A DNA stretch of 52,090 nt. Source: Roseicyclus salinarum (GTDB lineage Bacteria; Pseudomonadota; Alphaproteobacteria; Rhodobacterales; Rhodobacteraceae). Positions 1 through 52,090 of the stretch are shown here, in pieces (the stretch's first letter is position 1; each line of letters begins with the position of its first letter). A program made the position numbers and the translations under genes. The DNA lies in the NCBI RefSeq assembly GCF_029624655.1, contig NZ_JARRSA010000025.1, forward strand, positions 1 through 52,090, given 5' to 3'. The notes beneath the pieces were generated by a model. The model did no database searches. It was given only the letters and a program-made list of their open reading frames with translations, and was not told where the DNA came from.

Positions 1-342
1 CCCGGCACCTACGAACTGCGCTACATCGCAAGCCAGGACCGCACGGCGCTTGCGACCCGCATGATCGAGGTCACGCCCGTCGCGGCCTCGCTCGCCGCAC
101 CCGATACCGCCGTGGCGGGGGCCAGCACCAAGGTCGCGTGGCAGGGGCCGGATTATGACGGTGACTACATCGCCGTCTCCCGTCCCGGCGACGACGGCTA
201 TGAGACCTTCGCCTACACCCGCGAGGGCGCGCCGCTCGACCTCGTGATGCCGTCCGAACCCGGAGCGTACGAGCTGCGCTACGTGGTCGGGCAGGACCGC
301 ACCGTGATCGCGACGCGGCCGATCTCCGTCACGCCGCCCTGA
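1..342 (+). CDS. C-terminal fragment of a repeat protein (5' end outside window)
   Basis: The frame is open from base 1 and stops at 340-342, so only about 113 C-terminal residues are visible. They contain the end of one repeat and all of a second. The phrase PGTYELRYIASQDRTALATR is followed about 90 residues later by PGAYELRYVVGQDRTVIATR. Each copy looks like an extracellular beta-sandwich module of the kind found in tandem at the C-terminus of alphaproteobacterial VWA-domain proteins. That family link is inference, because no VWA domain is in view. The composition is acidic, with no membrane segment in the visible part. A strong hairpin lies about 100 bases downstream. Confidence 0.75.
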   Translation, partial: PGTYELRYIASQDRTALATRMIEVTPVAASLAAPDTAVAGASTKVAWQGPDYDGDYIAVSRPGDDGYETFAYTREGAPLDLVMPSEPGAYELRYVVGQDRTVIATRPISVTPP

Positions 343-445
343 TCCGGACCGACGGCCACCACGCGAGGGCAGGGGGGCTGCGTCAGGGAAGGCGCCATCA
401 TTGCCGACGTCCCGGCAGGACAGGCTGAGCTCGCCGCCGATGTCG

Positions 446-479
446 CTGTCGCCCGCGCTCCTTCCGGCGCGGGCGACAG
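446..479 (+). terminator. 13-bp perfect hairpin, probable terminator of the left-edge gene
   Basis: CTGTCGCCCGCGC (446-458) pairs perfectly with 467-479 across an 8-base loop. There is no T-tract, which is common in high-GC genomes. It lies 104 bases past the stop at 342 and before the next gene's control region. Confidence 0.6.
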
Positions 480-622
480 GGCCCCTGAGCGCCGATCACC
501 CGGTGGCCGCACACTGCCACTTTTGGCCAGCGCACGACCCCAGCCGATCTGGCCTGCTCCCGTGGCCGTCCCGGACCTCCAGAGCGCGGTATCCAGGGGG
601 TGGCACGAAACGGCGCCGCGGT

Positions 623-636
623 TTGATCTTTGTCAA
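623..636 (+). promoter_or_regulatory. FNR/FnrL-type binding site
   Basis: TTGAT-CTTT-GTCAA differs from the FNR consensus TTGAT-N4-ATCAA at one base. It lies 61 bases upstream of the ATG at 697, in a locally AT-richer stretch. In Rhodobacterales such sites are read by FnrL or Dnr/Nnr-type regulators. Activation by low oxygen is inferred. Confidence 0.6.
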
Positions 637-696
637 AGATAACTATAGGCGACGTCCTCTACCTTGGGTTTGCGAAACCTGAAGGGAGCGACTTCA

Positions 697-1524
697 ATGA
701 CATCTTTCACATGCCGGGGCCTTGCGCGGTCCGTCTCTGTTGCCGCGGTTGCCGCCGTGCTTGCGTCCGGGGGGCTTGCCCTCGGTCCGTTCGGGGCCGG
801 GGCGGCGCTGGCCGACAGCCATAACGCGGGCCAGGGCAACCAGGGCGAAAGCCGGGGCTCGGACGGCTCGGGCTCGGGCCAGGGCAACCAGGGCGAAGAC
901 CGGGGTTCGGGCGGGCAGTCCGAGGCGCAGCGCGGCGGCAACCAGCCGGCCGAACCCGGCCAGGGCCAGGGTCAGGGCAGCCAGGGCGGGACCGGCATGG
1001 AGAACAGGCCGAACTGGGGCGGCGCGGAGCTGACCGACATCGGGCGGCTGAACATCCTGCGGGCCGACGAGCGCGTGCTGAGCAATTCGCTCTACAACAC
1101 CGACCTCACCTTCGACGACTACTCCTTCTACAACATGACGGCCGAGGATTTCGCCTCGAGCCTGACGAGCCTCGATCAGATCATCGATTCGCCCGTGACC
1201 AACATGGCGCTGCTCGACCTTTACTGGAGCACGTCGGATTTCGTGTTCAGCCACGTCATCCGGACCGATGACGGCGGGACCGAGATCGTCACGGTGGACC
1301 TCGGCGACGACATCGACCCGGCCTCCAACATCGACTTCTCGGCGATCACGATCGGCATCGCCCTCGACAAGGAGATGGAGCCCTCGGAGGAGATCGTGGA
1401 GGCGATCGCGACGATCGTCTGGGGCCCCGAGGAGTTCTGGCCGACATGGTTCGACGCCGGGGACATCGCGGAGGGCGCCGCGGTGGTGCAGGACCAGGTC
1501 GTGCTGATCCACGACACGCAGTGA
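697..1524 (+). CDS. Secreted protein with Gly/Gln/Ser-rich N-terminal region, function unknown
   Basis: The frame can start at 664, but the ATG at 697 is preferred because GAAGGGAG lies 8 bases before it and the product then begins with a clear signal peptide. The hydrophobic stretch SVAAVAAVLASGGLALG is followed by a likely cut after ALA (about residue 40). Residues 40-105 are low-complexity and rich in Gly, Gln, Ser and Asn, with two near-identical copies of GQGNQGE 16 residues apart. The remaining ~170 residues are folded-looking and acidic, with no motif I recognise. The FNR-like site upstream suggests oxygen-responsive expression. It is a single gene with a hairpin after its stop. About 275 residues. 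Confidence 0.75.
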   Translation: MTSFTCRGLARSVSVAAVAAVLASGGLALGPFGAGAALADSHNAGQGNQGESRGSDGSGSGQGNQGEDRGSGGQSEAQRGGNQPAEPGQGQGQGSQGGTGMENRPNWGGAELTDIGRLNILRADERVLSNSLYNTDLTFDDYSFYNMTAEDFASSLTSLDQIIDSPVTNMALLDLYWSTSDFVFSHVIRTDDGGTEIVTVDLGDDIDPASNIDFSAITIGIALDKEMEPSEEIVEAIATIVWGPEEFWPTWFDAGDIAEGAAVVQDQVVLIHDTQ

Positions 1525-1530
1525 GCGCAC

Positions 1531-1566
1531 GCGCCCCGGCAGGCCCAAGCGCGCCCGCCGGGGCGC
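1531..1566. terminator. Hairpin between convergent genes
   Basis: GCGCCCCGGC (1531-1540) and GCCGGGGCGC (1557-1566) form a perfect 10-bp stem with a 16-base loop. It sits between convergent stops at 1524 and 1630, so it may serve both strands. Confidence 0.55.
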
Positions 1567-1629
1567 GAAAACCCCCGCAGCGGGGCCGGGGCGGGGAACG
1601 CCGGCGATGTGCGCGCCTTCGCGCGTCCG

Positions 1630-2454
1630 TCACTGCAGCGGGATGCGGACGCCGAGCGAAAAGACCTGAGAGCTGAGATCGAAGGTCAGCGGCTGGCGCG
1701 GAACGCTGGCGCCGACGTCGGCGACATCGCCCCCGACCGCCTCGCCGAAGTCGTAGTAGCGCCACGTCACATCCATCACGATCGGCGTCTCGGCATCCGT
1801 CAGGCACCAGGAGGCCCCTATGCCGATCGACCACGCGACGTCGTTCTCGGTGTTGGACCCGAAGGTGCGGAACGGCCGGGAGCCGGGCGGGGTGCCGGCC
1901 TGCGGGTTGAAGCGTGTCCACGACTCGACCGTGTTCCACGCCACCCCCAGGCCGCCGACGACGAAGGGCTGGATCCTCGCGTCGGGGTTGCGCCCCTCCA
2001 GCGGCGCGTAGAAGAGGTTCGCCATCATGGCGCGCGACCGCACCGTGCCGTCGGTGATGTCCGCGTGGGGCGTGGCATCGCAGTCGCTTCCGTCCGAGGC
2101 GGAGGCGCAAGGCCCCGAAAAGCCGATGTCGCCCGTGTGAATCAGCGCGAGATCCGTCCTGAGGCCGTTGTTCCAGTCGATGCCGAAGGCGGCGCTTGCG
2201 AAGCCTGCGTTGTCGCCGTCGAGATCGAAGTCGATGCGCGGGTCGGCCTGTCCGGGCGGCAGCCAGTAGGCGTCCGAAAGCTCGGGCAGAAGCGACCCGA
2301 CCTCGGCGCGCAGGTAGGGAGAGAAGCTGACCTGCGGCTGCGGGGCCGGCCCCGCCTCCGGCGCGGCGGGGTCGATGCCGCCTGCCGCGAGCGGTCCCGC
2401 CGCAAGCACGAGAAGGCCCAGTCCGGCGATGCTTGCGAGATGTGACGTCTTCAT
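1630..2454 (-). CDS. Outer-membrane beta-barrel protein
   Basis: The 274-residue product starts with a signal peptide (hydrophobic core LASIAGLGLLVLAAGPLAAG) and continues with alternating polar/apolar strands typical of small 8-stranded opacity/OmpW-like barrels. Examples are VSFSPYLRAEVGSL, FASAAFGIDWNNGLRTDLAL and IQPFVVGGLGVAWN, with the C-terminal strand FSLGVRIPLQ. The ATG at 2454 has GGAGG 9 bases upstream. One disulfide is possible between the two cysteines in the CASASDGSDC loop. It is a single gene, divergent from the cyclase gene across a 345-base gap. Exact function is unknown; structural or permeability roles are usual for the fold. Confidence 0.75.
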   Translation of the reverse strand: MKTSHLASIAGLGLLVLAAGPLAAGGIDPAAPEAGPAPQPQVSFSPYLRAEVGSLLPELSDAYWLPPGQADPRIDFDLDGDNAGFASAAFGIDWNNGLRTDLALIHTGDIGFSGPCASASDGSDCDATPHADITDGTVRSRAMMANLFYAPLEGRNPDARIQPFVVGGLGVAWNTVESWTRFNPQAGTPPGSRPFRTFGSNTENDVAWSIGIGASWCLTDAETPIVMDVTWRYYDFGEAVGGDVADVGASVPRQPLTFDLSSQVFSLGVRIPLQ

Positions 2455-2799
2455 CGGCGCTTTCCTCCCAAGGCGGTGCGTTTATTGACACTACATACTA
2501 TTGCAGGCGTAGCCATGATAGGGCCGAGGAGTGATCCGGGCCGTGCCTGTTGTGTGAAATCAACGCCCGCGCGACGGTGGCGCGGCCGCGGATGGGGTGC
2601 CTTCCCCTGCGGACATGGCCGATGCGCGCAGGCGGTTCGCAAGGGCGCGCCGCGCCGCGACGGCACCGATCGCCGCGCAACTCCTTGAAGTTTCTCCCTC
2701 GGGGCCGTTTACTCGCAGCAGAGGCGGGTCAACCGTCCGATGGCGGGGGGCCGCCATCTTCCTGACTTGGAAGAAAGGAGTGGGGGCGGAAAGGACCGG
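2455..2799. other. Divergent intergenic region
   Basis: 345 bases between an outer-membrane gene (minus) and the cyclase gene (plus). The part at about 2478-2515 is AT-richer than its surroundings and is the likely promoter zone. I see no convincing operator or small gene. Confidence 0.5.
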
Positions 2800-5700
2800 A
2801 TGTCGGACAAGGTAAGCAGGTGGCTCGCGGAACGCGGCCTGGCGGAATATGCGCCGCTGTTCCAAGAGAACAAGATCGATCTGTCCATCCTTCCCGAACT
2901 TACGGTCGAGGACCTGAAGGACATGGGCGTGACGGCGGTGGGGGACCGGCGGCGCATCATGCGGGCGATCGCGGCCTTCGACGACGAAACCTCCATTCAC
3001 GGGTCGCGCCCGATGCACCCGACGGCGGCGAAGCGGCAGGTGACGGTGATGTTCGTCGACCTGTCGGGATTCACGAAGCTGTCGGCGAACATGGATGTCG
3101 AGGACGCGCACGGGCTTCTCAACAACTTCTTCGTCGCCGCCGACGCGATCATCGAGGACTTCGGCGGGCGGATCGACAAGCACATCGGCGACGCGGTCAT
3201 GGCCGTGTTCGGCGTGGCCGTCTCCAACGCCAACGACACCGAAAGGGCTGCGAGGGCCGCGCTGGAGATCCACGCGGCGCTGGCGGCGCTCGACCCGCCG
3301 ATGACCTGCCATATCGGCATCGCGTCGGGACAGGTCATCGCAAGCGCGGTCGGAAGCGAGGTGCACACCGAATACACGCTCGTCGGGGACGGCGTGAACC
3401 TTGCGGCGCGGATCACCGACAAGGCGGGTCCGGGAGAGACGCTGATCTCGGCGGATATCCATCTTGCGCTCGGCCCGCGGTTTCTCGGTGACGATGCGGG
3501 CGAGGCCGAGCTTGCGGGCATCGATGCGCCGCAGAGGCTGTGGCGCCTTGGCGGGGTGTCCAGCGGGTCGGGCGCGCGGCGCCACCGCTTCGTCGGACGG
3601 GGGCGCGAGTTGTCCATGTTCCAGGCGGCGTTCGAACGGTGCCGCGACCACGCGACCGGCGAAGTGCATCTTGTGCTGGGCGAGCCGGGTATCGGCAAGA
3701 CGCACCTGTCCGAGGAGATCGCCGGGGTCGCGCGCGGCATGGGCTTCGCCGTCCACGGCGCGGCGGTGATGGACTTCGGCGCCCGCGAGGGGCAATCGGC
3801 GGTTCAGGGGCTGGTGCGCAGTCTGCTGGGCATCGGCATGGATGCGGCAGCCGGGATCGCCGAGGCCGCCGTCGAGCAGGCCGGCGCCATGCGCTGGATC
3901 GACCCGTCGAACAGGGCGCACCTGAACGCGCTTCTCGAGCTTGAGCAGGACGCGGGCGTGGCCGAGGTCTATGCCAACATGGACAACGTCACCCGGATGC
4001 GCGGCCGTCGTGCCGTCATCGACGAGTTGCTGCACGCCCGCAGCGACGCCGCCCCCCTCCTGTTGCAGATCGAGGACATCCACTGGGCCACGCCGGACGT
4101 GCTGTCGGCCTTCGCGCATGTCGCTTCGGCGATCCGCGAGCTGCCCTGCCTGATGATGATGACGAGCCGGATCGACGGCGATCCTCTGGACATCGAATGG
4201 CAGTCGCAGGCGAACGGCGTCTACCTGACGAAGATCGAGCTTTCGGGTCTGTCGGCCGCGCAGTCACGGGAACTGACGAAGGCGATCACCGAGGACGGCG
4301 CGGAGGTCATCGACGCCTTCATCGAGCGCGCGGGCGGCAACCCCTTGTTTCTCGAGCAGCTTCTGCGCAGCCGCGAGGCGCTGGCGGGGGGCGGCCTTCC
4401 GGGCAGCATCCAGGCCATCGTGCAGTCGCGGCTGGACACGATCGGACCCGAGGCGCGTGCCGCGATACAGGCCGCCGCCGTCCTCGGCCAGCGCCTGTCG
4501 CCCGACGCGCTGAAGTTCCTGCTCGAGGACGAGACGCTCGATTTCCGGGTCATCCTGCGGTCTGGCCTGATGCGCGAGGCGGGGCCGGACCTCGTCTTCG
4601 CGCACGCGCTCATCCGCGACGGCTCCTACGAAAGCCTCTTCAAGGCCGAGCGGGCACGGCTGCACGAGCGCGCGGCGGAGTGGTTCGCGGGCCGCGACGC
4701 GACGCTCCGGGCCCGTCACCTCGACCGGGCGCAATCGCCGGATGCCGCGCAGGCCTATCTGGAGGCCGCCACGAACAACATCCGGTCGTTCCAGTTCCAG
4801 TCGGCCGAGGCGCTCATCGGGCGGGCGCTGGAGCTTCAGGTGACGCCGGAGGTCCGGGTGGACCTTCTGGGCGCGCTGAGCGAGGCGTTGCGCCTTCAGG
4901 GACGTACGCACGAGGCGCTGGCGCAGTGCGACGAGGCCGCCGCGCAGGTCGCCACGGACGCCCAGCTTTCGCGCATCCACATCGAACGCGCCCAGTCGGC
5001 GCGCCAGACGAGCCAGTATCAGGACGCGCTCGACAGCCTCGATGTCGCCGAGGCGGCGGCGCGTCGGTCGGGCGACGAGCAGAGCCTCGCGCAGGTGCAT
5101 TACCTGCGCGGCAACATCCATTTCCCGCTCGGCCGTTTCGACGAGGCTCTCGTCAGCAACGAAAGCGCCCTGCGGCTGGCGCGGAAACTGGGTTCCGTCC
5201 GGCTCGAGGTCGGGGCACTGAGCGGCTTTGGCGACGCCTATTTCATGAACGGCGCCATGCGCACCGCCGCCGACTACTACACGCAGGCCGTGGAACGCGC
5301 GCGGCCCGACGGCCTCGTGCGGGACGTGGCGGCCAACCTGCACAACCTCAGCGTCGCGCGCAGCTACAGCGGCGACGTGCTGCAGGGCAGGATCGACGGG
5401 ATCGAGGCGGTCGAGGTGTCCCGCACGTATTTCGCGCTGGTTCCCGAATGCGTCGCGCTGACCTGCGTGGGGGTCGCGCACACGCTCCTCGACGAGTTGG
5501 ACGAGGCGCTCGAGGCCTTCGCGACATCGGCCGAGGTGGGGCGGCGCGTGGGCGCGCGGCGCCTCGAGGCGCAGGCGCTGGAGCATCTGGCGCGCGCGCA
5601 GGCCCATTCGGGCGATCTTGCGGCGGCCGAGCGGACGGGCCGCGAGGCCGTGAAGATCGCGCTGGAGCACGGGCCGAACTTCGTCGGCCCCAAGTCGCTG

Positions 5701-6069
5701 TCCGCGCTCGCCCTCGCGCTCGAGGATCCCGACGAACAGGATCGGTTGCTGGACCAGGGCGCCGGGATCATCGCGGAGGGCTGCGTGGGGCACAATCACC
5801 TGCACTTCTATCCCGATGCCTGCGCCATCATGCTCGCGCGCGGCGAATGGGACCGCGCGCTGGCCTTCGCCGACGCGCTGGAACGCTTCACCGAGAGGGA
5901 GCCCCTTCCGCTGGTCGAGCTGACGCTTCGCGAGATCCGCCACCTCGCCGACGCCGGCCGCCGGCAGCAGGCGCCCGCCGAGGGCGAGGAGGCCGCGGCG
6001 CTTCGCGCGGACTTCGCGCGGATGGCGGTGCGGCGGGGGCTTCTGGGGCGGGCCGACTTCGTGTCCTGA
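2800..6069 (+). CDS. SAM - class III adenylate cyclase - AAA ATPase - TPR protein
   Basis: A large cytoplasmic signalling protein (about 1089 residues) predicted to make cyclic AMP. Residues 1-65 are a SAM domain (LAERGLAEYAPLFQENKIDL). Residues 80-245 are a class III cyclase domain with metal-binding D87 (FVDLSGF) and D131 (GDAVMAVFG), purine-selecting K127, and transition-state N200/R204 in VNLAAR, so all key residues are present. A STAND/AAA-type ATPase follows, with Walker A GEPGIGKT at 294-301. From about 650 to 1000 are TPR-like helices (EALAQCDEAAAQ, GNIHFPLGRFDEALVSNESAL). The ATG at 2800 has GAAAGGAC immediately upstream, while the earlier in-frame ATG at 2740 lacks support. The architecture is known in alpha- and gammaproteobacteria; the signal it senses is unknown. 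It is followed closely by the channel-like gene and lies in the same region as two cNMP-binding-type proteins. Confidence 0.9.
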   Translation: MSDKVSRWLAERGLAEYAPLFQENKIDLSILPELTVEDLKDMGVTAVGDRRRIMRAIAAFDDETSIHGSRPMHPTAAKRQVTVMFVDLSGFTKLSANMDVEDAHGLLNNFFVAADAIIEDFGGRIDKHIGDAVMAVFGVAVSNANDTERAARAALEIHAALAALDPPMTCHIGIASGQVIASAVGSEVHTEYTLVGDGVNLAARITDKAGPGETLISADIHLALGPRFLGDDAGEAELAGIDAPQRLWRLGGVSSGSGARRHRFVGRGRELSMFQAAFERCRDHATGEVHLVLGEPGIGKTHLSEEIAGVARGMGFAVHGAAVMDFGAREGQSAVQGLVRSLLGIGMDAAAGIAEAAVEQAGAMRWIDPSNRAHLNALLELEQDAGVAEVYANMDNVTRMRGRRAVIDELLHARSDAAPLLLQIEDIHWATPDVLSAFAHVASAIRELPCLMMMTSRIDGDPLDIEWQSQANGVYLTKIELSGLSAAQSRELTKAITEDGAEVIDAFIERAGGNPLFLEQLLRSREALAGGGLPGSIQAIVQSRLDTIGPEARAAIQAAAVLGQRLSPDALKFLLEDETLDFRVILRSGLMREAGPDLVFAHALIRDGSYESLFKAERARLHERAAEWFAGRDATLRARHLDRAQSPDAAQAYLEAATNNIRSFQFQSAEALIGRALELQVTPEVRVDLLGALSEALRLQGRTHEALAQCDEAAAQVATDAQLSRIHIERAQSARQTSQYQDALDSLDVAEAAARRSGDEQSLAQVHYLRGNIHFPLGRFDEALVSNESALRLARKLGSVRLEVGALSGFGDAYFMNGAMRTAADYYTQAVERARPDGLVRDVAANLHNLSVARSYSGDVLQGRIDGIEAVEVSRTYFALVPECVALTCVGVAHTLLDELDEALEAFATSAEVGRRVGARRLEAQALEHLARAQAHSGDLAAAERTGREAVKIALEHGPNFVGPKSLSALALALEDPDEQDRLLDQGAGIIAEGCVGHNHLHFYPDACAIMLARGEWDRALAFADALERFTEREPLPLVELTLREIRHLADAGRRQQAPAEGEEAAALRADFARMAVRRGLLGRADFVS

Positions 6070-6202
6070 GCCCCCGAGCTCGCGGGCGGCGGTCTGCGGT
6101 GTCTCTTTGCCTTCCCATCCGCCCTATCGCCCGGTAGCCTATGGCGAAAATCGCGCCGTGCCGGCATGGCCGCGGCAGGAACGAGGGGATCGGGCAGGCA
6201 GC

Positions 6203-7330
6203 ATGAGTGTCGACAAGAAGATCTGGATCGCGTCCTGCGTGATCTCGGCCGTCCTCGCCTACATCCTCTTTGCGCTCTGGGGCGTGATGAACCGCTTCGA
6301 GGGCGATCCGACCCAGCTGCACGACACCGCGGACGTGGAGGCCTATTTCGCGGCCACAGGCGCCGACCCGGCCTACGAGGTCAGGACCGGCATCTACGTC
6401 CAGTCCCTGGAATTCGAGGGGGCGACCGACGTCCGGGTAAGCGGCTACATCTGGCAGATCTACGACTACGGCGTGCACGACGACATCCGCCCGCCCCCCG
6501 GCGTGCCCGGTTTCCTGCTGCCCGAACGTGTGGACGCGGGCGACGGCGTGATCGAGGAGGCCTACCGCATGGACCGCGGCGACGGCGAGCTGATCGGCTG
6601 GTATTTCGAGCAGACCCTGCGGCAGACCTTCGACTACACGGCCTATCCCTTCGACCACAAGACGGTCTGGGTGCGCCTCTGGCCGAACTCCTTCGGGCAG
6701 CAGGTCGTGCTCGTGCCGGATTTCGACGCCTATCCCGCGACCGGGCCGGCCGACATCTTCGGCATCGACGAGCGCATCGTGCTGGGCACGTGGGAGCGCG
6801 AGAACACCTATTTCGACTACAAGCCCTCGGACCTCGTCACCAGCCTCGGGCTCGCCCGGTCCCCGGCGCAGGCGGGCTTTCCCGAGCTGCACTACAACTT
6901 CGTGGTCAAGCGCAAGTTCGGCAACGCCTTCATCGTCCACATGGTCCCGCTTTTCGTGGTCGCGACGCTGATCTTCGGCGCGCTCATGACCGTCACCCGG
7001 CAGGAGGAGCTGGCGTCGCGGCACGACTTCAGCACCTCCTCGGTGATCGAGACCGCCTCGGTCCTGTTCTTCGTCGTGCTGCTGGCGCACGTGCAGCTGC
7101 GCGAATCCATCGCCGGCTCCGAGGTCATCTACATGGAATACTTCTATTTCCTGATGTATTTCATGCTGCTCGGCGTGTCGCTGAACACCTATTTCTTCGT
7201 CTCGGACCTGATGCCGTCGTCCCGGTTGATCCATTACCGGGACAACCTGATCCCCAAGGCCGCGTTCTGGCCCGCGGTGTTGTCCTCGATGATCGCGATC
7301 ACGCTCTACAGCATGACGCTGCAGATGTGA
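6203..7330 (+). CDS. Membrane protein resembling a pentameric ligand-gated ion channel subunit
   Basis: 375 residues. An N-terminal signal-anchor helix (7-29) is followed by a ~210-residue extracytoplasmic beta-rich domain and four C-terminal helices (about 242-265, 279-300, 308-333, 353-371). Residues 148-153 read YPFDHK, matching the [FY]PFDxQ/K turn of the Cys-loop/Pro-loop receptor family. The domain border NFVVKRKFGNAFIVHMVPL is typical of the pre-M1/M1 junction in prokaryotic family members. These features suggest a ligand-gated channel or a derived sensor. The extra N-terminal helix is unusual, since most bacterial members have a cleaved signal peptide. It starts 133 bases after the cyclase gene on the same strand, so it may be co-transcribed. 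Family call is from motif and topology only. Confidence 0.6.
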   Translation: MSVDKKIWIASCVISAVLAYILFALWGVMNRFEGDPTQLHDTADVEAYFAATGADPAYEVRTGIYVQSLEFEGATDVRVSGYIWQIYDYGVHDDIRPPPGVPGFLLPERVDAGDGVIEEAYRMDRGDGELIGWYFEQTLRQTFDYTAYPFDHKTVWVRLWPNSFGQQVVLVPDFDAYPATGPADIFGIDERIVLGTWERENTYFDYKPSDLVTSLGLARSPAQAGFPELHYNFVVKRKFGNAFIVHMVPLFVVATLIFGALMTVTRQEELASRHDFSTSSVIETASVLFFVVLLAHVQLRESIAGSEVIYMEYFYFLMYFMLLGVSLNTYFFVSDLMPSSRLIHYRDNLIPKAAFWPAVLSSMIAITLYSMTLQM

Positions 7331-7336
7331 CGGGCC

Positions 7337-10300
7337 TCACTCCGCCGGCTCGAAACCGGGCTTCGGCTCGCCGCGCGCCATGTCCTCGGTATAGACCGCC
7401 ACCGTCTCGGCCTCGCCGCTTTCGAGCGCGGCAAGATGGGGTGCGGCGTCGGCGGTGACGTAGGCGTAGGCGTGCTCGACCGCGCCGCCGACGACCACGG
7501 CGATCTTCTTTCTGAGATAGACGTTCTCGGGCGAGGCGGGCCCGTGGTAGCCCTCAAGCCGGTCGAGGGCCGCAAGGCCCGAGGCCGTGACGCGGTAGAC
7601 CTCGCCCTCGACCTGCTGGCCGCGGCCCTTGAGGTCCACGAGAACCGCCATGCGGTGCAGGTAGGGGCAGTTCGGGTTGTCGCAGCGCGGCTCCTTCTGG
7701 ACGATGAGTGGCATCGGCTGGCGCGTCTTCGCCGTGCCGACGAACGCGCCGAGAACCTCGGCATGGGCCGCGTGGTTGGGAAAGCCGCGCTTGAGCGAGC
7801 CGTAGGTGAAGTAAAGGTAGCTCGGCTCGGCCTCGCTTGCCGCTCCGGGCGTGGGGGCCGCGCTTGGGGCCTGCGCCGCCGGGGACAGCCCGTTGGCCGC
7901 GGCCCACCCCGCGAGCCGCGCGCGTATCTCCTCGGGGACGGTATCGTCCTCGGCGAAATGCAGGCAGGGACGCGCGTCGATGCCGTCGGCCTCAAGCAGG
8001 ATGTCCACCATCTCGGGCGAGGCGTTGCCGATGGCGACGTGCAGCGCGGTGAAACCCATGTCGTTCTGCGCGTTCACGTTGATGCCGCGCGCGATCAGGT
8101 CGCGGCCCACCTGAAGGTCCGGCACGCCGCGCGCGATGCCGTTCTCGGTCATCTCGCCCTCGCCGCCGGCGGCGAAATGAAGAAGCGTGTCGCCCGTCAG
8201 CTCGTCGATGACGTCGATGCCCACCACGCCCTCGTCGATGGAACGGAAGATCCGCCTCCACTGGGTATAGTCGTCCGAGGCTGCCGCGTCGCGCGCCCAG
8301 CGGATGATCCGCTGCTCCTGGTCGTCGAGCTGCTCGAAGGCCTGTTCCAGCGCCATCATGATCTGGTCGGGCGTGGCCATCATGCCGATGCCCTTGGTGC
8401 CGTTGGACAGCATCCCCTCGCGCGGGCCCACGAGATCGACGCCCAGCGTCCGCAGCGCAGCCACGTTGTTCTGGGTGGTGATGTTGTTCCACATGTGCGT
8501 GTTGCACGCGGGGCAGAGGATCGCGGGCTTGCGCTGATACTGCCAGGCCACGAAGACGGAGGACACAAGGTTGTCGGCGATGCCGTTCGCGATCTTGCCC
8601 ATCGTGTTGCAGGTCACGGGCGCGACCACGACGCAGTCGGCCCAGTCGCAGAGCGCGAGATGAGAGGCGCGCAGCGGCATCCCGTATTCGATGTAGTGGA
8701 AGTTCCACTCGTCGTCGTCTCGGTAGATGTCGTTGGGGCTGATGCGCGACAGGATGCGCTCGGCGCCGTGATCCTTGAAGAACTTCTCGGCCGCGACCGA
8801 GGGGATCAGCTTCACGTTGTGGCCGGCATCCGTGATCCGCTCCACCAGCTCGGGGATCTTGTCGGCGGCGGACGACCCGCAGGCGGCCAGCAGCACGTTG
8901 CGCTTGCCGTCCGGCGGCTCGGTCAGCCCGCCCTTGGGATAGCCGAAGATGTTCTTGTCGAGGCTGGGGGATTCGTGGCGCAGAAGCACGTTCAGCCCCG
9001 CCTCGGCGATGCGCGCCTGAAGGCTGCCGTCCATGACCATGCCCACGATATCCTCGCGCCCGCCCAGAAACTCGCCCCGGAAGAACAGGTAAGGCACCGT
9101 GTCCTGCCCTGTCATGGCGACGAGCTGGCGGCGCATCCTGACCGACCTCAGGTCGTGGCCCGACACGTCGATTGCGGTCAGTTCGGTCACGCCGATGTTC
9201 TGCAGGATGTTGCCCAGCATGTTGGACCACGGGTCCTCGTCGTCGTGGAAGAACGCGATCGTGTTCTCCTGGATGATGGCCGGGGCGTCGTCGGGGACGC
9301 GCACATGCTCGCGCTCCTCGATCACCAGCATGGCGGGGTCCCGCAGGTTCCTGAGGCCGCGGAAGATCTGCATGCGCGGCGCCTGCCAGACCTGCGAAGT
9401 GGCCGGGCTCATGTCGACAAGCGTCACCATGTCCTCCGCCTCGTCGTAGGCGATGCAGAGGCACCAGAACTCTTCCAGCAGCGCGGTCTCGCGGTAGACG
9501 TTGTCGGGCGCCTTGATCGCCTCGAACCCGAGCACGCGGTTGAGATCGATGTTGATCATCAGGTGGCGCCCGTCGTGATCGACGAGGTCGCGAAGCCGCG
9601 CCCTGAACCAGTCCTCGGGCGACAGGTCGCGCTCGTCCTCGGTGCGTTCGGAATAGCCGCGGAACTCGCTCCCGAGCTGGGTGTGCACCGCCTGCGCGAG
9701 ATACATCCTCGCGATCCGGTCCATCTCGCGGGCGTCCGAGACGCGGCTCAGCGTCTCGCTGTAGGCGGCGGTGGAGGACAGGAGCAGCTTGTCCTCGTCC
9801 ACGTCCGGATCGCCGAGGATCGCGAGGCTTTCGGACAGGACGCCGAGGCTGTTGAGGTTCGGGCTGGAGCGGCGGAAGAGGTTGCGCTTGTTGCGCCGCC
9901 CCGTCGCGAGGTAGCGCGTGGTGTCGACGTAGCGGCAGGGCTGCTTGAGGCATTGGAGCCGCGTCGTGACGGCCTGCCGCGCGGAAAACCGCAGAAGCCC
10001 GCGCGACCGCATCGAGGTGCCGTCGCGGTCCGACATCGCCTCGTAGAGCCGGTCCACCGTCGTCACCCAGAGCTTGCCGTATTTCTCGGGGTGGACGTCG
10101 ATCATGTGGATCAGGCCGGTGCTGGGATTGCACTTGGCGATGATGGCGAAATGGCCGCCCGGCATCGTCGCCTTTCCATGCGCCATCCCGACCTGGAAGT
10201 TGGCCACGAGGATGTCGTTGTCGCCGCCGAGGCGGTTGGACTCGTCGATCGCCTCCAGAAGCTTCTCCGGCGATGTCGTCGCGGCGTCCATGAAATACGC

Positions 10301-10939
10301 CTGAACCTGCATGGTGTCGCGCAGTCCCAGCTTGTGGATGTAGGTGCAGGCCACGTCGAAAAGTTCGGCCAGCGAGATGCCGTCGTTGACCACGAAACTC
10401 GCCGGCAGCTGGCATTCGCGGAAGATGTCGTTCACCTCGCAGGTGAAGCCGAGCGCGGACATGCTGAGCGCGGCGGCGGTCACACTGCAGCAATTGATGG
10501 GCTGCTGGAAATTGTGCATGTGAACGGCCACGAGGTCGCCGAACAGCGTGGCGAAGCCCGCGGTGCGCAGGTCCTCGGGCAGCTCGAACCATTCGGCGCT
10601 CGACAGGTAGGCGAGGCGCGTTCCGGGCGACGCGACCGCCTCCATCGTCACGGGAATGTTGAAGACCTCGAGGTGCTCCTCGTAGAAATAGTCGCCCGCA
10701 TCGGCCGTGGCGAGCGTGGCGTCGCCCTGCCGAAGCGCGACCTCGCCCTGAAGGACCACATACATCCCGTTGGGCGCGAGGGTGGCGTCGCCCGTGGCCT
10801 CGAGCACCCTGAACCTCGGCCGGATCACGTCGGGATCTATCGCGCTCGTGTCGCTTTGGAACACATGCAGGATCATGGCGAAATCGGCCTCGGAAAGACT
10901 TGAGGCGTCTCGCGTCGTGATCTCTTGGCTCGAAGTCAT
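7337..10939 (-). CDS. Seven-domain fusion: cNMP-like, phytochelatin synthase (x2), glutaredoxin-like, PPC-DC-type flavoprotein, ankyrin, gamma-glutamyl cyclotransferase
   Basis: About 1200 residues. Two adjacent ATGs (10942, 10939) follow GAGGGAG; the second has better spacing (6 bases). Domains: 17-117, cyclic-nucleotide-binding-like fold (YVVLQGEVALRQGD) without a clear phosphate cassette; 145-320, phytochelatin synthase with a complete Cys-His-Asp triad (C150 in QPINCCS, H263 in GGHFAII, D281 in MIDVHPEKYG); 360-547, a decayed second copy keeping the VDMSP aspartate but lacking the histidine; 553-650, glutaredoxin fold with TVP cis-proline and GEFLGG but no active-site cysteine; 678-870, HFCD flavoprotein with H760, PVTCNT (PASANT-like) and PACNTHMW (PxMNxxMW-like); 915-987, ankyrin repeats; 1041-1167, AIG2/GGACT-type cyclotransferase (YGSLKRG, E1129). 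All catalytic parts concern gamma-glutamyl or cysteinyl thiols. Cytoplasmic; probably transcribed from its own promoter downstream of the BLUF gene. The pathway is inferred. Confidence 0.88.
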   Translation of the reverse strand: MTSSQEITTRDASSLSEADFAMILHVFQSDTSAIDPDVIRPRFRVLEATGDATLAPNGMYVVLQGEVALRQGDATLATADAGDYFYEEHLEVFNIPVTMEAVASPGTRLAYLSSAEWFELPEDLRTAGFATLFGDLVAVHMHNFQQPINCCSVTAAALSMSALGFTCEVNDIFRECQLPASFVVNDGISLAELFDVACTYIHKLGLRDTMQVQAYFMDAATTSPEKLLEAIDESNRLGGDNDILVANFQVGMAHGKATMPGGHFAIIAKCNPSTGLIHMIDVHPEKYGKLWVTTVDRLYEAMSDRDGTSMRSRGLLRFSARQAVTTRLQCLKQPCRYVDTTRYLATGRRNKRNLFRRSSPNLNSLGVLSESLAILGDPDVDEDKLLLSSTAAYSETLSRVSDAREMDRIARMYLAQAVHTQLGSEFRGYSERTEDERDLSPEDWFRARLRDLVDHDGRHLMINIDLNRVLGFEAIKAPDNVYRETALLEEFWCLCIAYDEAEDMVTLVDMSPATSQVWQAPRMQIFRGLRNLRDPAMLVIEEREHVRVPDDAPAIIQENTIAFFHDDEDPWSNMLGNILQNIGVTELTAIDVSGHDLRSVRMRRQLVAMTGQDTVPYLFFRGEFLGGREDIVGMVMDGSLQARIAEAGLNVLLRHESPSLDKNIFGYPKGGLTEPPDGKRNVLLAACGSSAADKIPELVERITDAGHNVKLIPSVAAEKFFKDHGAERILSRISPNDIYRDDDEWNFHYIEYGMPLRASHLALCDWADCVVVAPVTCNTMGKIANGIADNLVSSVFVAWQYQRKPAILCPACNTHMWNNITTQNNVAALRTLGVDLVGPREGMLSNGTKGIGMMATPDQIMMALEQAFEQLDDQEQRIIRWARDAAASDDYTQWRRIFRSIDEGVVGIDVIDELTGDTLLHFAAGGEGEMTENGIARGVPDLQVGRDLIARGINVNAQNDMGFTALHVAIGNASPEMVDILLEADGIDARPCLHFAEDDTVPEEIRARLAGWAAANGLSPAAQAPSAAPTPGAASEAEPSYLYFTYGSLKRGFPNHAAHAEVLGAFVGTAKTRQPMPLIVQKEPRCDNPNCPYLHRMAVLVDLKGRGQQVEGEVYRVTASGLAALDRLEGYHGPASPENVYLRKKIAVVVGGAVEHAYAYVTADAAPHLAALESGEAETVAVYTEDMARGEPKPGFEPAE

Positions 10940-11009
10940 CATGGGCTCCCTCGTGTGCGTGCGGCGATCCTGTGCGCCGGTCGCGCGGGCCCGCGCCTTC
11001 ACCGCCACG

Positions 11010-11027
11010 CCGACGACGTTACGTCGG
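11010..11027. promoter_or_regulatory. Inverted repeat upstream of the fusion enzyme gene
   Basis: CCGACG (11010-11015) and CGTCGG (11022-11027) flank ACGTTA. The repeat lies 71 bases upstream of the predicted start at 10939, a plausible operator position. The regulator is unknown and the match could be chance in GC-rich DNA. Confidence 0.3.
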
Positions 11028-11224
11028 GCATCGCCGTGCGGGCAACGGCGGAAGCCGGATTTCTCGAGGGGGGCGGCACCTGTATCATGTATGCCGCCGC
11101 GCGGTCCCGCCGGCTTTTCGGCACGTGCCCGGATCGGTCCCGGCGTCCGTGCGAAGGAGCCCGAAGGCGATGGAACACGGGGACGGCCGGGGACGGGAGC
11201 GGGCCCGGTCCGCCGCGGGCAGGC

Positions 11225-11668
11225 CTACATCGGCCGCACGGACCTGCTCGAGAATTCGCTGAAGATCTCGCGGGCGATCGACAGGGCGATGCTCTTCGTG
11301 GCTTTTCCCGCGCCGCCGCCGCGCCGGATGCGGTCCAGAACCGCCTCGCTGCCGCGCGCGAAACGTCCGATCTCGGCCGGCCCGGCATAGCCCATGGTCC
11401 AATCGGGGAATTCCCGCCGCTCGGCCTCTCCCTGCCACATGACCGAGACCGCCGAGTGGCGGGGATCCTGGCGGATGCGGCCGAAGCAGGCGTCCAGCTC
11501 CGCCTCCGACCCTTCGAGGGTCTGGAAGAAGATCCGGTCGTGATAGAGAAGCACCCCGGTGATGCCGTCCCGTTCGTTGTTGCGCCGGGAAACGTCGAGG
11601 ATGGCAGACAGCGCGTCTTCGTCCAGGGGGCCGTGGGATGCGCTCACGTAGGCGATCTGGTGGACCAT
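11225..11668 (-). CDS. BLUF-domain blue-light (FAD) sensor
   Basis: A 147-residue BLUF protein. The light-reactive FAD pocket is intact: Y7 (IAYVS), N31 (RRNNERDGITG), Q49 (FFQTLEG), W90 and M92 (DWTMGYAG). The spacing between these residues is identical to Y21/N45/Q63/W104/M106 of AppA. No output domain follows; the ~50 residues after the fold are basic and helical, as in short BLUF proteins that act through a partner. The gene is on the minus strand, 285 bases upstream of the fusion enzyme gene and pointing at it, so co-regulation or a functional link is plausible. The partner is unknown. A weak Shine-Dalgarno (AGGTC) precedes the ATG at 11668. Confidence 0.9.
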   Translation of the reverse strand: MVHQIAYVSASHGPLDEDALSAILDVSRRNNERDGITGVLLYHDRIFFQTLEGSEAELDACFGRIRQDPRHSAVSVMWQGEAERREFPDWTMGYAGPAEIGRFARGSEAVLDRIRRGGGAGKATKSIALSIAREIFSEFSSRSVRPM

Positions 11669-12024
11669 TCCGTCTGACCTGCTGAAACGCGGTCGGACAA
11701 TTCCGGGAACCCTGCCTGATCAGGCCGGTTCCAGCCGCGATGCTTGCGACCTTGCCTATACCCCCATGCCCCGAGACCCTTCATTGTTTAAGGTTGGGTA
11801 AAGCATTTCACAATCCAGACGGTTCAATGGCAGCCCACATACAGCCTTAGGTTGCAACCCATGACACCCCGTGCCCGGATTGTTCGCGGTTGCTCAATTT
11901 AATTGCCGCGGTCGCCAACCTTTGCAAATCCAATGAAAATCATTGATTCGGATGCCTAAATGGCGGTGGAGGCCGCGCGGGACCCTAGGGCCAGCCGGGC
12001 GGGCCGAGCGTCGATGCGGCGCGC
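11669..12024. other. AT-rich intergenic region with three palindromes
   Basis: This stretch lies upstream of the BLUF gene (minus strand) and downstream of the cNMP membrane gene. It is much richer in A+T than its surroundings between about 11780 and 11960. It carries GGTTGCAACC (11850-11859), CAATT-T-AATTG (11895-11905) and CAATGA-AAA-TCATTG (11931-11945). No gene is supported. It is the likely promoter/operator region of the BLUF gene. Confidence 0.5.
11931..11945. promoter_or_regulatory. Perfect inverted repeat CAATGA-AAA-TCATTG
   Basis: Six-base arms with a three-base spacer in the AT-rich stretch 263 bases upstream of the BLUF start. It has the size and symmetry of a dimeric regulator site; the regulator is unknown. 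Confidence 0.35.
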
Positions 12025-12048
12025 GCGCCCGCCTTCGGAGGCGGGCGC
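12025..12048 (-). terminator. Terminator hairpin of the cNMP membrane operon
   Basis: GCGCCCGCC (12025-12033) and GGCGGGCGC (12040-12048) pair perfectly around a 6-base TTCGGA loop, two bases past the stop of the minus-strand gene at 12051. Confidence 0.65.
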
Positions 12049-12050
12049 CG

Positions 12051-13400
12051 TCACGTGGTCTGGCGCAGTTCCACGATCTTCAGGACCTGCCTCATCGTCG
12101 CCTCCGACCGGAATTCGCCCTCGTTGGGGTTCATCAGGTCGGCGAAGGTGGCCGCGTCTATCCTGAGGCATCCCACCGGGCCGAGCGCGACCGCCGTGGC
12201 GGAGCGCGGCTTGCCCTCGATCAGCCCCATCTCCCCCAGAAGCGCGCCATCGCGAAGCTCGGCGATCTTGCGCTCCTGCGGGCCGCCGTAGTCGATGTAG
12301 ATGGCGACGCGCCCCTCCTTCATCAGGAAGCAGTGCGTGGCGGGATCGCCCTCGCGCAGGATGACGTCCCCGCGGGAGAACGAGACGTCGTCGACCTTCG
12401 TGGAGAGGCGCGAGATGTCCTCGAGGGACATCTCCGAGAATGCCATCTCGAGGTAGCGCGACCGCAGGTTCCTGAGCTCCACGAGAAAGCCGATCACCGT
12501 CGGGATCGTGATGGCGAGGTTGTAGCCCATGTGAAGCTCGGCCCGGCCGGGCATCCCGTCGAAGCCGGTGAGCTGCTCGAACAGGCCGTTGTTGGCCATC
12601 AGGCCGAACCGACCGCCCGCCTCGTAGAAGTTGAGCATCGCGGCTTCCTGCCCGGCGGGCACCGCCATGTAGATGTTGCCCTCCACCGGCACGGTCGCCC
12701 AGAGCTGCCGGAAGCCCGGCCACAGCTCGGCCTGTTCGAAGTAATAGAAATAGGTGATCGTGAGGTGCTCGAGGGCGTGCCAGCTGAGCGCGAGCAGCGC
12801 CACGAACAGCCAGATGTTGCGCGGGAAGCACAGCAGCACCAGACCGGTGCCGAAATAGCCGACCAGCTCCCAGACGAGGTGCACCACCCCGAGGTCGAGC
12901 TGGCCGAAGACCGCGCAGGCCGCAGGCCCGATGATGTATCCGCCGGCCGCATCCAGCCGCGGCAGCCCGTCCGCCCCCGCCTGCGCGATGCGCGCGGTGG
13001 AGTAATAGCTGGGCTCGACCGCCGCGTCGCGCAGGCCGAGCTCTGCGGCGCGCATGGCGTTCTCGATCGTGTCCACGGGCGGCGGGCAGGCCACCGTGCC
13101 GTTCATCACGTTGAGCTGGATGACCTGGATCAGGTGCTCGGAGAAATGGCCGACCTGCAGGACCGTGAAAAGCCCCAGCACCGCGATCATGGAGTAGTTC
13201 TTGACCTTCCAGATCCCCTCGAACAGCGCGAGCGGGATCCACGGCAGGAGCGTGTAGAACGCGATCATGTAGAGCGGTTCGTCGCCCACGATCGCGTTGA
13301 TCTGCAAAACGTAGGAAATCGCCGCAGTGACGAGGACGACATCGAGGCTGACGCCTTCGAAGCGGAAGAACCGCCGAAGCTTGCGACCGAGTTCGCCCAT
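12051..13400 (-). CDS. Polytopic membrane protein with C-terminal cyclic-nucleotide-binding domain
   Basis: 449 residues. The first ~310 residues carry about six hydrophobic helices (e.g. 20-38, 45-62, 70-98, 168-190, 196-219, 295-308). Two contain an H-x3-H pair: H85/H89 (GHFSEHL) and H208/H212 (WHALEHL), with H174 in a further helix. Such pairing could bind a metal or haem; this is inference. Residues 320-440 are a cNMP-binding domain with an intact phosphate-binding cassette, GEMGLIEGKPRSATA, including E390 and R399, which contact the ribose and cyclic phosphate in CRP/PKA/HCN domains. The likely ligand is the product of the cyclase encoded upstream. It is the last gene of a three-gene minus-strand operon, 4 bases after the preceding stop, and ends in a hairpin. 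I do not recognise the membrane part. Confidence 0.8.
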   Translation of the reverse strand: MGELGRKLRRFFRFEGVSLDVVLVTAAISYVLQINAIVGDEPLYMIAFYTLLPWIPLALFEGIWKVKNYSMIAVLGLFTVLQVGHFSEHLIQVIQLNVMNGTVACPPPVDTIENAMRAAELGLRDAAVEPSYYSTARIAQAGADGLPRLDAAGGYIIGPAACAVFGQLDLGVVHLVWELVGYFGTGLVLLCFPRNIWLFVALLALSWHALEHLTITYFYYFEQAELWPGFRQLWATVPVEGNIYMAVPAGQEAAMLNFYEAGGRFGLMANNGLFEQLTGFDGMPGRAELHMGYNLAITIPTVIGFLVELRNLRSRYLEMAFSEMSLEDISRLSTKVDDVSFSRGDVILREGDPATHCFLMKEGRVAIYIDYGGPQERKIAELRDGALLGEMGLIEGKPRSATAVALGPVGCLRIDAATFADLMNPNEGEFRSEATMRQVLKIVELRQTT

Positions 13401-13404
13401 GGCT

Positions 13405-13635
13405 TCAGGCGTCCGCGCCGAGGGCGCCGATGCGCGCGCGCAGCCTCAGCACGAGGCTGCTGAAGGCGCCGACGAACAAGAGAATGGCGGCCAGAACCGG
13501 CCACTTCTCGCCCCACGCTCCGGCGTCGAACCCCAATGCGACCGGCGCGTCCCAAAGACCGCAGAAGGCCATCGCGGGCGCTGTCGCCCAGAAGGCGCAC
13601 GACCCGACGGCGGCGCCCAGAATTGCACGTTTCAT
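13405..13635 (-). CDS. Small membrane protein, paralogue of its upstream neighbour
   Basis: 76 residues: a signal-like N-terminus (MKRAILGAAVGSCAFWATAPAMA), a short loop, then WGEKWPVLAAILLFVGAFSSLVL as a transmembrane helix and a basic tail. The ATG overlaps the stop of the upstream gene as ATGA (13632-13635), implying translational coupling. The segment KWPVLAAILL aligns with KWPLLAIVLL of the neighbour, so the two look like diverged duplicates that may pair in the membrane. It probably works with the cNMP membrane protein, whose start is 4 bases downstream. Function unknown. Confidence 0.65.
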   Translation of the reverse strand: MKRAILGAAVGSCAFWATAPAMAFCGLWDAPVALGFDAGAWGEKWPVLAAILLFVGAFSSLVLRLRARIGALGADA

Positions 13636-13850
13636 CCCTCGCCGCTCTTCCGCGCCGCTCTCCGGCCCCTGACCATCAGTATGGTGAGATAGGTCGTACA
13701 GACCACGACACTCAAAAGGACGATCGCGAGAAGCGGCCATTTCGACAGCCAGTCGTCACCGCCGAACCCCTCAGCCACGCCACCCGGTCCCGCCGCGAAC
13801 GCGACACCGGGAACCATCGTCGCCAGAACCGCCACGCGCCATCCGGTCAT
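13632..13850 (-). CDS. Small membrane protein, first gene of the cNMP membrane operon
   Basis: About 72 residues with a signal-like N-terminus (MTGWRVAVLATMVPGVAFA), a Gly-rich loop, then WLSKWPLLAIVLLSVVVCTTYL as a transmembrane helix and a basic C-terminus. The frame extends to an ATG at 13898, but the ATG at 13850 has GGAG 7 bases upstream and yields a better signal sequence. It overlaps the next gene by ATGA. Role unknown; co-conservation with the downstream cNMP protein would be expected if they form one complex. Confidence 0.6.
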   Translation of the reverse strand: MTGWRVAVLATMVPGVAFAAGPGGVAEGFGGDDWLSKWPLLAIVLLSVVVCTTYLTILMVRGRRAARKSGEG

Positions 13851-14013
13851 TCCAGGGCTCCATCTGCTGTCACGCCGAATGGCGAAACGATGCGGCATTG
13901 CCGCTAGGTAAGCCTGTTTTCAACTGGAAATGGAAATGCGCGCGGTCGTGACAACCTTTTGTAGACCTTGGCAACGAGGAGCCGGCGTCGTTCGGGGCCG
14001 GGTCCCGCGCGCG

Positions 14014-14217
14014 TCAGGCGTCGAGCAGGAAACGAAGCCGGTCGAGAACCCCGGGATCCTTCGCGAGTTCGACGGCGCCCTTTTGGTCGGATTGGAGGTG
14101 CCTGGCCCCGCTCTTCATGGCGATCCAGGGCGACTTGCCCCGAAACGACACGATCACGCCCGCCGGGACACCCCTCGGCAGGATGGACGATTGAGGTCTG
14201 ATCGCGACGGTCTGCAT
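14014..14217 (-). CDS. Small hypothetical protein
   Basis: 67 residues, with no signal peptide or membrane helix. The sequence (FRGKSPWIAMKSGARHLQSD, then KDPGVLDRLRFLLDA) is mixed-charge and looks like a small cytoplasmic protein. GGGAA precedes the ATG at 14217 by about 9 bases. The same frame is open far upstream through the antisense of the amidase gene, so the long frame itself is not evidence. Support comes from the start context, the position in otherwise non-coding DNA, and plausible composition. Function not recognised. Confidence 0.4.
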   Translation of the reverse strand: MQTVAIRPQSSILPRGVPAGVIVSFRGKSPWIAMKSGARHLQSDQKGAVELAKDPGVLDRLRFLLDA

Positions 14218-14442
14218 CTCATGATTCCCGGCAAGCCCTGTCCTTCCGCGAACAGGTTGATGCAACTTGAGGGCAATAGAATGGCGACAATTGCCCGATT
14301 TCGGGACGATTGAAGCACCGGATGAAACCGGGATCCACGGATGCGCGGCGGGTTTCGTCGGGCGCGGCGGCGGCGGGACCGTCGACATTCCCGCGTCCAG
14401 CTGTGAAGCTCTGCGCAGCCATGAGGGAGAAGGGTCGCATCC

Positions 14443-15843
14443 ATGACGCAGACGTGGGAACTGACGGCAAGCCGCATCGCGGCGGACGTGCGCGCGCGGC
14501 GGATGTCCGCGACCGAGGTGACGCAGGCCCATCTCGACAGGCTGGCGAGCGTGAACCCGCGGATCAACGCGGTGGTGCAGGAGTTCCCCGACGAGGCGCT
14601 CGCGGCCGCCCGCGAGGTCGACGCGGCGATCGCCCGCGGCGAGGATCCGGGGCCGCTCTGCGGGGTGCCGGTCACGATCAAGGTCAATGTCGACCAGAAG
14701 GGCCATGCCACGACGAACGGTCTGAAGCTTCTGGAAGGCCTGGTGGCGACCGAGGACAGCCCCGTGGTCGCGAACATCCGCAAGGCGGGCGGGGTGATCG
14801 TGGGGCGCACCAACACGCCTGCCTTCTCGTTGCGCTGGTTCACCAGGAACGACCTGCACGGCCAGACGCTGAACCCCCGCGACAGGGCGATCACGCCCGG
14901 CGGGTCGTCGGGCGGCACCGCCGCCGCCGTCGCCGCGGGGGTCTGCGCGCTCGGCCACGGGACCGACATCGCGGGTTCCATCCGCTATCCCGCCTACGCC
15001 TGCGGCCTGCACGGGCTGCGTCCGACCGTCGGTCGCGTCCCGGCGTACAACTCCAGCGCGCCCGACCGCTTCATCGGCGCGCAGCTCATGGCCGTCTCCG
15101 GGCCGATCGCAAGAAGCGTCGAGGACCTCGGGATCGCGTTCGCGGCCATGTCCGCGCCCGATGCCCGTGACCCGTGGTACGTTCGCGCGCCGATCGGCGG
15201 CGCCGATTTCCCGCGGCGCGCCGCTCTCGCGCCGGCCCCGGACGGGATGCCGGTCTGCGACGAGGTGCGCGCGGCGCTGGTGGAGGCGGCGGACCGTCTG
15301 CGGGACGCCGGCTGGACGGTCGACGAGGTGGAGTGCCCGCCGATGCGGCATGCCGCCGAGATCAACGCCTGCCTGTGGATGGCCGAAACCCAGTTCGGGA
15401 TGCGCGACATGCTGGACCGCGAGGCCGAGGCGGACGCGCAGTTCGTCTTCGCGAGGATGTCGGAACGCGCGGGCGAGGTCGGGTTCCGCACCCTGATGGA
15501 GGCCCTGCAAGCGCGCGTGTCGCTGGTCCGGCAATGGGAGCTGTTCCTGCGCGAGCGTCCGGTGGTGCTGTGCCCCGTTTCGGGCGAATTGCCCTTCGAT
15601 CAGCAGCTCGACGTGGCGTCCGACGCCGCCTTCGGCCAGGTCTACGAGGCGCAGCTGACCCAGCGGGGGATCCCGGCGATCGGCCTGCCGGCGCTGGCCG
15701 TCGCCACAGGCGCGGCCAGCGGGCGGCCTGTCGGCGTCCAGCTGATCGGCCCCCGTTTCCGCGAGGACATCGTGCTTGCCGCCGGACGCGACATCGAGGC
15801 GGCGGGGCCGCCGGTCACGGTGGCAGGGCCCGACTGGACATGA
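14443..15843 (+). CDS. Amidase (amidase-signature family)
   Basis: 466 residues, the usual length of the family. The Ser-cisSer-Lys triad is complete: K80 (TIKVNVD), S155 (GGSSGGTAAAVAAG) and S179 (GTDIAGSIRYPA). The enzyme hydrolyses a carboxamide to acid and ammonia in the cytoplasm; the substrate cannot be read from sequence. GGAGAAGG precedes the ATG by about 9 bases. It faces the LysR gene, and the next operon transports and degrades a nitrogenous compound, so a role in that pathway is possible but unproven. GatA is unlikely, as no gatC or gatB is adjacent. Confidence 0.88.
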   Translation: MTQTWELTASRIAADVRARRMSATEVTQAHLDRLASVNPRINAVVQEFPDEALAAAREVDAAIARGEDPGPLCGVPVTIKVNVDQKGHATTNGLKLLEGLVATEDSPVVANIRKAGGVIVGRTNTPAFSLRWFTRNDLHGQTLNPRDRAITPGGSSGGTAAAVAAGVCALGHGTDIAGSIRYPAYACGLHGLRPTVGRVPAYNSSAPDRFIGAQLMAVSGPIARSVEDLGIAFAAMSAPDARDPWYVRAPIGGADFPRRAALAPAPDGMPVCDEVRAALVEAADRLRDAGWTVDEVECPPMRHAAEINACLWMAETQFGMRDMLDREAEADAQFVFARMSERAGEVGFRTLMEALQARVSLVRQWELFLRERPVVLCPVSGELPFDQQLDVASDAAFGQVYEAQLTQRGIPAIGLPALAVATGAASGRPVGVQLIGPRFREDIVLAAGRDIEAAGPPVTVAGPDWT

Positions 15844-16186
15844 GCCCGGGCGCGCGGACCGGCGGCGAGCCGGGGGCGGGATGGCACCGCCGCCCTGGTT
15901 CCGCATCGCGATCCCGTCGTCGCATCGACAGCCCTCGCCACCTCCCTGCCAGACACCGTGGCCGAAGGGGTTGGGCTTTAGGCGGCTTCGGCCCTGGGCG
16001 TGACCGTCCGGTCCGGTCCGGCGGCCCGCACCCAAGATAGGCCCCTGGCGTCGGCGGCGAAGCAAGGCGCCGGTTCACGCGCGGCGGGCGGGGGAGGGGC
16101 TGGCGGTCACATGTCTTGCTCCGCGCCCCCGCAAGCGGCCCGCATCGACGCGCGCCATCGCGATGTCCGCCAGCCCCGGCCCGGTT
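15844..16186. other. Intergenic region between convergent genes
   Basis: 343 bases between the amidase and LysR stop codons. No frame here has a credible start or product. The only structure seen is an 11-bp inverted repeat at 16096-16106 and 16167-16177. Confidence 0.5.
16096..16177. repeat. 11-bp perfect inverted repeat, 60-base spacer
   Basis: GGGGCTGGCGG (16096-16106) is the exact reverse complement of 16167-16177. The right arm ends 9 bases before the LysR stop codon. It could form a long-loop terminator for either convergent gene. Confidence 0.35.
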
Positions 16187-17149
16187 TCAGGTGTAGGTCC
16201 GCCGCTCGATCGGGGTCGCCTCGATCTTCCGCTTCAACACCTCGAGCATGATCTTCTCCGCCCGGCTCAGCTTGGAGCGGGGGTTCCACAGCAGGTGCAC
16301 GTCGATCGCGGGAAGGTTGTCGTAGGGCGGCACTTGCCACAACTCCCCCTCGGCCACGTCGCGGGCCGCGACATGTAGCGGCAGCGGGCCGATCCCGAGC
16401 CCCGCGATGATCATGCGGCGCACCTCCTCGAGGTTGCTCGAGGTGCCCACCACGTGCGCGCCGAGATCGGACGCCGCGCGCATCAGCGCCACGGGTTTCA
16501 GGACGTCTTCCAGCCTGTCGGTCTGGAAGCTGACCGACGCGCGCCCCTTGAGGTCGGCGCGGGTCAGGTCCCGGCGGCCGAACAGCGTGTGCGGGGGGCC
16601 GCAGAACAGGCCGAAGAACTCCCGGTAGAGGCGGCTGTATTCCAGCCTCGGGTTGCGGTCGCGCACGAGGCAGATGGCGAAGGACGCGCTGCGCGCCTCG
16701 ACCGCGGCGATGGCGGCGTTGCTGGTCATGACGTCGATCTGGAACGTGGCCGCCGGGTGTTCGGCGTGGAACTCGGCGAGCGCCTCGTCGAAGAGGGGGC
16801 AGACGACATGGGAGGCGACGGCGATGCGCACATGCCCGCTCACCTCGTCGGTCGTCTGCCGCAGCACCGTGGTCAGCCGCAGCACCGCGCCCTGGATCTC
16901 GAGCGCCTCGGCATAGAGAAGCTCTCCGGCGGCCGTCAGCCGGAAGCGGCCGGGCGCGCGGTCGATGAGCTTGCGCCCGACCCGGTCCTCCAGCCGCTTG
17001 AGCGCCGAGGAGACCGAGGGCTGCTGAAGGCGCAGCCTGCGCGCGGCATCCGTGACGGAGCGCGATTGCGCGAGGACCACGAAAGTATGGAGCAGGTTCC
17101 AGTCGAGTTCGCGGAGGGTCCGTTCGGCGTCGAGCGAGTGTCGGTCCAT
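16187..17149 (-). CDS. LysR-family transcriptional regulator
   Basis: About 320 residues. The N-terminal winged HTH is clear (LLHTFVVLAQSRSVTDAARRLRLQQPSVSSALKRLEDRVGRKLIDR), followed by the LysR effector-binding fold. The start is uncertain: ATGs at 17164, 17155 and 17149 are in frame and none has a good Shine-Dalgarno. I chose 17149 because an inverted repeat (17154-17168) overlaps the earlier ones. The gene is divergent from the polyamine-type ABC operon across ~96 bases, the classic LysR arrangement, so it probably controls that operon with a pathway intermediate as co-inducer. Confidence 0.9.
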   Translation of the reverse strand: MDRHSLDAERTLRELDWNLLHTFVVLAQSRSVTDAARRLRLQQPSVSSALKRLEDRVGRKLIDRAPGRFRLTAAGELLYAEALEIQGAVLRLTTVLRQTTDEVSGHVRIAVASHVVCPLFDEALAEFHAEHPAATFQIDVMTSNAAIAAVEARSASFAICLVRDRNPRLEYSRLYREFFGLFCGPPHTLFGRRDLTRADLKGRASVSFQTDRLEDVLKPVALMRAASDLGAHVVGTSSNLEEVRRMIIAGLGIGPLPLHVAARDVAEGELWQVPPYDNLPAIDVHLLWNPRSKLSRAEKIMLEVLKRKIEATPIERRTYT

Positions 17150-17153
17150 GCCC

Positions 17154-17168
17154 ATTGATAGCATCAAT
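17154..17168. promoter_or_regulatory. Probable LysR operator ATTGAT-AGC-ATCAAT
   Basis: A perfect inverted repeat with 6-base arms and a 3-base spacer, in the divergent gap between the lysR gene and the ABC operon. It contains the T-N11-A core expected of LysR sites (ATTGATAGCATCAAT). It lies about 80 bases upstream of the first permease start. Confidence 0.55.
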
Positions 17169-17245
17169 AATCGGAATACCAATTAACTATTTGAGTAATG
17201 AGGCGCGGCTCCACATCCTCGCGCGGGGACAAGCCGGGGAATTGG

Positions 17246-18112
17246 ATGTCGATCGAGGCCCGTGAAGCGCGCCAGCCGTGGATACTGCTGTCACCCAGCC
17301 TGACGGCGATCACGCTGCTGCTGTTCGTGCCGCTCGTCTTCATCCTCGTCTATTCCTTCTGGCTGAGAACGTCCGTGGGCGACGTCGAGCCCGGCTTCCA
17401 CCTGGAGAACTGGGCCGACGCGCTGACCGACCGGTTCTACCGCGACATCCTTCTCAACACCCTGAAGATCGCCGCGATCACCACCGTCGTCTGTGCGCTG
17501 ATGGGCTATCCGGCGGCCTATTTCATCGCGCGGGCGCGGGGCAACAAGGTGTTCCTGCTGCTTCTTCTGATGCTGCCCTTCTGGATCAGCTACATCATCC
17601 GCACGATGAGCTGGATCTACATCCTCGGCACGTCCGGCGCGCTCAATTCCACGCTCCTGTGGCTCGGGCTGATCGATGAGCCGATCCAGATGCTCTACAA
17701 CGAGACGACGGTGATCCTCGGCCTCGTGCACTTCCTGCTGCCCTTCATGGTGCTGAACGTCTACGTCAGCCTCGAGGGCATCGACAGCACGCTCGAGGAT
17801 GCGGCCGGGTCGCTCGGGGCGACGAAATGGCAGGCGTTCCTGCAGGTGGTCCTGCCTCTGTCACTGCCCGGCCTCGCGGCCGGCGGCCTCCTGTGCTTCG
17901 TGCTCGGGGCGGGCACCTACATCACGCCGGCGGTCCTCGGTGGGCCGCGCGACGCGATGTTCGCGAACCTCGTCTTCGAGGCGATCATCACCCAGCTCAA
18001 CTGGCCGCTCGGCGCCGCGCTTTCGCTTCTGCTGCTGGCGGTCCTCGGCGCCTTGGTGATGGTCTACAACCACTTCCTCGGCCTCGGCCAGCTGATGAAG
18101 GGGCTGCGCTGA
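17246..18112 (+). CDS. ABC transporter permease, PotB/opine type
   Basis: 288 residues with six predicted helices and the permease EAA loop LEDAAGSLGATKWQAFLQVVLPLSLPG before the last two helices. The sequence resembles inner-membrane components of spermidine/putrescine-type importers. The ATG at 17246 (MSIEAREARQP) is chosen over 17198 because GGGGA lies about 7 bases upstream. It is the first gene of a long operon and its stop overlaps the start of the second permease (TGATG). The substrate is probably a small cationic amine or amino-acid-like compound. Confidence 0.92.
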   Translation: MSIEAREARQPWILLSPSLTAITLLLFVPLVFILVYSFWLRTSVGDVEPGFHLENWADALTDRFYRDILLNTLKIAAITTVVCALMGYPAAYFIARARGNKVFLLLLLMLPFWISYIIRTMSWIYILGTSGALNSTLLWLGLIDEPIQMLYNETTVILGLVHFLLPFMVLNVYVSLEGIDSTLEDAAGSLGATKWQAFLQVVLPLSLPGLAAGGLLCFVLGAGTYITPAVLGGPRDAMFANLVFEAIITQLNWPLGAALSLLLLAVLGALVMVYNHFLGLGQLMKGLR

Positions 18113-18909
18113 TGGGATGGCGCGCGATCCAGGCGTGGACGGTCCTCGTCTACCTGTTCATGTTCCTGCCCATCGCCGTCGTGATGCTGCTCAGCTTCAA
18201 CGACAGCCAGTTCGGCAGCTTTCCCATGACCGGCCTCTCGCTGCGCTGGTTCGAGGAGTTGTTCGGGAACCAGGCGATCCTGCGCGCACTCCGGACCTCG
18301 CTTGTGCTGGGGCTTCTGACGGCGGCGATTTCGACCACGCTGGGCGTCCTCGCGAGCCTCGCGCTCGTGCGCTACAACGTGCCGTTCCGCAACACGATCT
18401 CCACCATCCTCATCGCGCCGATCCTCGTGCCCGAGGTCGTGCTGGCCGTGGCGCTTCTGCTGTTCCTTCAGTTCCTGGGAATGCACAAGAGCTTTACGCT
18501 CCTGCTGCTGGGCCACGTGATCTTCACGCTGCCCTTCGTGATCCTCGTGGTGCAGGCCCGCCTCATGGGCATCCGCCGCGACGTGGAGGAGGCCGCGATA
18601 AGCCTGGGCGCCTCGCCCGTGCAGACCTTCTTCGCGATCACCCTGCCGCTTCTGACGCCCGCCGTCGCGGCCGGGGCGCTGTTCGCCTTCACGATCAGCT
18701 TCGACGACATCACCGGCACGCTGTTCTGGAAGCCCGGCGGGTTGGAGACGGTGCCGACGCAGATCTTCGCCATGCTGCGCAACTCGATCTCGCCCGAGAT
18801 CAACGCGCTCGGCACCCTGATGATCCTGATCACCGCGGGGCTGCCGATCCTCGGCATGGCGATTTCCCGCTGGCTGTCGCTTCGCAGGATCAGGCGGCAG
18901 GCCGACTGA
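18112..18909 (+). CDS. ABC transporter permease, PotC/opine type
   Basis: 265 residues with six membrane helices and an EAA loop (VEEAAISLGASPVQTFFAITLPLLTPA). It forms a heterodimer with the preceding permease in the inner membrane. The start codon shares one base with the previous stop, so the two are translationally coupled. The substrate-binding protein gene follows after 40 bases. Confidence 0.92.
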   Translation: MGWRAIQAWTVLVYLFMFLPIAVVMLLSFNDSQFGSFPMTGLSLRWFEELFGNQAILRALRTSLVLGLLTAAISTTLGVLASLALVRYNVPFRNTISTILIAPILVPEVVLAVALLLFLQFLGMHKSFTLLLLGHVIFTLPFVILVVQARLMGIRRDVEEAAISLGASPVQTFFAITLPLLTPAVAAGALFAFTISFDDITGTLFWKPGGLETVPTQIFAMLRNSISPEINALGTLMILITAGLPILGMAISRWLSLRRIRRQAD

Positions 18910-18949
18910 CCACGAAACCCCCGACCCCCAAACCCTGGAGACCGACGAC

Positions 18950-20092
18950 ATGGACAACAGCAAACGTTACGAGCGCCTTCTGGAGCGCTATCGCAACGGC
19001 GATCTCGACCGGCGGACCTTCCTCGGCCTGATCGGCGCCGCGGGACTGGCCTACGGCGTTCAGACGCCCTTCGCCCGCCACGCCCACGCGCAGGAGGTCA
19101 CGCAGGTGCGCTTCGACGGCTGGGGCGGCGTGGTGTCCGAGGCGTTCCGCGAGCACGCCTTCGACCCCTACACCGCGGCGACCGGAATCGAGGTCGTGGA
19201 CGGCACCTTCGGCGGCGCCGACGAATACCTCGCCCGCGTGCGCACCAGCCAGCCCGGCGAGTTCAACATCGCCCACCTCTCGGGCGTGTTCGACTATGCG
19301 CGCTACCACAATCTCGGGCTGTCCTCGGTGCTGAACGAGGACAACATCCCGAACCTCGGCCTCGTGATCCCCAAGCTCACGCAGGTGTTCCGCGACGTGA
19401 CCGACGGGACGCTGTCGTGCGTGCCCTACGACTACGGGACCACCGGCATCGCCTACAACCGCGCCTACATCTCCGACGAGGAGGCGCAGGCGCAGGGCGC
19501 GCGCCTGCTGATCAACCCCGAATACGAGGGCAAGATCGGCGGGTGGTCCGACTGGCGCACGCGCATCTGGTACGGCGCGCTGCAGACCGACCAGGATCCC
19601 AACGACATCCAGGACATGGAGGCCGTCTGGGACGCGATCCGCACCCACCGCGACCTCGCGCTGCGCTACTGGACGTCGGGGGCGGAGCTGATGAGCCTGC
19701 TCGCCGAGGAGGAGATCTACGTCACCGAGGGCTGGTCCGGCCGGATCTACGCGCTGCAGGAGCAGGGGCACGACATCGGCTATATCGACCCGCCCAACGG
19801 CTTCGGTTGGCAGGAGTGCATGTTCGTCATCGCCGGCTCCCCGATGGAGGCCTGCGAGGAGCTTCTGAACTTCATGCTCGCACCCGAGACATCGATCGCC
19901 GTGGCCGAGGGGCAGAACTATCCGCCCGCCCTCGATCCCCAGCAGGTGGATCTTGGCGCGAAGATCCCGACGCTGCCGGCCTTCGACCCCACCGGCACGC
20001 TCGACGGGCTGACCTTCGCCTCGCCGGCCTACTGGAACGGCAACGAGCAGGAATGGTCCGAGACCTTCAGCCGCGTCCAGCGCGGATACTGA
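18950..20092 (+). CDS. Periplasmic substrate-binding protein of the polyamine-type ABC importer
   Basis: 380 residues. The N-terminus carries a twin-arginine signal (R21-R22 in LDRRTFLGLIG) with a likely cut after AHA at 47, so the folded protein would be exported by Tat. The body is a PotD-like bilobed fold (VRFDGWGGVVSEAF, VPYDYGTTGIAYN). Aromatic and acidic residues around YVTEGWSGR and YDYGTTG would line the ligand site, as in polyamine binders. A strong hairpin (20108-20133) follows and probably limits read-through to the ATPase gene, so that this protein is made in excess. Confidence 0.92.
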   Translation: MDNSKRYERLLERYRNGDLDRRTFLGLIGAAGLAYGVQTPFARHAHAQEVTQVRFDGWGGVVSEAFREHAFDPYTAATGIEVVDGTFGGADEYLARVRTSQPGEFNIAHLSGVFDYARYHNLGLSSVLNEDNIPNLGLVIPKLTQVFRDVTDGTLSCVPYDYGTTGIAYNRAYISDEEAQAQGARLLINPEYEGKIGGWSDWRTRIWYGALQTDQDPNDIQDMEAVWDAIRTHRDLALRYWTSGAELMSLLAEEEIYVTEGWSGRIYALQEQGHDIGYIDPPNGFGWQECMFVIAGSPMEACEELLNFMLAPETSIAVAEGQNYPPALDPQQVDLGAKIPTLPAFDPTGTLDGLTFASPAYWNGNEQEWSETFSRVQRGY

Positions 20093-20107
20093 GCACCACG
20101 ACGACAG

Positions 20108-20133
20108 GGGCGGCCCCATCAGCGGGGCCGCCC
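20108..20133 (+). terminator. Intra-operon hairpin after the binding-protein gene
   Basis: GGGCGGCCCC (20108-20117) and GGGGCCGCCC (20124-20133) form a perfect 10-bp stem with a 6-base loop and no T-tract. Such hairpins commonly stabilise the upstream mRNA or attenuate transcription between a binding-protein gene and its transporter partners. Confidence 0.6.
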
Positions 20134-20157
20134 GCCCCCTCCAGCCGGAGAACGCCC

Positions 20158-21240
20158 GTGAGCGCCGTCACCCTGACCAATATCGAGAAGAAGTTCGGCA
20201 CGTTCACTGCCGTGCACCCAATGTCGCTGGAGATCCCCGAGGGGCAGTTCGTCACGCTTCTGGGGCCGTCAGGCTGCGGCAAGACGACGACGCTGCGCAT
20301 GATCGCGGGGCTTTTGGACCCCAGCGGCGGCCGCATCGCGATCAAGGGCCGCGAGGTGACCGACGTGCCGATCCACAAGCGCAACCTCGGCATCGTGTTT
20401 CAGAACTACGCGCTGTTCCCGCACAAGACGATCGCGGAGAACGTGGGCTTCGGCCTGCGCTACCGCAACGTGGCGCGGGACGAGGCCGCGCGGCGCGTGC
20501 AGGACGCGCTTGACCTCGTGCAGCTGCCCGACGTCGGCGCGCGCTATCCCTCGGCGCTGTCGGGCGGCCAGCAGCAGCGCATCGCGCTGGCCCGAGCCAT
20601 CGTGATCGAGCCCGACGTCCTTCTCCTCGACGAGCCGCTCTCGGCGCTCGACGCGAACCTGCGCGAGGACATGCGCGTGGAGCTCAAGCGCATCCAGCAC
20701 CGTATCGGCGTGACATCGATCTTCGTCACCCACGACCAGTCCGAGGCGCTTGCGATGTCGGATCAGATCGTGGTGATGTCGAACGGACGGGTCGAACAGG
20801 TCGGCCCGCCCGAAGAGGTCTATAACGCCCCTGCGAGCGAATTCGTGGCCAATTTCCTCGGCGCCTCCAACATCCTGCCCGCGCGCTGCGTCTCGCGCGC
20901 GAACGGCACCGCCATGCTGGAGGCGGAGCTGTTCGGCACCGTCCCCGTTCCCGCCGGCAAGGCGCCCAACCTCGGCGGCGAGGGGCCCGCGAAGCTGGTC
21001 CTGCGCGCCGAGAAACTGCAGCTCGCCCCGCCCGGCGCGGTGCCCGAAGGGCACATCTCGGCAGATGCCACGGTCGAGACCGTCGATTACCAGGGACAGG
21101 CCGTGCGCTACTTCGTCCGCACGCCCGACGGGCGGCAGCTTCAGGCCATCAACATGATCGACGAGCGGCCCTTCGCGGAAGGCGCGTCGGTCCAGATCCG
21201 TTTCCGTCCGCGCGACTGCGCGGCGCTTCCCGGAGCGTGA
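20158..21240 (+). CDS. ABC transporter ATP-binding protein, PotA type
   Basis: 360 residues from a GTG start at 20158, preceded by GGAG 8 bases upstream; no ATG gives a complete N-terminus. Walker A is GPSGCGKTT (36-44), the signature is LSGGQQQR, Walker B is LLLDEPLSALD and the switch His is in THDQSEAL. The last ~110 residues are the TOBE domain that regulates transport. It energises the two permeases. The next gene begins after only 4 bases. Confidence 0.93.
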   Translation: MSAVTLTNIEKKFGTFTAVHPMSLEIPEGQFVTLLGPSGCGKTTTLRMIAGLLDPSGGRIAIKGREVTDVPIHKRNLGIVFQNYALFPHKTIAENVGFGLRYRNVARDEAARRVQDALDLVQLPDVGARYPSALSGGQQQRIALARAIVIEPDVLLLDEPLSALDANLREDMRVELKRIQHRIGVTSIFVTHDQSEALAMSDQIVVMSNGRVEQVGPPEEVYNAPASEFVANFLGASNILPARCVSRANGTAMLEAELFGTVPVPAGKAPNLGGEGPAKLVLRAEKLQLAPPGAVPEGHISADATVETVDYQGQAVRYFVRTPDGRQLQAINMIDERPFAEGASVQIRFRPRDCAALPGA

Positions 21241-21244
21241 CGCC

Positions 21245-22600
21245 ATGAGCGAACGTCCAGCCAGCCACCTCTTCTACCAGGGCCGGGGCCGCAAGCCCGT
21301 GCTCGACCAGGCGCGCGGCGTCTACATGTGGGACACCGACGGCAAGCGCTATCTCGACGGCTCGTCCGGCGCGATGGTCTGCAACATCGGCCACTCCAAC
21401 GAGAACGTGCTCGCCGCGATGCGCGAGCAGATGGAGCGCGCGACCTTCGGCTACCGGCTGCACTTCGAGACCGAGGCGTCCGAGCGGCTGGCCTCGCGCA
21501 CGGCCGGGCTGACGCCCGAGGGGCTCGACCGCGTGTTCTTCGTCTCTGGCGGTTCGGAGGCGGTGGAGAGCGCGATGAAGCTCGCCCGGCAATACGCCAT
21601 CGCGACCGGCCAGGCGCAGCGCTGGAAGGTGATCAGCCGCGCGCCCTCCTATCACGGCTGCACGCTGGGCGCGCTCGCCATCACCAGCTACGGGCCGCTC
21701 ACCGCGCCCTTCGACCCGATGATGCGCGCCATGCCCAAGGTGCCGGCGCCACGCGCCTATCTCGACGGGCTCGACCCCGACGACGCGGCGACCGGACACC
21801 ACTACGCGGACATGCTCGAGGCGCGCATCCTCGAGGAGGGGCCCGAGACCGTGCTCGCCTTCATGGTGGAGCCGGTCGGGGGCGCCTCGACCGGCGCGCT
21901 GGTGCCGCCCATGGGCTACATGGAGCGCGTGCGCGAGATCTGCGACCGCTACGGCATCCTTCTCATCCTCGACGAGGTGATGACGGGCGCGGGGCGAACG
22001 GGCCGTTTCCTCGCCTCCGAGCACTGGGGGATCGCGCCCGACATCATCGTCCTGTCGAAGGGCTACGCCGCCGGCTACGTCCCCCTCGGCGCGATGGTGG
22101 CGCACTCCCGCCTCGTCGAGCCGGTGCTGGACGCGGGCGGCTTCCAGCACGGGTTCACCTATGCCGGCAACCCGCTGGCGTGCGCTGCCGGGGCGGCCGT
22201 GCTCGACGAGATCGAACGGCAGGACCTCGTGGGCAATGCCGAGCGGATGGGCGAGGCGCTGCGCGCGCGCCTCGAGACGCTGATGCAGCGCTACCCCGTC
22301 ATCGGCGACGTGCGGGGCAAGGGCCTTCTGATGGCCTTCGAGTTCATGGCCGACCGCCGCACCAAGGCCCCGCTTCCGGCCGACCTCAGGGCCTTCGACC
22401 GGTTCGTGCAGATCGCCTACGAGCACGGCCTGATCGTCTATTCGCGCCGCACACGCGGCGGCGTGGACGGCGACCACGTCCTCGTCTGCCCGCCGCTCAT
22501 CGTGACCGAGCCGCAACTCGACGAGATCGCCGAGATGCTGGACCGCTCGCTCCGGCAGTTCATGGACGAAATCCGTCCCAACCTGCCGCGAAGCGCCTGA
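21245..22600 (+). CDS. Class III (omega) aminotransferase
   Basis: 451 residues. PLP-binding K272 lies in VLSKGYAAGYVPLGAM and the pyridine-nitrogen aspartate D243 in LILDEVMTGAGRTGRF; SGGSEAVESA binds the phosphate. These enzymes transaminate amines, omega-amino acids or beta-amino acids with pyruvate or 2-oxoglutarate. Lying between an amine-type importer and a beta-keto acid cleavage enzyme, it most likely turns an imported amino acid into the beta-keto acid used by the next enzyme. Its amino donor is not identifiable. Confidence 0.92.
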   Translation: MSERPASHLFYQGRGRKPVLDQARGVYMWDTDGKRYLDGSSGAMVCNIGHSNENVLAAMREQMERATFGYRLHFETEASERLASRTAGLTPEGLDRVFFVSGGSEAVESAMKLARQYAIATGQAQRWKVISRAPSYHGCTLGALAITSYGPLTAPFDPMMRAMPKVPAPRAYLDGLDPDDAATGHHYADMLEARILEEGPETVLAFMVEPVGGASTGALVPPMGYMERVREICDRYGILLILDEVMTGAGRTGRFLASEHWGIAPDIIVLSKGYAAGYVPLGAMVAHSRLVEPVLDAGGFQHGFTYAGNPLACAAGAAVLDEIERQDLVGNAERMGEALRARLETLMQRYPVIGDVRGKGLLMAFEFMADRRTKAPLPADLRAFDRFVQIAYEHGLIVYSRRTRGGVDGDHVLVCPPLIVTEPQLDEIAEMLDRSLRQFMDEIRPNLPRSA

Positions 22601-22614
22601 CGGAACCGATCGCC

Positions 22615-23541
22615 ATGTCCAAGATCATCATCACCTGCGCCGTCACCGGCTCGATCCACACGCCCTCGATGTCGCCGCACCTGCCGGTGACCTCCGACGA
22701 GATCGTCGAGCAGGCGCTGGCGGCCGCCGAGGCCGGGGCGTCGATCCTGCATCTCCATGCCCGCGACCCCGAAACCGGGCGTCCCTCGGCCGAGGAGGCG
22801 CATTTCATGGCCTTCCTGCCGCGCCTGAAGCAGGCGACGGACGCGGTCCTGAACATCTCGACCGGCGGCAGCGCGGTGATGACGCTCGATCAGCGCCTCG
22901 CCGCACCCAAGCGGGCCGAGCCCGAGATGTGCTCGCTCAACATGGGGACGATGAACTTCGCGCTCTACCCCGCGGCCGACCGCATCACCGAATGGCGGCA
23001 CGACTGGGAGGAGCCGTTCCTGCGCAACTCAGACGACCTCGTGTTCAAGAACACCCCCCGCGACATCGCGCGCATCCTGACCGAGATGGGCGAGGAGCGC
23101 GGCGCGCGCTTCGAGTTCGAATGCTACGACGTCGGCCATCTCTACATGCTGCGCCACTTCATGGACCGGGGGCTGGTGCGCGCGCCGGTCTTCATCCAGT
23201 TCGTCTTCGGCGTGCTGGGCGGCATCGGGGCCGACCCCGAGAACCTCACCCACATGAAGCTGATCGCCGACAAGCTCTTCGGGGCCGACTATGCCTTCTC
23301 CGTGCTGGCGGCGGGGCGGCACCAGATGCCGTTCGTCACGATGTCGGCGGCGATGGGCGGGCACGTGCGCGTCGGGCTGGAGGACAGCCTGACCATCGCG
23401 CGCGGCCAGCTCGCCCGGTCGAACGCCGAACAGGTCGCCAAGATCCGGCGCATCGTCGAGGACCTCGGCCGGGAGCCCGCCACCCCGGCCGAGGCCCGCG
23501 CGATGCTGGATCTCAAGGGCGCCGACCGGACGGCGGTCTGA
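22615..23541 (+). CDS. Beta-keto acid cleavage enzyme (BKACE, formerly DUF849)
   Basis: 308 residues with the BKACE TIM-barrel signature: N-terminal CAVTGSIHTPSMSPHLP and the zinc ligands H46 and H48 in ILHLHARDPETGRP, at the same positions as in Kce. The family condenses a beta-keto acid with acetyl-CoA to give acetoacetate and a shorter acyl-CoA. Known members act on 3-keto-5-aminohexanoate, dehydrocarnitine and other beta-keto acids. Here it follows an aminotransferase rather than a dehydrogenase, so its substrate probably arises by transamination. A thioesterase encoded downstream could release the acyl-CoA product. Confidence 0.92.
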   Translation: MSKIIITCAVTGSIHTPSMSPHLPVTSDEIVEQALAAAEAGASILHLHARDPETGRPSAEEAHFMAFLPRLKQATDAVLNISTGGSAVMTLDQRLAAPKRAEPEMCSLNMGTMNFALYPAADRITEWRHDWEEPFLRNSDDLVFKNTPRDIARILTEMGEERGARFEFECYDVGHLYMLRHFMDRGLVRAPVFIQFVFGVLGGIGADPENLTHMKLIADKLFGADYAFSVLAAGRHQMPFVTMSAAMGGHVRVGLEDSLTIARGQLARSNAEQVAKIRRIVEDLGREPATPAEARAMLDLKGADRTAV

Positions 23542-23544
23542 CCG

Positions 23545-24036
23545 ATGCAGGATCGCGTCCAGGTCCGAAGGGCCACCGCCGAGGATCTTCACCTGATCGA
23601 TGCCGCCCTGCGCGCCCTCGCCGCGCATCTGGGTGATCCCTACCGCGTCGTGGCGGCCGATATCGAGGCCTGCAGCTTCGGGGACGCCCCTTCGAGCTGC
23701 ATCGAGATCGCCATGACACCGGACGGGGCCTGTGTCGGCATCCTGCTCGCCTCGCCGGTCTTCTCGACGATCCAGGGCGGGACCGGCCTGTTCGTCAACG
23801 ACCTCTGGGTCGATGCGTCCATGCGCGGGCAGGGCCTTGGACGGCAGCTTCTGGCGGCCGTTCGGCGCGACGCCGCCGAGGTCTGGGGCCGCCCGCGTTT
23901 CCTTCGGCTGATGGCCCACGACGCCAACGACGCGGGGCACGAGTTCTACAGGCGCCTCGGCTTCCGGCGCATGGAGGGGCTGTCGCTGCTTGCCCTCGAC
24001 GAGGACGCGCTCGACCTTCTGGAGGAGACCGCATGA
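23545..24036 (+). CDS. GNAT-family N-acetyltransferase
   Basis: 163 residues with the acetyl-CoA loop in motif A, LWVDASMRGQGLGRQLL, and a C-terminal motif B (HEFYRRLGFRRMEGLSLLAL). It should transfer an acetyl group to an amine. It starts 3 bases after BKACE and overlaps the deacetylase gene by ATGA, so an acetylase and a deacetylase are translated together; they may act on the transported compound or its relatives, or regulate a protein. Confidence 0.88.
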   Translation: MQDRVQVRRATAEDLHLIDAALRALAAHLGDPYRVVAADIEACSFGDAPSSCIEIAMTPDGACVGILLASPVFSTIQGGTGLFVNDLWVDASMRGQGLGRQLLAAVRRDAAEVWGRPRFLRLMAHDANDAGHEFYRRLGFRRMEGLSLLALDEDALDLLEETA

Positions 24037-25058
24037 GGGCCTTTCTCGACCCCCGCCAGTCACTCCACCGGCCGCGGCACTTCATGGCGAACGGCGCCCT
24101 CCTGCCGAACCCCGAGGTGGCCGGGCGGATCGACATCCTCGCGAAGGGCGCGGAGGCTGCGGGATGCGTCCTGGAGGCGCCAGGCGACGCGGGCCTCGGC
24201 CCCATCGCCGCGGTCCATACGCCGGAATACCTGACCTTCCTTCGCACCATCCATACCCGCTGGCGCAGGATCGAGGGGGCGGGGGACGAGGTCATACCCA
24301 ACATCCACCCCGCCAACCGCACCGACGGCTACCCGCGGTCCGCGGTGGGGCAGGCGGGATATCACCAGGCGGACACGGCCTGCCCGATCGCCGAGGGCAC
24401 GTGGGAGGCCGCCTACAGCTCCGCCCAGTGCGCCGTGGCTGGCGCGGACGCGCTTCTCGGCGGCTCGGGCGCCGGCTACGCGCTCTGCCGTCCGCCGGGC
24501 CATCACGCCTTCGCCGATCTCGCCGGGGGCTTCTGCTTTCTCAACAATTCGGCCGTCGCCGCCGAGAGGCTGCGCGCGGCCGGGCGGCGTGCCGCCATCC
24601 TCGATGTCGACGTGCACCATGGCAACGGCACGCAAGGTATCTTCTACGACCGCGGCGACGTGCTCACGGTGTCGATCCACGCCGACCCGGACCGCTTCTA
24701 CCCCTTCTTCTGGGGCCACGCGCAGGAGCGCGGAAGGGGCGCGGGCCTCGGCTGCAACCTGAACCTTCCCCTCGCGCGGGGCGCGTCGGACGAGGATTAC
24801 CTCGCGGCCCTCGACATCGCCATGGCGCGGATCGCGGATTTCGGGGCCGACGCGCTGGTCGTCGCCCTCGGCCTCGACATCCATGTGGACGATCCGTTCC
24901 GGGGCTTTGCCGTCACCTCGAAGGGCTTCGAGGCGATCGGGCGCAGGATCGCGCGCGCGGGGCTCGACTGCCTCTTCGTGCAGGAGGGCGGTTACGTCTC
25001 GGACGCGCTGGGCGCCAACCTGACCGCCGTGCTCGGCGGGTTCTCGGCCGCGGCCTGA
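24033..25058 (+). CDS. HDAC-like amidohydrolase (acetylpolyamine amidohydrolase family)
   Basis: 341 residues of the arginase/deacetylase fold. The active site is complete: RPPGHHA (H157/H158), zinc ligands D193 and H195 in LDVDVHHGNGT, the third ligand D282 in GLDIHVDDP, and the oxyanion tyrosine Y321 in EGGY. Bacterial members remove acetyl groups from acetylpolyamines or acylated small amines. Linked to a polyamine-type importer, it probably deacetylates the imported molecule before transamination. It overlaps the GNAT gene by 4 bases (24033-24036). Confidence 0.9.
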   Translation: MRAFLDPRQSLHRPRHFMANGALLPNPEVAGRIDILAKGAEAAGCVLEAPGDAGLGPIAAVHTPEYLTFLRTIHTRWRRIEGAGDEVIPNIHPANRTDGYPRSAVGQAGYHQADTACPIAEGTWEAAYSSAQCAVAGADALLGGSGAGYALCRPPGHHAFADLAGGFCFLNNSAVAAERLRAAGRRAAILDVDVHHGNGTQGIFYDRGDVLTVSIHADPDRFYPFFWGHAQERGRGAGLGCNLNLPLARGASDEDYLAALDIAMARIADFGADALVVALGLDIHVDDPFRGFAVTSKGFEAIGRRIARAGLDCLFVQEGGYVSDALGANLTAVLGGFSAAA

Positions 25059-25133
25059 TACCTGTCCGCGCCTTGCGCCCGAAGCCTTCCGCCGTCATGG
25101 AGGACCACGTCCCAGACCCGAAAGGTGCCGCCG

Positions 25134-25583
25134 ATGCCGACGTTCCACCTGCATGAAGAACCGCTTCAGGAGGCATGGCTCGACGCCTACGGCCACCTCA
25201 ACGAGGCCTTCTACCTCGTGCCCTTCAGCAACGCGACGTGGAGGCTGCAGGATCGGTTCGGCATCGGGACGGAGTATTTCGACCGCACGGGCTGCGCGCT
25301 CTACACGCTCGAGACGCACCTGCGCTACCTCGCCGAGGTCCGCCCCCCGGCCATGCTCTCGATCGAGACGACGGTTCTGGGCCTGGACGCCAAGCGCCTT
25401 CACATCGGTCATGTCATGTGGAGCGGCGAGCACCAGTGCGCGACGTTCGAATGCATGGCCCTGCACTACGACACCCGCGCGAAACGGTCCGCGCCGTTCC
25501 CCGACACGGTGCGCGAGGCCATGTCGGCGGCGGTGCCGGACGCTCTGCCCGACTGGGCCTGCGGGTCCGTCAGGCTGTTGTGA
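25134..25583 (+). CDS. 4HBT (hot-dog) thioesterase, betainyl-CoA thioesterase-like
   Basis: 149 residues of hot-dog fold, with the catalytic aspartate D17 in EAWLDAYGHLNEAFY, a typical 4HBT helix start. It resembles thioesterases of carnitine catabolism (CdhB), which hydrolyse the acyl-CoA released by a BKACE enzyme. The ATG at 25134 with AAAGG 8 bases upstream is preferred to a GTG three codons earlier. Here it would hydrolyse the acyl-CoA made from the operon's own substrate. A 75-base gap separates it from the deacetylase gene; it is probably the last gene of the operon. Confidence 0.85.
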   Translation: MPTFHLHEEPLQEAWLDAYGHLNEAFYLVPFSNATWRLQDRFGIGTEYFDRTGCALYTLETHLRYLAEVRPPAMLSIETTVLGLDAKRLHIGHVMWSGEHQCATFECMALHYDTRAKRSAPFPDTVREAMSAAVPDALPDWACGSVRLL

Positions 25584-25648
25584 CGCGCGCGGGGGCGGGC
25601 CCTCGCGCGCGCTTGATCGAGCGGATCGTCGGGGCGTAACGTCTCGGC

Positions 25649-26731
25649 ATGGACGGATGCAGACACTGGTTGTTCGCAATGCTCGCCGCGCCAAGCCTCG
25701 CCATTCTCGCCGAGGCCGGATGCGCGGAGGGCCTCAGCGTCGTGACCTGGGGCGGGAGTTACCAGACCAGCCAGCGGAACGCCTATGCGCCGGGCTTCGC
25801 GACCCCGATCGTCTGGCTGGAATATCGCGGCGGCCTCGACGAGATCCGCGCGCAGGTGCGGCGGGGCGAGATCGCGTGGGACGTCGTGGACGTGCTGGGC
25901 CATGACGCGCGCGCCGGCTGCGAGGAGGGGCTTTTCCTGCGGCTGCCCGACGATCTCTTTCCGGCCGACCTGGACGGCGACCTCGTGATCCCGCGTCCGA
26001 ACGATTGCGTCGGGCCCAACATAACCTGGTCCTGGGTCGCGGCCTTCGACAGGACCGCCTTCCCGCATGCGGCCCCGGCCTCTGTCGCCGATTTCTTCGA
26101 CACGCAGGCGTTCCCCGGCCGCAGGGCCATCGCAGCCTTCCCGCAGGCAAATCTCGAAATGGCGCTCATGGCCGACGGCGTGGCGGCGGGGGACGTCTAC
26201 GCCGTGCTCGCGACGGACGAGGGGAAGGACCGGGCCTTCGCGGTCCTGACCCGCATCGCCCCCGACCTGCACCTGTGGTCCTCGGGCGAAGAGCCGGTCG
26301 ATCTGCTGCGGTCGGGCGAGGTGGCCATGACGACCGCCTACAATGGCCGCGTCGCGGCCGCCGAACTGGCGGGTGCCGCCCGGATCGGCACGATCCACGC
26401 GGGCCAGATCCTCGACGAGGAATGGTTCGTCATCGTCGCGGGAACGCCGAACGAGGCGGCTGCGCTCGACTTCCTTCGCCATGTGGCCCGGCCCGAGCAG
26501 CAGGCCGCGCAGGCGCGCTGGATCCCCTACGGCCCGATGCGGAGATCGGCGCTGCGGATCATCGCGGCGGGCGAGCCGTGGTTCCACACGGGCGTGCCGG
26601 TCCTGCCGCACATCCCCACAAGCGAGGACCGCGTCGAGGGCGCGCTGGTGCTCGACCCCGACTTCTGGGCCGGACACGGGCCGGAATTGACGGCGCGGTT
26701 CGCCGACTGGCGCCGGGGGCTCGGCCTCTAG
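25649..26731 (+). CDS. Orphan PotD-like periplasmic binding protein
   Basis: 360 residues with a Sec-type signal peptide (MDGCRHWLFAMLAAPSLAILAEAGCA) followed by LSVVTWGGSYQTSQRNAY, the usual first strand of polyamine/opine binding proteins. The body has the bilobed fold (VDVLGHDARAGCEEG, SGEVAMTTAYNGR). No permease or ATPase lies beside it, so it may deliver a second ligand to the transporter encoded at 17246-21240 or act as a sensor. It shares little direct identity with the Tat-exported binding protein. It is convergent with the HExxH gene with one base between stops. Confidence 0.85.
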   Translation: MDGCRHWLFAMLAAPSLAILAEAGCAEGLSVVTWGGSYQTSQRNAYAPGFATPIVWLEYRGGLDEIRAQVRRGEIAWDVVDVLGHDARAGCEEGLFLRLPDDLFPADLDGDLVIPRPNDCVGPNITWSWVAAFDRTAFPHAAPASVADFFDTQAFPGRRAIAAFPQANLEMALMADGVAAGDVYAVLATDEGKDRAFAVLTRIAPDLHLWSSGEEPVDLLRSGEVAMTTAYNGRVAAAELAGAARIGTIHAGQILDEEWFVIVAGTPNEAAALDFLRHVARPEQQAAQARWIPYGPMRRSALRIIAAGEPWFHTGVPVLPHIPTSEDRVEGALVLDPDFWAGHGPELTARFADWRRGLGL

Positions 26732-26732
26732 C

Positions 26733-27257
26733 TCAGTCGGGATGATGGTCGCGCACGGCGCAGCTCGAGGCCAGCAGCACCCACGCCCAGTTGAAGCCGC
26801 CCGTCTCGCCATGGGCGTTCAGGTACGCCTCCTGGATCTGGTAGGCGTCCCATTCCATCGCCTGCGGGCAGTACCAGTGCCGCGCCTTCTCCTGCCGGTG
26901 GTGGACCATCTCGTGCAGAAGCACGCTGCGGTCGAGCGGCGTCTCGCCGTACCATTGCCGCACGAGGTAGATCGTCGCCGAGGTCGCGTCGTAGACGCCC
27001 CGCACCGTCTCGTGGATCTGCATCGTGCGCCCGTCGTAGCGAATGTCCCCGCCGGGCGGCACCAGCACGATGCGGGCCAGCGGCCCGGCGCGCGGCAGGT
27101 CGGTATGGGCATCGAGCCAGAGGTCCAGCGCCTCCACCGCGCCGAGGATCGCGCGCGGCTCGTGAGGCGAGCGCTGGCCCTCGATCCGGGGGGCGGCAAC
27201 GGCAGCGGCAGGGGCGGCGAAGGTCAGGGCAAGCAGGCCGATCTCGAGAATGTTCAT
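26733..27257 (-). CDS. Secreted protein with HExxH zinc-peptidase-like motif
   Basis: 174 residues. An N-terminal signal peptide (MNILEIGLLALTFAAPAAAVAA) implies export. LLHEMVHHRQ near residue 118 is an HExxH metal-binding helix, followed by two cysteines (HWYCPQAMEWDAYQIQ and SSCAV) that could bond. Small proteins of this type in alphaproteobacteria are annotated as DUF6647-like and have no known substrate. The glutamate in MEWDAYQIQ, 17 residues on, could be a third metal ligand, as in gluzincins. The start at 27257 has GGGAG 8 bases upstream. Peptidase activity is a prediction only. Confidence 0.75.
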   Translation of the reverse strand: MNILEIGLLALTFAAPAAAVAAPRIEGQRSPHEPRAILGAVEALDLWLDAHTDLPRAGPLARIVLVPPGGDIRYDGRTMQIHETVRGVYDATSATIYLVRQWYGETPLDRSVLLHEMVHHRQEKARHWYCPQAMEWDAYQIQEAYLNAHGETGGFNWAWVLLASSCAVRDHHPD

Positions 27258-27402
27258 CAGATCGTCTCCCATGCACTCGAGTGCGATGGGTCCAGCTTGC
27301 CCGTTCCGCCGCGGATTCGCCGCAACACGGGGAAAAGGGGCGCCCGAAAGTGCGTCCTCGGAACGGCCGGGCGCAAGGCTGGCGCGCCGTTCGGGGCTGG
27401 GA

Positions 27403-28287
27403 TCACTCCTGCGGCGCGTTCACGGCCTCGAAGCCCGAGACGAGGTCCATCAGTTCCCTTGTGATCGTCTCCTGCCGTCTTTGGCGGAAGCGCGAGCGCA
27501 GGCCCTCGCGTCGCTCGTCGATGTTGCGCTCGGCGCTCTGCATCGCGGCCAGCCGGGTGGCGTGCTCGCTCGCGAGCGCCTCGGCCAGCGCACGGTAGAG
27601 GACCACGAAAAGCCGCTGCCGCACCAGCCGGGACAGAAGCCGCCCGGTATCCATGCGGAAGAAGGGCAGCCCCGGTCCCGGCCAAGGCGTGTCCAGAAGG
27701 CGCTTGAGGTGGCTTTCGGGGACCGGCAGCAGGGGGAGGTCCACCGGCACGGCGCGCGCACGCTTCTCGCGGCGATTGTGCAGGACGCGGACATGACCGA
27801 CGCCTTCGCCGTGGGTCCATGCGTCGATGTCGATGATGATGCCCTGCACGAGCGAACTCATGCCCGCGACGGTTCCCGGCACGGCGAACCGGCGGTCGAC
27901 GCGGTGTCCGGCCGCCTCCAGCCGCGCCGCGACGCGCGCGCCGACGACGGCCAGCACGGAGGTTTGCGCGCCGATCCCGTCGCGGGCCGCGCGGAAGGCG
28001 ATGTCGTTGTATCGCCCGCACATGCCCCGGTCCGAGCCGATCACGATCAGCGCCTCCTTCGCGGACGCGGAGGGCGCGCCGCCCAACAGCGGAAGGCCCC
28101 GCGCGCGGCGATCGTGCAGAAGCGCCGCAAGGCCGAGGTCTATGGTCCTCTCGTAGCCCGAAAGTGCATCTTCGGCCTGTTCGTACTTGCGGATGCTGAC
28201 GGCCGAGAGGGACTTCATCGTGCGCACGATCGAGCGGATGTCATCCGTCGTCTCCAGCATCGCCGACAGCGATTCAAGCGTCTCCAT
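27403..28287 (-). CDS. atpG: N-ATPase gamma subunit
   Basis: 294 residues. N- and C-terminal coiled-coil helices form the rotor stalk ([49 protein letters not shown]) around a Rossmann-like middle ([17 protein letters not shown]). It turns inside the alpha3beta3 head. It is diverged from standard F-type gamma, as expected in N-ATPases. The ATG at 28287 has GGAGG 6 bases upstream and overlaps the atpA end by 14 bases. It is the last gene of the operon. Confidence 0.9.
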
Positions 28288-29809
28288 CGGCGCCTCCATT
28301 CCCGTCGAGGGCGTCGCGCAGGGCCGCCAGAAGCGTCTCGCGGCGCTCGCCGGTCAGCGGCTCGCCGGACCGGATCTGGGCGGCGAGGTCCGGCAGGTCG
28401 TCCCGCACCACCCGGCGCAGCCTGTCCTGCGCCTCGGGCAGGGCGTCGGGGTGCGTCCCGTCCAGAAGCCCCTCGGTCGCCGCCAGAAGGACGGCGATCT
28501 GCTCCTCGACGGAGAAATGATCGTGCTCCTTCTGGGTCAGCACGGCGCGGACGCGCTGGCCGCGGGTGAGGCGCGCGCGCGTCTCCCGGTCGAGCTGCGT
28601 TCCGAACCGGGCGAAGGTCTCGAGCTCCTCGAACTGCGCGTAGGTCAGCCTCAGGTTGCCCGCCACGGCGCGGAAGGCGGGACGCTGCGCCTTGCCGCCC
28701 ACCCGGCTGACCGAAAGTCCGATGTCGATGGCCGGCAGGTGGCCTTTCTCGAACAGGTCGGGGGACAGGTAGACCTGCCCATCGGTGATCGAGATGAGGT
28801 TCGTCGGGATGTAGGCCGAGATGTTCTGGGCCTGCGTCTCGACGATGGGCAGCGCGGTGAGGGATCCGCCGCCATGCTCCTCGCGCAGATGCGTCGCGCG
28901 CTCCAGCAGGCGCGAATGGATGTAGAAGATGTCGCCCGGATAGGCCTCGCGCCCCGGCGGGCGTCGCAACAGCAGCGAGAGTTCGCGGTAGGCGCGCGCG
29001 TGCCGCGTGAGGTCGTCGTAGACGATCAGCACGTCGCGTCCCTGCTCCATGAAGTGCTCCGCCATGGTCGTCGCCGCGTAGGGCGCGACGAACTGCAGCC
29101 CCGGCGCCTCGTCCCCGGTCGCGGCCACCACGATCGTGCGCTCCATCGCGCCGCCCTCGCGCAGGTCGCGCACGACGCGCGCCACCGCCGAGGCGCGCTG
29201 GCCGACCGCGCAATAGACCGAGACGACGCCCGTGTCCCTCTGGTTCAGGATGGCGTCCACCGCGATCGCGGTCTTGCCGGTCTGCCTGTCGCCGAGGATG
29301 AGTTCCCTCTGCCCGCGCCCGATCGGCACGGCGGCGTCCACCGCCTTGATCCCCGTCTCCAGCGGCACGTCCACGGGATCGCGGTGCATGATGGGCGGCG
29401 CGGGCCGCTCGACCGGGCGGCGGTCCCGCGCCTCGGGCGGCTTGCCGCCGTCGAGCGGTCGCCCCAGCGCGTCGAGGATCCGGCCGAGGGCCGCGTCGCC
29501 CACCGGCACGTCCACAACGCGGCCGGTGCGGCGCAGCCGGTCGCCGGGCTTGAGTTTGTCGGTGCTGCCAAGGACGATGACGCCGATGCGGCCTGGCCGA
29601 AGGCTCGACGCGATGCCGACCACGCCGCCGGGAAAGCGCAGCAGCTCGTTGGCGTGAAGGTCGGTGAAGCCCGCCACCTGCGCCACGCCGTTGCCGACCG
29701 ACAGGATGCGCGCGGTCTCGGCCACGTCGAATTCCGGCGCGACGTGGTCGAGCGCGGTCTCGAGCGGGGCGAAGAAGTCGCCGGCGAAGTCGTCGGGTGT
29801 CCTTCTCAT
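28274..29809 (-). CDS. atpA: N-ATPase alpha subunit
   Basis: 511 residues with Walker A GDRQTGKT, the AVGQR loop and the alpha-chain sequence [33 protein letters not shown] (split by the usual elements). It forms the non-catalytic nucleotide sites of the cytoplasmic head. The start overlaps the atpF stop by ATGA. A standard F-type alpha is about the same length, so the fold is complete. Confidence 0.95.
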
Positions 29810-30618
29810 GCCGTGGCGCGGTCCTTCTTTGCGCCTGGGCCGGTCCGGCCCATGCCGCGCAGGTCGGTGTCGATGATCTCGCCGAGCTCGGCTTCCAGCC
29901 GGTCGAGGTAGCGCTTCGCCGACCATTCCACTGTGTGGTCGCCGATGGTCAGGCGCACGCCGAGGATCATGTCGGCGTCCTCGTGGTAGTCGACGTCGAT
30001 CCCGGTCGAGAGCGCCTCGTGGATCGCGCGCGTGATCCGCGCCTTCGCGGCGCTTTCGATGGCGACGCCGGTCTGCACGAGGGCCGTCCGGTCGCCCCCG
30101 GCGGCGGCCTCGCAAAGCTTCTGGCGGGTGTCGGGATCGAGGCCTTCGAGGCGCTGCGCGAAATTCGCGGCCGCGCGCTCGGCGATGTCGGCGTCGCCGT
30201 AGTCCGACAGGATGCGCCCGGCCACGCGCAGCACCTTGCGGCCCGCCTGTTTGCGCAGCGAGGCCACGATGTTGGCGCGCTCGTGGTCGAGCTGGTCGAG
30301 CCACGCGTCCCGCCGGTCCTCCGTCTCCGCGCGGATCTCGTCCTCCAGCCGCGCGCGCAGCGCCTCCGCCTCGTCGCGGGCGCCCTGCACGATCGCCTCG
30401 CGCTCCGCCTTCAGGTCCGCCTCCCGCCGCTCGAGCCGGCGCGCCTCGTCCTCGGCCTTCGCGCGGGTCTCCCGCGCCTCGGCAAGCCGCGCCTCGATGC
30501 GGTCCTCGCGGCGGCGCATCGCGTTCGTGATCGGCCGGTAGAGGAACCGCTGCAGCAGCCAGACGAGAACGAGGAAGTTCACGATCTGCGCGGCGACGGT
30601 AAGCCAGTCGATCTGCAC
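29806..30618 (-). CDS. atpF: N-ATPase b subunit with delta-like C-terminal extension
   Basis: 270 residues, about 100 longer than an ordinary b subunit. It has one N-terminal membrane helix ([20 protein letters not shown]), a long charged coiled coil (30-150), then a folded region (165-250) that takes the place of the missing delta subunit, since no atpH is present. This fusion is typical of N-ATPases. It is part of the peripheral stalk anchoring the head to subunit a. Confidence 0.92.
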
Positions 30619-30622
30619 GCGA

Positions 30623-30880
30623 TCATCCTCCGGTGAAGGGGTTGGCGAAGATCAGGATCATGGAGACGACGAAGCAGTAGATCGCCGTGGATTCGATCAT
30701 CGCGAGGCTGACGAAAAGCGTCCGCGTGATGGTGTTGGCCGCGTCCGGCTGCTGCGCGAGCGCCTGCAGGGCCTGCGCGGCGGCGCGCCCTTCGGCGAGC
30801 GCCGGGCCGATCGAGCCGATGGCGATGGTCAGCCCGGCGGTGGCGATCGAGATGATGGCGATCCACGTCGCTGCGTCCAT
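30623..30880 (-). CDS. atpE: N-ATPase c subunit
   Basis: 85 residues in a two-helix hairpin with loop AQQPDAANTI. The ion site has E63-S64-T65 in the second helix (MIESTAIYCF) and a second carboxylate, E30, in the first (GPALAEGRAAA), where sodium-type c rings have Gln. Two carboxylates per subunit are known in N-ATPase c rings. Whether H+ or Na+ is carried is not settled by sequence. Confidence 0.95.
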   Translation of the reverse strand: MDAATWIAIISIATAGLTIAIGSIGPALAEGRAAAQALQALAQQPDAANTITRTLFVSLAMIESTAIYCFVVSMILIFANPFTGG

Positions 30881-30882
30881 TG

Positions 30883-31587
30883 TCAGTCTCCCCTGGGTTT
30901 GGCTTCCGGCGTCCCGGCCTCCGGCTGCGCGCGGCTGGCCGAGGCGATGTAGACCATCGCTAGGATGGCGAAGATGTAGGCCTGCACGAAGCCCGTCAGC
31001 AGCCCGAGCAGCTGCAGCAGGACGGGAAAGAAGAACGGCGCCACGCTGATCAGGATGCCCACGATGACCGTCCCGCTCATCACGTTGCCGTAGAGACGGA
31101 TGGCGAGCGCCAGCGTCCTCGAAAGCTCGGAGATGATGTTGAAGGGCAGCATCAGCGGCGTCGGGCGGACGTATGTCGACAGGTATGCGACGAGCCCCCG
31201 GCGCGCGATCGAGAAGAGCGGCACGGCGATCAAGACGCAGATGGCCAGCGCCGCCGTGGTCGAGAGCGATCCGGTCGGCGGCGCGTAGCCCGGAACCACG
31301 GCCAGAAGGTTCGCCGTGGCGATGAACAGGAACAGGGTGCCGATGAAGGGCAGGTAGCGCTCGGGATCCTCGGCGCCGACCTCGTCGATCTGGTCGCGGA
31401 TGGTCGAGACGACGACCTCCAGCATCACCTGCCACCGCGAGACGACCTCGCCCTCGCCGAGCCGCGCGGTGATCGCCCAGGACCCCAGCACCAGAACGGC
31501 CATGACCACCCAGGTGAAGGCGACGGTCGCGGTAAGCCGCAGGCCCTGCCATTCGTAGAGGATGTGGGCGTCGGGGCTTATCTCCAT
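30883..31587 (-). CDS. atpB: N-ATPase a subunit
   Basis: 234 residues with five or six helices and the essential arginine in LALAIRLYGNVMSG. It forms the ion half-channels against the c ring. The frame continues upstream, but the ATG at 31587 (MEISPDAHILYEW) gives the family N-terminus. It overlaps atpR by 10 bases and ends 2 bases before atpE. Confidence 0.93.
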   Translation of the reverse strand: MEISPDAHILYEWQGLRLTATVAFTWVVMAVLVLGSWAITARLGEGEVVSRWQVMLEVVVSTIRDQIDEVGAEDPERYLPFIGTLFLFIATANLLAVVPGYAPPTGSLSTTAALAICVLIAVPLFSIARRGLVAYLSTYVRPTPLMLPFNIISELSRTLALAIRLYGNVMSGTVIVGILISVAPFFFPVLLQLLGLLTGFVQAYIFAILAMVYIASASRAQPEAGTPEAKPRGD

Positions 31588-31868
31588 GTCGCGTCCCCCC
31601 GGTCCCCGGCCCGCCGCGTCGCCGCGATGCGCACGGCCACGAACCCCGCGAGCCCCGACAGGACCATGGCGGCCCCCGCGCCGAGCGATGCAGCCCCCGT
31701 GAGAGCGCCCGCCACGAGCGCCGCGCGCGCCGCGGCCAGGCCCGCGAAGGCCAGCACGGGCCGCGGCCCCGCGATCTGCCGCGCGCCCGCCCAGAGCAGC
31801 GCCAGATACGCCGCCCCGAACGCCGCGCCGGCCGCGAAGCACAGGCCCCATGTCGCGATCTCAGTCAT
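31578..31868 (-). CDS. atpR: N-ATPase-specific membrane subunit AtpR
   Basis: 96 residues, three hydrophobic helices rich in Ala, Gly and Leu (WGLCFAAGAAFGAAYLALLWAGA onward). A small membrane gene at exactly this position is a hallmark of N-ATPase operons. The start at 31868 overlaps atpQ by 8 bases. Sequence alone would be too bland to call; gene order carries the assignment. Confidence 0.82.
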   Translation of the reverse strand: MTEIATWGLCFAAGAAFGAAYLALLWAGARQIAGPRPVLAFAGLAAARAALVAGALTGAASLGAGAAMVLSGLAGFVAVRIAATRRAGDRGDATWR

Positions 31869-32144
31869 CGCCCCGTCCTTCCTTGCGAACCCAGTACCAT
31901 GCGTTGACGCACCCCAGGGCCGCGCCCCCCAGCAGACCCACGAGCGTCCATGACGTCTCGCCGGGCCAGCGCGCGTCGATCCAGACGCCAAGCGCGGTCC
32001 CGGCCACCATCGGCACCGCCACCGCCCAGCCGACCATGCCGAACATCGCGAAGCCCGAAAGCGCGCTCTGCCCGGTCTGCCGGCGCGCGCGTTCCATGCG
32101 CCGCGCCTTGCGCGAGATCTCTCCCGTCTCGTCGTCCTCGTGCC

Positions 32145-32148
<4 letters not shown>
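31861..32148 (-). CDS. atpQ: N-ATPase membrane subunit AtpQ (AtpI-like)
   Basis: 95 residues. A charged N-terminus (MRHEDDETGEISRKARRMER) precedes two helices (SGFAMFGMVGWAVAVPMVAG; TLVGLLGGAALGCVNAWYWV) of the AtpI/AtpQ type with the GxxxGxxxD pattern GTALGVWID. It probably assists c-ring assembly or ion supply. Start and stop both overlap neighbours by a few bases. Confidence 0.85.
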
Positions 32149-34092
<1,944 letters not shown>

Positions 34093-34139
34093 TCACTCGA
34101 CCTGGTGCGGCATGGTTGGTTTTGGGGGTGACGAGAGCC

Positions 34140-34717
34140 ATGTGCATGACGTGTTACGAAAGGATCGAAAGCGGCGCGGCGGGCATCGACCGCTGCCTTT
34201 GCGGGGCGCCCCAGACGCAGGCGGCCATGGACCGGATCGAGGCCGACATCTCGCGCCGGCAGTTTCTCGGCGGGACGCCGGCGGTCGTTGGGTTGTTTGC
34301 AGGCGGCCCACGCTTCTGACCAACCTTCGCTATTTCGACGGCACGACCCTCGCCATGCGCACGGGGCGCGACATCCTGATCGAGGAAGGCCGCGTGGTCG
34401 CGCTGCCGGTCGCGGGGACCGGCCCCGGGGACGCCGACGTCATCGATTGCGGCGGGCGGGCCGTCACGCCGGGTCTGATCGTCTGCCATTGGCGCGCCAC
34501 GCTTGTCAGCGTCAGCCGGATCGCCGCGCTGACGCAGGACATCGCCTTCGTGCACCTCGTCGCCGGGCAGGAGGCGGTGACGGCGAACTACCGGGCGATG
34601 GACAGCCTGTTCCTGTCCTTCGGGTACCGCCATCTCCGCCTCGACTTCGAGGAGGGCGGCCCTTCGTTCGAGGGCAGCATGGGCGGCCCGGTGCTGGGCG
34701 CCACGTTCCGGTTCTGA
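34140..34717 (+). pseudogene. Decayed metal-dependent amidohydrolase gene
   Basis: The frame from 34140 gives MCMTCYERIESGAAGIDRC, then SRRQFLGG as a Tat-like signal, and stops at 34319. From about 34300 a different frame continues the same family: TLLTNLRYFDGTTLAMRTG, then DVIDCGGRAVTPGLIVCHWR. A frameshift near 34300-34315 therefore splits the gene. The metal-binding HxH expected after PGLI reads HWR. After QEAVTANYRAM the sequence leaves the family and ends at 34717, hundreds of residues short. Frameshift, lost metal ligand and truncation together make a functional enzyme very unlikely. It lies between the N-ATPase promoter and the LacI gene. Confidence 0.75.
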
Positions 34718-34815
34718 AGGCTCCGGTCGGGCGCGGCGCAAAGCGCGGCATGCCGGGGCCATGACGTGCGGTGCAGGGCCATGACGGGGACCCTGTTCCC
34801 GGCAGGGGGCTTGCC

Positions 34816-35850
34816 TCAGATGCTTTCGCCGAGGCGGATCTCGAAGCCGAGGTCGACCACCTGCCGCGCGCCGGGGTCGTCGGCGGCGGCGAGCAGCAGC
34901 CGGGCCGTCTCGACGCCCATCTGGTAGCGCGGCGTCACCACGCTTGCGAGGACCGTGGGCGTCGCCCGACCGATCTCGATCCCGTTGAAGCCGATGAGCC
35001 CCACGTCCTGCGGCACCCGCCGCCCGGTGCGCTGGCAGAAGAACAGCGCCCCCAGCGCCTGGTCGTCGTTGGCGAAGAAGATCGCGTCGATCTCGGGGGA
35101 GCGGGTCAGCAGGATCTCGGTGGTCTGCGCGCCGACCTCCGCCGAGGCCGGCATCTGCGCGATCTCCTTGTCGATCAGAGGAATGCCCAGCTCCGCCAGC
35201 CGCGCCTCGAAGGCGAGGCGCCGCGCCTTCGATCGGTCGGGCCGCTCCGCCCATGCGCCGATGTAGCCCGGCCGCCTGTAGCCGCGCTCGGCGAGCAGGT
35301 CGGCCACCGCCACCGCCGCCTCGACGTTCGAGATGCCGACCGACGCCTGCATGGGAGGGCGGTCGATGTCCATGAACTCGACGACGGGGATGTCGTGCTG
35401 TTCGATCATCCGGGCGACGGCGGGCTCGTGGTCGGTGCCCGCCATGATCACGCCCATCGGCGACCAAGCCAGCATGTCGCGCAGGACCTGCACCTCGCGC
35501 GCGCGGTCGTATTGCGTGATGCCCAGTACCGGCTGCAGCCCCGCCTCCGCCAGCACGGTCTCGATCCCGTTCAGAACCTCGGGAAAGACGCCGTTGCCGA
35601 TGGAGGGCACGATCACGGCGACGAGGTTGCTGGAACTGGTCTTGAGCGCGCCGGCCAGCCGGTTGGGAGTGTAGCCCAGCTCGTTCGCGGCGGCGAGGAC
35701 GCGCGCCTTGAGCCGCTCGGACACGGAGGGCGCGTTGCGCATCACGCGGGAGACCGAGATCTCGCTGACGCCGGAAAGCTGCGCCACGTCGCGCAGGGTG
35801 GCGCGGCGGGTCCGGTCCGGCCGGTCAGAGGTGGTGCGTGACCTGGTCAT
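34816..35850 (-). CDS. LacI-family repressor of the tetronate locus
   Basis: 344 residues. The N-terminal HTH and hinge are clear (TLRDVAQLSGVSEISVSRVMRN, then LGYTPNRLAGALKTSSSNLV), followed by a periplasmic-binding-protein-like effector domain. It resembles GntR-type gluconate regulators. It is divergent from the TTT transporter operon, with two operator-like repeats in between, so it probably represses that operon until a sugar acid binds. No co-transcribed gene follows. Confidence 0.92.
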   Translation of the reverse strand: MTRSRTTSDRPDRTRRATLRDVAQLSGVSEISVSRVMRNAPSVSERLKARVLAAANELGYTPNRLAGALKTSSSNLVAVIVPSIGNGVFPEVLNGIETVLAEAGLQPVLGITQYDRAREVQVLRDMLAWSPMGVIMAGTDHEPAVARMIEQHDIPVVEFMDIDRPPMQASVGISNVEAAVAVADLLAERGYRRPGYIGAWAERPDRSKARRLAFEARLAELGIPLIDKEIAQMPASAEVGAQTTEILLTRSPEIDAIFFANDDQALGALFFCQRTGRRVPQDVGLIGFNGIEIGRATPTVLASVVTPRYQMGVETARLLLAAADDPGARQVVDLGFEIRLGESI

Positions 35851-35887
35851 ATCGTTGCTCTGCGCCCTTGATGCCGGTAATTTCCGG

Positions 35888-35925
35888 AAATGACAACGTT
35901 GACATTTGAAATGACAACGCTACCA
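35888..35925. promoter_or_regulatory. Two LacI-type operators upstream of the TTT operon
   Basis: TGACAACGTTGACA (35891-35904) is a near-palindrome centred on AACGTT. A second TGACAACG begins at 35912. The longer word AAATGACAACG recurs with a 21-base period (35888 and 35909), placing both on one helix face. A separate perfect palindrome, ATTTCCGGAAAT (35880-35891), abuts the first operator. They lie 54-91 bases upstream of the tctC start. Confidence 0.6.
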
Positions 35926-35978
35926 ATTTGGCTGGTGTTTGCGAGAGGAGGCCCTGGGAGGGGCCCAAGGGAGGAACA

Positions 35979-36935
35979 ATGAACTACGCATCCGTCACGG
36001 CCGGACTGGTCGCCATCACCGTTTCCGCCGGCATCGCCTCGGCGCAGGAATTTCCCGAGCGGCCCATCAACCTGATCGTTCCGTTCAACGCCGGCGGCGG
36101 CACGGACCTGCTGCTGCGCGGTCTCGCCCCCCATTTCGCGGAGGCCATCGGCGGTGACGTCTTCGTGTCGAACATGGCGGGCGGCGGCGGCACGGTCGCC
36201 GCTTCGGCGCTGCAGGGCCAGCGCGCGGACGGCTATCAGATGGGTTATTTCTCGATCACCGTCGCCACGGTCCAGCCGCAGATCCGCGACGTGCCCTACG
36301 ACGTCGACAGCTGGACGCCGATCTGCTCGGTGGCCGCCTCTCCCACGTTGCTCTTCACCAGCGCCGACCAGCCCTACATGACGGCGGCCGACGTCGTCGC
36401 CGCGGTCGAGGCCGAGCCGGGCGCGCTTGTCTACGGGTCGTCGGGCGCGGGTGCGATGACGCATCTGACGACCGTCGCGGCCTTTGCCGGCCTCGGCATC
36501 CTCGACGACATGGTGCACCTGCCGTTCCAGGGCTCGGGCCCCGCGATCCAGGCCCTGACGGCCGGCACGATCCAGTTCTTCGGGGACACCGAGATCCTGA
36601 TGCAGCGCGGCGACTTCCGGCCGCTCATGGTGTTCAACTCCGAGCGCCTCGAGGCCTATCCCGACGTGCCGACGGCCGCCGAGGTGGGTATCGAGCCGCC
36701 GCTCGACGAGCTTTACCTGTGGGGCGGTCTCTTCGCGCCGGCCGGCGTGGAGCCCGATGTCGTCGCCAAACTGGAAGCCGCCTGCGAGCAGGCCGTGAAT
36801 TCCGAGGGCTTCCAGGAATTCGCTGCGTCGTCCGGCACGGTGATCGACTACCGCGGAGCCGCGGACTTCGACGCCTTCTTCCGCGCCCAGTACGAGGCCA
36901 ACTCGGTCATCATCGAGGCCGCAGGCCTGAACTGA
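35979..36935 (+). CDS. tctC: TctC/Bug-family periplasmic binding protein
   Basis: 318 residues with a Sec signal peptide cut after ASA (MNYASVTAGLVAITVSAGI onward). The mature start FPERPINLIVPFNAGGGTDLLLRGLAP is characteristic of the Bug family, which binds small carboxylates. The ATG at 35979 follows GGGAGGAAC. With TctB and TctA it imports a carboxylate using an ion gradient. The neighbouring enzymes suggest L-threonate, D-erythronate or a related sugar acid as ligand. Confidence 0.92.
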   Translation: MNYASVTAGLVAITVSAGIASAQEFPERPINLIVPFNAGGGTDLLLRGLAPHFAEAIGGDVFVSNMAGGGGTVAASALQGQRADGYQMGYFSITVATVQPQIRDVPYDVDSWTPICSVAASPTLLFTSADQPYMTAADVVAAVEAEPGALVYGSSGAGAMTHLTTVAAFAGLGILDDMVHLPFQGSGPAIQALTAGTIQFFGDTEILMQRGDFRPLMVFNSERLEAYPDVPTAAEVGIEPPLDELYLWGGLFAPAGVEPDVVAKLEAACEQAVNSEGFQEFAASSGTVIDYRGAADFDAFFRAQYEANSVIIEAAGLN

Positions 36936-36950
36936 GCCATCCCAGAGACT

Positions 36951-36981
36951 GGGCCGGCCCGGCATCGGCGCGGGCTGGCCC
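36951..36981 (+). terminator. Intra-operon hairpin after tctC
   Basis: GGGCCGGCCCG (36951-36961) pairs with CGGGCTGGCCC (36971-36981), with one G-U wobble and a 9-base loop. It probably favours excess binding protein over the membrane subunits. Confidence 0.5.
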
Positions 36982-37005
36982 TCTCCATTCCGGGCGGACC
37001 CCCCA

Positions 37006-37464
37006 ATGCCATCGCTGCTTTCCGAGCGCGTGCTCGTGCTTCTGACGCTTCTGATCGCCGCCGGCGCGCTGTTCGCGACGACCTTCGGCACCGACTACCG
37101 GCTTCTCGGCGCGGTGCAGTCGCCGGTCTATTTCCCGCGCATCATCCTCGGCATCATGATCGCCCTGACGCTGGCCGCCATCTTTCAGGACGTGGCGGGC
37201 CGCAAGGCGGTCGAGCCGGTTGAGAAGTGGGGCGCGCTGATCGTGTTTGTGATCGCGGCCCTGATCTACGCGAACGTCATCACGCGGGTCGGCTTCATGC
37301 TGGCCTCGATGCCGTTCTGCGTCCTCGCCCTGTTGGTCTTCGGCATACGAAGCCCGCTGGCGATCGCGGCCTACGCGATCCTTGTGCCGGGCAGCCTCGT
37401 GGTCCTGTTCAACCATGTGCTGAAGCTGCCGCTGCCCACTTCGCCGTTCACCTACCTGTTCTGA
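37006..37464 (+). CDS. tctB: TctB-family small membrane subunit
   Basis: 152 residues with four hydrophobic helices (VLLTLLIAAGALFATTFG; IILGIMIALTLAAIF; ALIVFVIAALIYANVI; then AIAAYAILVPGSLVVLF). It is the weakly conserved small subunit of tripartite tricarboxylate transporters. It lies between tctC and tctA as usual. Confidence 0.88.
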   Translation: MPSLLSERVLVLLTLLIAAGALFATTFGTDYRLLGAVQSPVYFPRIILGIMIALTLAAIFQDVAGRKAVEPVEKWGALIVFVIAALIYANVITRVGFMLASMPFCVLALLVFGIRSPLAIAAYAILVPGSLVVLFNHVLKLPLPTSPFTYLF

Positions 37465-37477
37465 GGGGCCGCGCGCC

Positions 37478-38977
37478 ATGATCTCCGCAATCCCCGACGC
37501 GCTGTCCCTCCTGATGACGACCGAGGCGCTGCTGACGCTGGTCCTCGGCACGGTCCTCGGCATCGTGCTGGGCGCCATGCCCGGCATCGGCTCGACCGTG
37601 GCGGTGGCGATGGTGCTTCCCTTCACGCTGTCGATGGGGCAGGCGCCGGCCATCCTGATGCTGCTCGCCGTCTACGCGGGGTCGGTCTATGGCGGGTCGA
37701 TCTCGGCCATCCTGATCAACACGCCCGGCACGCCGCAATCGGCGGCCACCTGCTTTGACGGGTATCCCATGGCGCAGCGCGGCGAGGCGGGCAAGGCGCT
37801 GGGCTGGGCCACGGTCGCCTCGGTCGTGGGCGGGATTGTCTCGGCCGTCGTGCTGCTGCTGGCGGCGCCGCAGCTTGCGGCCTTCGCGCTGAACTTCGGG
37901 CCGATCGAGACCTTCGCGCTGGTGCTTCTGGGCATGACCTGCATCGTCTCGGTGTCCTCGGGCTCGCTCGTGAAGGGGTTGCTCGCGGGCACGATCGGGA
38001 TCTTCCTCGCCTCGGTGGGGGGCGATCCCGTCACGGGCCAGCCGCGCTTCACCTTCGGCAACTGGCAGCTCATCTCGGGCTTCAACCTGCTGGCCGTGGT
38101 CATCGGCATCTTTGCGCTCTCGGAGGTGTTCGTGCGCGCCAGCAAGACGGCCGAGGAGGTCAGCGAACTGGCGGACTTCAAGGGCATCGTCCTGCCGCGC
38201 TGGTCCGAATGGGCGGGCCGCAAGAAGAACCTCGCGAAGTCGGTCCTGATCGGCAACGTGATCGGGGTCCTGCCCGGCACGGGCGCGGCCACGGCGGCCT
38301 TCATCTCCTACGCCGAGGGCAAGAGATCGTCCCCGAACAAGGACGGCTACGGCAAGGGCGAGCCCGACGGCATCGTCTCGTCCGAGGCCGCCAACAACGC
38401 CGTGACCGGCGGCGCGCTGGTCCCGACGATGGCGCTCGGCATCCCCGGCGACGCGATCACGGCGGTGATGCTGGCGACCCTGACGCTGCACGGGATCACG
38501 CCGGGCTTCCGCCTGATGGAGGACAACCCGACCCTCATCGCGGCCATCTTCGCGGGCTTCTTCATCATCAACATCCTGCTTCTTCCGCTGGGCATGGCGC
38601 TGGCGCGGGTTGCGGCGCCGATCCTTCGGATGCGCGAGGGGTTCATGATGACGGGCGTGGTGCTGCTGTGCGGGGTCGGCATCTACTTCGTGCGCGGCAA
38701 TCCCTTCGACCTGATGGTGATGGGCTTCGCGGGCGTGCTCGGCTTCGTGCTGCGCAGGCAGGGCGTCCCGATGGCGCCCCTGGTGATCGGCATGGTGCTG
38801 GGGCCGACGCTCGAGCTGACGTTGAGGCAGGGCCTGATCCTGACGCGGGGCGACATCACCGCCTTCGCCACCGACCACCCGATCGCCGGAACGCTGTTTG
38901 CGGTGACGGCGCTGGCGCTGGCCTTCCCGGTGCTGCGCGGTCTCATGGCGCGGCGCCGCGCGGCCTCGGGCGCATGA
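37478..38977 (+). CDS. tctA: TctA-family large membrane subunit
   Basis: 499 residues, about 12 helices, with family motifs GAMPGIGSTVAVAMVLPFT, YGGSISAILINTPGTPQSAAT and a second half-repeat GVLPGTGAATAAFISYAEG. It is the transport channel of the TTT system in the inner membrane. Its stop overlaps the next start by ATGA, tying transport to the hydrolase and catabolic genes. Confidence 0.94.
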   Translation: MISAIPDALSLLMTTEALLTLVLGTVLGIVLGAMPGIGSTVAVAMVLPFTLSMGQAPAILMLLAVYAGSVYGGSISAILINTPGTPQSAATCFDGYPMAQRGEAGKALGWATVASVVGGIVSAVVLLLAAPQLAAFALNFGPIETFALVLLGMTCIVSVSSGSLVKGLLAGTIGIFLASVGGDPVTGQPRFTFGNWQLISGFNLLAVVIGIFALSEVFVRASKTAEEVSELADFKGIVLPRWSEWAGRKKNLAKSVLIGNVIGVLPGTGAATAAFISYAEGKRSSPNKDGYGKGEPDGIVSSEAANNAVTGGALVPTMALGIPGDAITAVMLATLTLHGITPGFRLMEDNPTLIAAIFAGFFIINILLLPLGMALARVAAPILRMREGFMMTGVVLLCGVGIYFVRGNPFDLMVMGFAGVLGFVLRRQGVPMAPLVIGMVLGPTLELTLRQGLILTRGDITAFATDHPIAGTLFAVTALALAFPVLRGLMARRRAASGA

Positions 38978-39837
38978 CGCGGCCCCCCGAGGTCAACGAG
39001 GCGCAGGTCCGCACCGCGCGCCTGTCGCTTCATGTCCTTCGATCCCGCCCGGATCGTCCCGAGGGGCGCGTCCTGCTCCTGGGCGGGTCGAATTTCGATC
39101 TGCGGCTGAAACGGAACTTCCTCGAAAGCGAGCTGGCGCGGCGCTTCGAGATCCTCACCTACGAGCCCCGCGGCATCGGCCGCAGCGAACGGCCGGACGG
39201 GGCGTGGAGCATGGAGGACTACGCCCGCGACGCCGATGCCCTGATGGCCGCGGCGGGCTGGGACAGCGCCGACGTGCTGGGCGAGAGCTTCGGGGGCATG
39301 ACCGCGCTGCACCTCGCGCACCGCTTCCCGCACCGGGTCGCGCGCCTTGCCGTCGCCTCGGCGGCGGCGGGCGGGGCGGGGGGCAGCTCGGCCGACATCG
39401 CGCATCTTCTGGAGATGCCGCGCCGCAAGGGCGCGGCCGAGGCCCTGATGCTGCTCGACGCCGCGAACGTCGCGCTGCGCGACGGCGATCCCGACGCGTT
39501 CGCCGCGCGGCTCGACGCGCGGCTGGCCTTCGAGACCGCCTTCGCCGATCCCGCCCTCGTCAGTGGCGGCTACCGGAGGCTTCTCGCGGCGCGTGCGGCC
39601 CACGACGTCTGGGACGCGCTGCCGCGGATCGCTCAGGAGACCCTCGTGATCACGGGCAGCCGAGACCGGCAGGCCCCGCCCGAGGCGCAGGCGGCGATGG
39701 CGAGACGGCTGCCAAATGCCGAGCATTGGGTCTATGACTGCGGGCACGGCGTGGCCTTCGCCACGGCGCAGCCGATGCGCGAGCTCTGCGCGCGCTGGGC
39801 GGGGCCGGGGTCCGGCGAACGGGTGCAACATGGGTGA
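38974..39837 (+). CDS. Alpha/beta hydrolase
   Basis: 287 residues. The nucleophile elbow GESFGG gives S105; an acid in TGSRDRQAPPE and a histidine in YDCGHGVAF complete a Ser-Asp-His triad. Small esterases and lactonases share this fold. Translationally coupled to tctA and just before the tetronate dehydrogenase, it may open a sugar-acid lactone such as erythronolactone; this is inference from position. Confidence 0.85.
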   Translation: MTRPPEVNEAQVRTARLSLHVLRSRPDRPEGRVLLLGGSNFDLRLKRNFLESELARRFEILTYEPRGIGRSERPDGAWSMEDYARDADALMAAAGWDSADVLGESFGGMTALHLAHRFPHRVARLAVASAAAGGAGGSSADIAHLLEMPRRKGAAEALMLLDAANVALRDGDPDAFAARLDARLAFETAFADPALVSGGYRRLLAARAAHDVWDALPRIAQETLVITGSRDRQAPPEAQAAMARRLPNAEHWVYDCGHGVAFATAQPMRELCARWAGPGSGERVQHG

Positions 39838-39841
39838 GGAC

Positions 39842-40756
39842 ATGAAACGGACATCGGTTCTGGTGATCGGGCTTGGCTCGATGGGGTTCGGGATGGCGCA
39901 GTCGTGCCTGCGCGCGGGGCTCGCGACCCGCGGCGTCGACGTGAACCCCGAGGCCGAGGCGCGCTTCGCCGCATCTGGCGGGCAGGCGGGCGATGCCCTT
40001 GCCGCGGCGGCGGATCTCGACGCCGTGGCTGTCGTCGTCCTGAACGCCGTGCAGCTCGAAGCGGTGCTTTTCGGCCCCGAGGGGATCGTGCCGCACCTGC
40101 GCGCGGGCGCGGTCGTCATCGCCTGCCCGACCGTGGCGCCGTCCGTGGTGCGCGACATGGCCGCGCGCTGCGCCGGGCGGGGTGTCCATTACCTCGACGC
40201 GCCGATATCGGGCGGGGCGGTCAAGGCCGCCGAGGGCGCGCTCTCGATCATGGCGTCCGGGCCGGCCGAGGCCTTCGAGGCCGCGGGCCCGGTTCTCGAG
40301 GCGACGGCGGCGAAGGTGTTCCGCCTGGGCGACGTGCCCGGCGCGGGCTCGGCCATGAAGGCGGTCAACCAGCTCCTGGCCGGCGTCCACATCGCCGCGA
40401 TGGGCGAGGCGATGGCCTTCGGCATGACGCAGGGCGTCCGGCCCGACACCTTCCTTGAAGTCATCAGCCAGTGCGCCGGCACCTCGTGGATGCTCGAGAA
40501 CCGCGCGCCGCACGTGATCGAGGGCGACTACACGCCGCGCAGCCAGATCGCGATCTGGCCCAAGGACCTCGGGATCGTGCTCGACATCGCCCGCGAGGCG
40601 AAGTTCGCCGCGCCGATCACAGCCGCAGCGCTTCAGCAATACATGGTCGCGGTCGGCATGGGGTTGGCATCCGAGGATGACGCGGCGATCACCAAGGTCT
40701 ATGCGCGCAACGCGGGGCTGAAGCTGCCCGGCGCGGGCGGCGGGACGGACGACTGA
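39842..40756 (+). CDS. ltnD: L-threonate dehydrogenase-like (beta-hydroxyacid dehydrogenase family)
   Basis: 304 residues. NAD is bound by GLGSMGFGM (10-18), the substrate loop is DAPISGG (119-125) and the catalytic lysine is K173 in GSAMKAVNQLL. In OtnK-type clusters this member oxidises L-threonate at C2 to 2-oxo-tetronate. The start at 39842 has GAGG directly upstream; an ATG at 39830 is possible. Being in one operon with OtnI, OtnK and OtnC supports the assignment over general 3-hydroxyisobutyrate dehydrogenase. Confidence 0.85.
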   Translation: MKRTSVLVIGLGSMGFGMAQSCLRAGLATRGVDVNPEAEARFAASGGQAGDALAAAADLDAVAVVVLNAVQLEAVLFGPEGIVPHLRAGAVVIACPTVAPSVVRDMAARCAGRGVHYLDAPISGGAVKAAEGALSIMASGPAEAFEAAGPVLEATAAKVFRLGDVPGAGSAMKAVNQLLAGVHIAAMGEAMAFGMTQGVRPDTFLEVISQCAGTSWMLENRAPHVIEGDYTPRSQIAIWPKDLGIVLDIAREAKFAAPITAAALQQYMVAVGMGLASEDDAAITKVYARNAGLKLPGAGGGTDD

Positions 40757-40772
40757 ACTGGAGGGGCGGACC

Positions 40773-41759
40773 ATGCGGGTCCTGATCATTGGCGCCGGTG
40801 GCATGATCGGCGCGAAACTGGCGCTGCGGCTGATGCGCGAGCGCCGTCTGGCGGGCCGCGACATCGCGGCGCTCGAGCTTGCGGACCTCGCCGCCCCCAC
40901 GCCGCCCGAGGGCGAGGTGCCGGTCACGGCCCGGTCCGTGGACATCACCGCCGATGGGGCGGCCGAGGATCTCGTCTCGGGCCGCCCGGACGTGATCTTC
41001 CATCTCGCGGCGATGGTGTCCGGCGCGGCGGAGCGCGACTTCGAGGGCGGCTACCGCGTCAACGTGGATGCCACCCGCGCGCTTCTGGAGGCGATAAGGC
41101 GCGCCCACGAGGCCGACGGCTATACGCCCAGGCTGGTCTTCGCCTCGTCGCTCGCGGTCTACGGCGCGCCGCTGCCCGACCCGGTGCCCGACGATCAGAT
41201 CCGCGCGCCCCGGTCGAGCTACGGCACCCAGAAGGCCATCGTCGAGCTGCTGCTCGACGACTACACGCGGCGCGGGTTCCTCGACGCGATCGGGCTGCGC
41301 CTGCCCACGATCGTGATCCGGCCCGGCGCCCCCAACGCCGCCGCCTCGGGTTTCTTCTCGGGCATCCTGCGCGAACCCCTCGCAGGATTGCCGAGCCGCC
41401 TTCCGGTGAGCCGCGAAGTCAAGCACTGGCTGGCCAGCCCGCGCGCCGCCGCGGGCTTCCTCGTGCATGCCGCCGGGCTTGACGGCGCGGCGGTCGGGCC
41501 GCGGCGCACGATCACGATGCCGGGGGTCGAAACCACTGTCGGCGGCCAGATCGAGGCGCTGGCCCGCGCCGCCGGCCCGAAGGCCGCGGCCCTGATCGAG
41601 GAGGCGCCGGACCCCGCGATCGCCGCCATCATCGAGACGTGGCCGCGCGCCTTCGCGCCCGCGCGCGCCGCAGCGCTGGGCTTCGTGGCTGAAGCCTCGG
41701 TGGACGATCTGATCGCCGTCTACCTCGAGGACGACGCACCGGGCGGGGCAGGGGCATGA
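40773..41759 (+). CDS. denD: D-erythronate dehydrogenase (SDR family)
   Basis: 328 residues of extended short-chain dehydrogenase type: GAGGMIGAKL (7-16) binds NAD, S125/S126 and Y150-x3-K154 form the active site. DenD oxidises D-erythronate to 3-oxo-tetronate, entering the OtnK pathway directly. Having both DenD and LtnD suggests the locus handles two tetronate epimers. GGAGGGG lies 8 bases upstream, and its stop overlaps otnK by ATGA. Confidence 0.88.
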   Translation: MRVLIIGAGGMIGAKLALRLMRERRLAGRDIAALELADLAAPTPPEGEVPVTARSVDITADGAAEDLVSGRPDVIFHLAAMVSGAAERDFEGGYRVNVDATRALLEAIRRAHEADGYTPRLVFASSLAVYGAPLPDPVPDDQIRAPRSSYGTQKAIVELLLDDYTRRGFLDAIGLRLPTIVIRPGAPNAAASGFFSGILREPLAGLPSRLPVSREVKHWLASPRAAAGFLVHAAGLDGAAVGPRRTITMPGVETTVGGQIEALARAAGPKAAALIEEAPDPAIAAIIETWPRAFAPARAAALGFVAEASVDDLIAVYLEDDAPGGAGA

Positions 41760-43024
41760 CCACGGTCCTGGGCTGCATCGCGGACGATTTCACCGGCGCG
41801 ACGGACCTCGCGGGCCTGCTCGCGCGGAGCGGGCACCGCGTGAGCCTGCGCATCGGCGTGCCCGACACGCCGCCCGAGACGACCGCCCCCTTCGAGGTGA
41901 TCGCCCTGAAGTGCCGCACCGCGCCCGTCACCGAGGCGGTCGCCGAATGCCGCGCCGCGCTTGCGTGGCTGCGGGCGGCCGGCGCGCGGCAGGCGTTCTG
42001 GAAATACTGCTCGACCTTCGATTCCACGCCGCAGGGCAACATCGGACCCGTGGCCGAGGCGTTGATGGACGACCTCGGCGCCGTGCAGACGATCTATTGC
42101 CCCGCCTTCCCGGAAAACGGGCGCTCGGTCTTCATGGGCAACCTCTTCGTGGGGCGCCAGCCGCTTCACGAGAGCCCGATGAAGGACCACCCTCTCACGC
42201 CGATGCGCGACAGCAACCTGATGCGCCTCCTTGCGCCGCAGGTGACGCGGCCGGTGGGCCTTGTCGACCGGCTGACGGTGGCGCGGGGCGCGCAGGCCCT
42301 GCGCGCGGCGCTTGCGGATCTGGCGGCGGAGGGCGTGGCCCATGTGGTGGTGGACGCCGTGGCCGATGACGATCTGCGTGTGATCGCCGAGGCCTGCCGC
42401 GACATGCCCCTTCTGACCGGCGGAAGCGCCGTCGCCATGCCGCTGCCGCGCCTTCTTGCGGAGGGCGAGGGGCTGCCGGGCGGCGCTGCGGGGCGCTCGC
42501 GCCCCGGCATCGGCCCCTCGGCCATCGTCCTGTCGGGCAGCTGTTCGGCGATGACGCGGGCGCAGGTGGCGGACTACGCGGCCCGCGCGCCGCATCACCG
42601 GCTCGATCCGCTGCACCTGGCCGAGCACGGTCCGGGCGCGGCGCTGGAGTGGCTCTCGGCGGTGCCGCTCGGGGAAAGCCCGCTGGTCTACGCGACGGCC
42701 GAGCCCGCAGCGGTGGCCGAGGCGCAGGCACGGCTCGGCGTCGCTGAGGCGGGCCGTGTCGTGGAGGACGCGCTCGCCCGGCTTGCGGTCGCCGCGCGCA
42801 AGGCCGGGCGGCGGCGCTTCGTGGTGGCGGGCGGCGAGACCTCGGGCGCGGTGACGCGGGCTCTCGGCGTCAGCCGCCTGGATATCGGGGTCGAGATCGC
42901 GCCGGGCGTGCCCTGGACCTATGCCGACAGCGCGGGCGTCGCGATTGCCCTGACGCTCAAATCCGGCAATTTCGGAGGGCCCGGCTTCTTCGCCGAGGCG
43001 CTGGCGAAACTGGAGGGCGCATGA
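41756..43024 (+). CDS. otnK: 3-oxo-tetronate 4-kinase (four-carbon acid sugar kinase)
   Basis: 422 residues of the former DUF1537 family. The N-terminal sugar-acid-binding motif is IADDFTGATDLAGLLARSG, and the C-terminal ATP-binding motif is VVAGGETSGAVTRALG. It phosphorylates 3-oxo-tetronate at the 4-hydroxyl with ATP. The product is the substrate of OtnC encoded next, whose start overlaps by ATGA. Confidence 0.93.
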   Translation: MTTVLGCIADDFTGATDLAGLLARSGHRVSLRIGVPDTPPETTAPFEVIALKCRTAPVTEAVAECRAALAWLRAAGARQAFWKYCSTFDSTPQGNIGPVAEALMDDLGAVQTIYCPAFPENGRSVFMGNLFVGRQPLHESPMKDHPLTPMRDSNLMRLLAPQVTRPVGLVDRLTVARGAQALRAALADLAAEGVAHVVVDAVADDDLRVIAEACRDMPLLTGGSAVAMPLPRLLAEGEGLPGGAAGRSRPGIGPSAIVLSGSCSAMTRAQVADYAARAPHHRLDPLHLAEHGPGAALEWLSAVPLGESPLVYATAEPAAVAEAQARLGVAEAGRVVEDALARLAVAARKAGRRRFVVAGGETSGAVTRALGVSRLDIGVEIAPGVPWTYADSAGVAIALTLKSGNFGGPGFFAEALAKLEGA

Positions 43025-43668
43025 CCGACACCGCGCTGCGCGAGCAGATCTGCCTTCTGGCGAAATCCATGTTCGACCGCGGCCTGACCGGGGGGAGCAC
43101 CGGCAACATCTCGGCGCGCACCGCGGATGGCGGGCTTCTGGTCAGTCCAACGGGCACCAGCTTTGGCAGGCTCGATCCCGCGCGGCTCAGCCGGTTCGAC
43201 GCGGACGGGCGGCTGGTCGGGGGGGATCCGCCGACCAAGGAAATGCCCCTTCACTCTGCCTTCTACGACACGCGCTCGACAGCCGGCGCGGTCGTGCACC
43301 TGCATTCCTGCCATTCCGTCGCCCTGTCGATGATGCCCGACGCCGACCCCGACGACTTCCTGCCGCCGCTCACGCCCTACGGGATCATGAAGCTGGGCAA
43401 GGTCAGGCTTCTGCCCTTCTTCCTGCCGGGCGACCCGGCCATGGGCGAGGCGGTGCGCGGGCTGGCTGGACGGCGCTCGGCGGTGATGCTGGCCAACCAC
43501 GGCCCCGTGGTGGCGGGCCGCGACGTGGAGGCCGCGTGCAACGCCATCGAGGAACTCGAGGACACCGCCCGCCTCGCCCTTCTGACGCGGGGGACGGGCG
43601 CGCGCGGTCTGACCGACACGCAGGTGCGCGCCGTGGTGACGAAATTCGACGTGGAGTGGGACGAATGA
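43021..43668 (+). CDS. otnC: 3-oxo-tetronate 4-phosphate decarboxylase (class II aldolase family)
   Basis: 215 residues of the FucA/AraD fold. Zinc ligands are H93, H95 (VVHLHSCHS) and H160 (LANHGPVV), with the catalytic glutamate E74 (TKEMPLH). It decarboxylates the OtnK product to dihydroxyacetone phosphate and CO2. It overlaps both neighbours by 4 bases. Confidence 0.92.
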   Translation: MTDTALREQICLLAKSMFDRGLTGGSTGNISARTADGGLLVSPTGTSFGRLDPARLSRFDADGRLVGGDPPTKEMPLHSAFYDTRSTAGAVVHLHSCHSVALSMMPDADPDDFLPPLTPYGIMKLGKVRLLPFFLPGDPAMGEAVRGLAGRRSAVMLANHGPVVAGRDVEAACNAIEELEDTARLALLTRGTGARGLTDTQVRAVVTKFDVEWDE

Positions 43669-44426
43669 GGTTCTCGGCCAACCTGGGCTTTCTCTGGGCG
43701 GACCGGCCGCTGCCCGAGGCGATCCATGCGGCCAAGGCGGCGGGCTTCGACGCGGTCGAACTGCACTGGCCCTACGAGGTGCCCGCCGCCGAGGTCGCGC
43801 GGGCGCTGCGCGAGACCGGGCTGCCCTGTCTGGGGCTGAACACGCGGCGCGGCGACGTGGCGGCGGGCGAGAACGGGCTTGCGGCGCTGCCGGGGCGCGA
43901 GGCGGAGGCGCGCGCGGCCATCGACGAGGCGCTCGCCTACGGCGTCGAGATCGGGGCGCGCCGCGTCCACGTCATGGCCGGCCGCGCCGAGGGGCCGCAA
44001 GCGCGGGCTGCCTTCGTGGCCAACCTCGCTCATGCCTGCGAAAAGGCCGCGCCGCTCGGCGTGGGCATCCTGATCGAGCCGCTCAACCCCTATGACGCGC
44101 CGGGCTATTTCCTGCGCACGACGGGGCAGGCGCTCGAGATCATGGAGGCCGTCGGTCACGAGGCGCTGCGGCTTATGTTCGACTGCTACCACGTGCAGCT
44201 GACCGAGGGCGATCTGACCCATCGCCTGACGGATCTCATGCCGCGCATCGGCCACATCCAGTTCGCCTCCGTTCCCGACCGGGGCCCCCCGGATCACGGC
44301 GAGGTGAATTACGAGCATGTCTTCGCCGTCATCGAGGCGCTGGGCCATGACGGCCCCCTCGGCGCGGAATACAAGCCCGCCGGCGACACCGACGCCACGC
44401 TCGGCTGGCTGCGTCGCCGCCGCTAG
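43665..44426 (+). CDS. otnI: 2-oxo-tetronate isomerase (hydroxypyruvate isomerase-like)
   Basis: 253 residues, a TIM barrel of the Hyi/xylose-isomerase type: FSANLGFLWADRPLPEAIHAA, metal-site glutamates in ILIEPLNPYDAPGY and GAEYKPAGDT, and FDCYHVQLTEGDL. It interconverts 2-oxo- and 3-oxo-tetronate so that the LtnD product can enter the OtnK branch. Last gene of the operon; start overlaps the otnC stop (ATGA). Confidence 0.92.
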   Translation: MRFSANLGFLWADRPLPEAIHAAKAAGFDAVELHWPYEVPAAEVARALRETGLPCLGLNTRRGDVAAGENGLAALPGREAEARAAIDEALAYGVEIGARRVHVMAGRAEGPQARAAFVANLAHACEKAAPLGVGILIEPLNPYDAPGYFLRTTGQALEIMEAVGHEALRLMFDCYHVQLTEGDLTHRLTDLMPRIGHIQFASVPDRGPPDHGEVNYEHVFAVIEALGHDGPLGAEYKPAGDTDATLGWLRRRR

Positions 44427-44451
44427 GGAGGACACGTCCGCCGTCGCGGGC

Positions 44452-44883
44452 TCAGGCGGGCGGGGCGGAGACGTCGAGGGCGAAATCCACCATTCGGCCG
44501 GTGTCCCGGTCGTTGCCCATCAGGTAGACGCGGATCGCCCAGTCGCCGTCCGCAGGGATCGTGACCTCGGCGCGTCCGTCGTCGTCCATGTGGCCCGTGT
44601 AGAGGCCGCCGTAATCCTGCCCGGCAGGCAGGATGTTGAAGTAGACGCTCCCGTGGCCGTTCGTGCCCGTGACCTCGATCGAGGCGCGCAGGGTCTTTCC
44701 GCCCCGAACTGTCAGGACGTGGTCGATGTAATCGTGGCCGCGCACCGTGCCTTCGATCGTCGTGCCGGTCGCGCCGGGCGGGAAGGCGATGTCCAGCCGT
44801 TCCTGCGCCGACACCGGGCCCTCCGCGAGGCCTGCCGCCGCGAGGAACGCGGTGACGGCCGCGAGGCGCGCCGAACGCGGCAT
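44452..44883 (-). CDS. Secreted beta-sandwich protein (PPC / PliG-like)
   Basis: 143 residues with a signal peptide (MPRSARLAAVTAFLAAAGLA, cut near VSA-QE). The mature part has the pattern of small periplasmic beta-sandwiches: a turn-rich GTVRGHDYIDHVLTVRGGKT, YFNILPAGQD and DGDWAIRVYLMGNDRD. These recall bacterial pre-peptidase-C-terminal domains and PliG-type lysozyme inhibitors. An in-frame ATG at 45012 has a stronger Shine-Dalgarno (GGAGG, 8 bases) but would bury the signal peptide behind 43 residues, so 44883 is preferred. Function unproven. Confidence 0.7.
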   Translation of the reverse strand: MPRSARLAAVTAFLAAAGLAEGPVSAQERLDIAFPPGATGTTIEGTVRGHDYIDHVLTVRGGKTLRASIEVTGTNGHGSVYFNILPAGQDYGGLYTGHMDDDGRAEVTIPADGDWAIRVYLMGNDRDTGRMVDFALDVSAPPA

Positions 44884-45398
44884 GGACCGTCCCGGGCCAG
44901 ACGCCAGAAGGTCGAGGGGACCGCGATGCCCTGCAGGGCGGGTCGCGCATCGGACATCCGGGGCGCGTCGTCCCTGCGTCCCCTCGCGAGCTTGCCCTGC
45001 CGCGTCCGTCATCGCCTTGCCTCCCCGGCCCCGAGAGAAGATCGGTCGTGCGCCAGCATACCCCATCCCGAACGGGCGGGCGACGGGAAAGGCCGTCCTC
45101 CGCCACCGAACCGCGCCGTTTCGCGCGACCGACCGGTAGCGGCTTCGTGGGCCGGGCGGCCCGCGGCCGGGTGGAAAGGTATGGCTTCGGCAGGCGGCAG
45201 GGCCGATACTGCACCCAGCGACGATCCCCCGGCGGGAGGTGAGATGACCGCAAGGACACGATCCATGTCGGCAGACGCGCCCCAAGCTCCGGCGCAGGGA
45301 GGGCGCAGGACTGGCGCAGGACTGGCGCAGCCCGGCCCCTTTCCCCGGCGCGCTCGGCGATCTGCCGACACCCCCTTGACCCCGAAAGGACACAAGAC
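44884..45398. other. Intergenic region with a short tandem repeat
   Basis: 515 bases between a secreted-protein gene (minus) and the DUF883 gene (plus). No gene is supported, apart from the possible longer start of the minus gene at 45012. It holds the 11-base tandem repeat at 45302-45330 and the ribosome-binding site GAAAGGA before 45399. Confidence 0.5.
45302..45330. repeat. 11-bp tandem repeat, 2.6 copies
   Basis: The unit GGCGCAGGACT occurs at 45302 and 45313 and, partially, at 45324. It is probably simple slippage; no function seen. Confidence 0.6.
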
Positions 45399-45710
45399 AT
45401 GACGGACACCTCGAGAAGCCCCGGCAGCGAAGACCTCGAACGCCAGTTCCGGGTCATCCGCGACGACATCACCCGGCTTGCCGCCCTCCTGCGCGAGATC
45501 GGCGAGGCCAAGGCGGGCGAAAAGCGCGACGAGGCGCTTGCCGAGGCGGCGGAGCTTCTGGAAAGGTCGCGCTCGGCGCTTGACGAAGGGCGGCTGAAGG
45601 CGCGGCAGGCCACGGCCTCGGTCGAGGGCTACATCAGGGAAAAGCCCATGCAGTCGGCACTGATCGCCCTCGGCGTGGGGTTTCTCGTCGGCATGATGAC
45701 CCGGCGCTGA
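45399..45710 (+). CDS. DUF883/ElaB-YqjD-like membrane-anchored protein
   Basis: 103 residues. A long amphipathic coiled coil (LERQFRVIRDDITRLAALLR to ASVEGYIREKP, in blocks) ends in a C-terminal membrane helix SALIALGVGFLVGMMTRR, the diagnostic tail of the family. E. coli relatives bind stationary-phase ribosomes at the inner membrane. It begins a two-gene unit with the YqjE-like gene 6 bases downstream. Confidence 0.85.
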   Translation: MTDTSRSPGSEDLERQFRVIRDDITRLAALLREIGEAKAGEKRDEALAEAAELLERSRSALDEGRLKARQATASVEGYIREKPMQSALIALGVGFLVGMMTRR

Positions 45711-45716
45711 ACACTC

Positions 45717-46139
45717 ATGATCGAGGATCTCATCGGCGCCCTCGTCAGGTCGCAGTTCGGCGATGTGAAACGGCGCACCGCGGGCGCGGTGCTGGAGCTT
45801 GCGGCCCTCGGCATGGCGGGGCTTGCGACGGCGTTCGTGTTCGTCGCACTCCATGTCTGGCTGGCGGGTCGGATGGAGACGTGGCTGGCCGCGCTGGCGG
45901 TCGCGGGGGTGGCGCTGTTCGTCGCGCTCATTCTGATGCTCGTCGGACGCTCCCTCCTTCTGCGCAAGGCGCGACGGCAACGGAACGAGGCGCTGTCGGG
46001 CCTCGAGGCGCTGTCGCTCCTGCTTCGGCCCGCGCCCGGCGCGGAGGGTCCGAGGGCGGCCGAGGGCGACCCCGCAGGCGTCCTTGTCGGCGCGGCGCTC
46101 GCGGCGGGGATCATGCTGGGGCGGTCGGTCGGGCGATAG
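45717..46139 (+). CDS. YqjE-like membrane protein (holin superfamily III fold)
   Basis: 140 residues with two strong helices (ALGMAGLATAFVFVALHVWLA; LAALAVAGVALFVALILMLVG), a basic cytoplasmic stretch RKARRQRNEA and a C-terminal Gly-rich helix. The pairing with a DUF883 protein matches the yqjD-yqjE arrangement. The superfamily name includes phage holins, but nothing else here is phage-like. Function unknown. Confidence 0.8.
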   Translation: MIEDLIGALVRSQFGDVKRRTAGAVLELAALGMAGLATAFVFVALHVWLAGRMETWLAALAVAGVALFVALILMLVGRSLLLRKARRQRNEALSGLEALSLLLRPAPGAEGPRAAEGDPAGVLVGAALAAGIMLGRSVGR

Positions 46140-46252
46140 CGCGTCGATGCGCGCGCAAGGGCGCGGGTCCCGTGCCTCATGCAGGGCTCGGCGCATCCTG
46201 GCCACTGCCGCGCCGCCGCGGCCGGGTGCCTGGCCCCGCCGCGGCGTCCGCC

Positions 46253-47698
46253 TTACTGCGCTGCCTGCGCCATCGCCGCGGGCTCGATGTTGTGGTTGAC
46301 CCGGAACAGGTTCCCGGGGTCGTACCTTGCCTTCACCTCCCGCAGCCTGCCGAGGTTGCCGCCATAGGCCTCGCCCATCCGGCCCGCCTCGTCTTCGGGC
46401 ATGAAGTTCACGTAGACGCTCGGCGCGGCATCCGCGGCCGTGTCCTGAAACAGCCCGCGCGCCCAGGCGATGCAGGTGGCGTCGGCCTCGGGGTCGCTCC
46501 AGCGCGTGTGGACATTCATCGTGAAATGCGACGCGCGCTGCGGAAAGGCCGTCGCGTCCGAGGCAACCCGCGCCATCGCGCCGCCCACGTGGGCGATGAA
46601 AACCTCGCATTGCGGGTCGGGAAGCGAAGCGACCGCCGACAGGATCGCGTCGATGGTCCGGTCGCTCAGCTCGATGAAATCGCGGCTTTTCCAGTAGTTG
46701 CGCTGGCCCGGTGCCAGGAGCGGGTCGAAGGCCGCCTGCCAGCCCACGAAGGGATGCGGGCCGATCACGTCCGCGATGGGCGAGCCGAGCGACCGCAGCT
46801 TCCTCATCGCCTTTTCGCCCTCCGCCATGTCGCCGCAATGGCAGGCCGCGAAGATCAGGACCTCGCGCCCGTGCCAGTCCTCGGGCAGGAACGGCAGGGG
46901 CGGGGCCTTGCGCAGCACCGCCCAGACCGTCAGTTCGTCCGGCGCCTCGGCGCAGATCTCGCGGAACGCGGGCAGCAGCGTCGCGGCGTCCGCGATGGGA
47001 TGCACGATCAGGCCCGACATCACCTCGGGACCGACCGGGTGCAGGCGGAACTCGAACGAGACGACGACGCCAAAATTCCCGCCGCCGCCCCGGATCGCCC
47101 AGAAGAGGTCCGGGTTCTCGTCCTCCGACGCCCTCAGGATGCTGCCGTCTGCCGTCACGACATCCGCCGAAAGCAGGTTGTCGATCGTCATTCCGTGCTT
47201 GCGGGTGATCCAGCCGAAGCCCCCGCCAAGCGTCAGCCCCGCGATCCCGGTCGTCGAATTGACGCCCACGGGCAGGGCAAGGCCGTGCACCTGCGTTTCG
47301 CGGTCCACGTCGCCCAGCGTCGCGCCCGGTTCCACCCGTGCCGTTCTCGCGCCCGGATCGACATGGACCGAGCGCATCTGCGACAGGTCGAGCATCAGGG
47401 CGCCGTCCTCGACGGCGAGGCCCGCGATCTGGTGCCCTCCCGCCCGGATCGACATGCGAAGGTCGTTTTCCCGCGCGAAGTTCACCGTGGCGCGGACGTC
47501 GCCCGCGCCGAGGGCGCGCACCACCAGTCCGGGCTTGCGGTCGATCATGCCGTTCCAGATCGTGCGGGCGTCCTCGTAGCCCGGCTCGGTCTCGGCGGCC
47601 GTGGTGCCGCGCAGTGCGGCCTCGAGCGCGCCTCGGCTCTCCTCGGAAATCTCCGTGGAGCCGCCGTCGAGCCGGTTGAGTTCGATCATTCGTGCCAT
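46253..47698 (-). CDS. FAD-linked oxidase, berberine-bridge-enzyme type
   Basis: 481 residues. The PCMH FAD domain contains H89 in IRAGGHQIAG, the usual site of covalent FAD attachment. The second (cysteine) link found in bicovalent members is absent: the loop reads PVGVNSTTGIAGLTLGGG. The C-terminal BBE segment ends YDPGNLFRVNHNI. These enzymes oxidise alcohols or sugars, or form C-C bonds, with O2. The ATG at 47698 has GGGAGG 6 bases upstream. No signal peptide is seen. It is divergent from an HxlR regulator that probably controls it. Confidence 0.9.
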   Translation of the reverse strand: MARMIELNRLDGGSTEISEESRGALEAALRGTTAAETEPGYEDARTIWNGMIDRKPGLVVRALGAGDVRATVNFARENDLRMSIRAGGHQIAGLAVEDGALMLDLSQMRSVHVDPGARTARVEPGATLGDVDRETQVHGLALPVGVNSTTGIAGLTLGGGFGWITRKHGMTIDNLLSADVVTADGSILRASEDENPDLFWAIRGGGGNFGVVVSFEFRLHPVGPEVMSGLIVHPIADAATLLPAFREICAEAPDELTVWAVLRKAPPLPFLPEDWHGREVLIFAACHCGDMAEGEKAMRKLRSLGSPIADVIGPHPFVGWQAAFDPLLAPGQRNYWKSRDFIELSDRTIDAILSAVASLPDPQCEVFIAHVGGAMARVASDATAFPQRASHFTMNVHTRWSDPEADATCIAWARGLFQDTAADAAPSVYVNFMPEDEAGRMGEAYGGNLGRLREVKARYDPGNLFRVNHNIEPAAMAQAAQ

Positions 47699-47835
47699 TC
47701 TTGCCTCCCTGAGCTGTCGGAAGCGGGCGCGGGACGCGCCGCCGCCTCGTGTCGATCTGTCGATCCGGGACCGCGCCATCGGACGGATCCCATCTCCAGC
47801 AACGCGAATCACGGGCGGATGCGCTAGTGTTCGAA

Positions 47836-47853
47836 CTGGACCGGCCGGTCCAG
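47836..47853. promoter_or_regulatory. 18-bp perfect palindrome, likely HxlR operator
   Basis: CTGGACCGGCCGGTCCAG is fully symmetric and lies 73 bases before the HxlR start. A partial copy (AACTGGATCGGACC) follows at 47860-47873. Such tandem sites fit autoregulation and control of the divergent oxidase. Confidence 0.55.
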
Positions 47854-47925
47854 ATCCTGAACTGGATCGGACCGCTCCGCAGAAGCTAGGCTTGCAGCGC
47901 GAGCCTTGTCCCGGGGGAGGGTCCG

Positions 47926-48615
47926 ATGTCGAATGGCAGCTATCACCAGTTTTGCCCGGTCGCGATGGCGGCTGAGGTCCTGTGCACGCGTTGGACGATG
48001 GTTCTCGTCCGCGAGCTTGTCGCGGGATCGACGAGGTTCAACGACTTGCGGCGGGGCGTGCCGAGGATGTCGCGCTCGCTGCTCGCCCAACGGCTGCGCG
48101 AGCTGGAGGCGGCGGGCATCGTGGAGCGCCGGCCCGTGCCCGGATCGCAGAATGTCGACTACCTCCTGACGGCGGCGGGCCGCGACCTCTTTCCGGTGGT
48201 CGAGGCGTTCGGTCTCTGGGGCCAGAAATGGGTGCGCTCAAACCCCTCGCTGGAGAACCTCGACGTCTCGCTTCTGATGTGGGACATGCGCCGCAACCTC
48301 GATCCCAGCCCGCTTCCGGCCAGGCGCACCGTGCTGCAGTTCCGCTTCAGCGACCAGCCACCCGCGAAGCGCGACTGGTGGCTGGTGGTGGATCCCTCGG
48401 GCGGCACCGACCTGTGCCTGACCGATCCGGGCTTCGAGGTGGACCTGTTCGTGACGACCGACGTGCGGACCATGACGGCGATCTGGATGGGGCTGACCAC
48501 GGTGCGCGCCGAGCGTGAGAGGCTGGATATGGAAGGATGCCGGGAGACCGCGTCGTCCATTCAGCACTGGCTCGGGCTGAGCCCCTTCGCATCGCAGGAA
48601 AAGCTCGTGTCCTGA
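47926..48615 (+). CDS. HxlR-family transcriptional regulator with C-terminal extension
   Basis: 229 residues. The winged HTH typical of HxlR occupies 8-105 (CPVAMAAEVLCTRWTMVLVRELVAG, RFNDLRRGVPRMSRSLLAQRL split by the wing). The remaining ~110 residues resemble an SCP2/sterol-carrier-like effector domain (VLQFRFSDQPPAKRDWWLVVD). Plain HxlR proteins are about 110-130 residues, so this is the long form. GGGGGAGGG lies about 6 bases before the ATG. Confidence 0.9.
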   Translation: MSNGSYHQFCPVAMAAEVLCTRWTMVLVRELVAGSTRFNDLRRGVPRMSRSLLAQRLRELEAAGIVERRPVPGSQNVDYLLTAAGRDLFPVVEAFGLWGQKWVRSNPSLENLDVSLLMWDMRRNLDPSPLPARRTVLQFRFSDQPPAKRDWWLVVDPSGGTDLCLTDPGFEVDLFVTTDVRTMTAIWMGLTTVRAERERLDMEGCRETASSIQHWLGLSPFASQEKLVS

Positions 48616-48630
48616 CCGGCCCGGCGGCGC

Positions 48631-48653
48631 GCGACCGGCGGTCCGCCGGTCGC
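48631..48653. terminator. Bidirectional hairpin between convergent regulators
   Basis: GCGACCGGC (48631-48639) pairs with GCCGGTCGC (48645-48653) around GGTCC, between the stops at 48615 and 48655. Confidence 0.65.
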
Positions 48654-48654
48654 G

Positions 48655-49710
48655 TCAGCTTCCCGGATGCAGCAGCACGCCGACGGCGGGCGCCGCCTCG
48701 TCGTCATGGGCGGCCTGCGACTTGCGGTATTCCGCCGGGGTGAAGCCGCGCTCGGATTTCAGCGTGCGCGCAAGGTGCGTCCCGTCGCAGAAGCCGGTCG
48801 CCAGCGCGATCTCCGCCACGGTGTCGCCGCTCGTCCTCAGCCGCAGAAGCGCCTTGTCGAGCCTGAGGTCGAGGTAGATCCGCGACGGCGTCCGGCCGAG
48901 GTCCGCGAGAAAGCGCCGTTCGAGCGTCCGCCGCCCCACGCCCATGCCCCCCGCCAACGCCGCGACGGGAAGCGGCACCTCGATGTTCTGCTGCATCCGC
49001 AGGACCGCGCGCTTGACGAGCTCGTCCCTGGGTTTGCGCGCGACCTGCTGGCCCGGCTGCGCCTCGTCCCCGCGCAGGGCCTCGTCGATCATCATGATGT
49101 TGAGGCTTTTTATCGCCGCCGACTGGCCGACGTGGCGGGCCACCAGAAACGCCGCGAGATGCGCCGCGCCGTGCCCCCCAGAACAGGTCAGCCGGTCTCG
49201 GTCCACCACGAAGATCTGGTCCGAGACGGGCTCCACCGCGTCGAAGCGGTCCACGAAATCCTGGTGGTGGAACCAGCTCACGCAGCAGCGGTAGCCGTCC
49301 AGAAGCCCCGCCTCGTGGAGGATGAAGACCCCGGTGCACAGGCCCACGACCGGCGTGCCGGACGCCGCCCTGTGCGCGAGGAACGCCCGTTCGGCGGCGC
49401 AAAGGCCGGCCTCGTCGCTCATCACGCCTCCCACGACCACGAGATAGTCGTAGTCACCCGCCGCGCGCAGCGTCGTGTCCGGCGTCACCCTCACTCCGCA
49501 GCTGGAGCGGACGGGCGCCATCGTGTCCGAAAGCACGGCCCATTCGCACAGGATCGGCCGCGACTTGTCCGCCTCGTCGGCCGCAAGGCGCAGGACGTCC
49601 ACGAAGTTGGCGAAGGCCGACAGGGTGAACCGGTCGGCAAGAAGGAACGCGACGCGCAGCCGCTTGCGGGGCGGGGCGTCGCTTCGGGACTGGATCGCAC
49701 GAGTCGGCAT
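48655..49710 (-). CDS. GlxA/GbdR-type AraC regulator with DJ-1/PfpI domain
   Basis: 351 residues. Residues 17-200 form a class I glutamine amidotransferase-like (DJ-1) sensor domain with [17 protein letters not shown]; 235-335 are an AraC DNA-binding domain ([29 protein letters not shown]). Regulators of this type (e.g. GbdR) control glycine betaine, carnitine and sarcosine catabolism. Divergent from soxBDA across 108 bases, it is probably their activator. Confidence 0.92.
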
Positions 49711-49712
49711 GG

Positions 49713-49740
49713 CGCATTCCTACGCATTTTTCGACGCAAA
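49713..49740. promoter_or_regulatory. Direct repeats in the divergent araC-sox promoter
   Basis: CGCATT occurs at 49713 and 49723, with a related CGCAAA at 49735. The spacing of 10-12 bases (one helical turn) suits AraC-family half-sites. They lie 79-106 bases upstream of soxB. Confidence 0.35.
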
Positions 49741-49818
49741 TCTACCGCCGCGAGGCGGCGCACGCGCGTAAGACTTCGCGCGACGCACTCCCCCCGCAGT
49801 CTCCCCGAGGTCCAGCCC

Positions 49819-51072
49819 ATGACGCATTTCAGTGCCTTCAGCCTTCTGAAGAACGCGCTTACCGGCAACAGGAACTGGACCGAGCAGTGGCCCGACGCCC
49901 AGCCGAAGGAGGAATACGACGTCGTCATCGTGGGCGCCGGCGGTCACGGCCTCGGCGCGGCCTACTACCTCGCCAAGGAGCACGGCATCACCAACGTCGC
50001 GGTGATCGACAAGGGATGGCTCGGCGGCGGGAACACCGGCCGCAACACCACGATCATCCGATCGAACTATCTCTATGACGAAAGCGCGCGGCTCTACGAT
50101 CATTCGGTCGATCTGTGGGAGGGTCTCAGCCAGGAACTGAACTACAACGTCATGTATTCGCGCCGTGGCGTCCTTATGCTGGCGCACAACGTGCACGACG
50201 TCCAGAGCTTCAAGCGCCACATCCACGCGAACCGGCTGAACGGCGTGGACAACCGCTGGCTGACGCCGCGGGAATGCAAGGAATACTGCCCGCCGCTCTC
50301 GATCTCGAAGACCGCCCGCTATCCGGTCATGGGCGGCGCCCTGCAGGAGCGCGCGGGCACCGCCCGCCATGACGCGGTGGCATGGGGCTACGCGCGCGGC
50401 GCGGCGATGCGCGGTGTCGACATCATCCAGAACTGCCCGGTGACCGCGATCCGCCGCAACCCGGACGGATCGGTGGCGGGCGTGGAGACCGCCAAGGGCT
50501 TCATCCGTGCGAAGAAGGTCGCGGTATCTGCAGCGGGCCACACCTCGGTCGTGATGGAGACCGCGGGCGTCCGCCTGCCGCTGGAAAGCTACCCGCTGCA
50601 GGCGCTGGTGAGCGAGCCGGTGAAGCCCGTCTTCCCCTGCGTGGTCATGTCGAACGCGGTGCACGCCTACATCAGCCAGTCGGACAAGGGCGAGTTGGTG
50701 ATCGGCTCGGGCACCGACCAGTATACCAGCTATTCGCAGCGCGGCGGCCTGCCGCTGATCGAGCACACGGTTGCCGCGATCGTCGAGGTGTTCCCGATCT
50801 TCAACCGCATGCGGATGCTGCGGAAGTGGGGCGGGGTGGTGGACGTCACGCCGGACCGTTCGGCGATCATCTCCAAGACGCCGGTGCAGGGGCTTTATGT
50901 CAACTGCGGCTGGGGCACGGGCGGGTTCAAGGCGACGCCGGGCGCGGCGCACACCTTCGCATGGACCGTCGCCAAGGACGAGCCGCACCCGATCAACGCG
51001 CCCTTCACGATGGAGCGGTTCCGCACGGGCCGCCTGATCGACGAGGCCGCAGCGGCCGCCGTCGCGCATTGA
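49819..51072 (+). CDS. soxB: Sarcosine oxidase beta subunit
   Basis: 417 residues. The N-terminal dinucleotide fold [20 protein letters not shown] binds FAD; H184 in [11 protein letters not shown] is in the position of the histidine that holds FMN covalently in heterotetrameric sarcosine oxidases. It demethylates sarcosine to glycine, with formaldehyde going to tetrahydrofolate and electrons to O2, together with the alpha, gamma and delta subunits. Its stop lies inside the first 28-bp tandem repeat. Confidence 0.95.
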
Positions 51073-51207
51073 GGCGCGCGTGAGAAAGACAGCGCACTGA
51101 GGCCCGCGTGAGAAAGACAGCGCATTGAGGCGCGCGTGAGGAAGACAGCGCAATGACCTGCGCACGAGACAGACAGCGCACCGAGGTGCGCGACGACGAC
51201 AAGACCC
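51067..51207. repeat. Tandem 28-bp repeats between soxB and soxD
   Basis: Units start at 51067, 51095, 51123 and 51151, with a degenerate fifth at 51179. Each begins CA(T/C)TGAGG or similar and ends GACAGCG. Copies 1 and 3 differ by one base, copies 1 and 2 by two, and copy 4 by several. The first unit contains the soxB stop. The unit is not a multiple of three and has no spacers. Confidence 0.85.
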
Positions 51208-51223
51208 CGAGAGGTTCGCGACC

Positions 51224-51526
51224 ATGCTCCTGATCCATTGCCCCTACTGCGACGAGACCCTGCCGGAGCTCGAGTTCACCTATGCCGGTCAGGCCCATGT
51301 CGTGCGCGCCGAGGATCCTTCGGCGCAGACCGACGAGGAGTGGGAGGCGTTCCTGTTCATCCGCGACAATCCCAAGGGCCCGCATTACGAGCGCTGGCGG
51401 CACCTGCATGGCTGCGGGCGCTACTTCAACGCCGTGCGCGACACCGTGTCGGACAAGTTCCTGACGACCTACCCGGCGGGCGCTCCGCGCCCCGATCTCT
51501 CCAGCCTGACGGAGGCCGCGACATGA
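51224..51526 (+). CDS. soxD: Sarcosine oxidase delta subunit
   Basis: 100 residues with the zinc motif IHCPYCDETLPELEF (H5, C6, C9) and the C-terminal part RHLHGCGRYFNAVRDT that supplies further ligands. It is a small structural subunit of the heterotetramer. It overlaps soxA by ATGA at 51523. Confidence 0.95.
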   Translation: MLLIHCPYCDETLPELEFTYAGQAHVVRAEDPSAQTDEEWEAFLFIRDNPKGPHYERWRHLHGCGRYFNAVRDTVSDKFLTTYPAGAPRPDLSSLTEAAT

Positions 51527-52090
51527 GCAGTTTCCGCGTTCCGGGCCGCGGCCGCGTCGATCAGGACCGGCCCGTGCGCTTCACCTTCGACGGGCGGACC
51601 TATCGCGGCGCGGCGGGCGACACCGTCGCCTCGGCGCTTCTGGCCAACGGCGTCCACCTGATGGGGCGGTCGTTCAAGTATCACCGACCGCGCGGTCCCG
51701 TGGCGGCCGGTTCGGAGGAGCCCAACGCCCTGATCGGCACACGGCGCGGCAGGGGCCGCTACGAGCCCAACACCCGCGCCACGGTGCAGGAGATCTGGGA
51801 CGGCCTGAAGGTCACGTCGCAGAACAGGTATCCCAGCCTCAAGTGGGACGTCGGCGCCGTCAACGACGCCGCCTACATGCTGTTCTCGGCCGGGTTCTAC
51901 TACAAGACCTTCATGTGGCCCAAGTCCTTCTGGCACAAGGTCTACGAGCCCTTCATCCGCGCGGCTGCGGGTCTCGGCGTCGCACCGTCCGAGGTGGATC
52001 CCGACAGCTACGCCTCGCGCTATCTGCACTGCGACGTCCTGATCGTGGGGGCCGGTCCCGCGGGCCTCGCGGCCGCGCGCGCGGCCGCCG
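51523..52090 (+). CDS. soxA: Sarcosine oxidase alpha subunit (5' part, runs off the window)
   Basis: The frame is open from the ATG at 51523 to the window end, giving about 189 of the usual ~1000 residues. It starts with the 2Fe-2S-like NoxRED domain (FTFDGRTYRGAAGDTVASAL, then SFKYHRPRGP) and reaches the NAD-binding fold CDVLIVGAGPAGLAAARAA. The tetrahydrofolate domain and soxG lie outside the window. Confidence 0.93.
   Translation, partial: MSSFRVPGRGRVDQDRPVRFTFDGRTYRGAAGDTVASALLANGVHLMGRSFKYHRPRGPVAAGSEEPNALIGTRRGRGRYEPNTRATVQEIWDGLKVTSQNRYPSLKWDVGAVNDAAYMLFSAGFYYKTFMWPKSFWHKVYEPFIRAAAGLGVAPSEVDPDSYASRYLHCDVLIVGAGPAGLAAARAAA

Follow-up and report, generated by a model that had tools for sequence, protein, structure and literature searches.

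A single gene of the marine bacterium Roseicyclus salinarum (7337..10939, minus strand) encodes a 1200-residue protein in which a phytochelatin-synthase (PCS)-like, an HFCD flavoprotein and a gamma-glutamylamine-cyclotransferase (GGACT)-like domain share one chain, and which we tentatively interpret as a regulated, glutathione-directed multi-enzyme. The window, i.e. the whole stretch of DNA analysed, comprises 52,090 nt of contig NZ_JARRSA010000025.1 (assembly GCF_029624655.1), forward strand. Each part of the protein belongs to a known family; the whole combination looks new within the searches made. No description of a PCS-HFCD-GGACT fusion, of which the first-pass annotation of this DNA knew none either, or of its gene set was found in the open-licence PMC literature. 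To our knowledge, no known glutathione breakdown route decarboxylates its cysteine to a C2 thiol without CoA. If the reaction chain proposed below is true, glutathione would be dismantled with cysteine decarboxylation to a C2 thiol bypassing CoA; a cyclase and an enzyme would also be linked to a bacterial protein that has the fold of neurotransmitter receptors.

Three enzyme domains in one chain are under strong constraint

The longest ORF around the gene (7337..11008, minus strand) has a strong coding bias, with a G+C of 0.91 at codon position 3 and 0.44 at position 2; from the ATG at 10939, the intact frame gives 1200 residues, and a further in-frame ATG lies at 10942. In the domain-by-domain Pfam search that the first-pass annotation had suggested, Flavoprotein (residues 681-862, E 5.3e-27), GGACT (1043-1168, E 5e-15) and Phytochelatin (145-314, E 4.8e-10) all scored above the gathering scores, and the three families match 35/35 rows of alignment A3 (E <= 0.001). 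The checked catalytic residues of the three domains are identical in 36/36 loci. The first-pass proposal that three enzyme domains lie in a single chain was, thus, borne out. Moreover, the median dN/dS is lowest in these domains (PCS 0.040, HFCD 0.066, GGACT 0.095) and 0.108-0.155 in the other four, the medians resting on the 93 of 595 pairs with usable dS. In total, we conclude that the protein is under purifying selection and that the enzyme domains are its most constrained parts.

Four of the seven domains belong to, or appear descended from, families that handle glutathione or gamma-glutamyl compounds, and four of the seven are degenerate or non-enzymatic. The first-pass annotation was silent on the cNMP-like, second PCS-like, glutaredoxin-like and ankyrin parts as well as on the conserved neighbour genes. 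The AF2 monomer model of the whole protein is middling (pLDDT 71.1, pTM 0.40), with pLDDT <50 at residues 130-149, 284-288, 741-765, 781-794, 813-822 and 842-851, which include the PCS and HFCD active-site loops. Foldseek hits for this model include glutathione acyl-enzyme entries of Alr0975, AtHAL3a C175S and GGACT.

A PCS-like domain is followed by a probably dead copy

The PCS-like (peptidase C83) domain comprises residues 126-335 (9935..10564, minus strand; PF05023 39.4 bits, cut-off 24.9). Q145, C151, H263 and D281 correspond to the Cys-His-Asp triad and the oxyanion Gln and are conserved in 36/36 rows. H263 and D281 had already been named as triad members together with C150; the nucleophile, however, aligns as C151, because Q145 lies six residues ahead of it, the spacing of Gln50-Cys56 in the Arabidopsis enzyme and of Gln64-Cys70 in the Nostoc enzyme, whose nucleophile is Cys70. 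Because C150 is also invariant, the change is a correction of numbering. The profile match to Alr0975 has an E of about 3e-6, with an alignment over the His-Asp half only, and Foldseek rows 6tho, 6th5, 6tjl, 2btw and 2bu3 point to the PCS fold (E 6.7e-6 to 5.3e-5), although some of them may lie on the second copy.

Published work on these enzymes gives Gln50 and Cys56 for Arabidopsis PCS and Gln64 for Nostoc PCS, and describes Arg152 of Arabidopsis PCS (Nostoc R173) as essential for PC2 synthesis (PMC3855540); a paper on NsPCS describes the conversion of GSH to gamma-EC and Gly (PMC12065762). Residues 250-262, the place for Arg173/Arg152, contain no Arg in 34/36 rows, the exceptions being L064 and L108, and the place of Arabidopsis Arg183 is Pro284 in 36/36. 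K286 and Y287 are kept at the places of Nostoc Lys206 and Tyr207. The second-substrate set (Nostoc R173, K206, Y207) is, therefore, incomplete, with Lys and Tyr kept and Arg not conserved, and because this Arg is missing in 34/36 rows we name the domain PCS-like rather than PCS. In total, the domain resembles Nostoc Alr0975/NsPCS (PF05023) in its Pfam and profile matches, the Gln-Cys-His-Asp set and K286/Y287; by contrast, the Arg173 and Arg183 counterparts are not conserved, a PCS-like copy that is probably dead follows, and the chain is 1200 residues long.

This copy comprises residues 336-556 (9272..9934, minus strand). In the AF2 model, its 13 secondary-structure elements are ordered as in the first PCS-like domain; N361 occupies the Cys place and D509 is kept. 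The profile match between the two domains is weak (P 0.03-0.05, hhalign probability 1-2%), and searches of PDB and Pfam with the sequence of the copy gave no match. Guided by the model, we regard it as a probable second, degenerate PCS-like domain.

The HFCD domain lacks the Cys that reduces the enethiol

The HFCD domain (residues 675-880; 8300..8917, minus strand; H760, N813, M816; PF02441 94.8 bits) is closest to PPC decarboxylase, with an E of 1.6e-31 and an alignment to 1mvl, EpiD and MrsD being less close; the best Foldseek row is 1mvn. H760 and N813 align opposite the active His and Asn of AtHAL3a in 36/36 rows, the AtHAL3a residues being H90, N142 and M145. The active His and motifs reported from first inspection are present as H760, PVTCNT and PACNTxMW. 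In general, HFCD enzymes oxidatively decarboxylate C-terminal or terminal cysteines, and Cys175 of AtHAL3a is the Cys by which PPC decarboxylase reduces its enethiol product. This place is N846 in 36/36 rows, so that an unreduced aminoenethiol is the likelier product, and cysteamine a less likely end product, as judged from the alignment. Thus, the domain shares the fold, H760, N813 and the nucleotide-site motifs with AtHAL3a/PPC decarboxylase, EpiD and MrsD, but differs in the Asn at Cys175, five invariant Cys (C687, C764, C769, C777 and C812; 36/36), its fusion, and the presence of a separate CoaBC-like gene in the host. The latter, on contig 22, is a 36% match in a 408-residue frame and was taken as CoaBC; because of this CoaBC-sized gene, CoA synthesis is not an obvious role of the fused domain, and we set aside the possibility that it is the cell's own CoaC.

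The GGACT-like and accessory domains

GGACT enzymes convert gamma-glutamylamines to 5-oxoproline and the free amine. The GGACT-like domain (residues 1038-1200; 7340..7828, minus strand; PF06094 56.6 bits) carries the motif YGSLKxGFPN and matches 3jub (E 4.5e-7), with E1129 opposite catalytic E82 as located through the E82Q entry 3jud; Foldseek rows include 1vkb and 3juc. E1129 and Y1046-G1047-S1048-L1049-K1050-x-G1052 are present in 36/36 rows, and the AIG2/GGACT-type cyclotransferase recognised at first pass is, thus, confirmed at the level of family, motif and catalytic Glu. The domain is like GGACT (PF06094) in its YGxLKxGxPN motif and this Glu and, assigned in this way by sequence, differs in being fused and in having an inserted CxxxxCxxxH loop (C1086-x4-C1091-x3-H1095).

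Residues 44-125 (10565..10810, minus strand) form a cNMP-binding-like beta-barrel with Glu87 kept; PF00027 matches below the cut-off (E 0.003) and, at 0.001, in 6/35 relatives, and Foldseek on the whole protein lists PKG and PKA-regulatory chains. Position 98, which we take to be the place of the phosphate-binding Arg in cNMP domains, is T98 here and across the 36 rows S in 31, T in three, Q in one and G in one, with no Arg. Because the usual Arg is missing, direct control by cAMP is doubtful. The glutaredoxin-like domain (residues 557-660; 8960..9271, minus strand) matches glutaredoxin 3uiw by profile (E 6.8e-8). Glutaredoxins usually have CPYC where this domain has DPWS, which replaces the redox CxxC/CxxS; D569, W571 and S572 as well as P616 at the cis-Pro place are kept in 36/36 rows. 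Finally, ankyrin repeats (residues 910-990; 7970..8212, minus strand) match PF13637, PF00023, PF13857 and PF13606 above cut-off, and Ank_4 is found in 35/35 rows.

Genes for a cyclase and a predicted channel-like protein are frequent neighbours

The 1109-residue product of 2740..6069 (plus strand) is, according to Pfam, a SAM - class III nucleotide cyclase - AAA_16 - TPR protein. Its gene is present at 34/35 loci (split in L064) as well as in L108, i.e. at 35/36 overall, and is convergent with the multi-enzyme gene in the window and in Ruegeria but co-directional in L054, L065 and L108. D107 and D151, presumably the metal-binding Asp residues, and N220 and R224, presumably the transition-state Asn and Arg, are present in 35/35 cyclases (36 rows, L064 being split in two).

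Between the two genes lies that of a 375-residue membrane protein (6203..7330, plus strand; a longer ORF starts with TTG from 6107), which ends 6 bases from the multi-enzyme gene (7330/7337). The AF2 model (pLDDT 71.1, pTM 0.64) predicts the beta-sandwich and four transmembrane helices of a pentameric ligand-gated channel, and its best Foldseek match is GLIC (6zgk; prob 1.00, E 7.7e-11, TM 0.44/0.52, rmsd 8.9); by sequence, the protein matches nothing in Pfam or PDB. The protein resembles GLIC and DeCLIC in this predicted architecture and a YPFD motif and, beyond the missing sequence match, differs in an extra N-terminal helix and in the Cache domain carried by the L054 copy. A channel-fold gene is present at 33/35 loci (in two pieces in L047) and 33/36 overall; L063 has the multi-enzyme gene with neither cyclase nor channel nearby, and channel relatives are also found without the multi-enzyme protein.

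The gene set recurs in related marine bacteria. A search of genome contigs, with patterns from the N-terminal 145 residues only, recovered 34 relatives, all uninterrupted, and one further relative was found in G527; the distribution is patchy (5/394, 1/398 and 1/140). The entire fusion is kept across Alpha- and Gammaproteobacteria (L054 and L063). Because three flanking gene clusters are common to 23 loci, the place is stable in much of Ruegeria. In L108, two IS240-type transposase genes flank a segment with the cyclase gene, the multi-enzyme gene and an MscS gene.

The protein may act on glutathione under control of its neighbours

The host makes glutathione, as its glutathione synthetase scores 402 bits (cut-off 299). 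In the multi-enzyme that we propose, the PCS-like domain would, judging by family and triad, take glycine off glutathione to give gamma-Glu-Cys. Judging by the AtHAL3a alignment, the HFCD domain would then decarboxylate the terminal Cys oxidatively and so yield a gamma-glutamyl aminoenethiol; with Asn in place of the reducing Cys, this product would stay unreduced. The GGACT-like domain would then free 5-oxoproline and a C2 amino-enethiol that might tautomerise and be hydrolysed, or be captured. The probably dead PCS-like copy may take the role of the other subunit in a PCS dimer; the Cys-less glutaredoxin-like domain may bind glutathione or a thiol with no redox chemistry; and the cNMP-like barrel and ankyrins may be regulatory. 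The channel-like protein and cyclase could sense an outside signal and set the activity via a nucleotide. A glutathione pathway ending in cysteamine or an aminoenethiol had been put forward at first pass: its three domains, with intact catalytic residues and most constrained, stand; the missing Arg counterparts speak against plain PCS chemistry, and N846 against cysteamine as such. With the neighbour genes and the four additional domains, the bare pathway becomes one that is probably under the control of a signal. In its fullest form, the scheme is rather doubtful: channel and cyclase would switch on one polypeptide, built on a tandem PCS pseudo-dimer, in which glutathione passes via gamma-Glu-Cys and the enethiol to 5-oxoproline plus either a reactive C2 amino-enethiol or cysteamine, and thiol metabolism would gain a new branch under signal control.

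Action on glutathione, in which we have somewhat less than even confidence, is favoured by the three families in 35/35 rows, the residues kept in 36/36, the lowest dN/dS, the synthetase, the cyclase at 35/36 loci and the channel-fold neighbour; against it stand the absent Arg counterparts of PCS, the low-pLDDT active-site loops, the absent cNMP Arg, L063 with its missing neighbours and the channel relatives that occur apart from the protein. In a less probable alternative, the three kinds of reaction stay the same but the substrate, instead of free glutathione, is some other gamma-glutamyl or cysteinyl compound: a glutathione conjugate, a protein C-terminus, a gamma-glutamyl peptide or a pantetheine-like thiol. 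This would fit the non-conserved second-site Arg, the closeness of the HFCD domain to PPC decarboxylases, the lack of redox Cys in the glutaredoxin-like domain and the sub-threshold score of the cyclase (151.7 bits, cut-off 705.75) for a TOMM-system kinase/cyclase model. However, three glutathione-type folds in one chain point to glutathione or its conjugates, the host has its separate CoaBC-like gene, and the gap before the channel gene is too small for a precursor gene. We provisionally set aside RiPP maturation: RiPP-type models score far under their cut-offs (CypD 13.3 of 215 bits; for the cyclase, HaaT 31.7 of 1125 and the TOMM model as above), and the one gap considered, the 6 bases before the channel gene, leaves no room for a precursor.

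That catalytic residues of three unrelated sites are kept in 36/36 loci, in the most constrained domains, makes it unlikely that the protein is a sensor or signalling hub, in which the enzyme folds bind thiols to gate cyclase or channel and catalysis is incidental, despite its degenerate or non-enzymatic domains and the channel and cyclase genes that often lie beside it. The patchy distribution, the transposase-flanked L108 locus and the cyclase matches to Pycsar (PycC) models (best 65.5 bits) would suit an effector of stress or conflict: once channel and cyclase had sensed a threat, the protein would stop growth by draining glutathione or by setting free a reactive enethiol. Yet these matches fall on the class III cyclase domain, which is common to many other cyclases, the multi-enzyme and channel genes have no PADLOC match, and the stable place in Ruegeria speaks against such a role; we consider it distinctly improbable. 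Domain order is no proof of channelling and a pTM of 0.40 gives no arrangement, so the three domains could have been fused for convenience, each with an unrelated substrate; conservation of the entire fusion, as recovered with patterns from the N-terminal 145 residues, in both Alpha- and Gammaproteobacteria leaves this with very little probability.

Other occurrences of parts of the protein

With its N-terminal 670 residues as query, a search across the class matched 47/385 genomes; the hits outside the genome of the protein itself are short and lie around the glutaredoxin part, apart from one in the PCS part (G293). Viral contigs, searched with two patterns, contained no relative, and a phage origin was set aside. 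Of the 58 plasmid records with a match, none matched more than 80% of the query, and the best 30 of the 58 cover 14-18%, around the HFCD domain; plasmid occurrence was, therefore, also set aside. Finally, in L063, EgtB/EgtD-like genes lie near the multi-enzyme gene, a possible link to ergothioneine.

Three enzyme domains and four further parts in one chain

The multi-domain gene lies in an ORF on the minus strand (7337..11008) with a strong coding signature, and translation from the ATG at 10939 selected in the first-pass annotation gives 1200 residues. Pfam places Phytochelatin (residues 145-314), Flavoprotein (681-862) and GGACT (1043-1168) domains in this chain, each above cut-off; the first-pass annotation was correct in assigning a phytochelatin-synthase-like (PCS), a PPC-decarboxylase-like (HFCD) and a gamma-glutamylamine-cyclotransferase-like (GGACT) enzyme to one polypeptide. 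The catalytic PCS cysteine that it listed is also present, except that the nucleophile aligns as C151 rather than C150; both cysteines are invariant. Beyond that annotation, we found four further parts: a cNMP-like barrel, a second PCS-like stretch, a glutaredoxin-like (Grx) domain and ankyrins (Pfam, residues 910-990). The Glutaredoxin and cNMP_binding Pfam matches are both below cut-off. The Grx-like domain has a profile match to 3uiw (E 6.8e-8) but, unlike glutaredoxin, carries DPWS where CPYC is expected, while the cNMP-like barrel lacks the usual phosphate-holding Arg of the cNMP motif in the 36-row alignment.

Foldseek on an AF2 model of the protein, built on 35 sequences (pLDDT 71.1, pTM 0.40), recognises PCS, HFCD and GGACT entries; pLDDT is <50 at residues 130-149, at 284-288 and in the HFCD active-site loops, and active-site openness and domain packing are unreadable from the model.

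Conservation and distribution

Genome contigs were scanned with a two-sequence alignment and two short N-terminal peptide patterns, which reach near relatives only and leave split forms outside the scan. This gave 34 relatives with 50-84% identity and no stop within the matched range (34/34). By record, they comprise 26 Ruegeria, one Silicibacter lacuscaerulensis, a Roseivivax, a Seohaeicola, a Roseovarius MAG, two Rhodobacteraceae MAGs and two gammaproteobacterial MAGs titled Aestuariirhabdus (locus L054) and Halieaceae (L063), misbinning being possible for MAG contigs; L003, the 73% relative found first, and L035 are from the same genome. A family search added a 36th locus (L108, genome G527), with a copy 55% identical. 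The three Pfam families match all 35 rows of the protein alignment and also L108, and the catalytic residues of PCS, HFCD and GGACT are identical in 36/36 rows. Median dN/dS was 0.040 for PCS, 0.066 for HFCD and 0.095 for GGACT (93/595 pairs with usable dS), and 0.108, 0.130, 0.137 and 0.155 for the second PCS-like, Grx, ankyrin and cNMP-like parts (93 pairs; cNMP-like, 92); these pairs are non-independent through common ancestry, and the spreads of the domains overlap.

The multi-domain protein was detected in 5/394 family genomes, a sample of nearly one genome per genus in which Ruegeria counts little, and in 1/140 genomes of the family of the L063 genome. Among 398 genomes of the phylum, the whole protein was found in its own genome only; the other 68 matches (E <= 1e-25) all lie within profile positions 642-938, i.e. 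the HFCD part and its edges. Viral contigs yielded no relative with the patterns used.

The proposed pathway

The profile match of the PCS domain to Nostoc Alr0975 (E about 3e-6) covers the His-Asp half only; Foldseek rows include Alr0975 entries, among them the GSH acyl-enzyme, with no aligned range printed. As in Nostoc PCS, K286 and Y287 occupy the places of Lys206 and Tyr207. Nostoc Arg173 lies ten residues ahead of His183. When the corresponding Arabidopsis residue, R152, was mutated, <=0.25% of PC2 synthesis was retained (PMC3855540). Residues 250-262, ahead of H263, contain no Arg in 34/36 rows; L064 and L108 have one. Moreover, unlike Arabidopsis PCS, the protein has Pro284 (36/36 rows) at the place of Arg183, named a consensus residue in the same source (PMC3855540).

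In the AF2 model, residues 336-556 are predicted to form 13 secondary-structure elements, arranged in the order seen in the PCS domain. Their profile match to that domain is weak (159 columns; P 0.03-0.05, hhalign probability 1-2%), with P 0.37 and 0.43 for two other domain pairs in the same comparison, and no sequence match was found in PDB or Pfam. We read this stretch as a dead second PCS copy. Because Nostoc PCS is described as a dimer (PMC3855540), a built-in PCS pseudo-dimer is, by analogy, a natural guess.

AtHAL3a is the best profile match of the HFCD domain (E 1.6e-31), in which the active His and Asn are kept and five cysteines are invariant (36/36). Unlike AtHAL3a, it has Asn846 at the Cys175 place in 36/36 rows; the top Foldseek row is 1mvn, the AtHAL3a C175S mutant with pantothenoylaminoethenethiol, the unreduced product. 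In the GGACT domain, E1129 stands opposite E82 of human GGACT and the YGSLKxGFPN motif is kept; unlike the human enzyme, it has an insertion with invariant C1086, C1091 and H1095. This C-x4-C-x3-H insertion (residues 1086-1095; 7654-7684, minus strand) might be a metal or thiol site.

NsPCS is reported in PMC12065762 to cleave GSH to gamma-Glu-Cys and Gly. In the proposed pathway, the PCS domain would remove Gly from GSH, the HFCD domain would decarboxylate gamma-Glu-Cys and the GGACT domain would release the gamma-glutamyl group as 5-oxoproline, the order of steps following the domain order along the chain. Because Asn replaces Cys175, the HFCD product would be the enethiol. The earlier reading of a glutathione-to-cysteamine or aminoenethiol pathway is partly supported: the enzyme domains and their catalytic residues (36/36) are confirmed, and of its two end products the aminoenethiol is, judged from sequence, likelier than cysteamine. 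As a proposal the pathway is a good one and can be tested directly. As far as our searches reached, both the fusion and its surroundings look new; this newness concerns the whole arrangement, each part belonging to, or resembling, a known family.

Neighbouring cyclase and channel-like genes

Two plus-strand genes are convergent with the multi-domain gene: 2740-6069 encodes a SAM/class III cyclase/AAA/TPR protein and 6203-7330 a membrane protein. The cyclase is present at 34/35 loci (two ORFs in L064; absent from L063) and at L108 (35/36), and the membrane protein at 33/35 (two ORFs in L047), or 33/36 with L108. The membrane protein was not found at L063, at L065, where the contig ends 332 bases beyond the gene and a tRNA-synthetase gene lies on the cyclase's other side, or in the 19.9 kb of L108, where an MscS channel gene is next in its place. 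The order of these genes varies from one lineage to another, and this speaks against mere synteny.

Pfam finds nothing significant in the membrane protein except the Cache part of its L054 copy. Its model (pLDDT 71.1, pTM 0.64) matches pentameric channels, GLIC among them (E 7.7e-11, prob 1.00, TM 0.44/0.52, rmsd 8.9). A second search of 394 family genomes detected the channel family in 10, four of them with the multi-domain protein. The other six have more distant channel copies with no multi-domain relative within the 4.5-19.5 kb fetched around them; thus, the channel family also occurs without the multi-domain protein. Together, the channel-like protein and cyclase suggest that an outside signal controls the multi-domain protein. 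With the usual phosphate contact lost from the barrel, the messenger could be a different nucleotide or could bind at some other place.

The cyclase scores 151.7 bits on the NCBIfam TOMM-system kinase/cyclase model (cut-off 705.75), a sub-cut-off hint to peptide-maturation gene sets; the L063 genome has no close cyclase (best E 1.1e-23). At L108, IS240-type transposase genes (4001-4705 and 14645-15349; 85% identical) bracket the cyclase, multi-domain and MscS genes, and at another locus (L113, 8028-10231) a distant channel gene is split in two by intervening ORFs, which looks like an insertion. Two minus-strand genes of the window lie outside the neighbour clusters common to other loci: one, immediately upstream of the multi-domain gene, for a BLUF blue-light sensor protein (11225-11668; PF04940, 104.7 bits), the other for a 448-aa protein near the cyclase cluster with a good cNMP-binding domain (12051-13400; 78.8 bits). 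At L063, EgtB-like (FGE-sulfatase/DinB_2) and EgtD-like (histidine methyltransferase) genes (16229-18452) lie beyond the multi-domain gene, at a distance of 2.8 to 5 kb.
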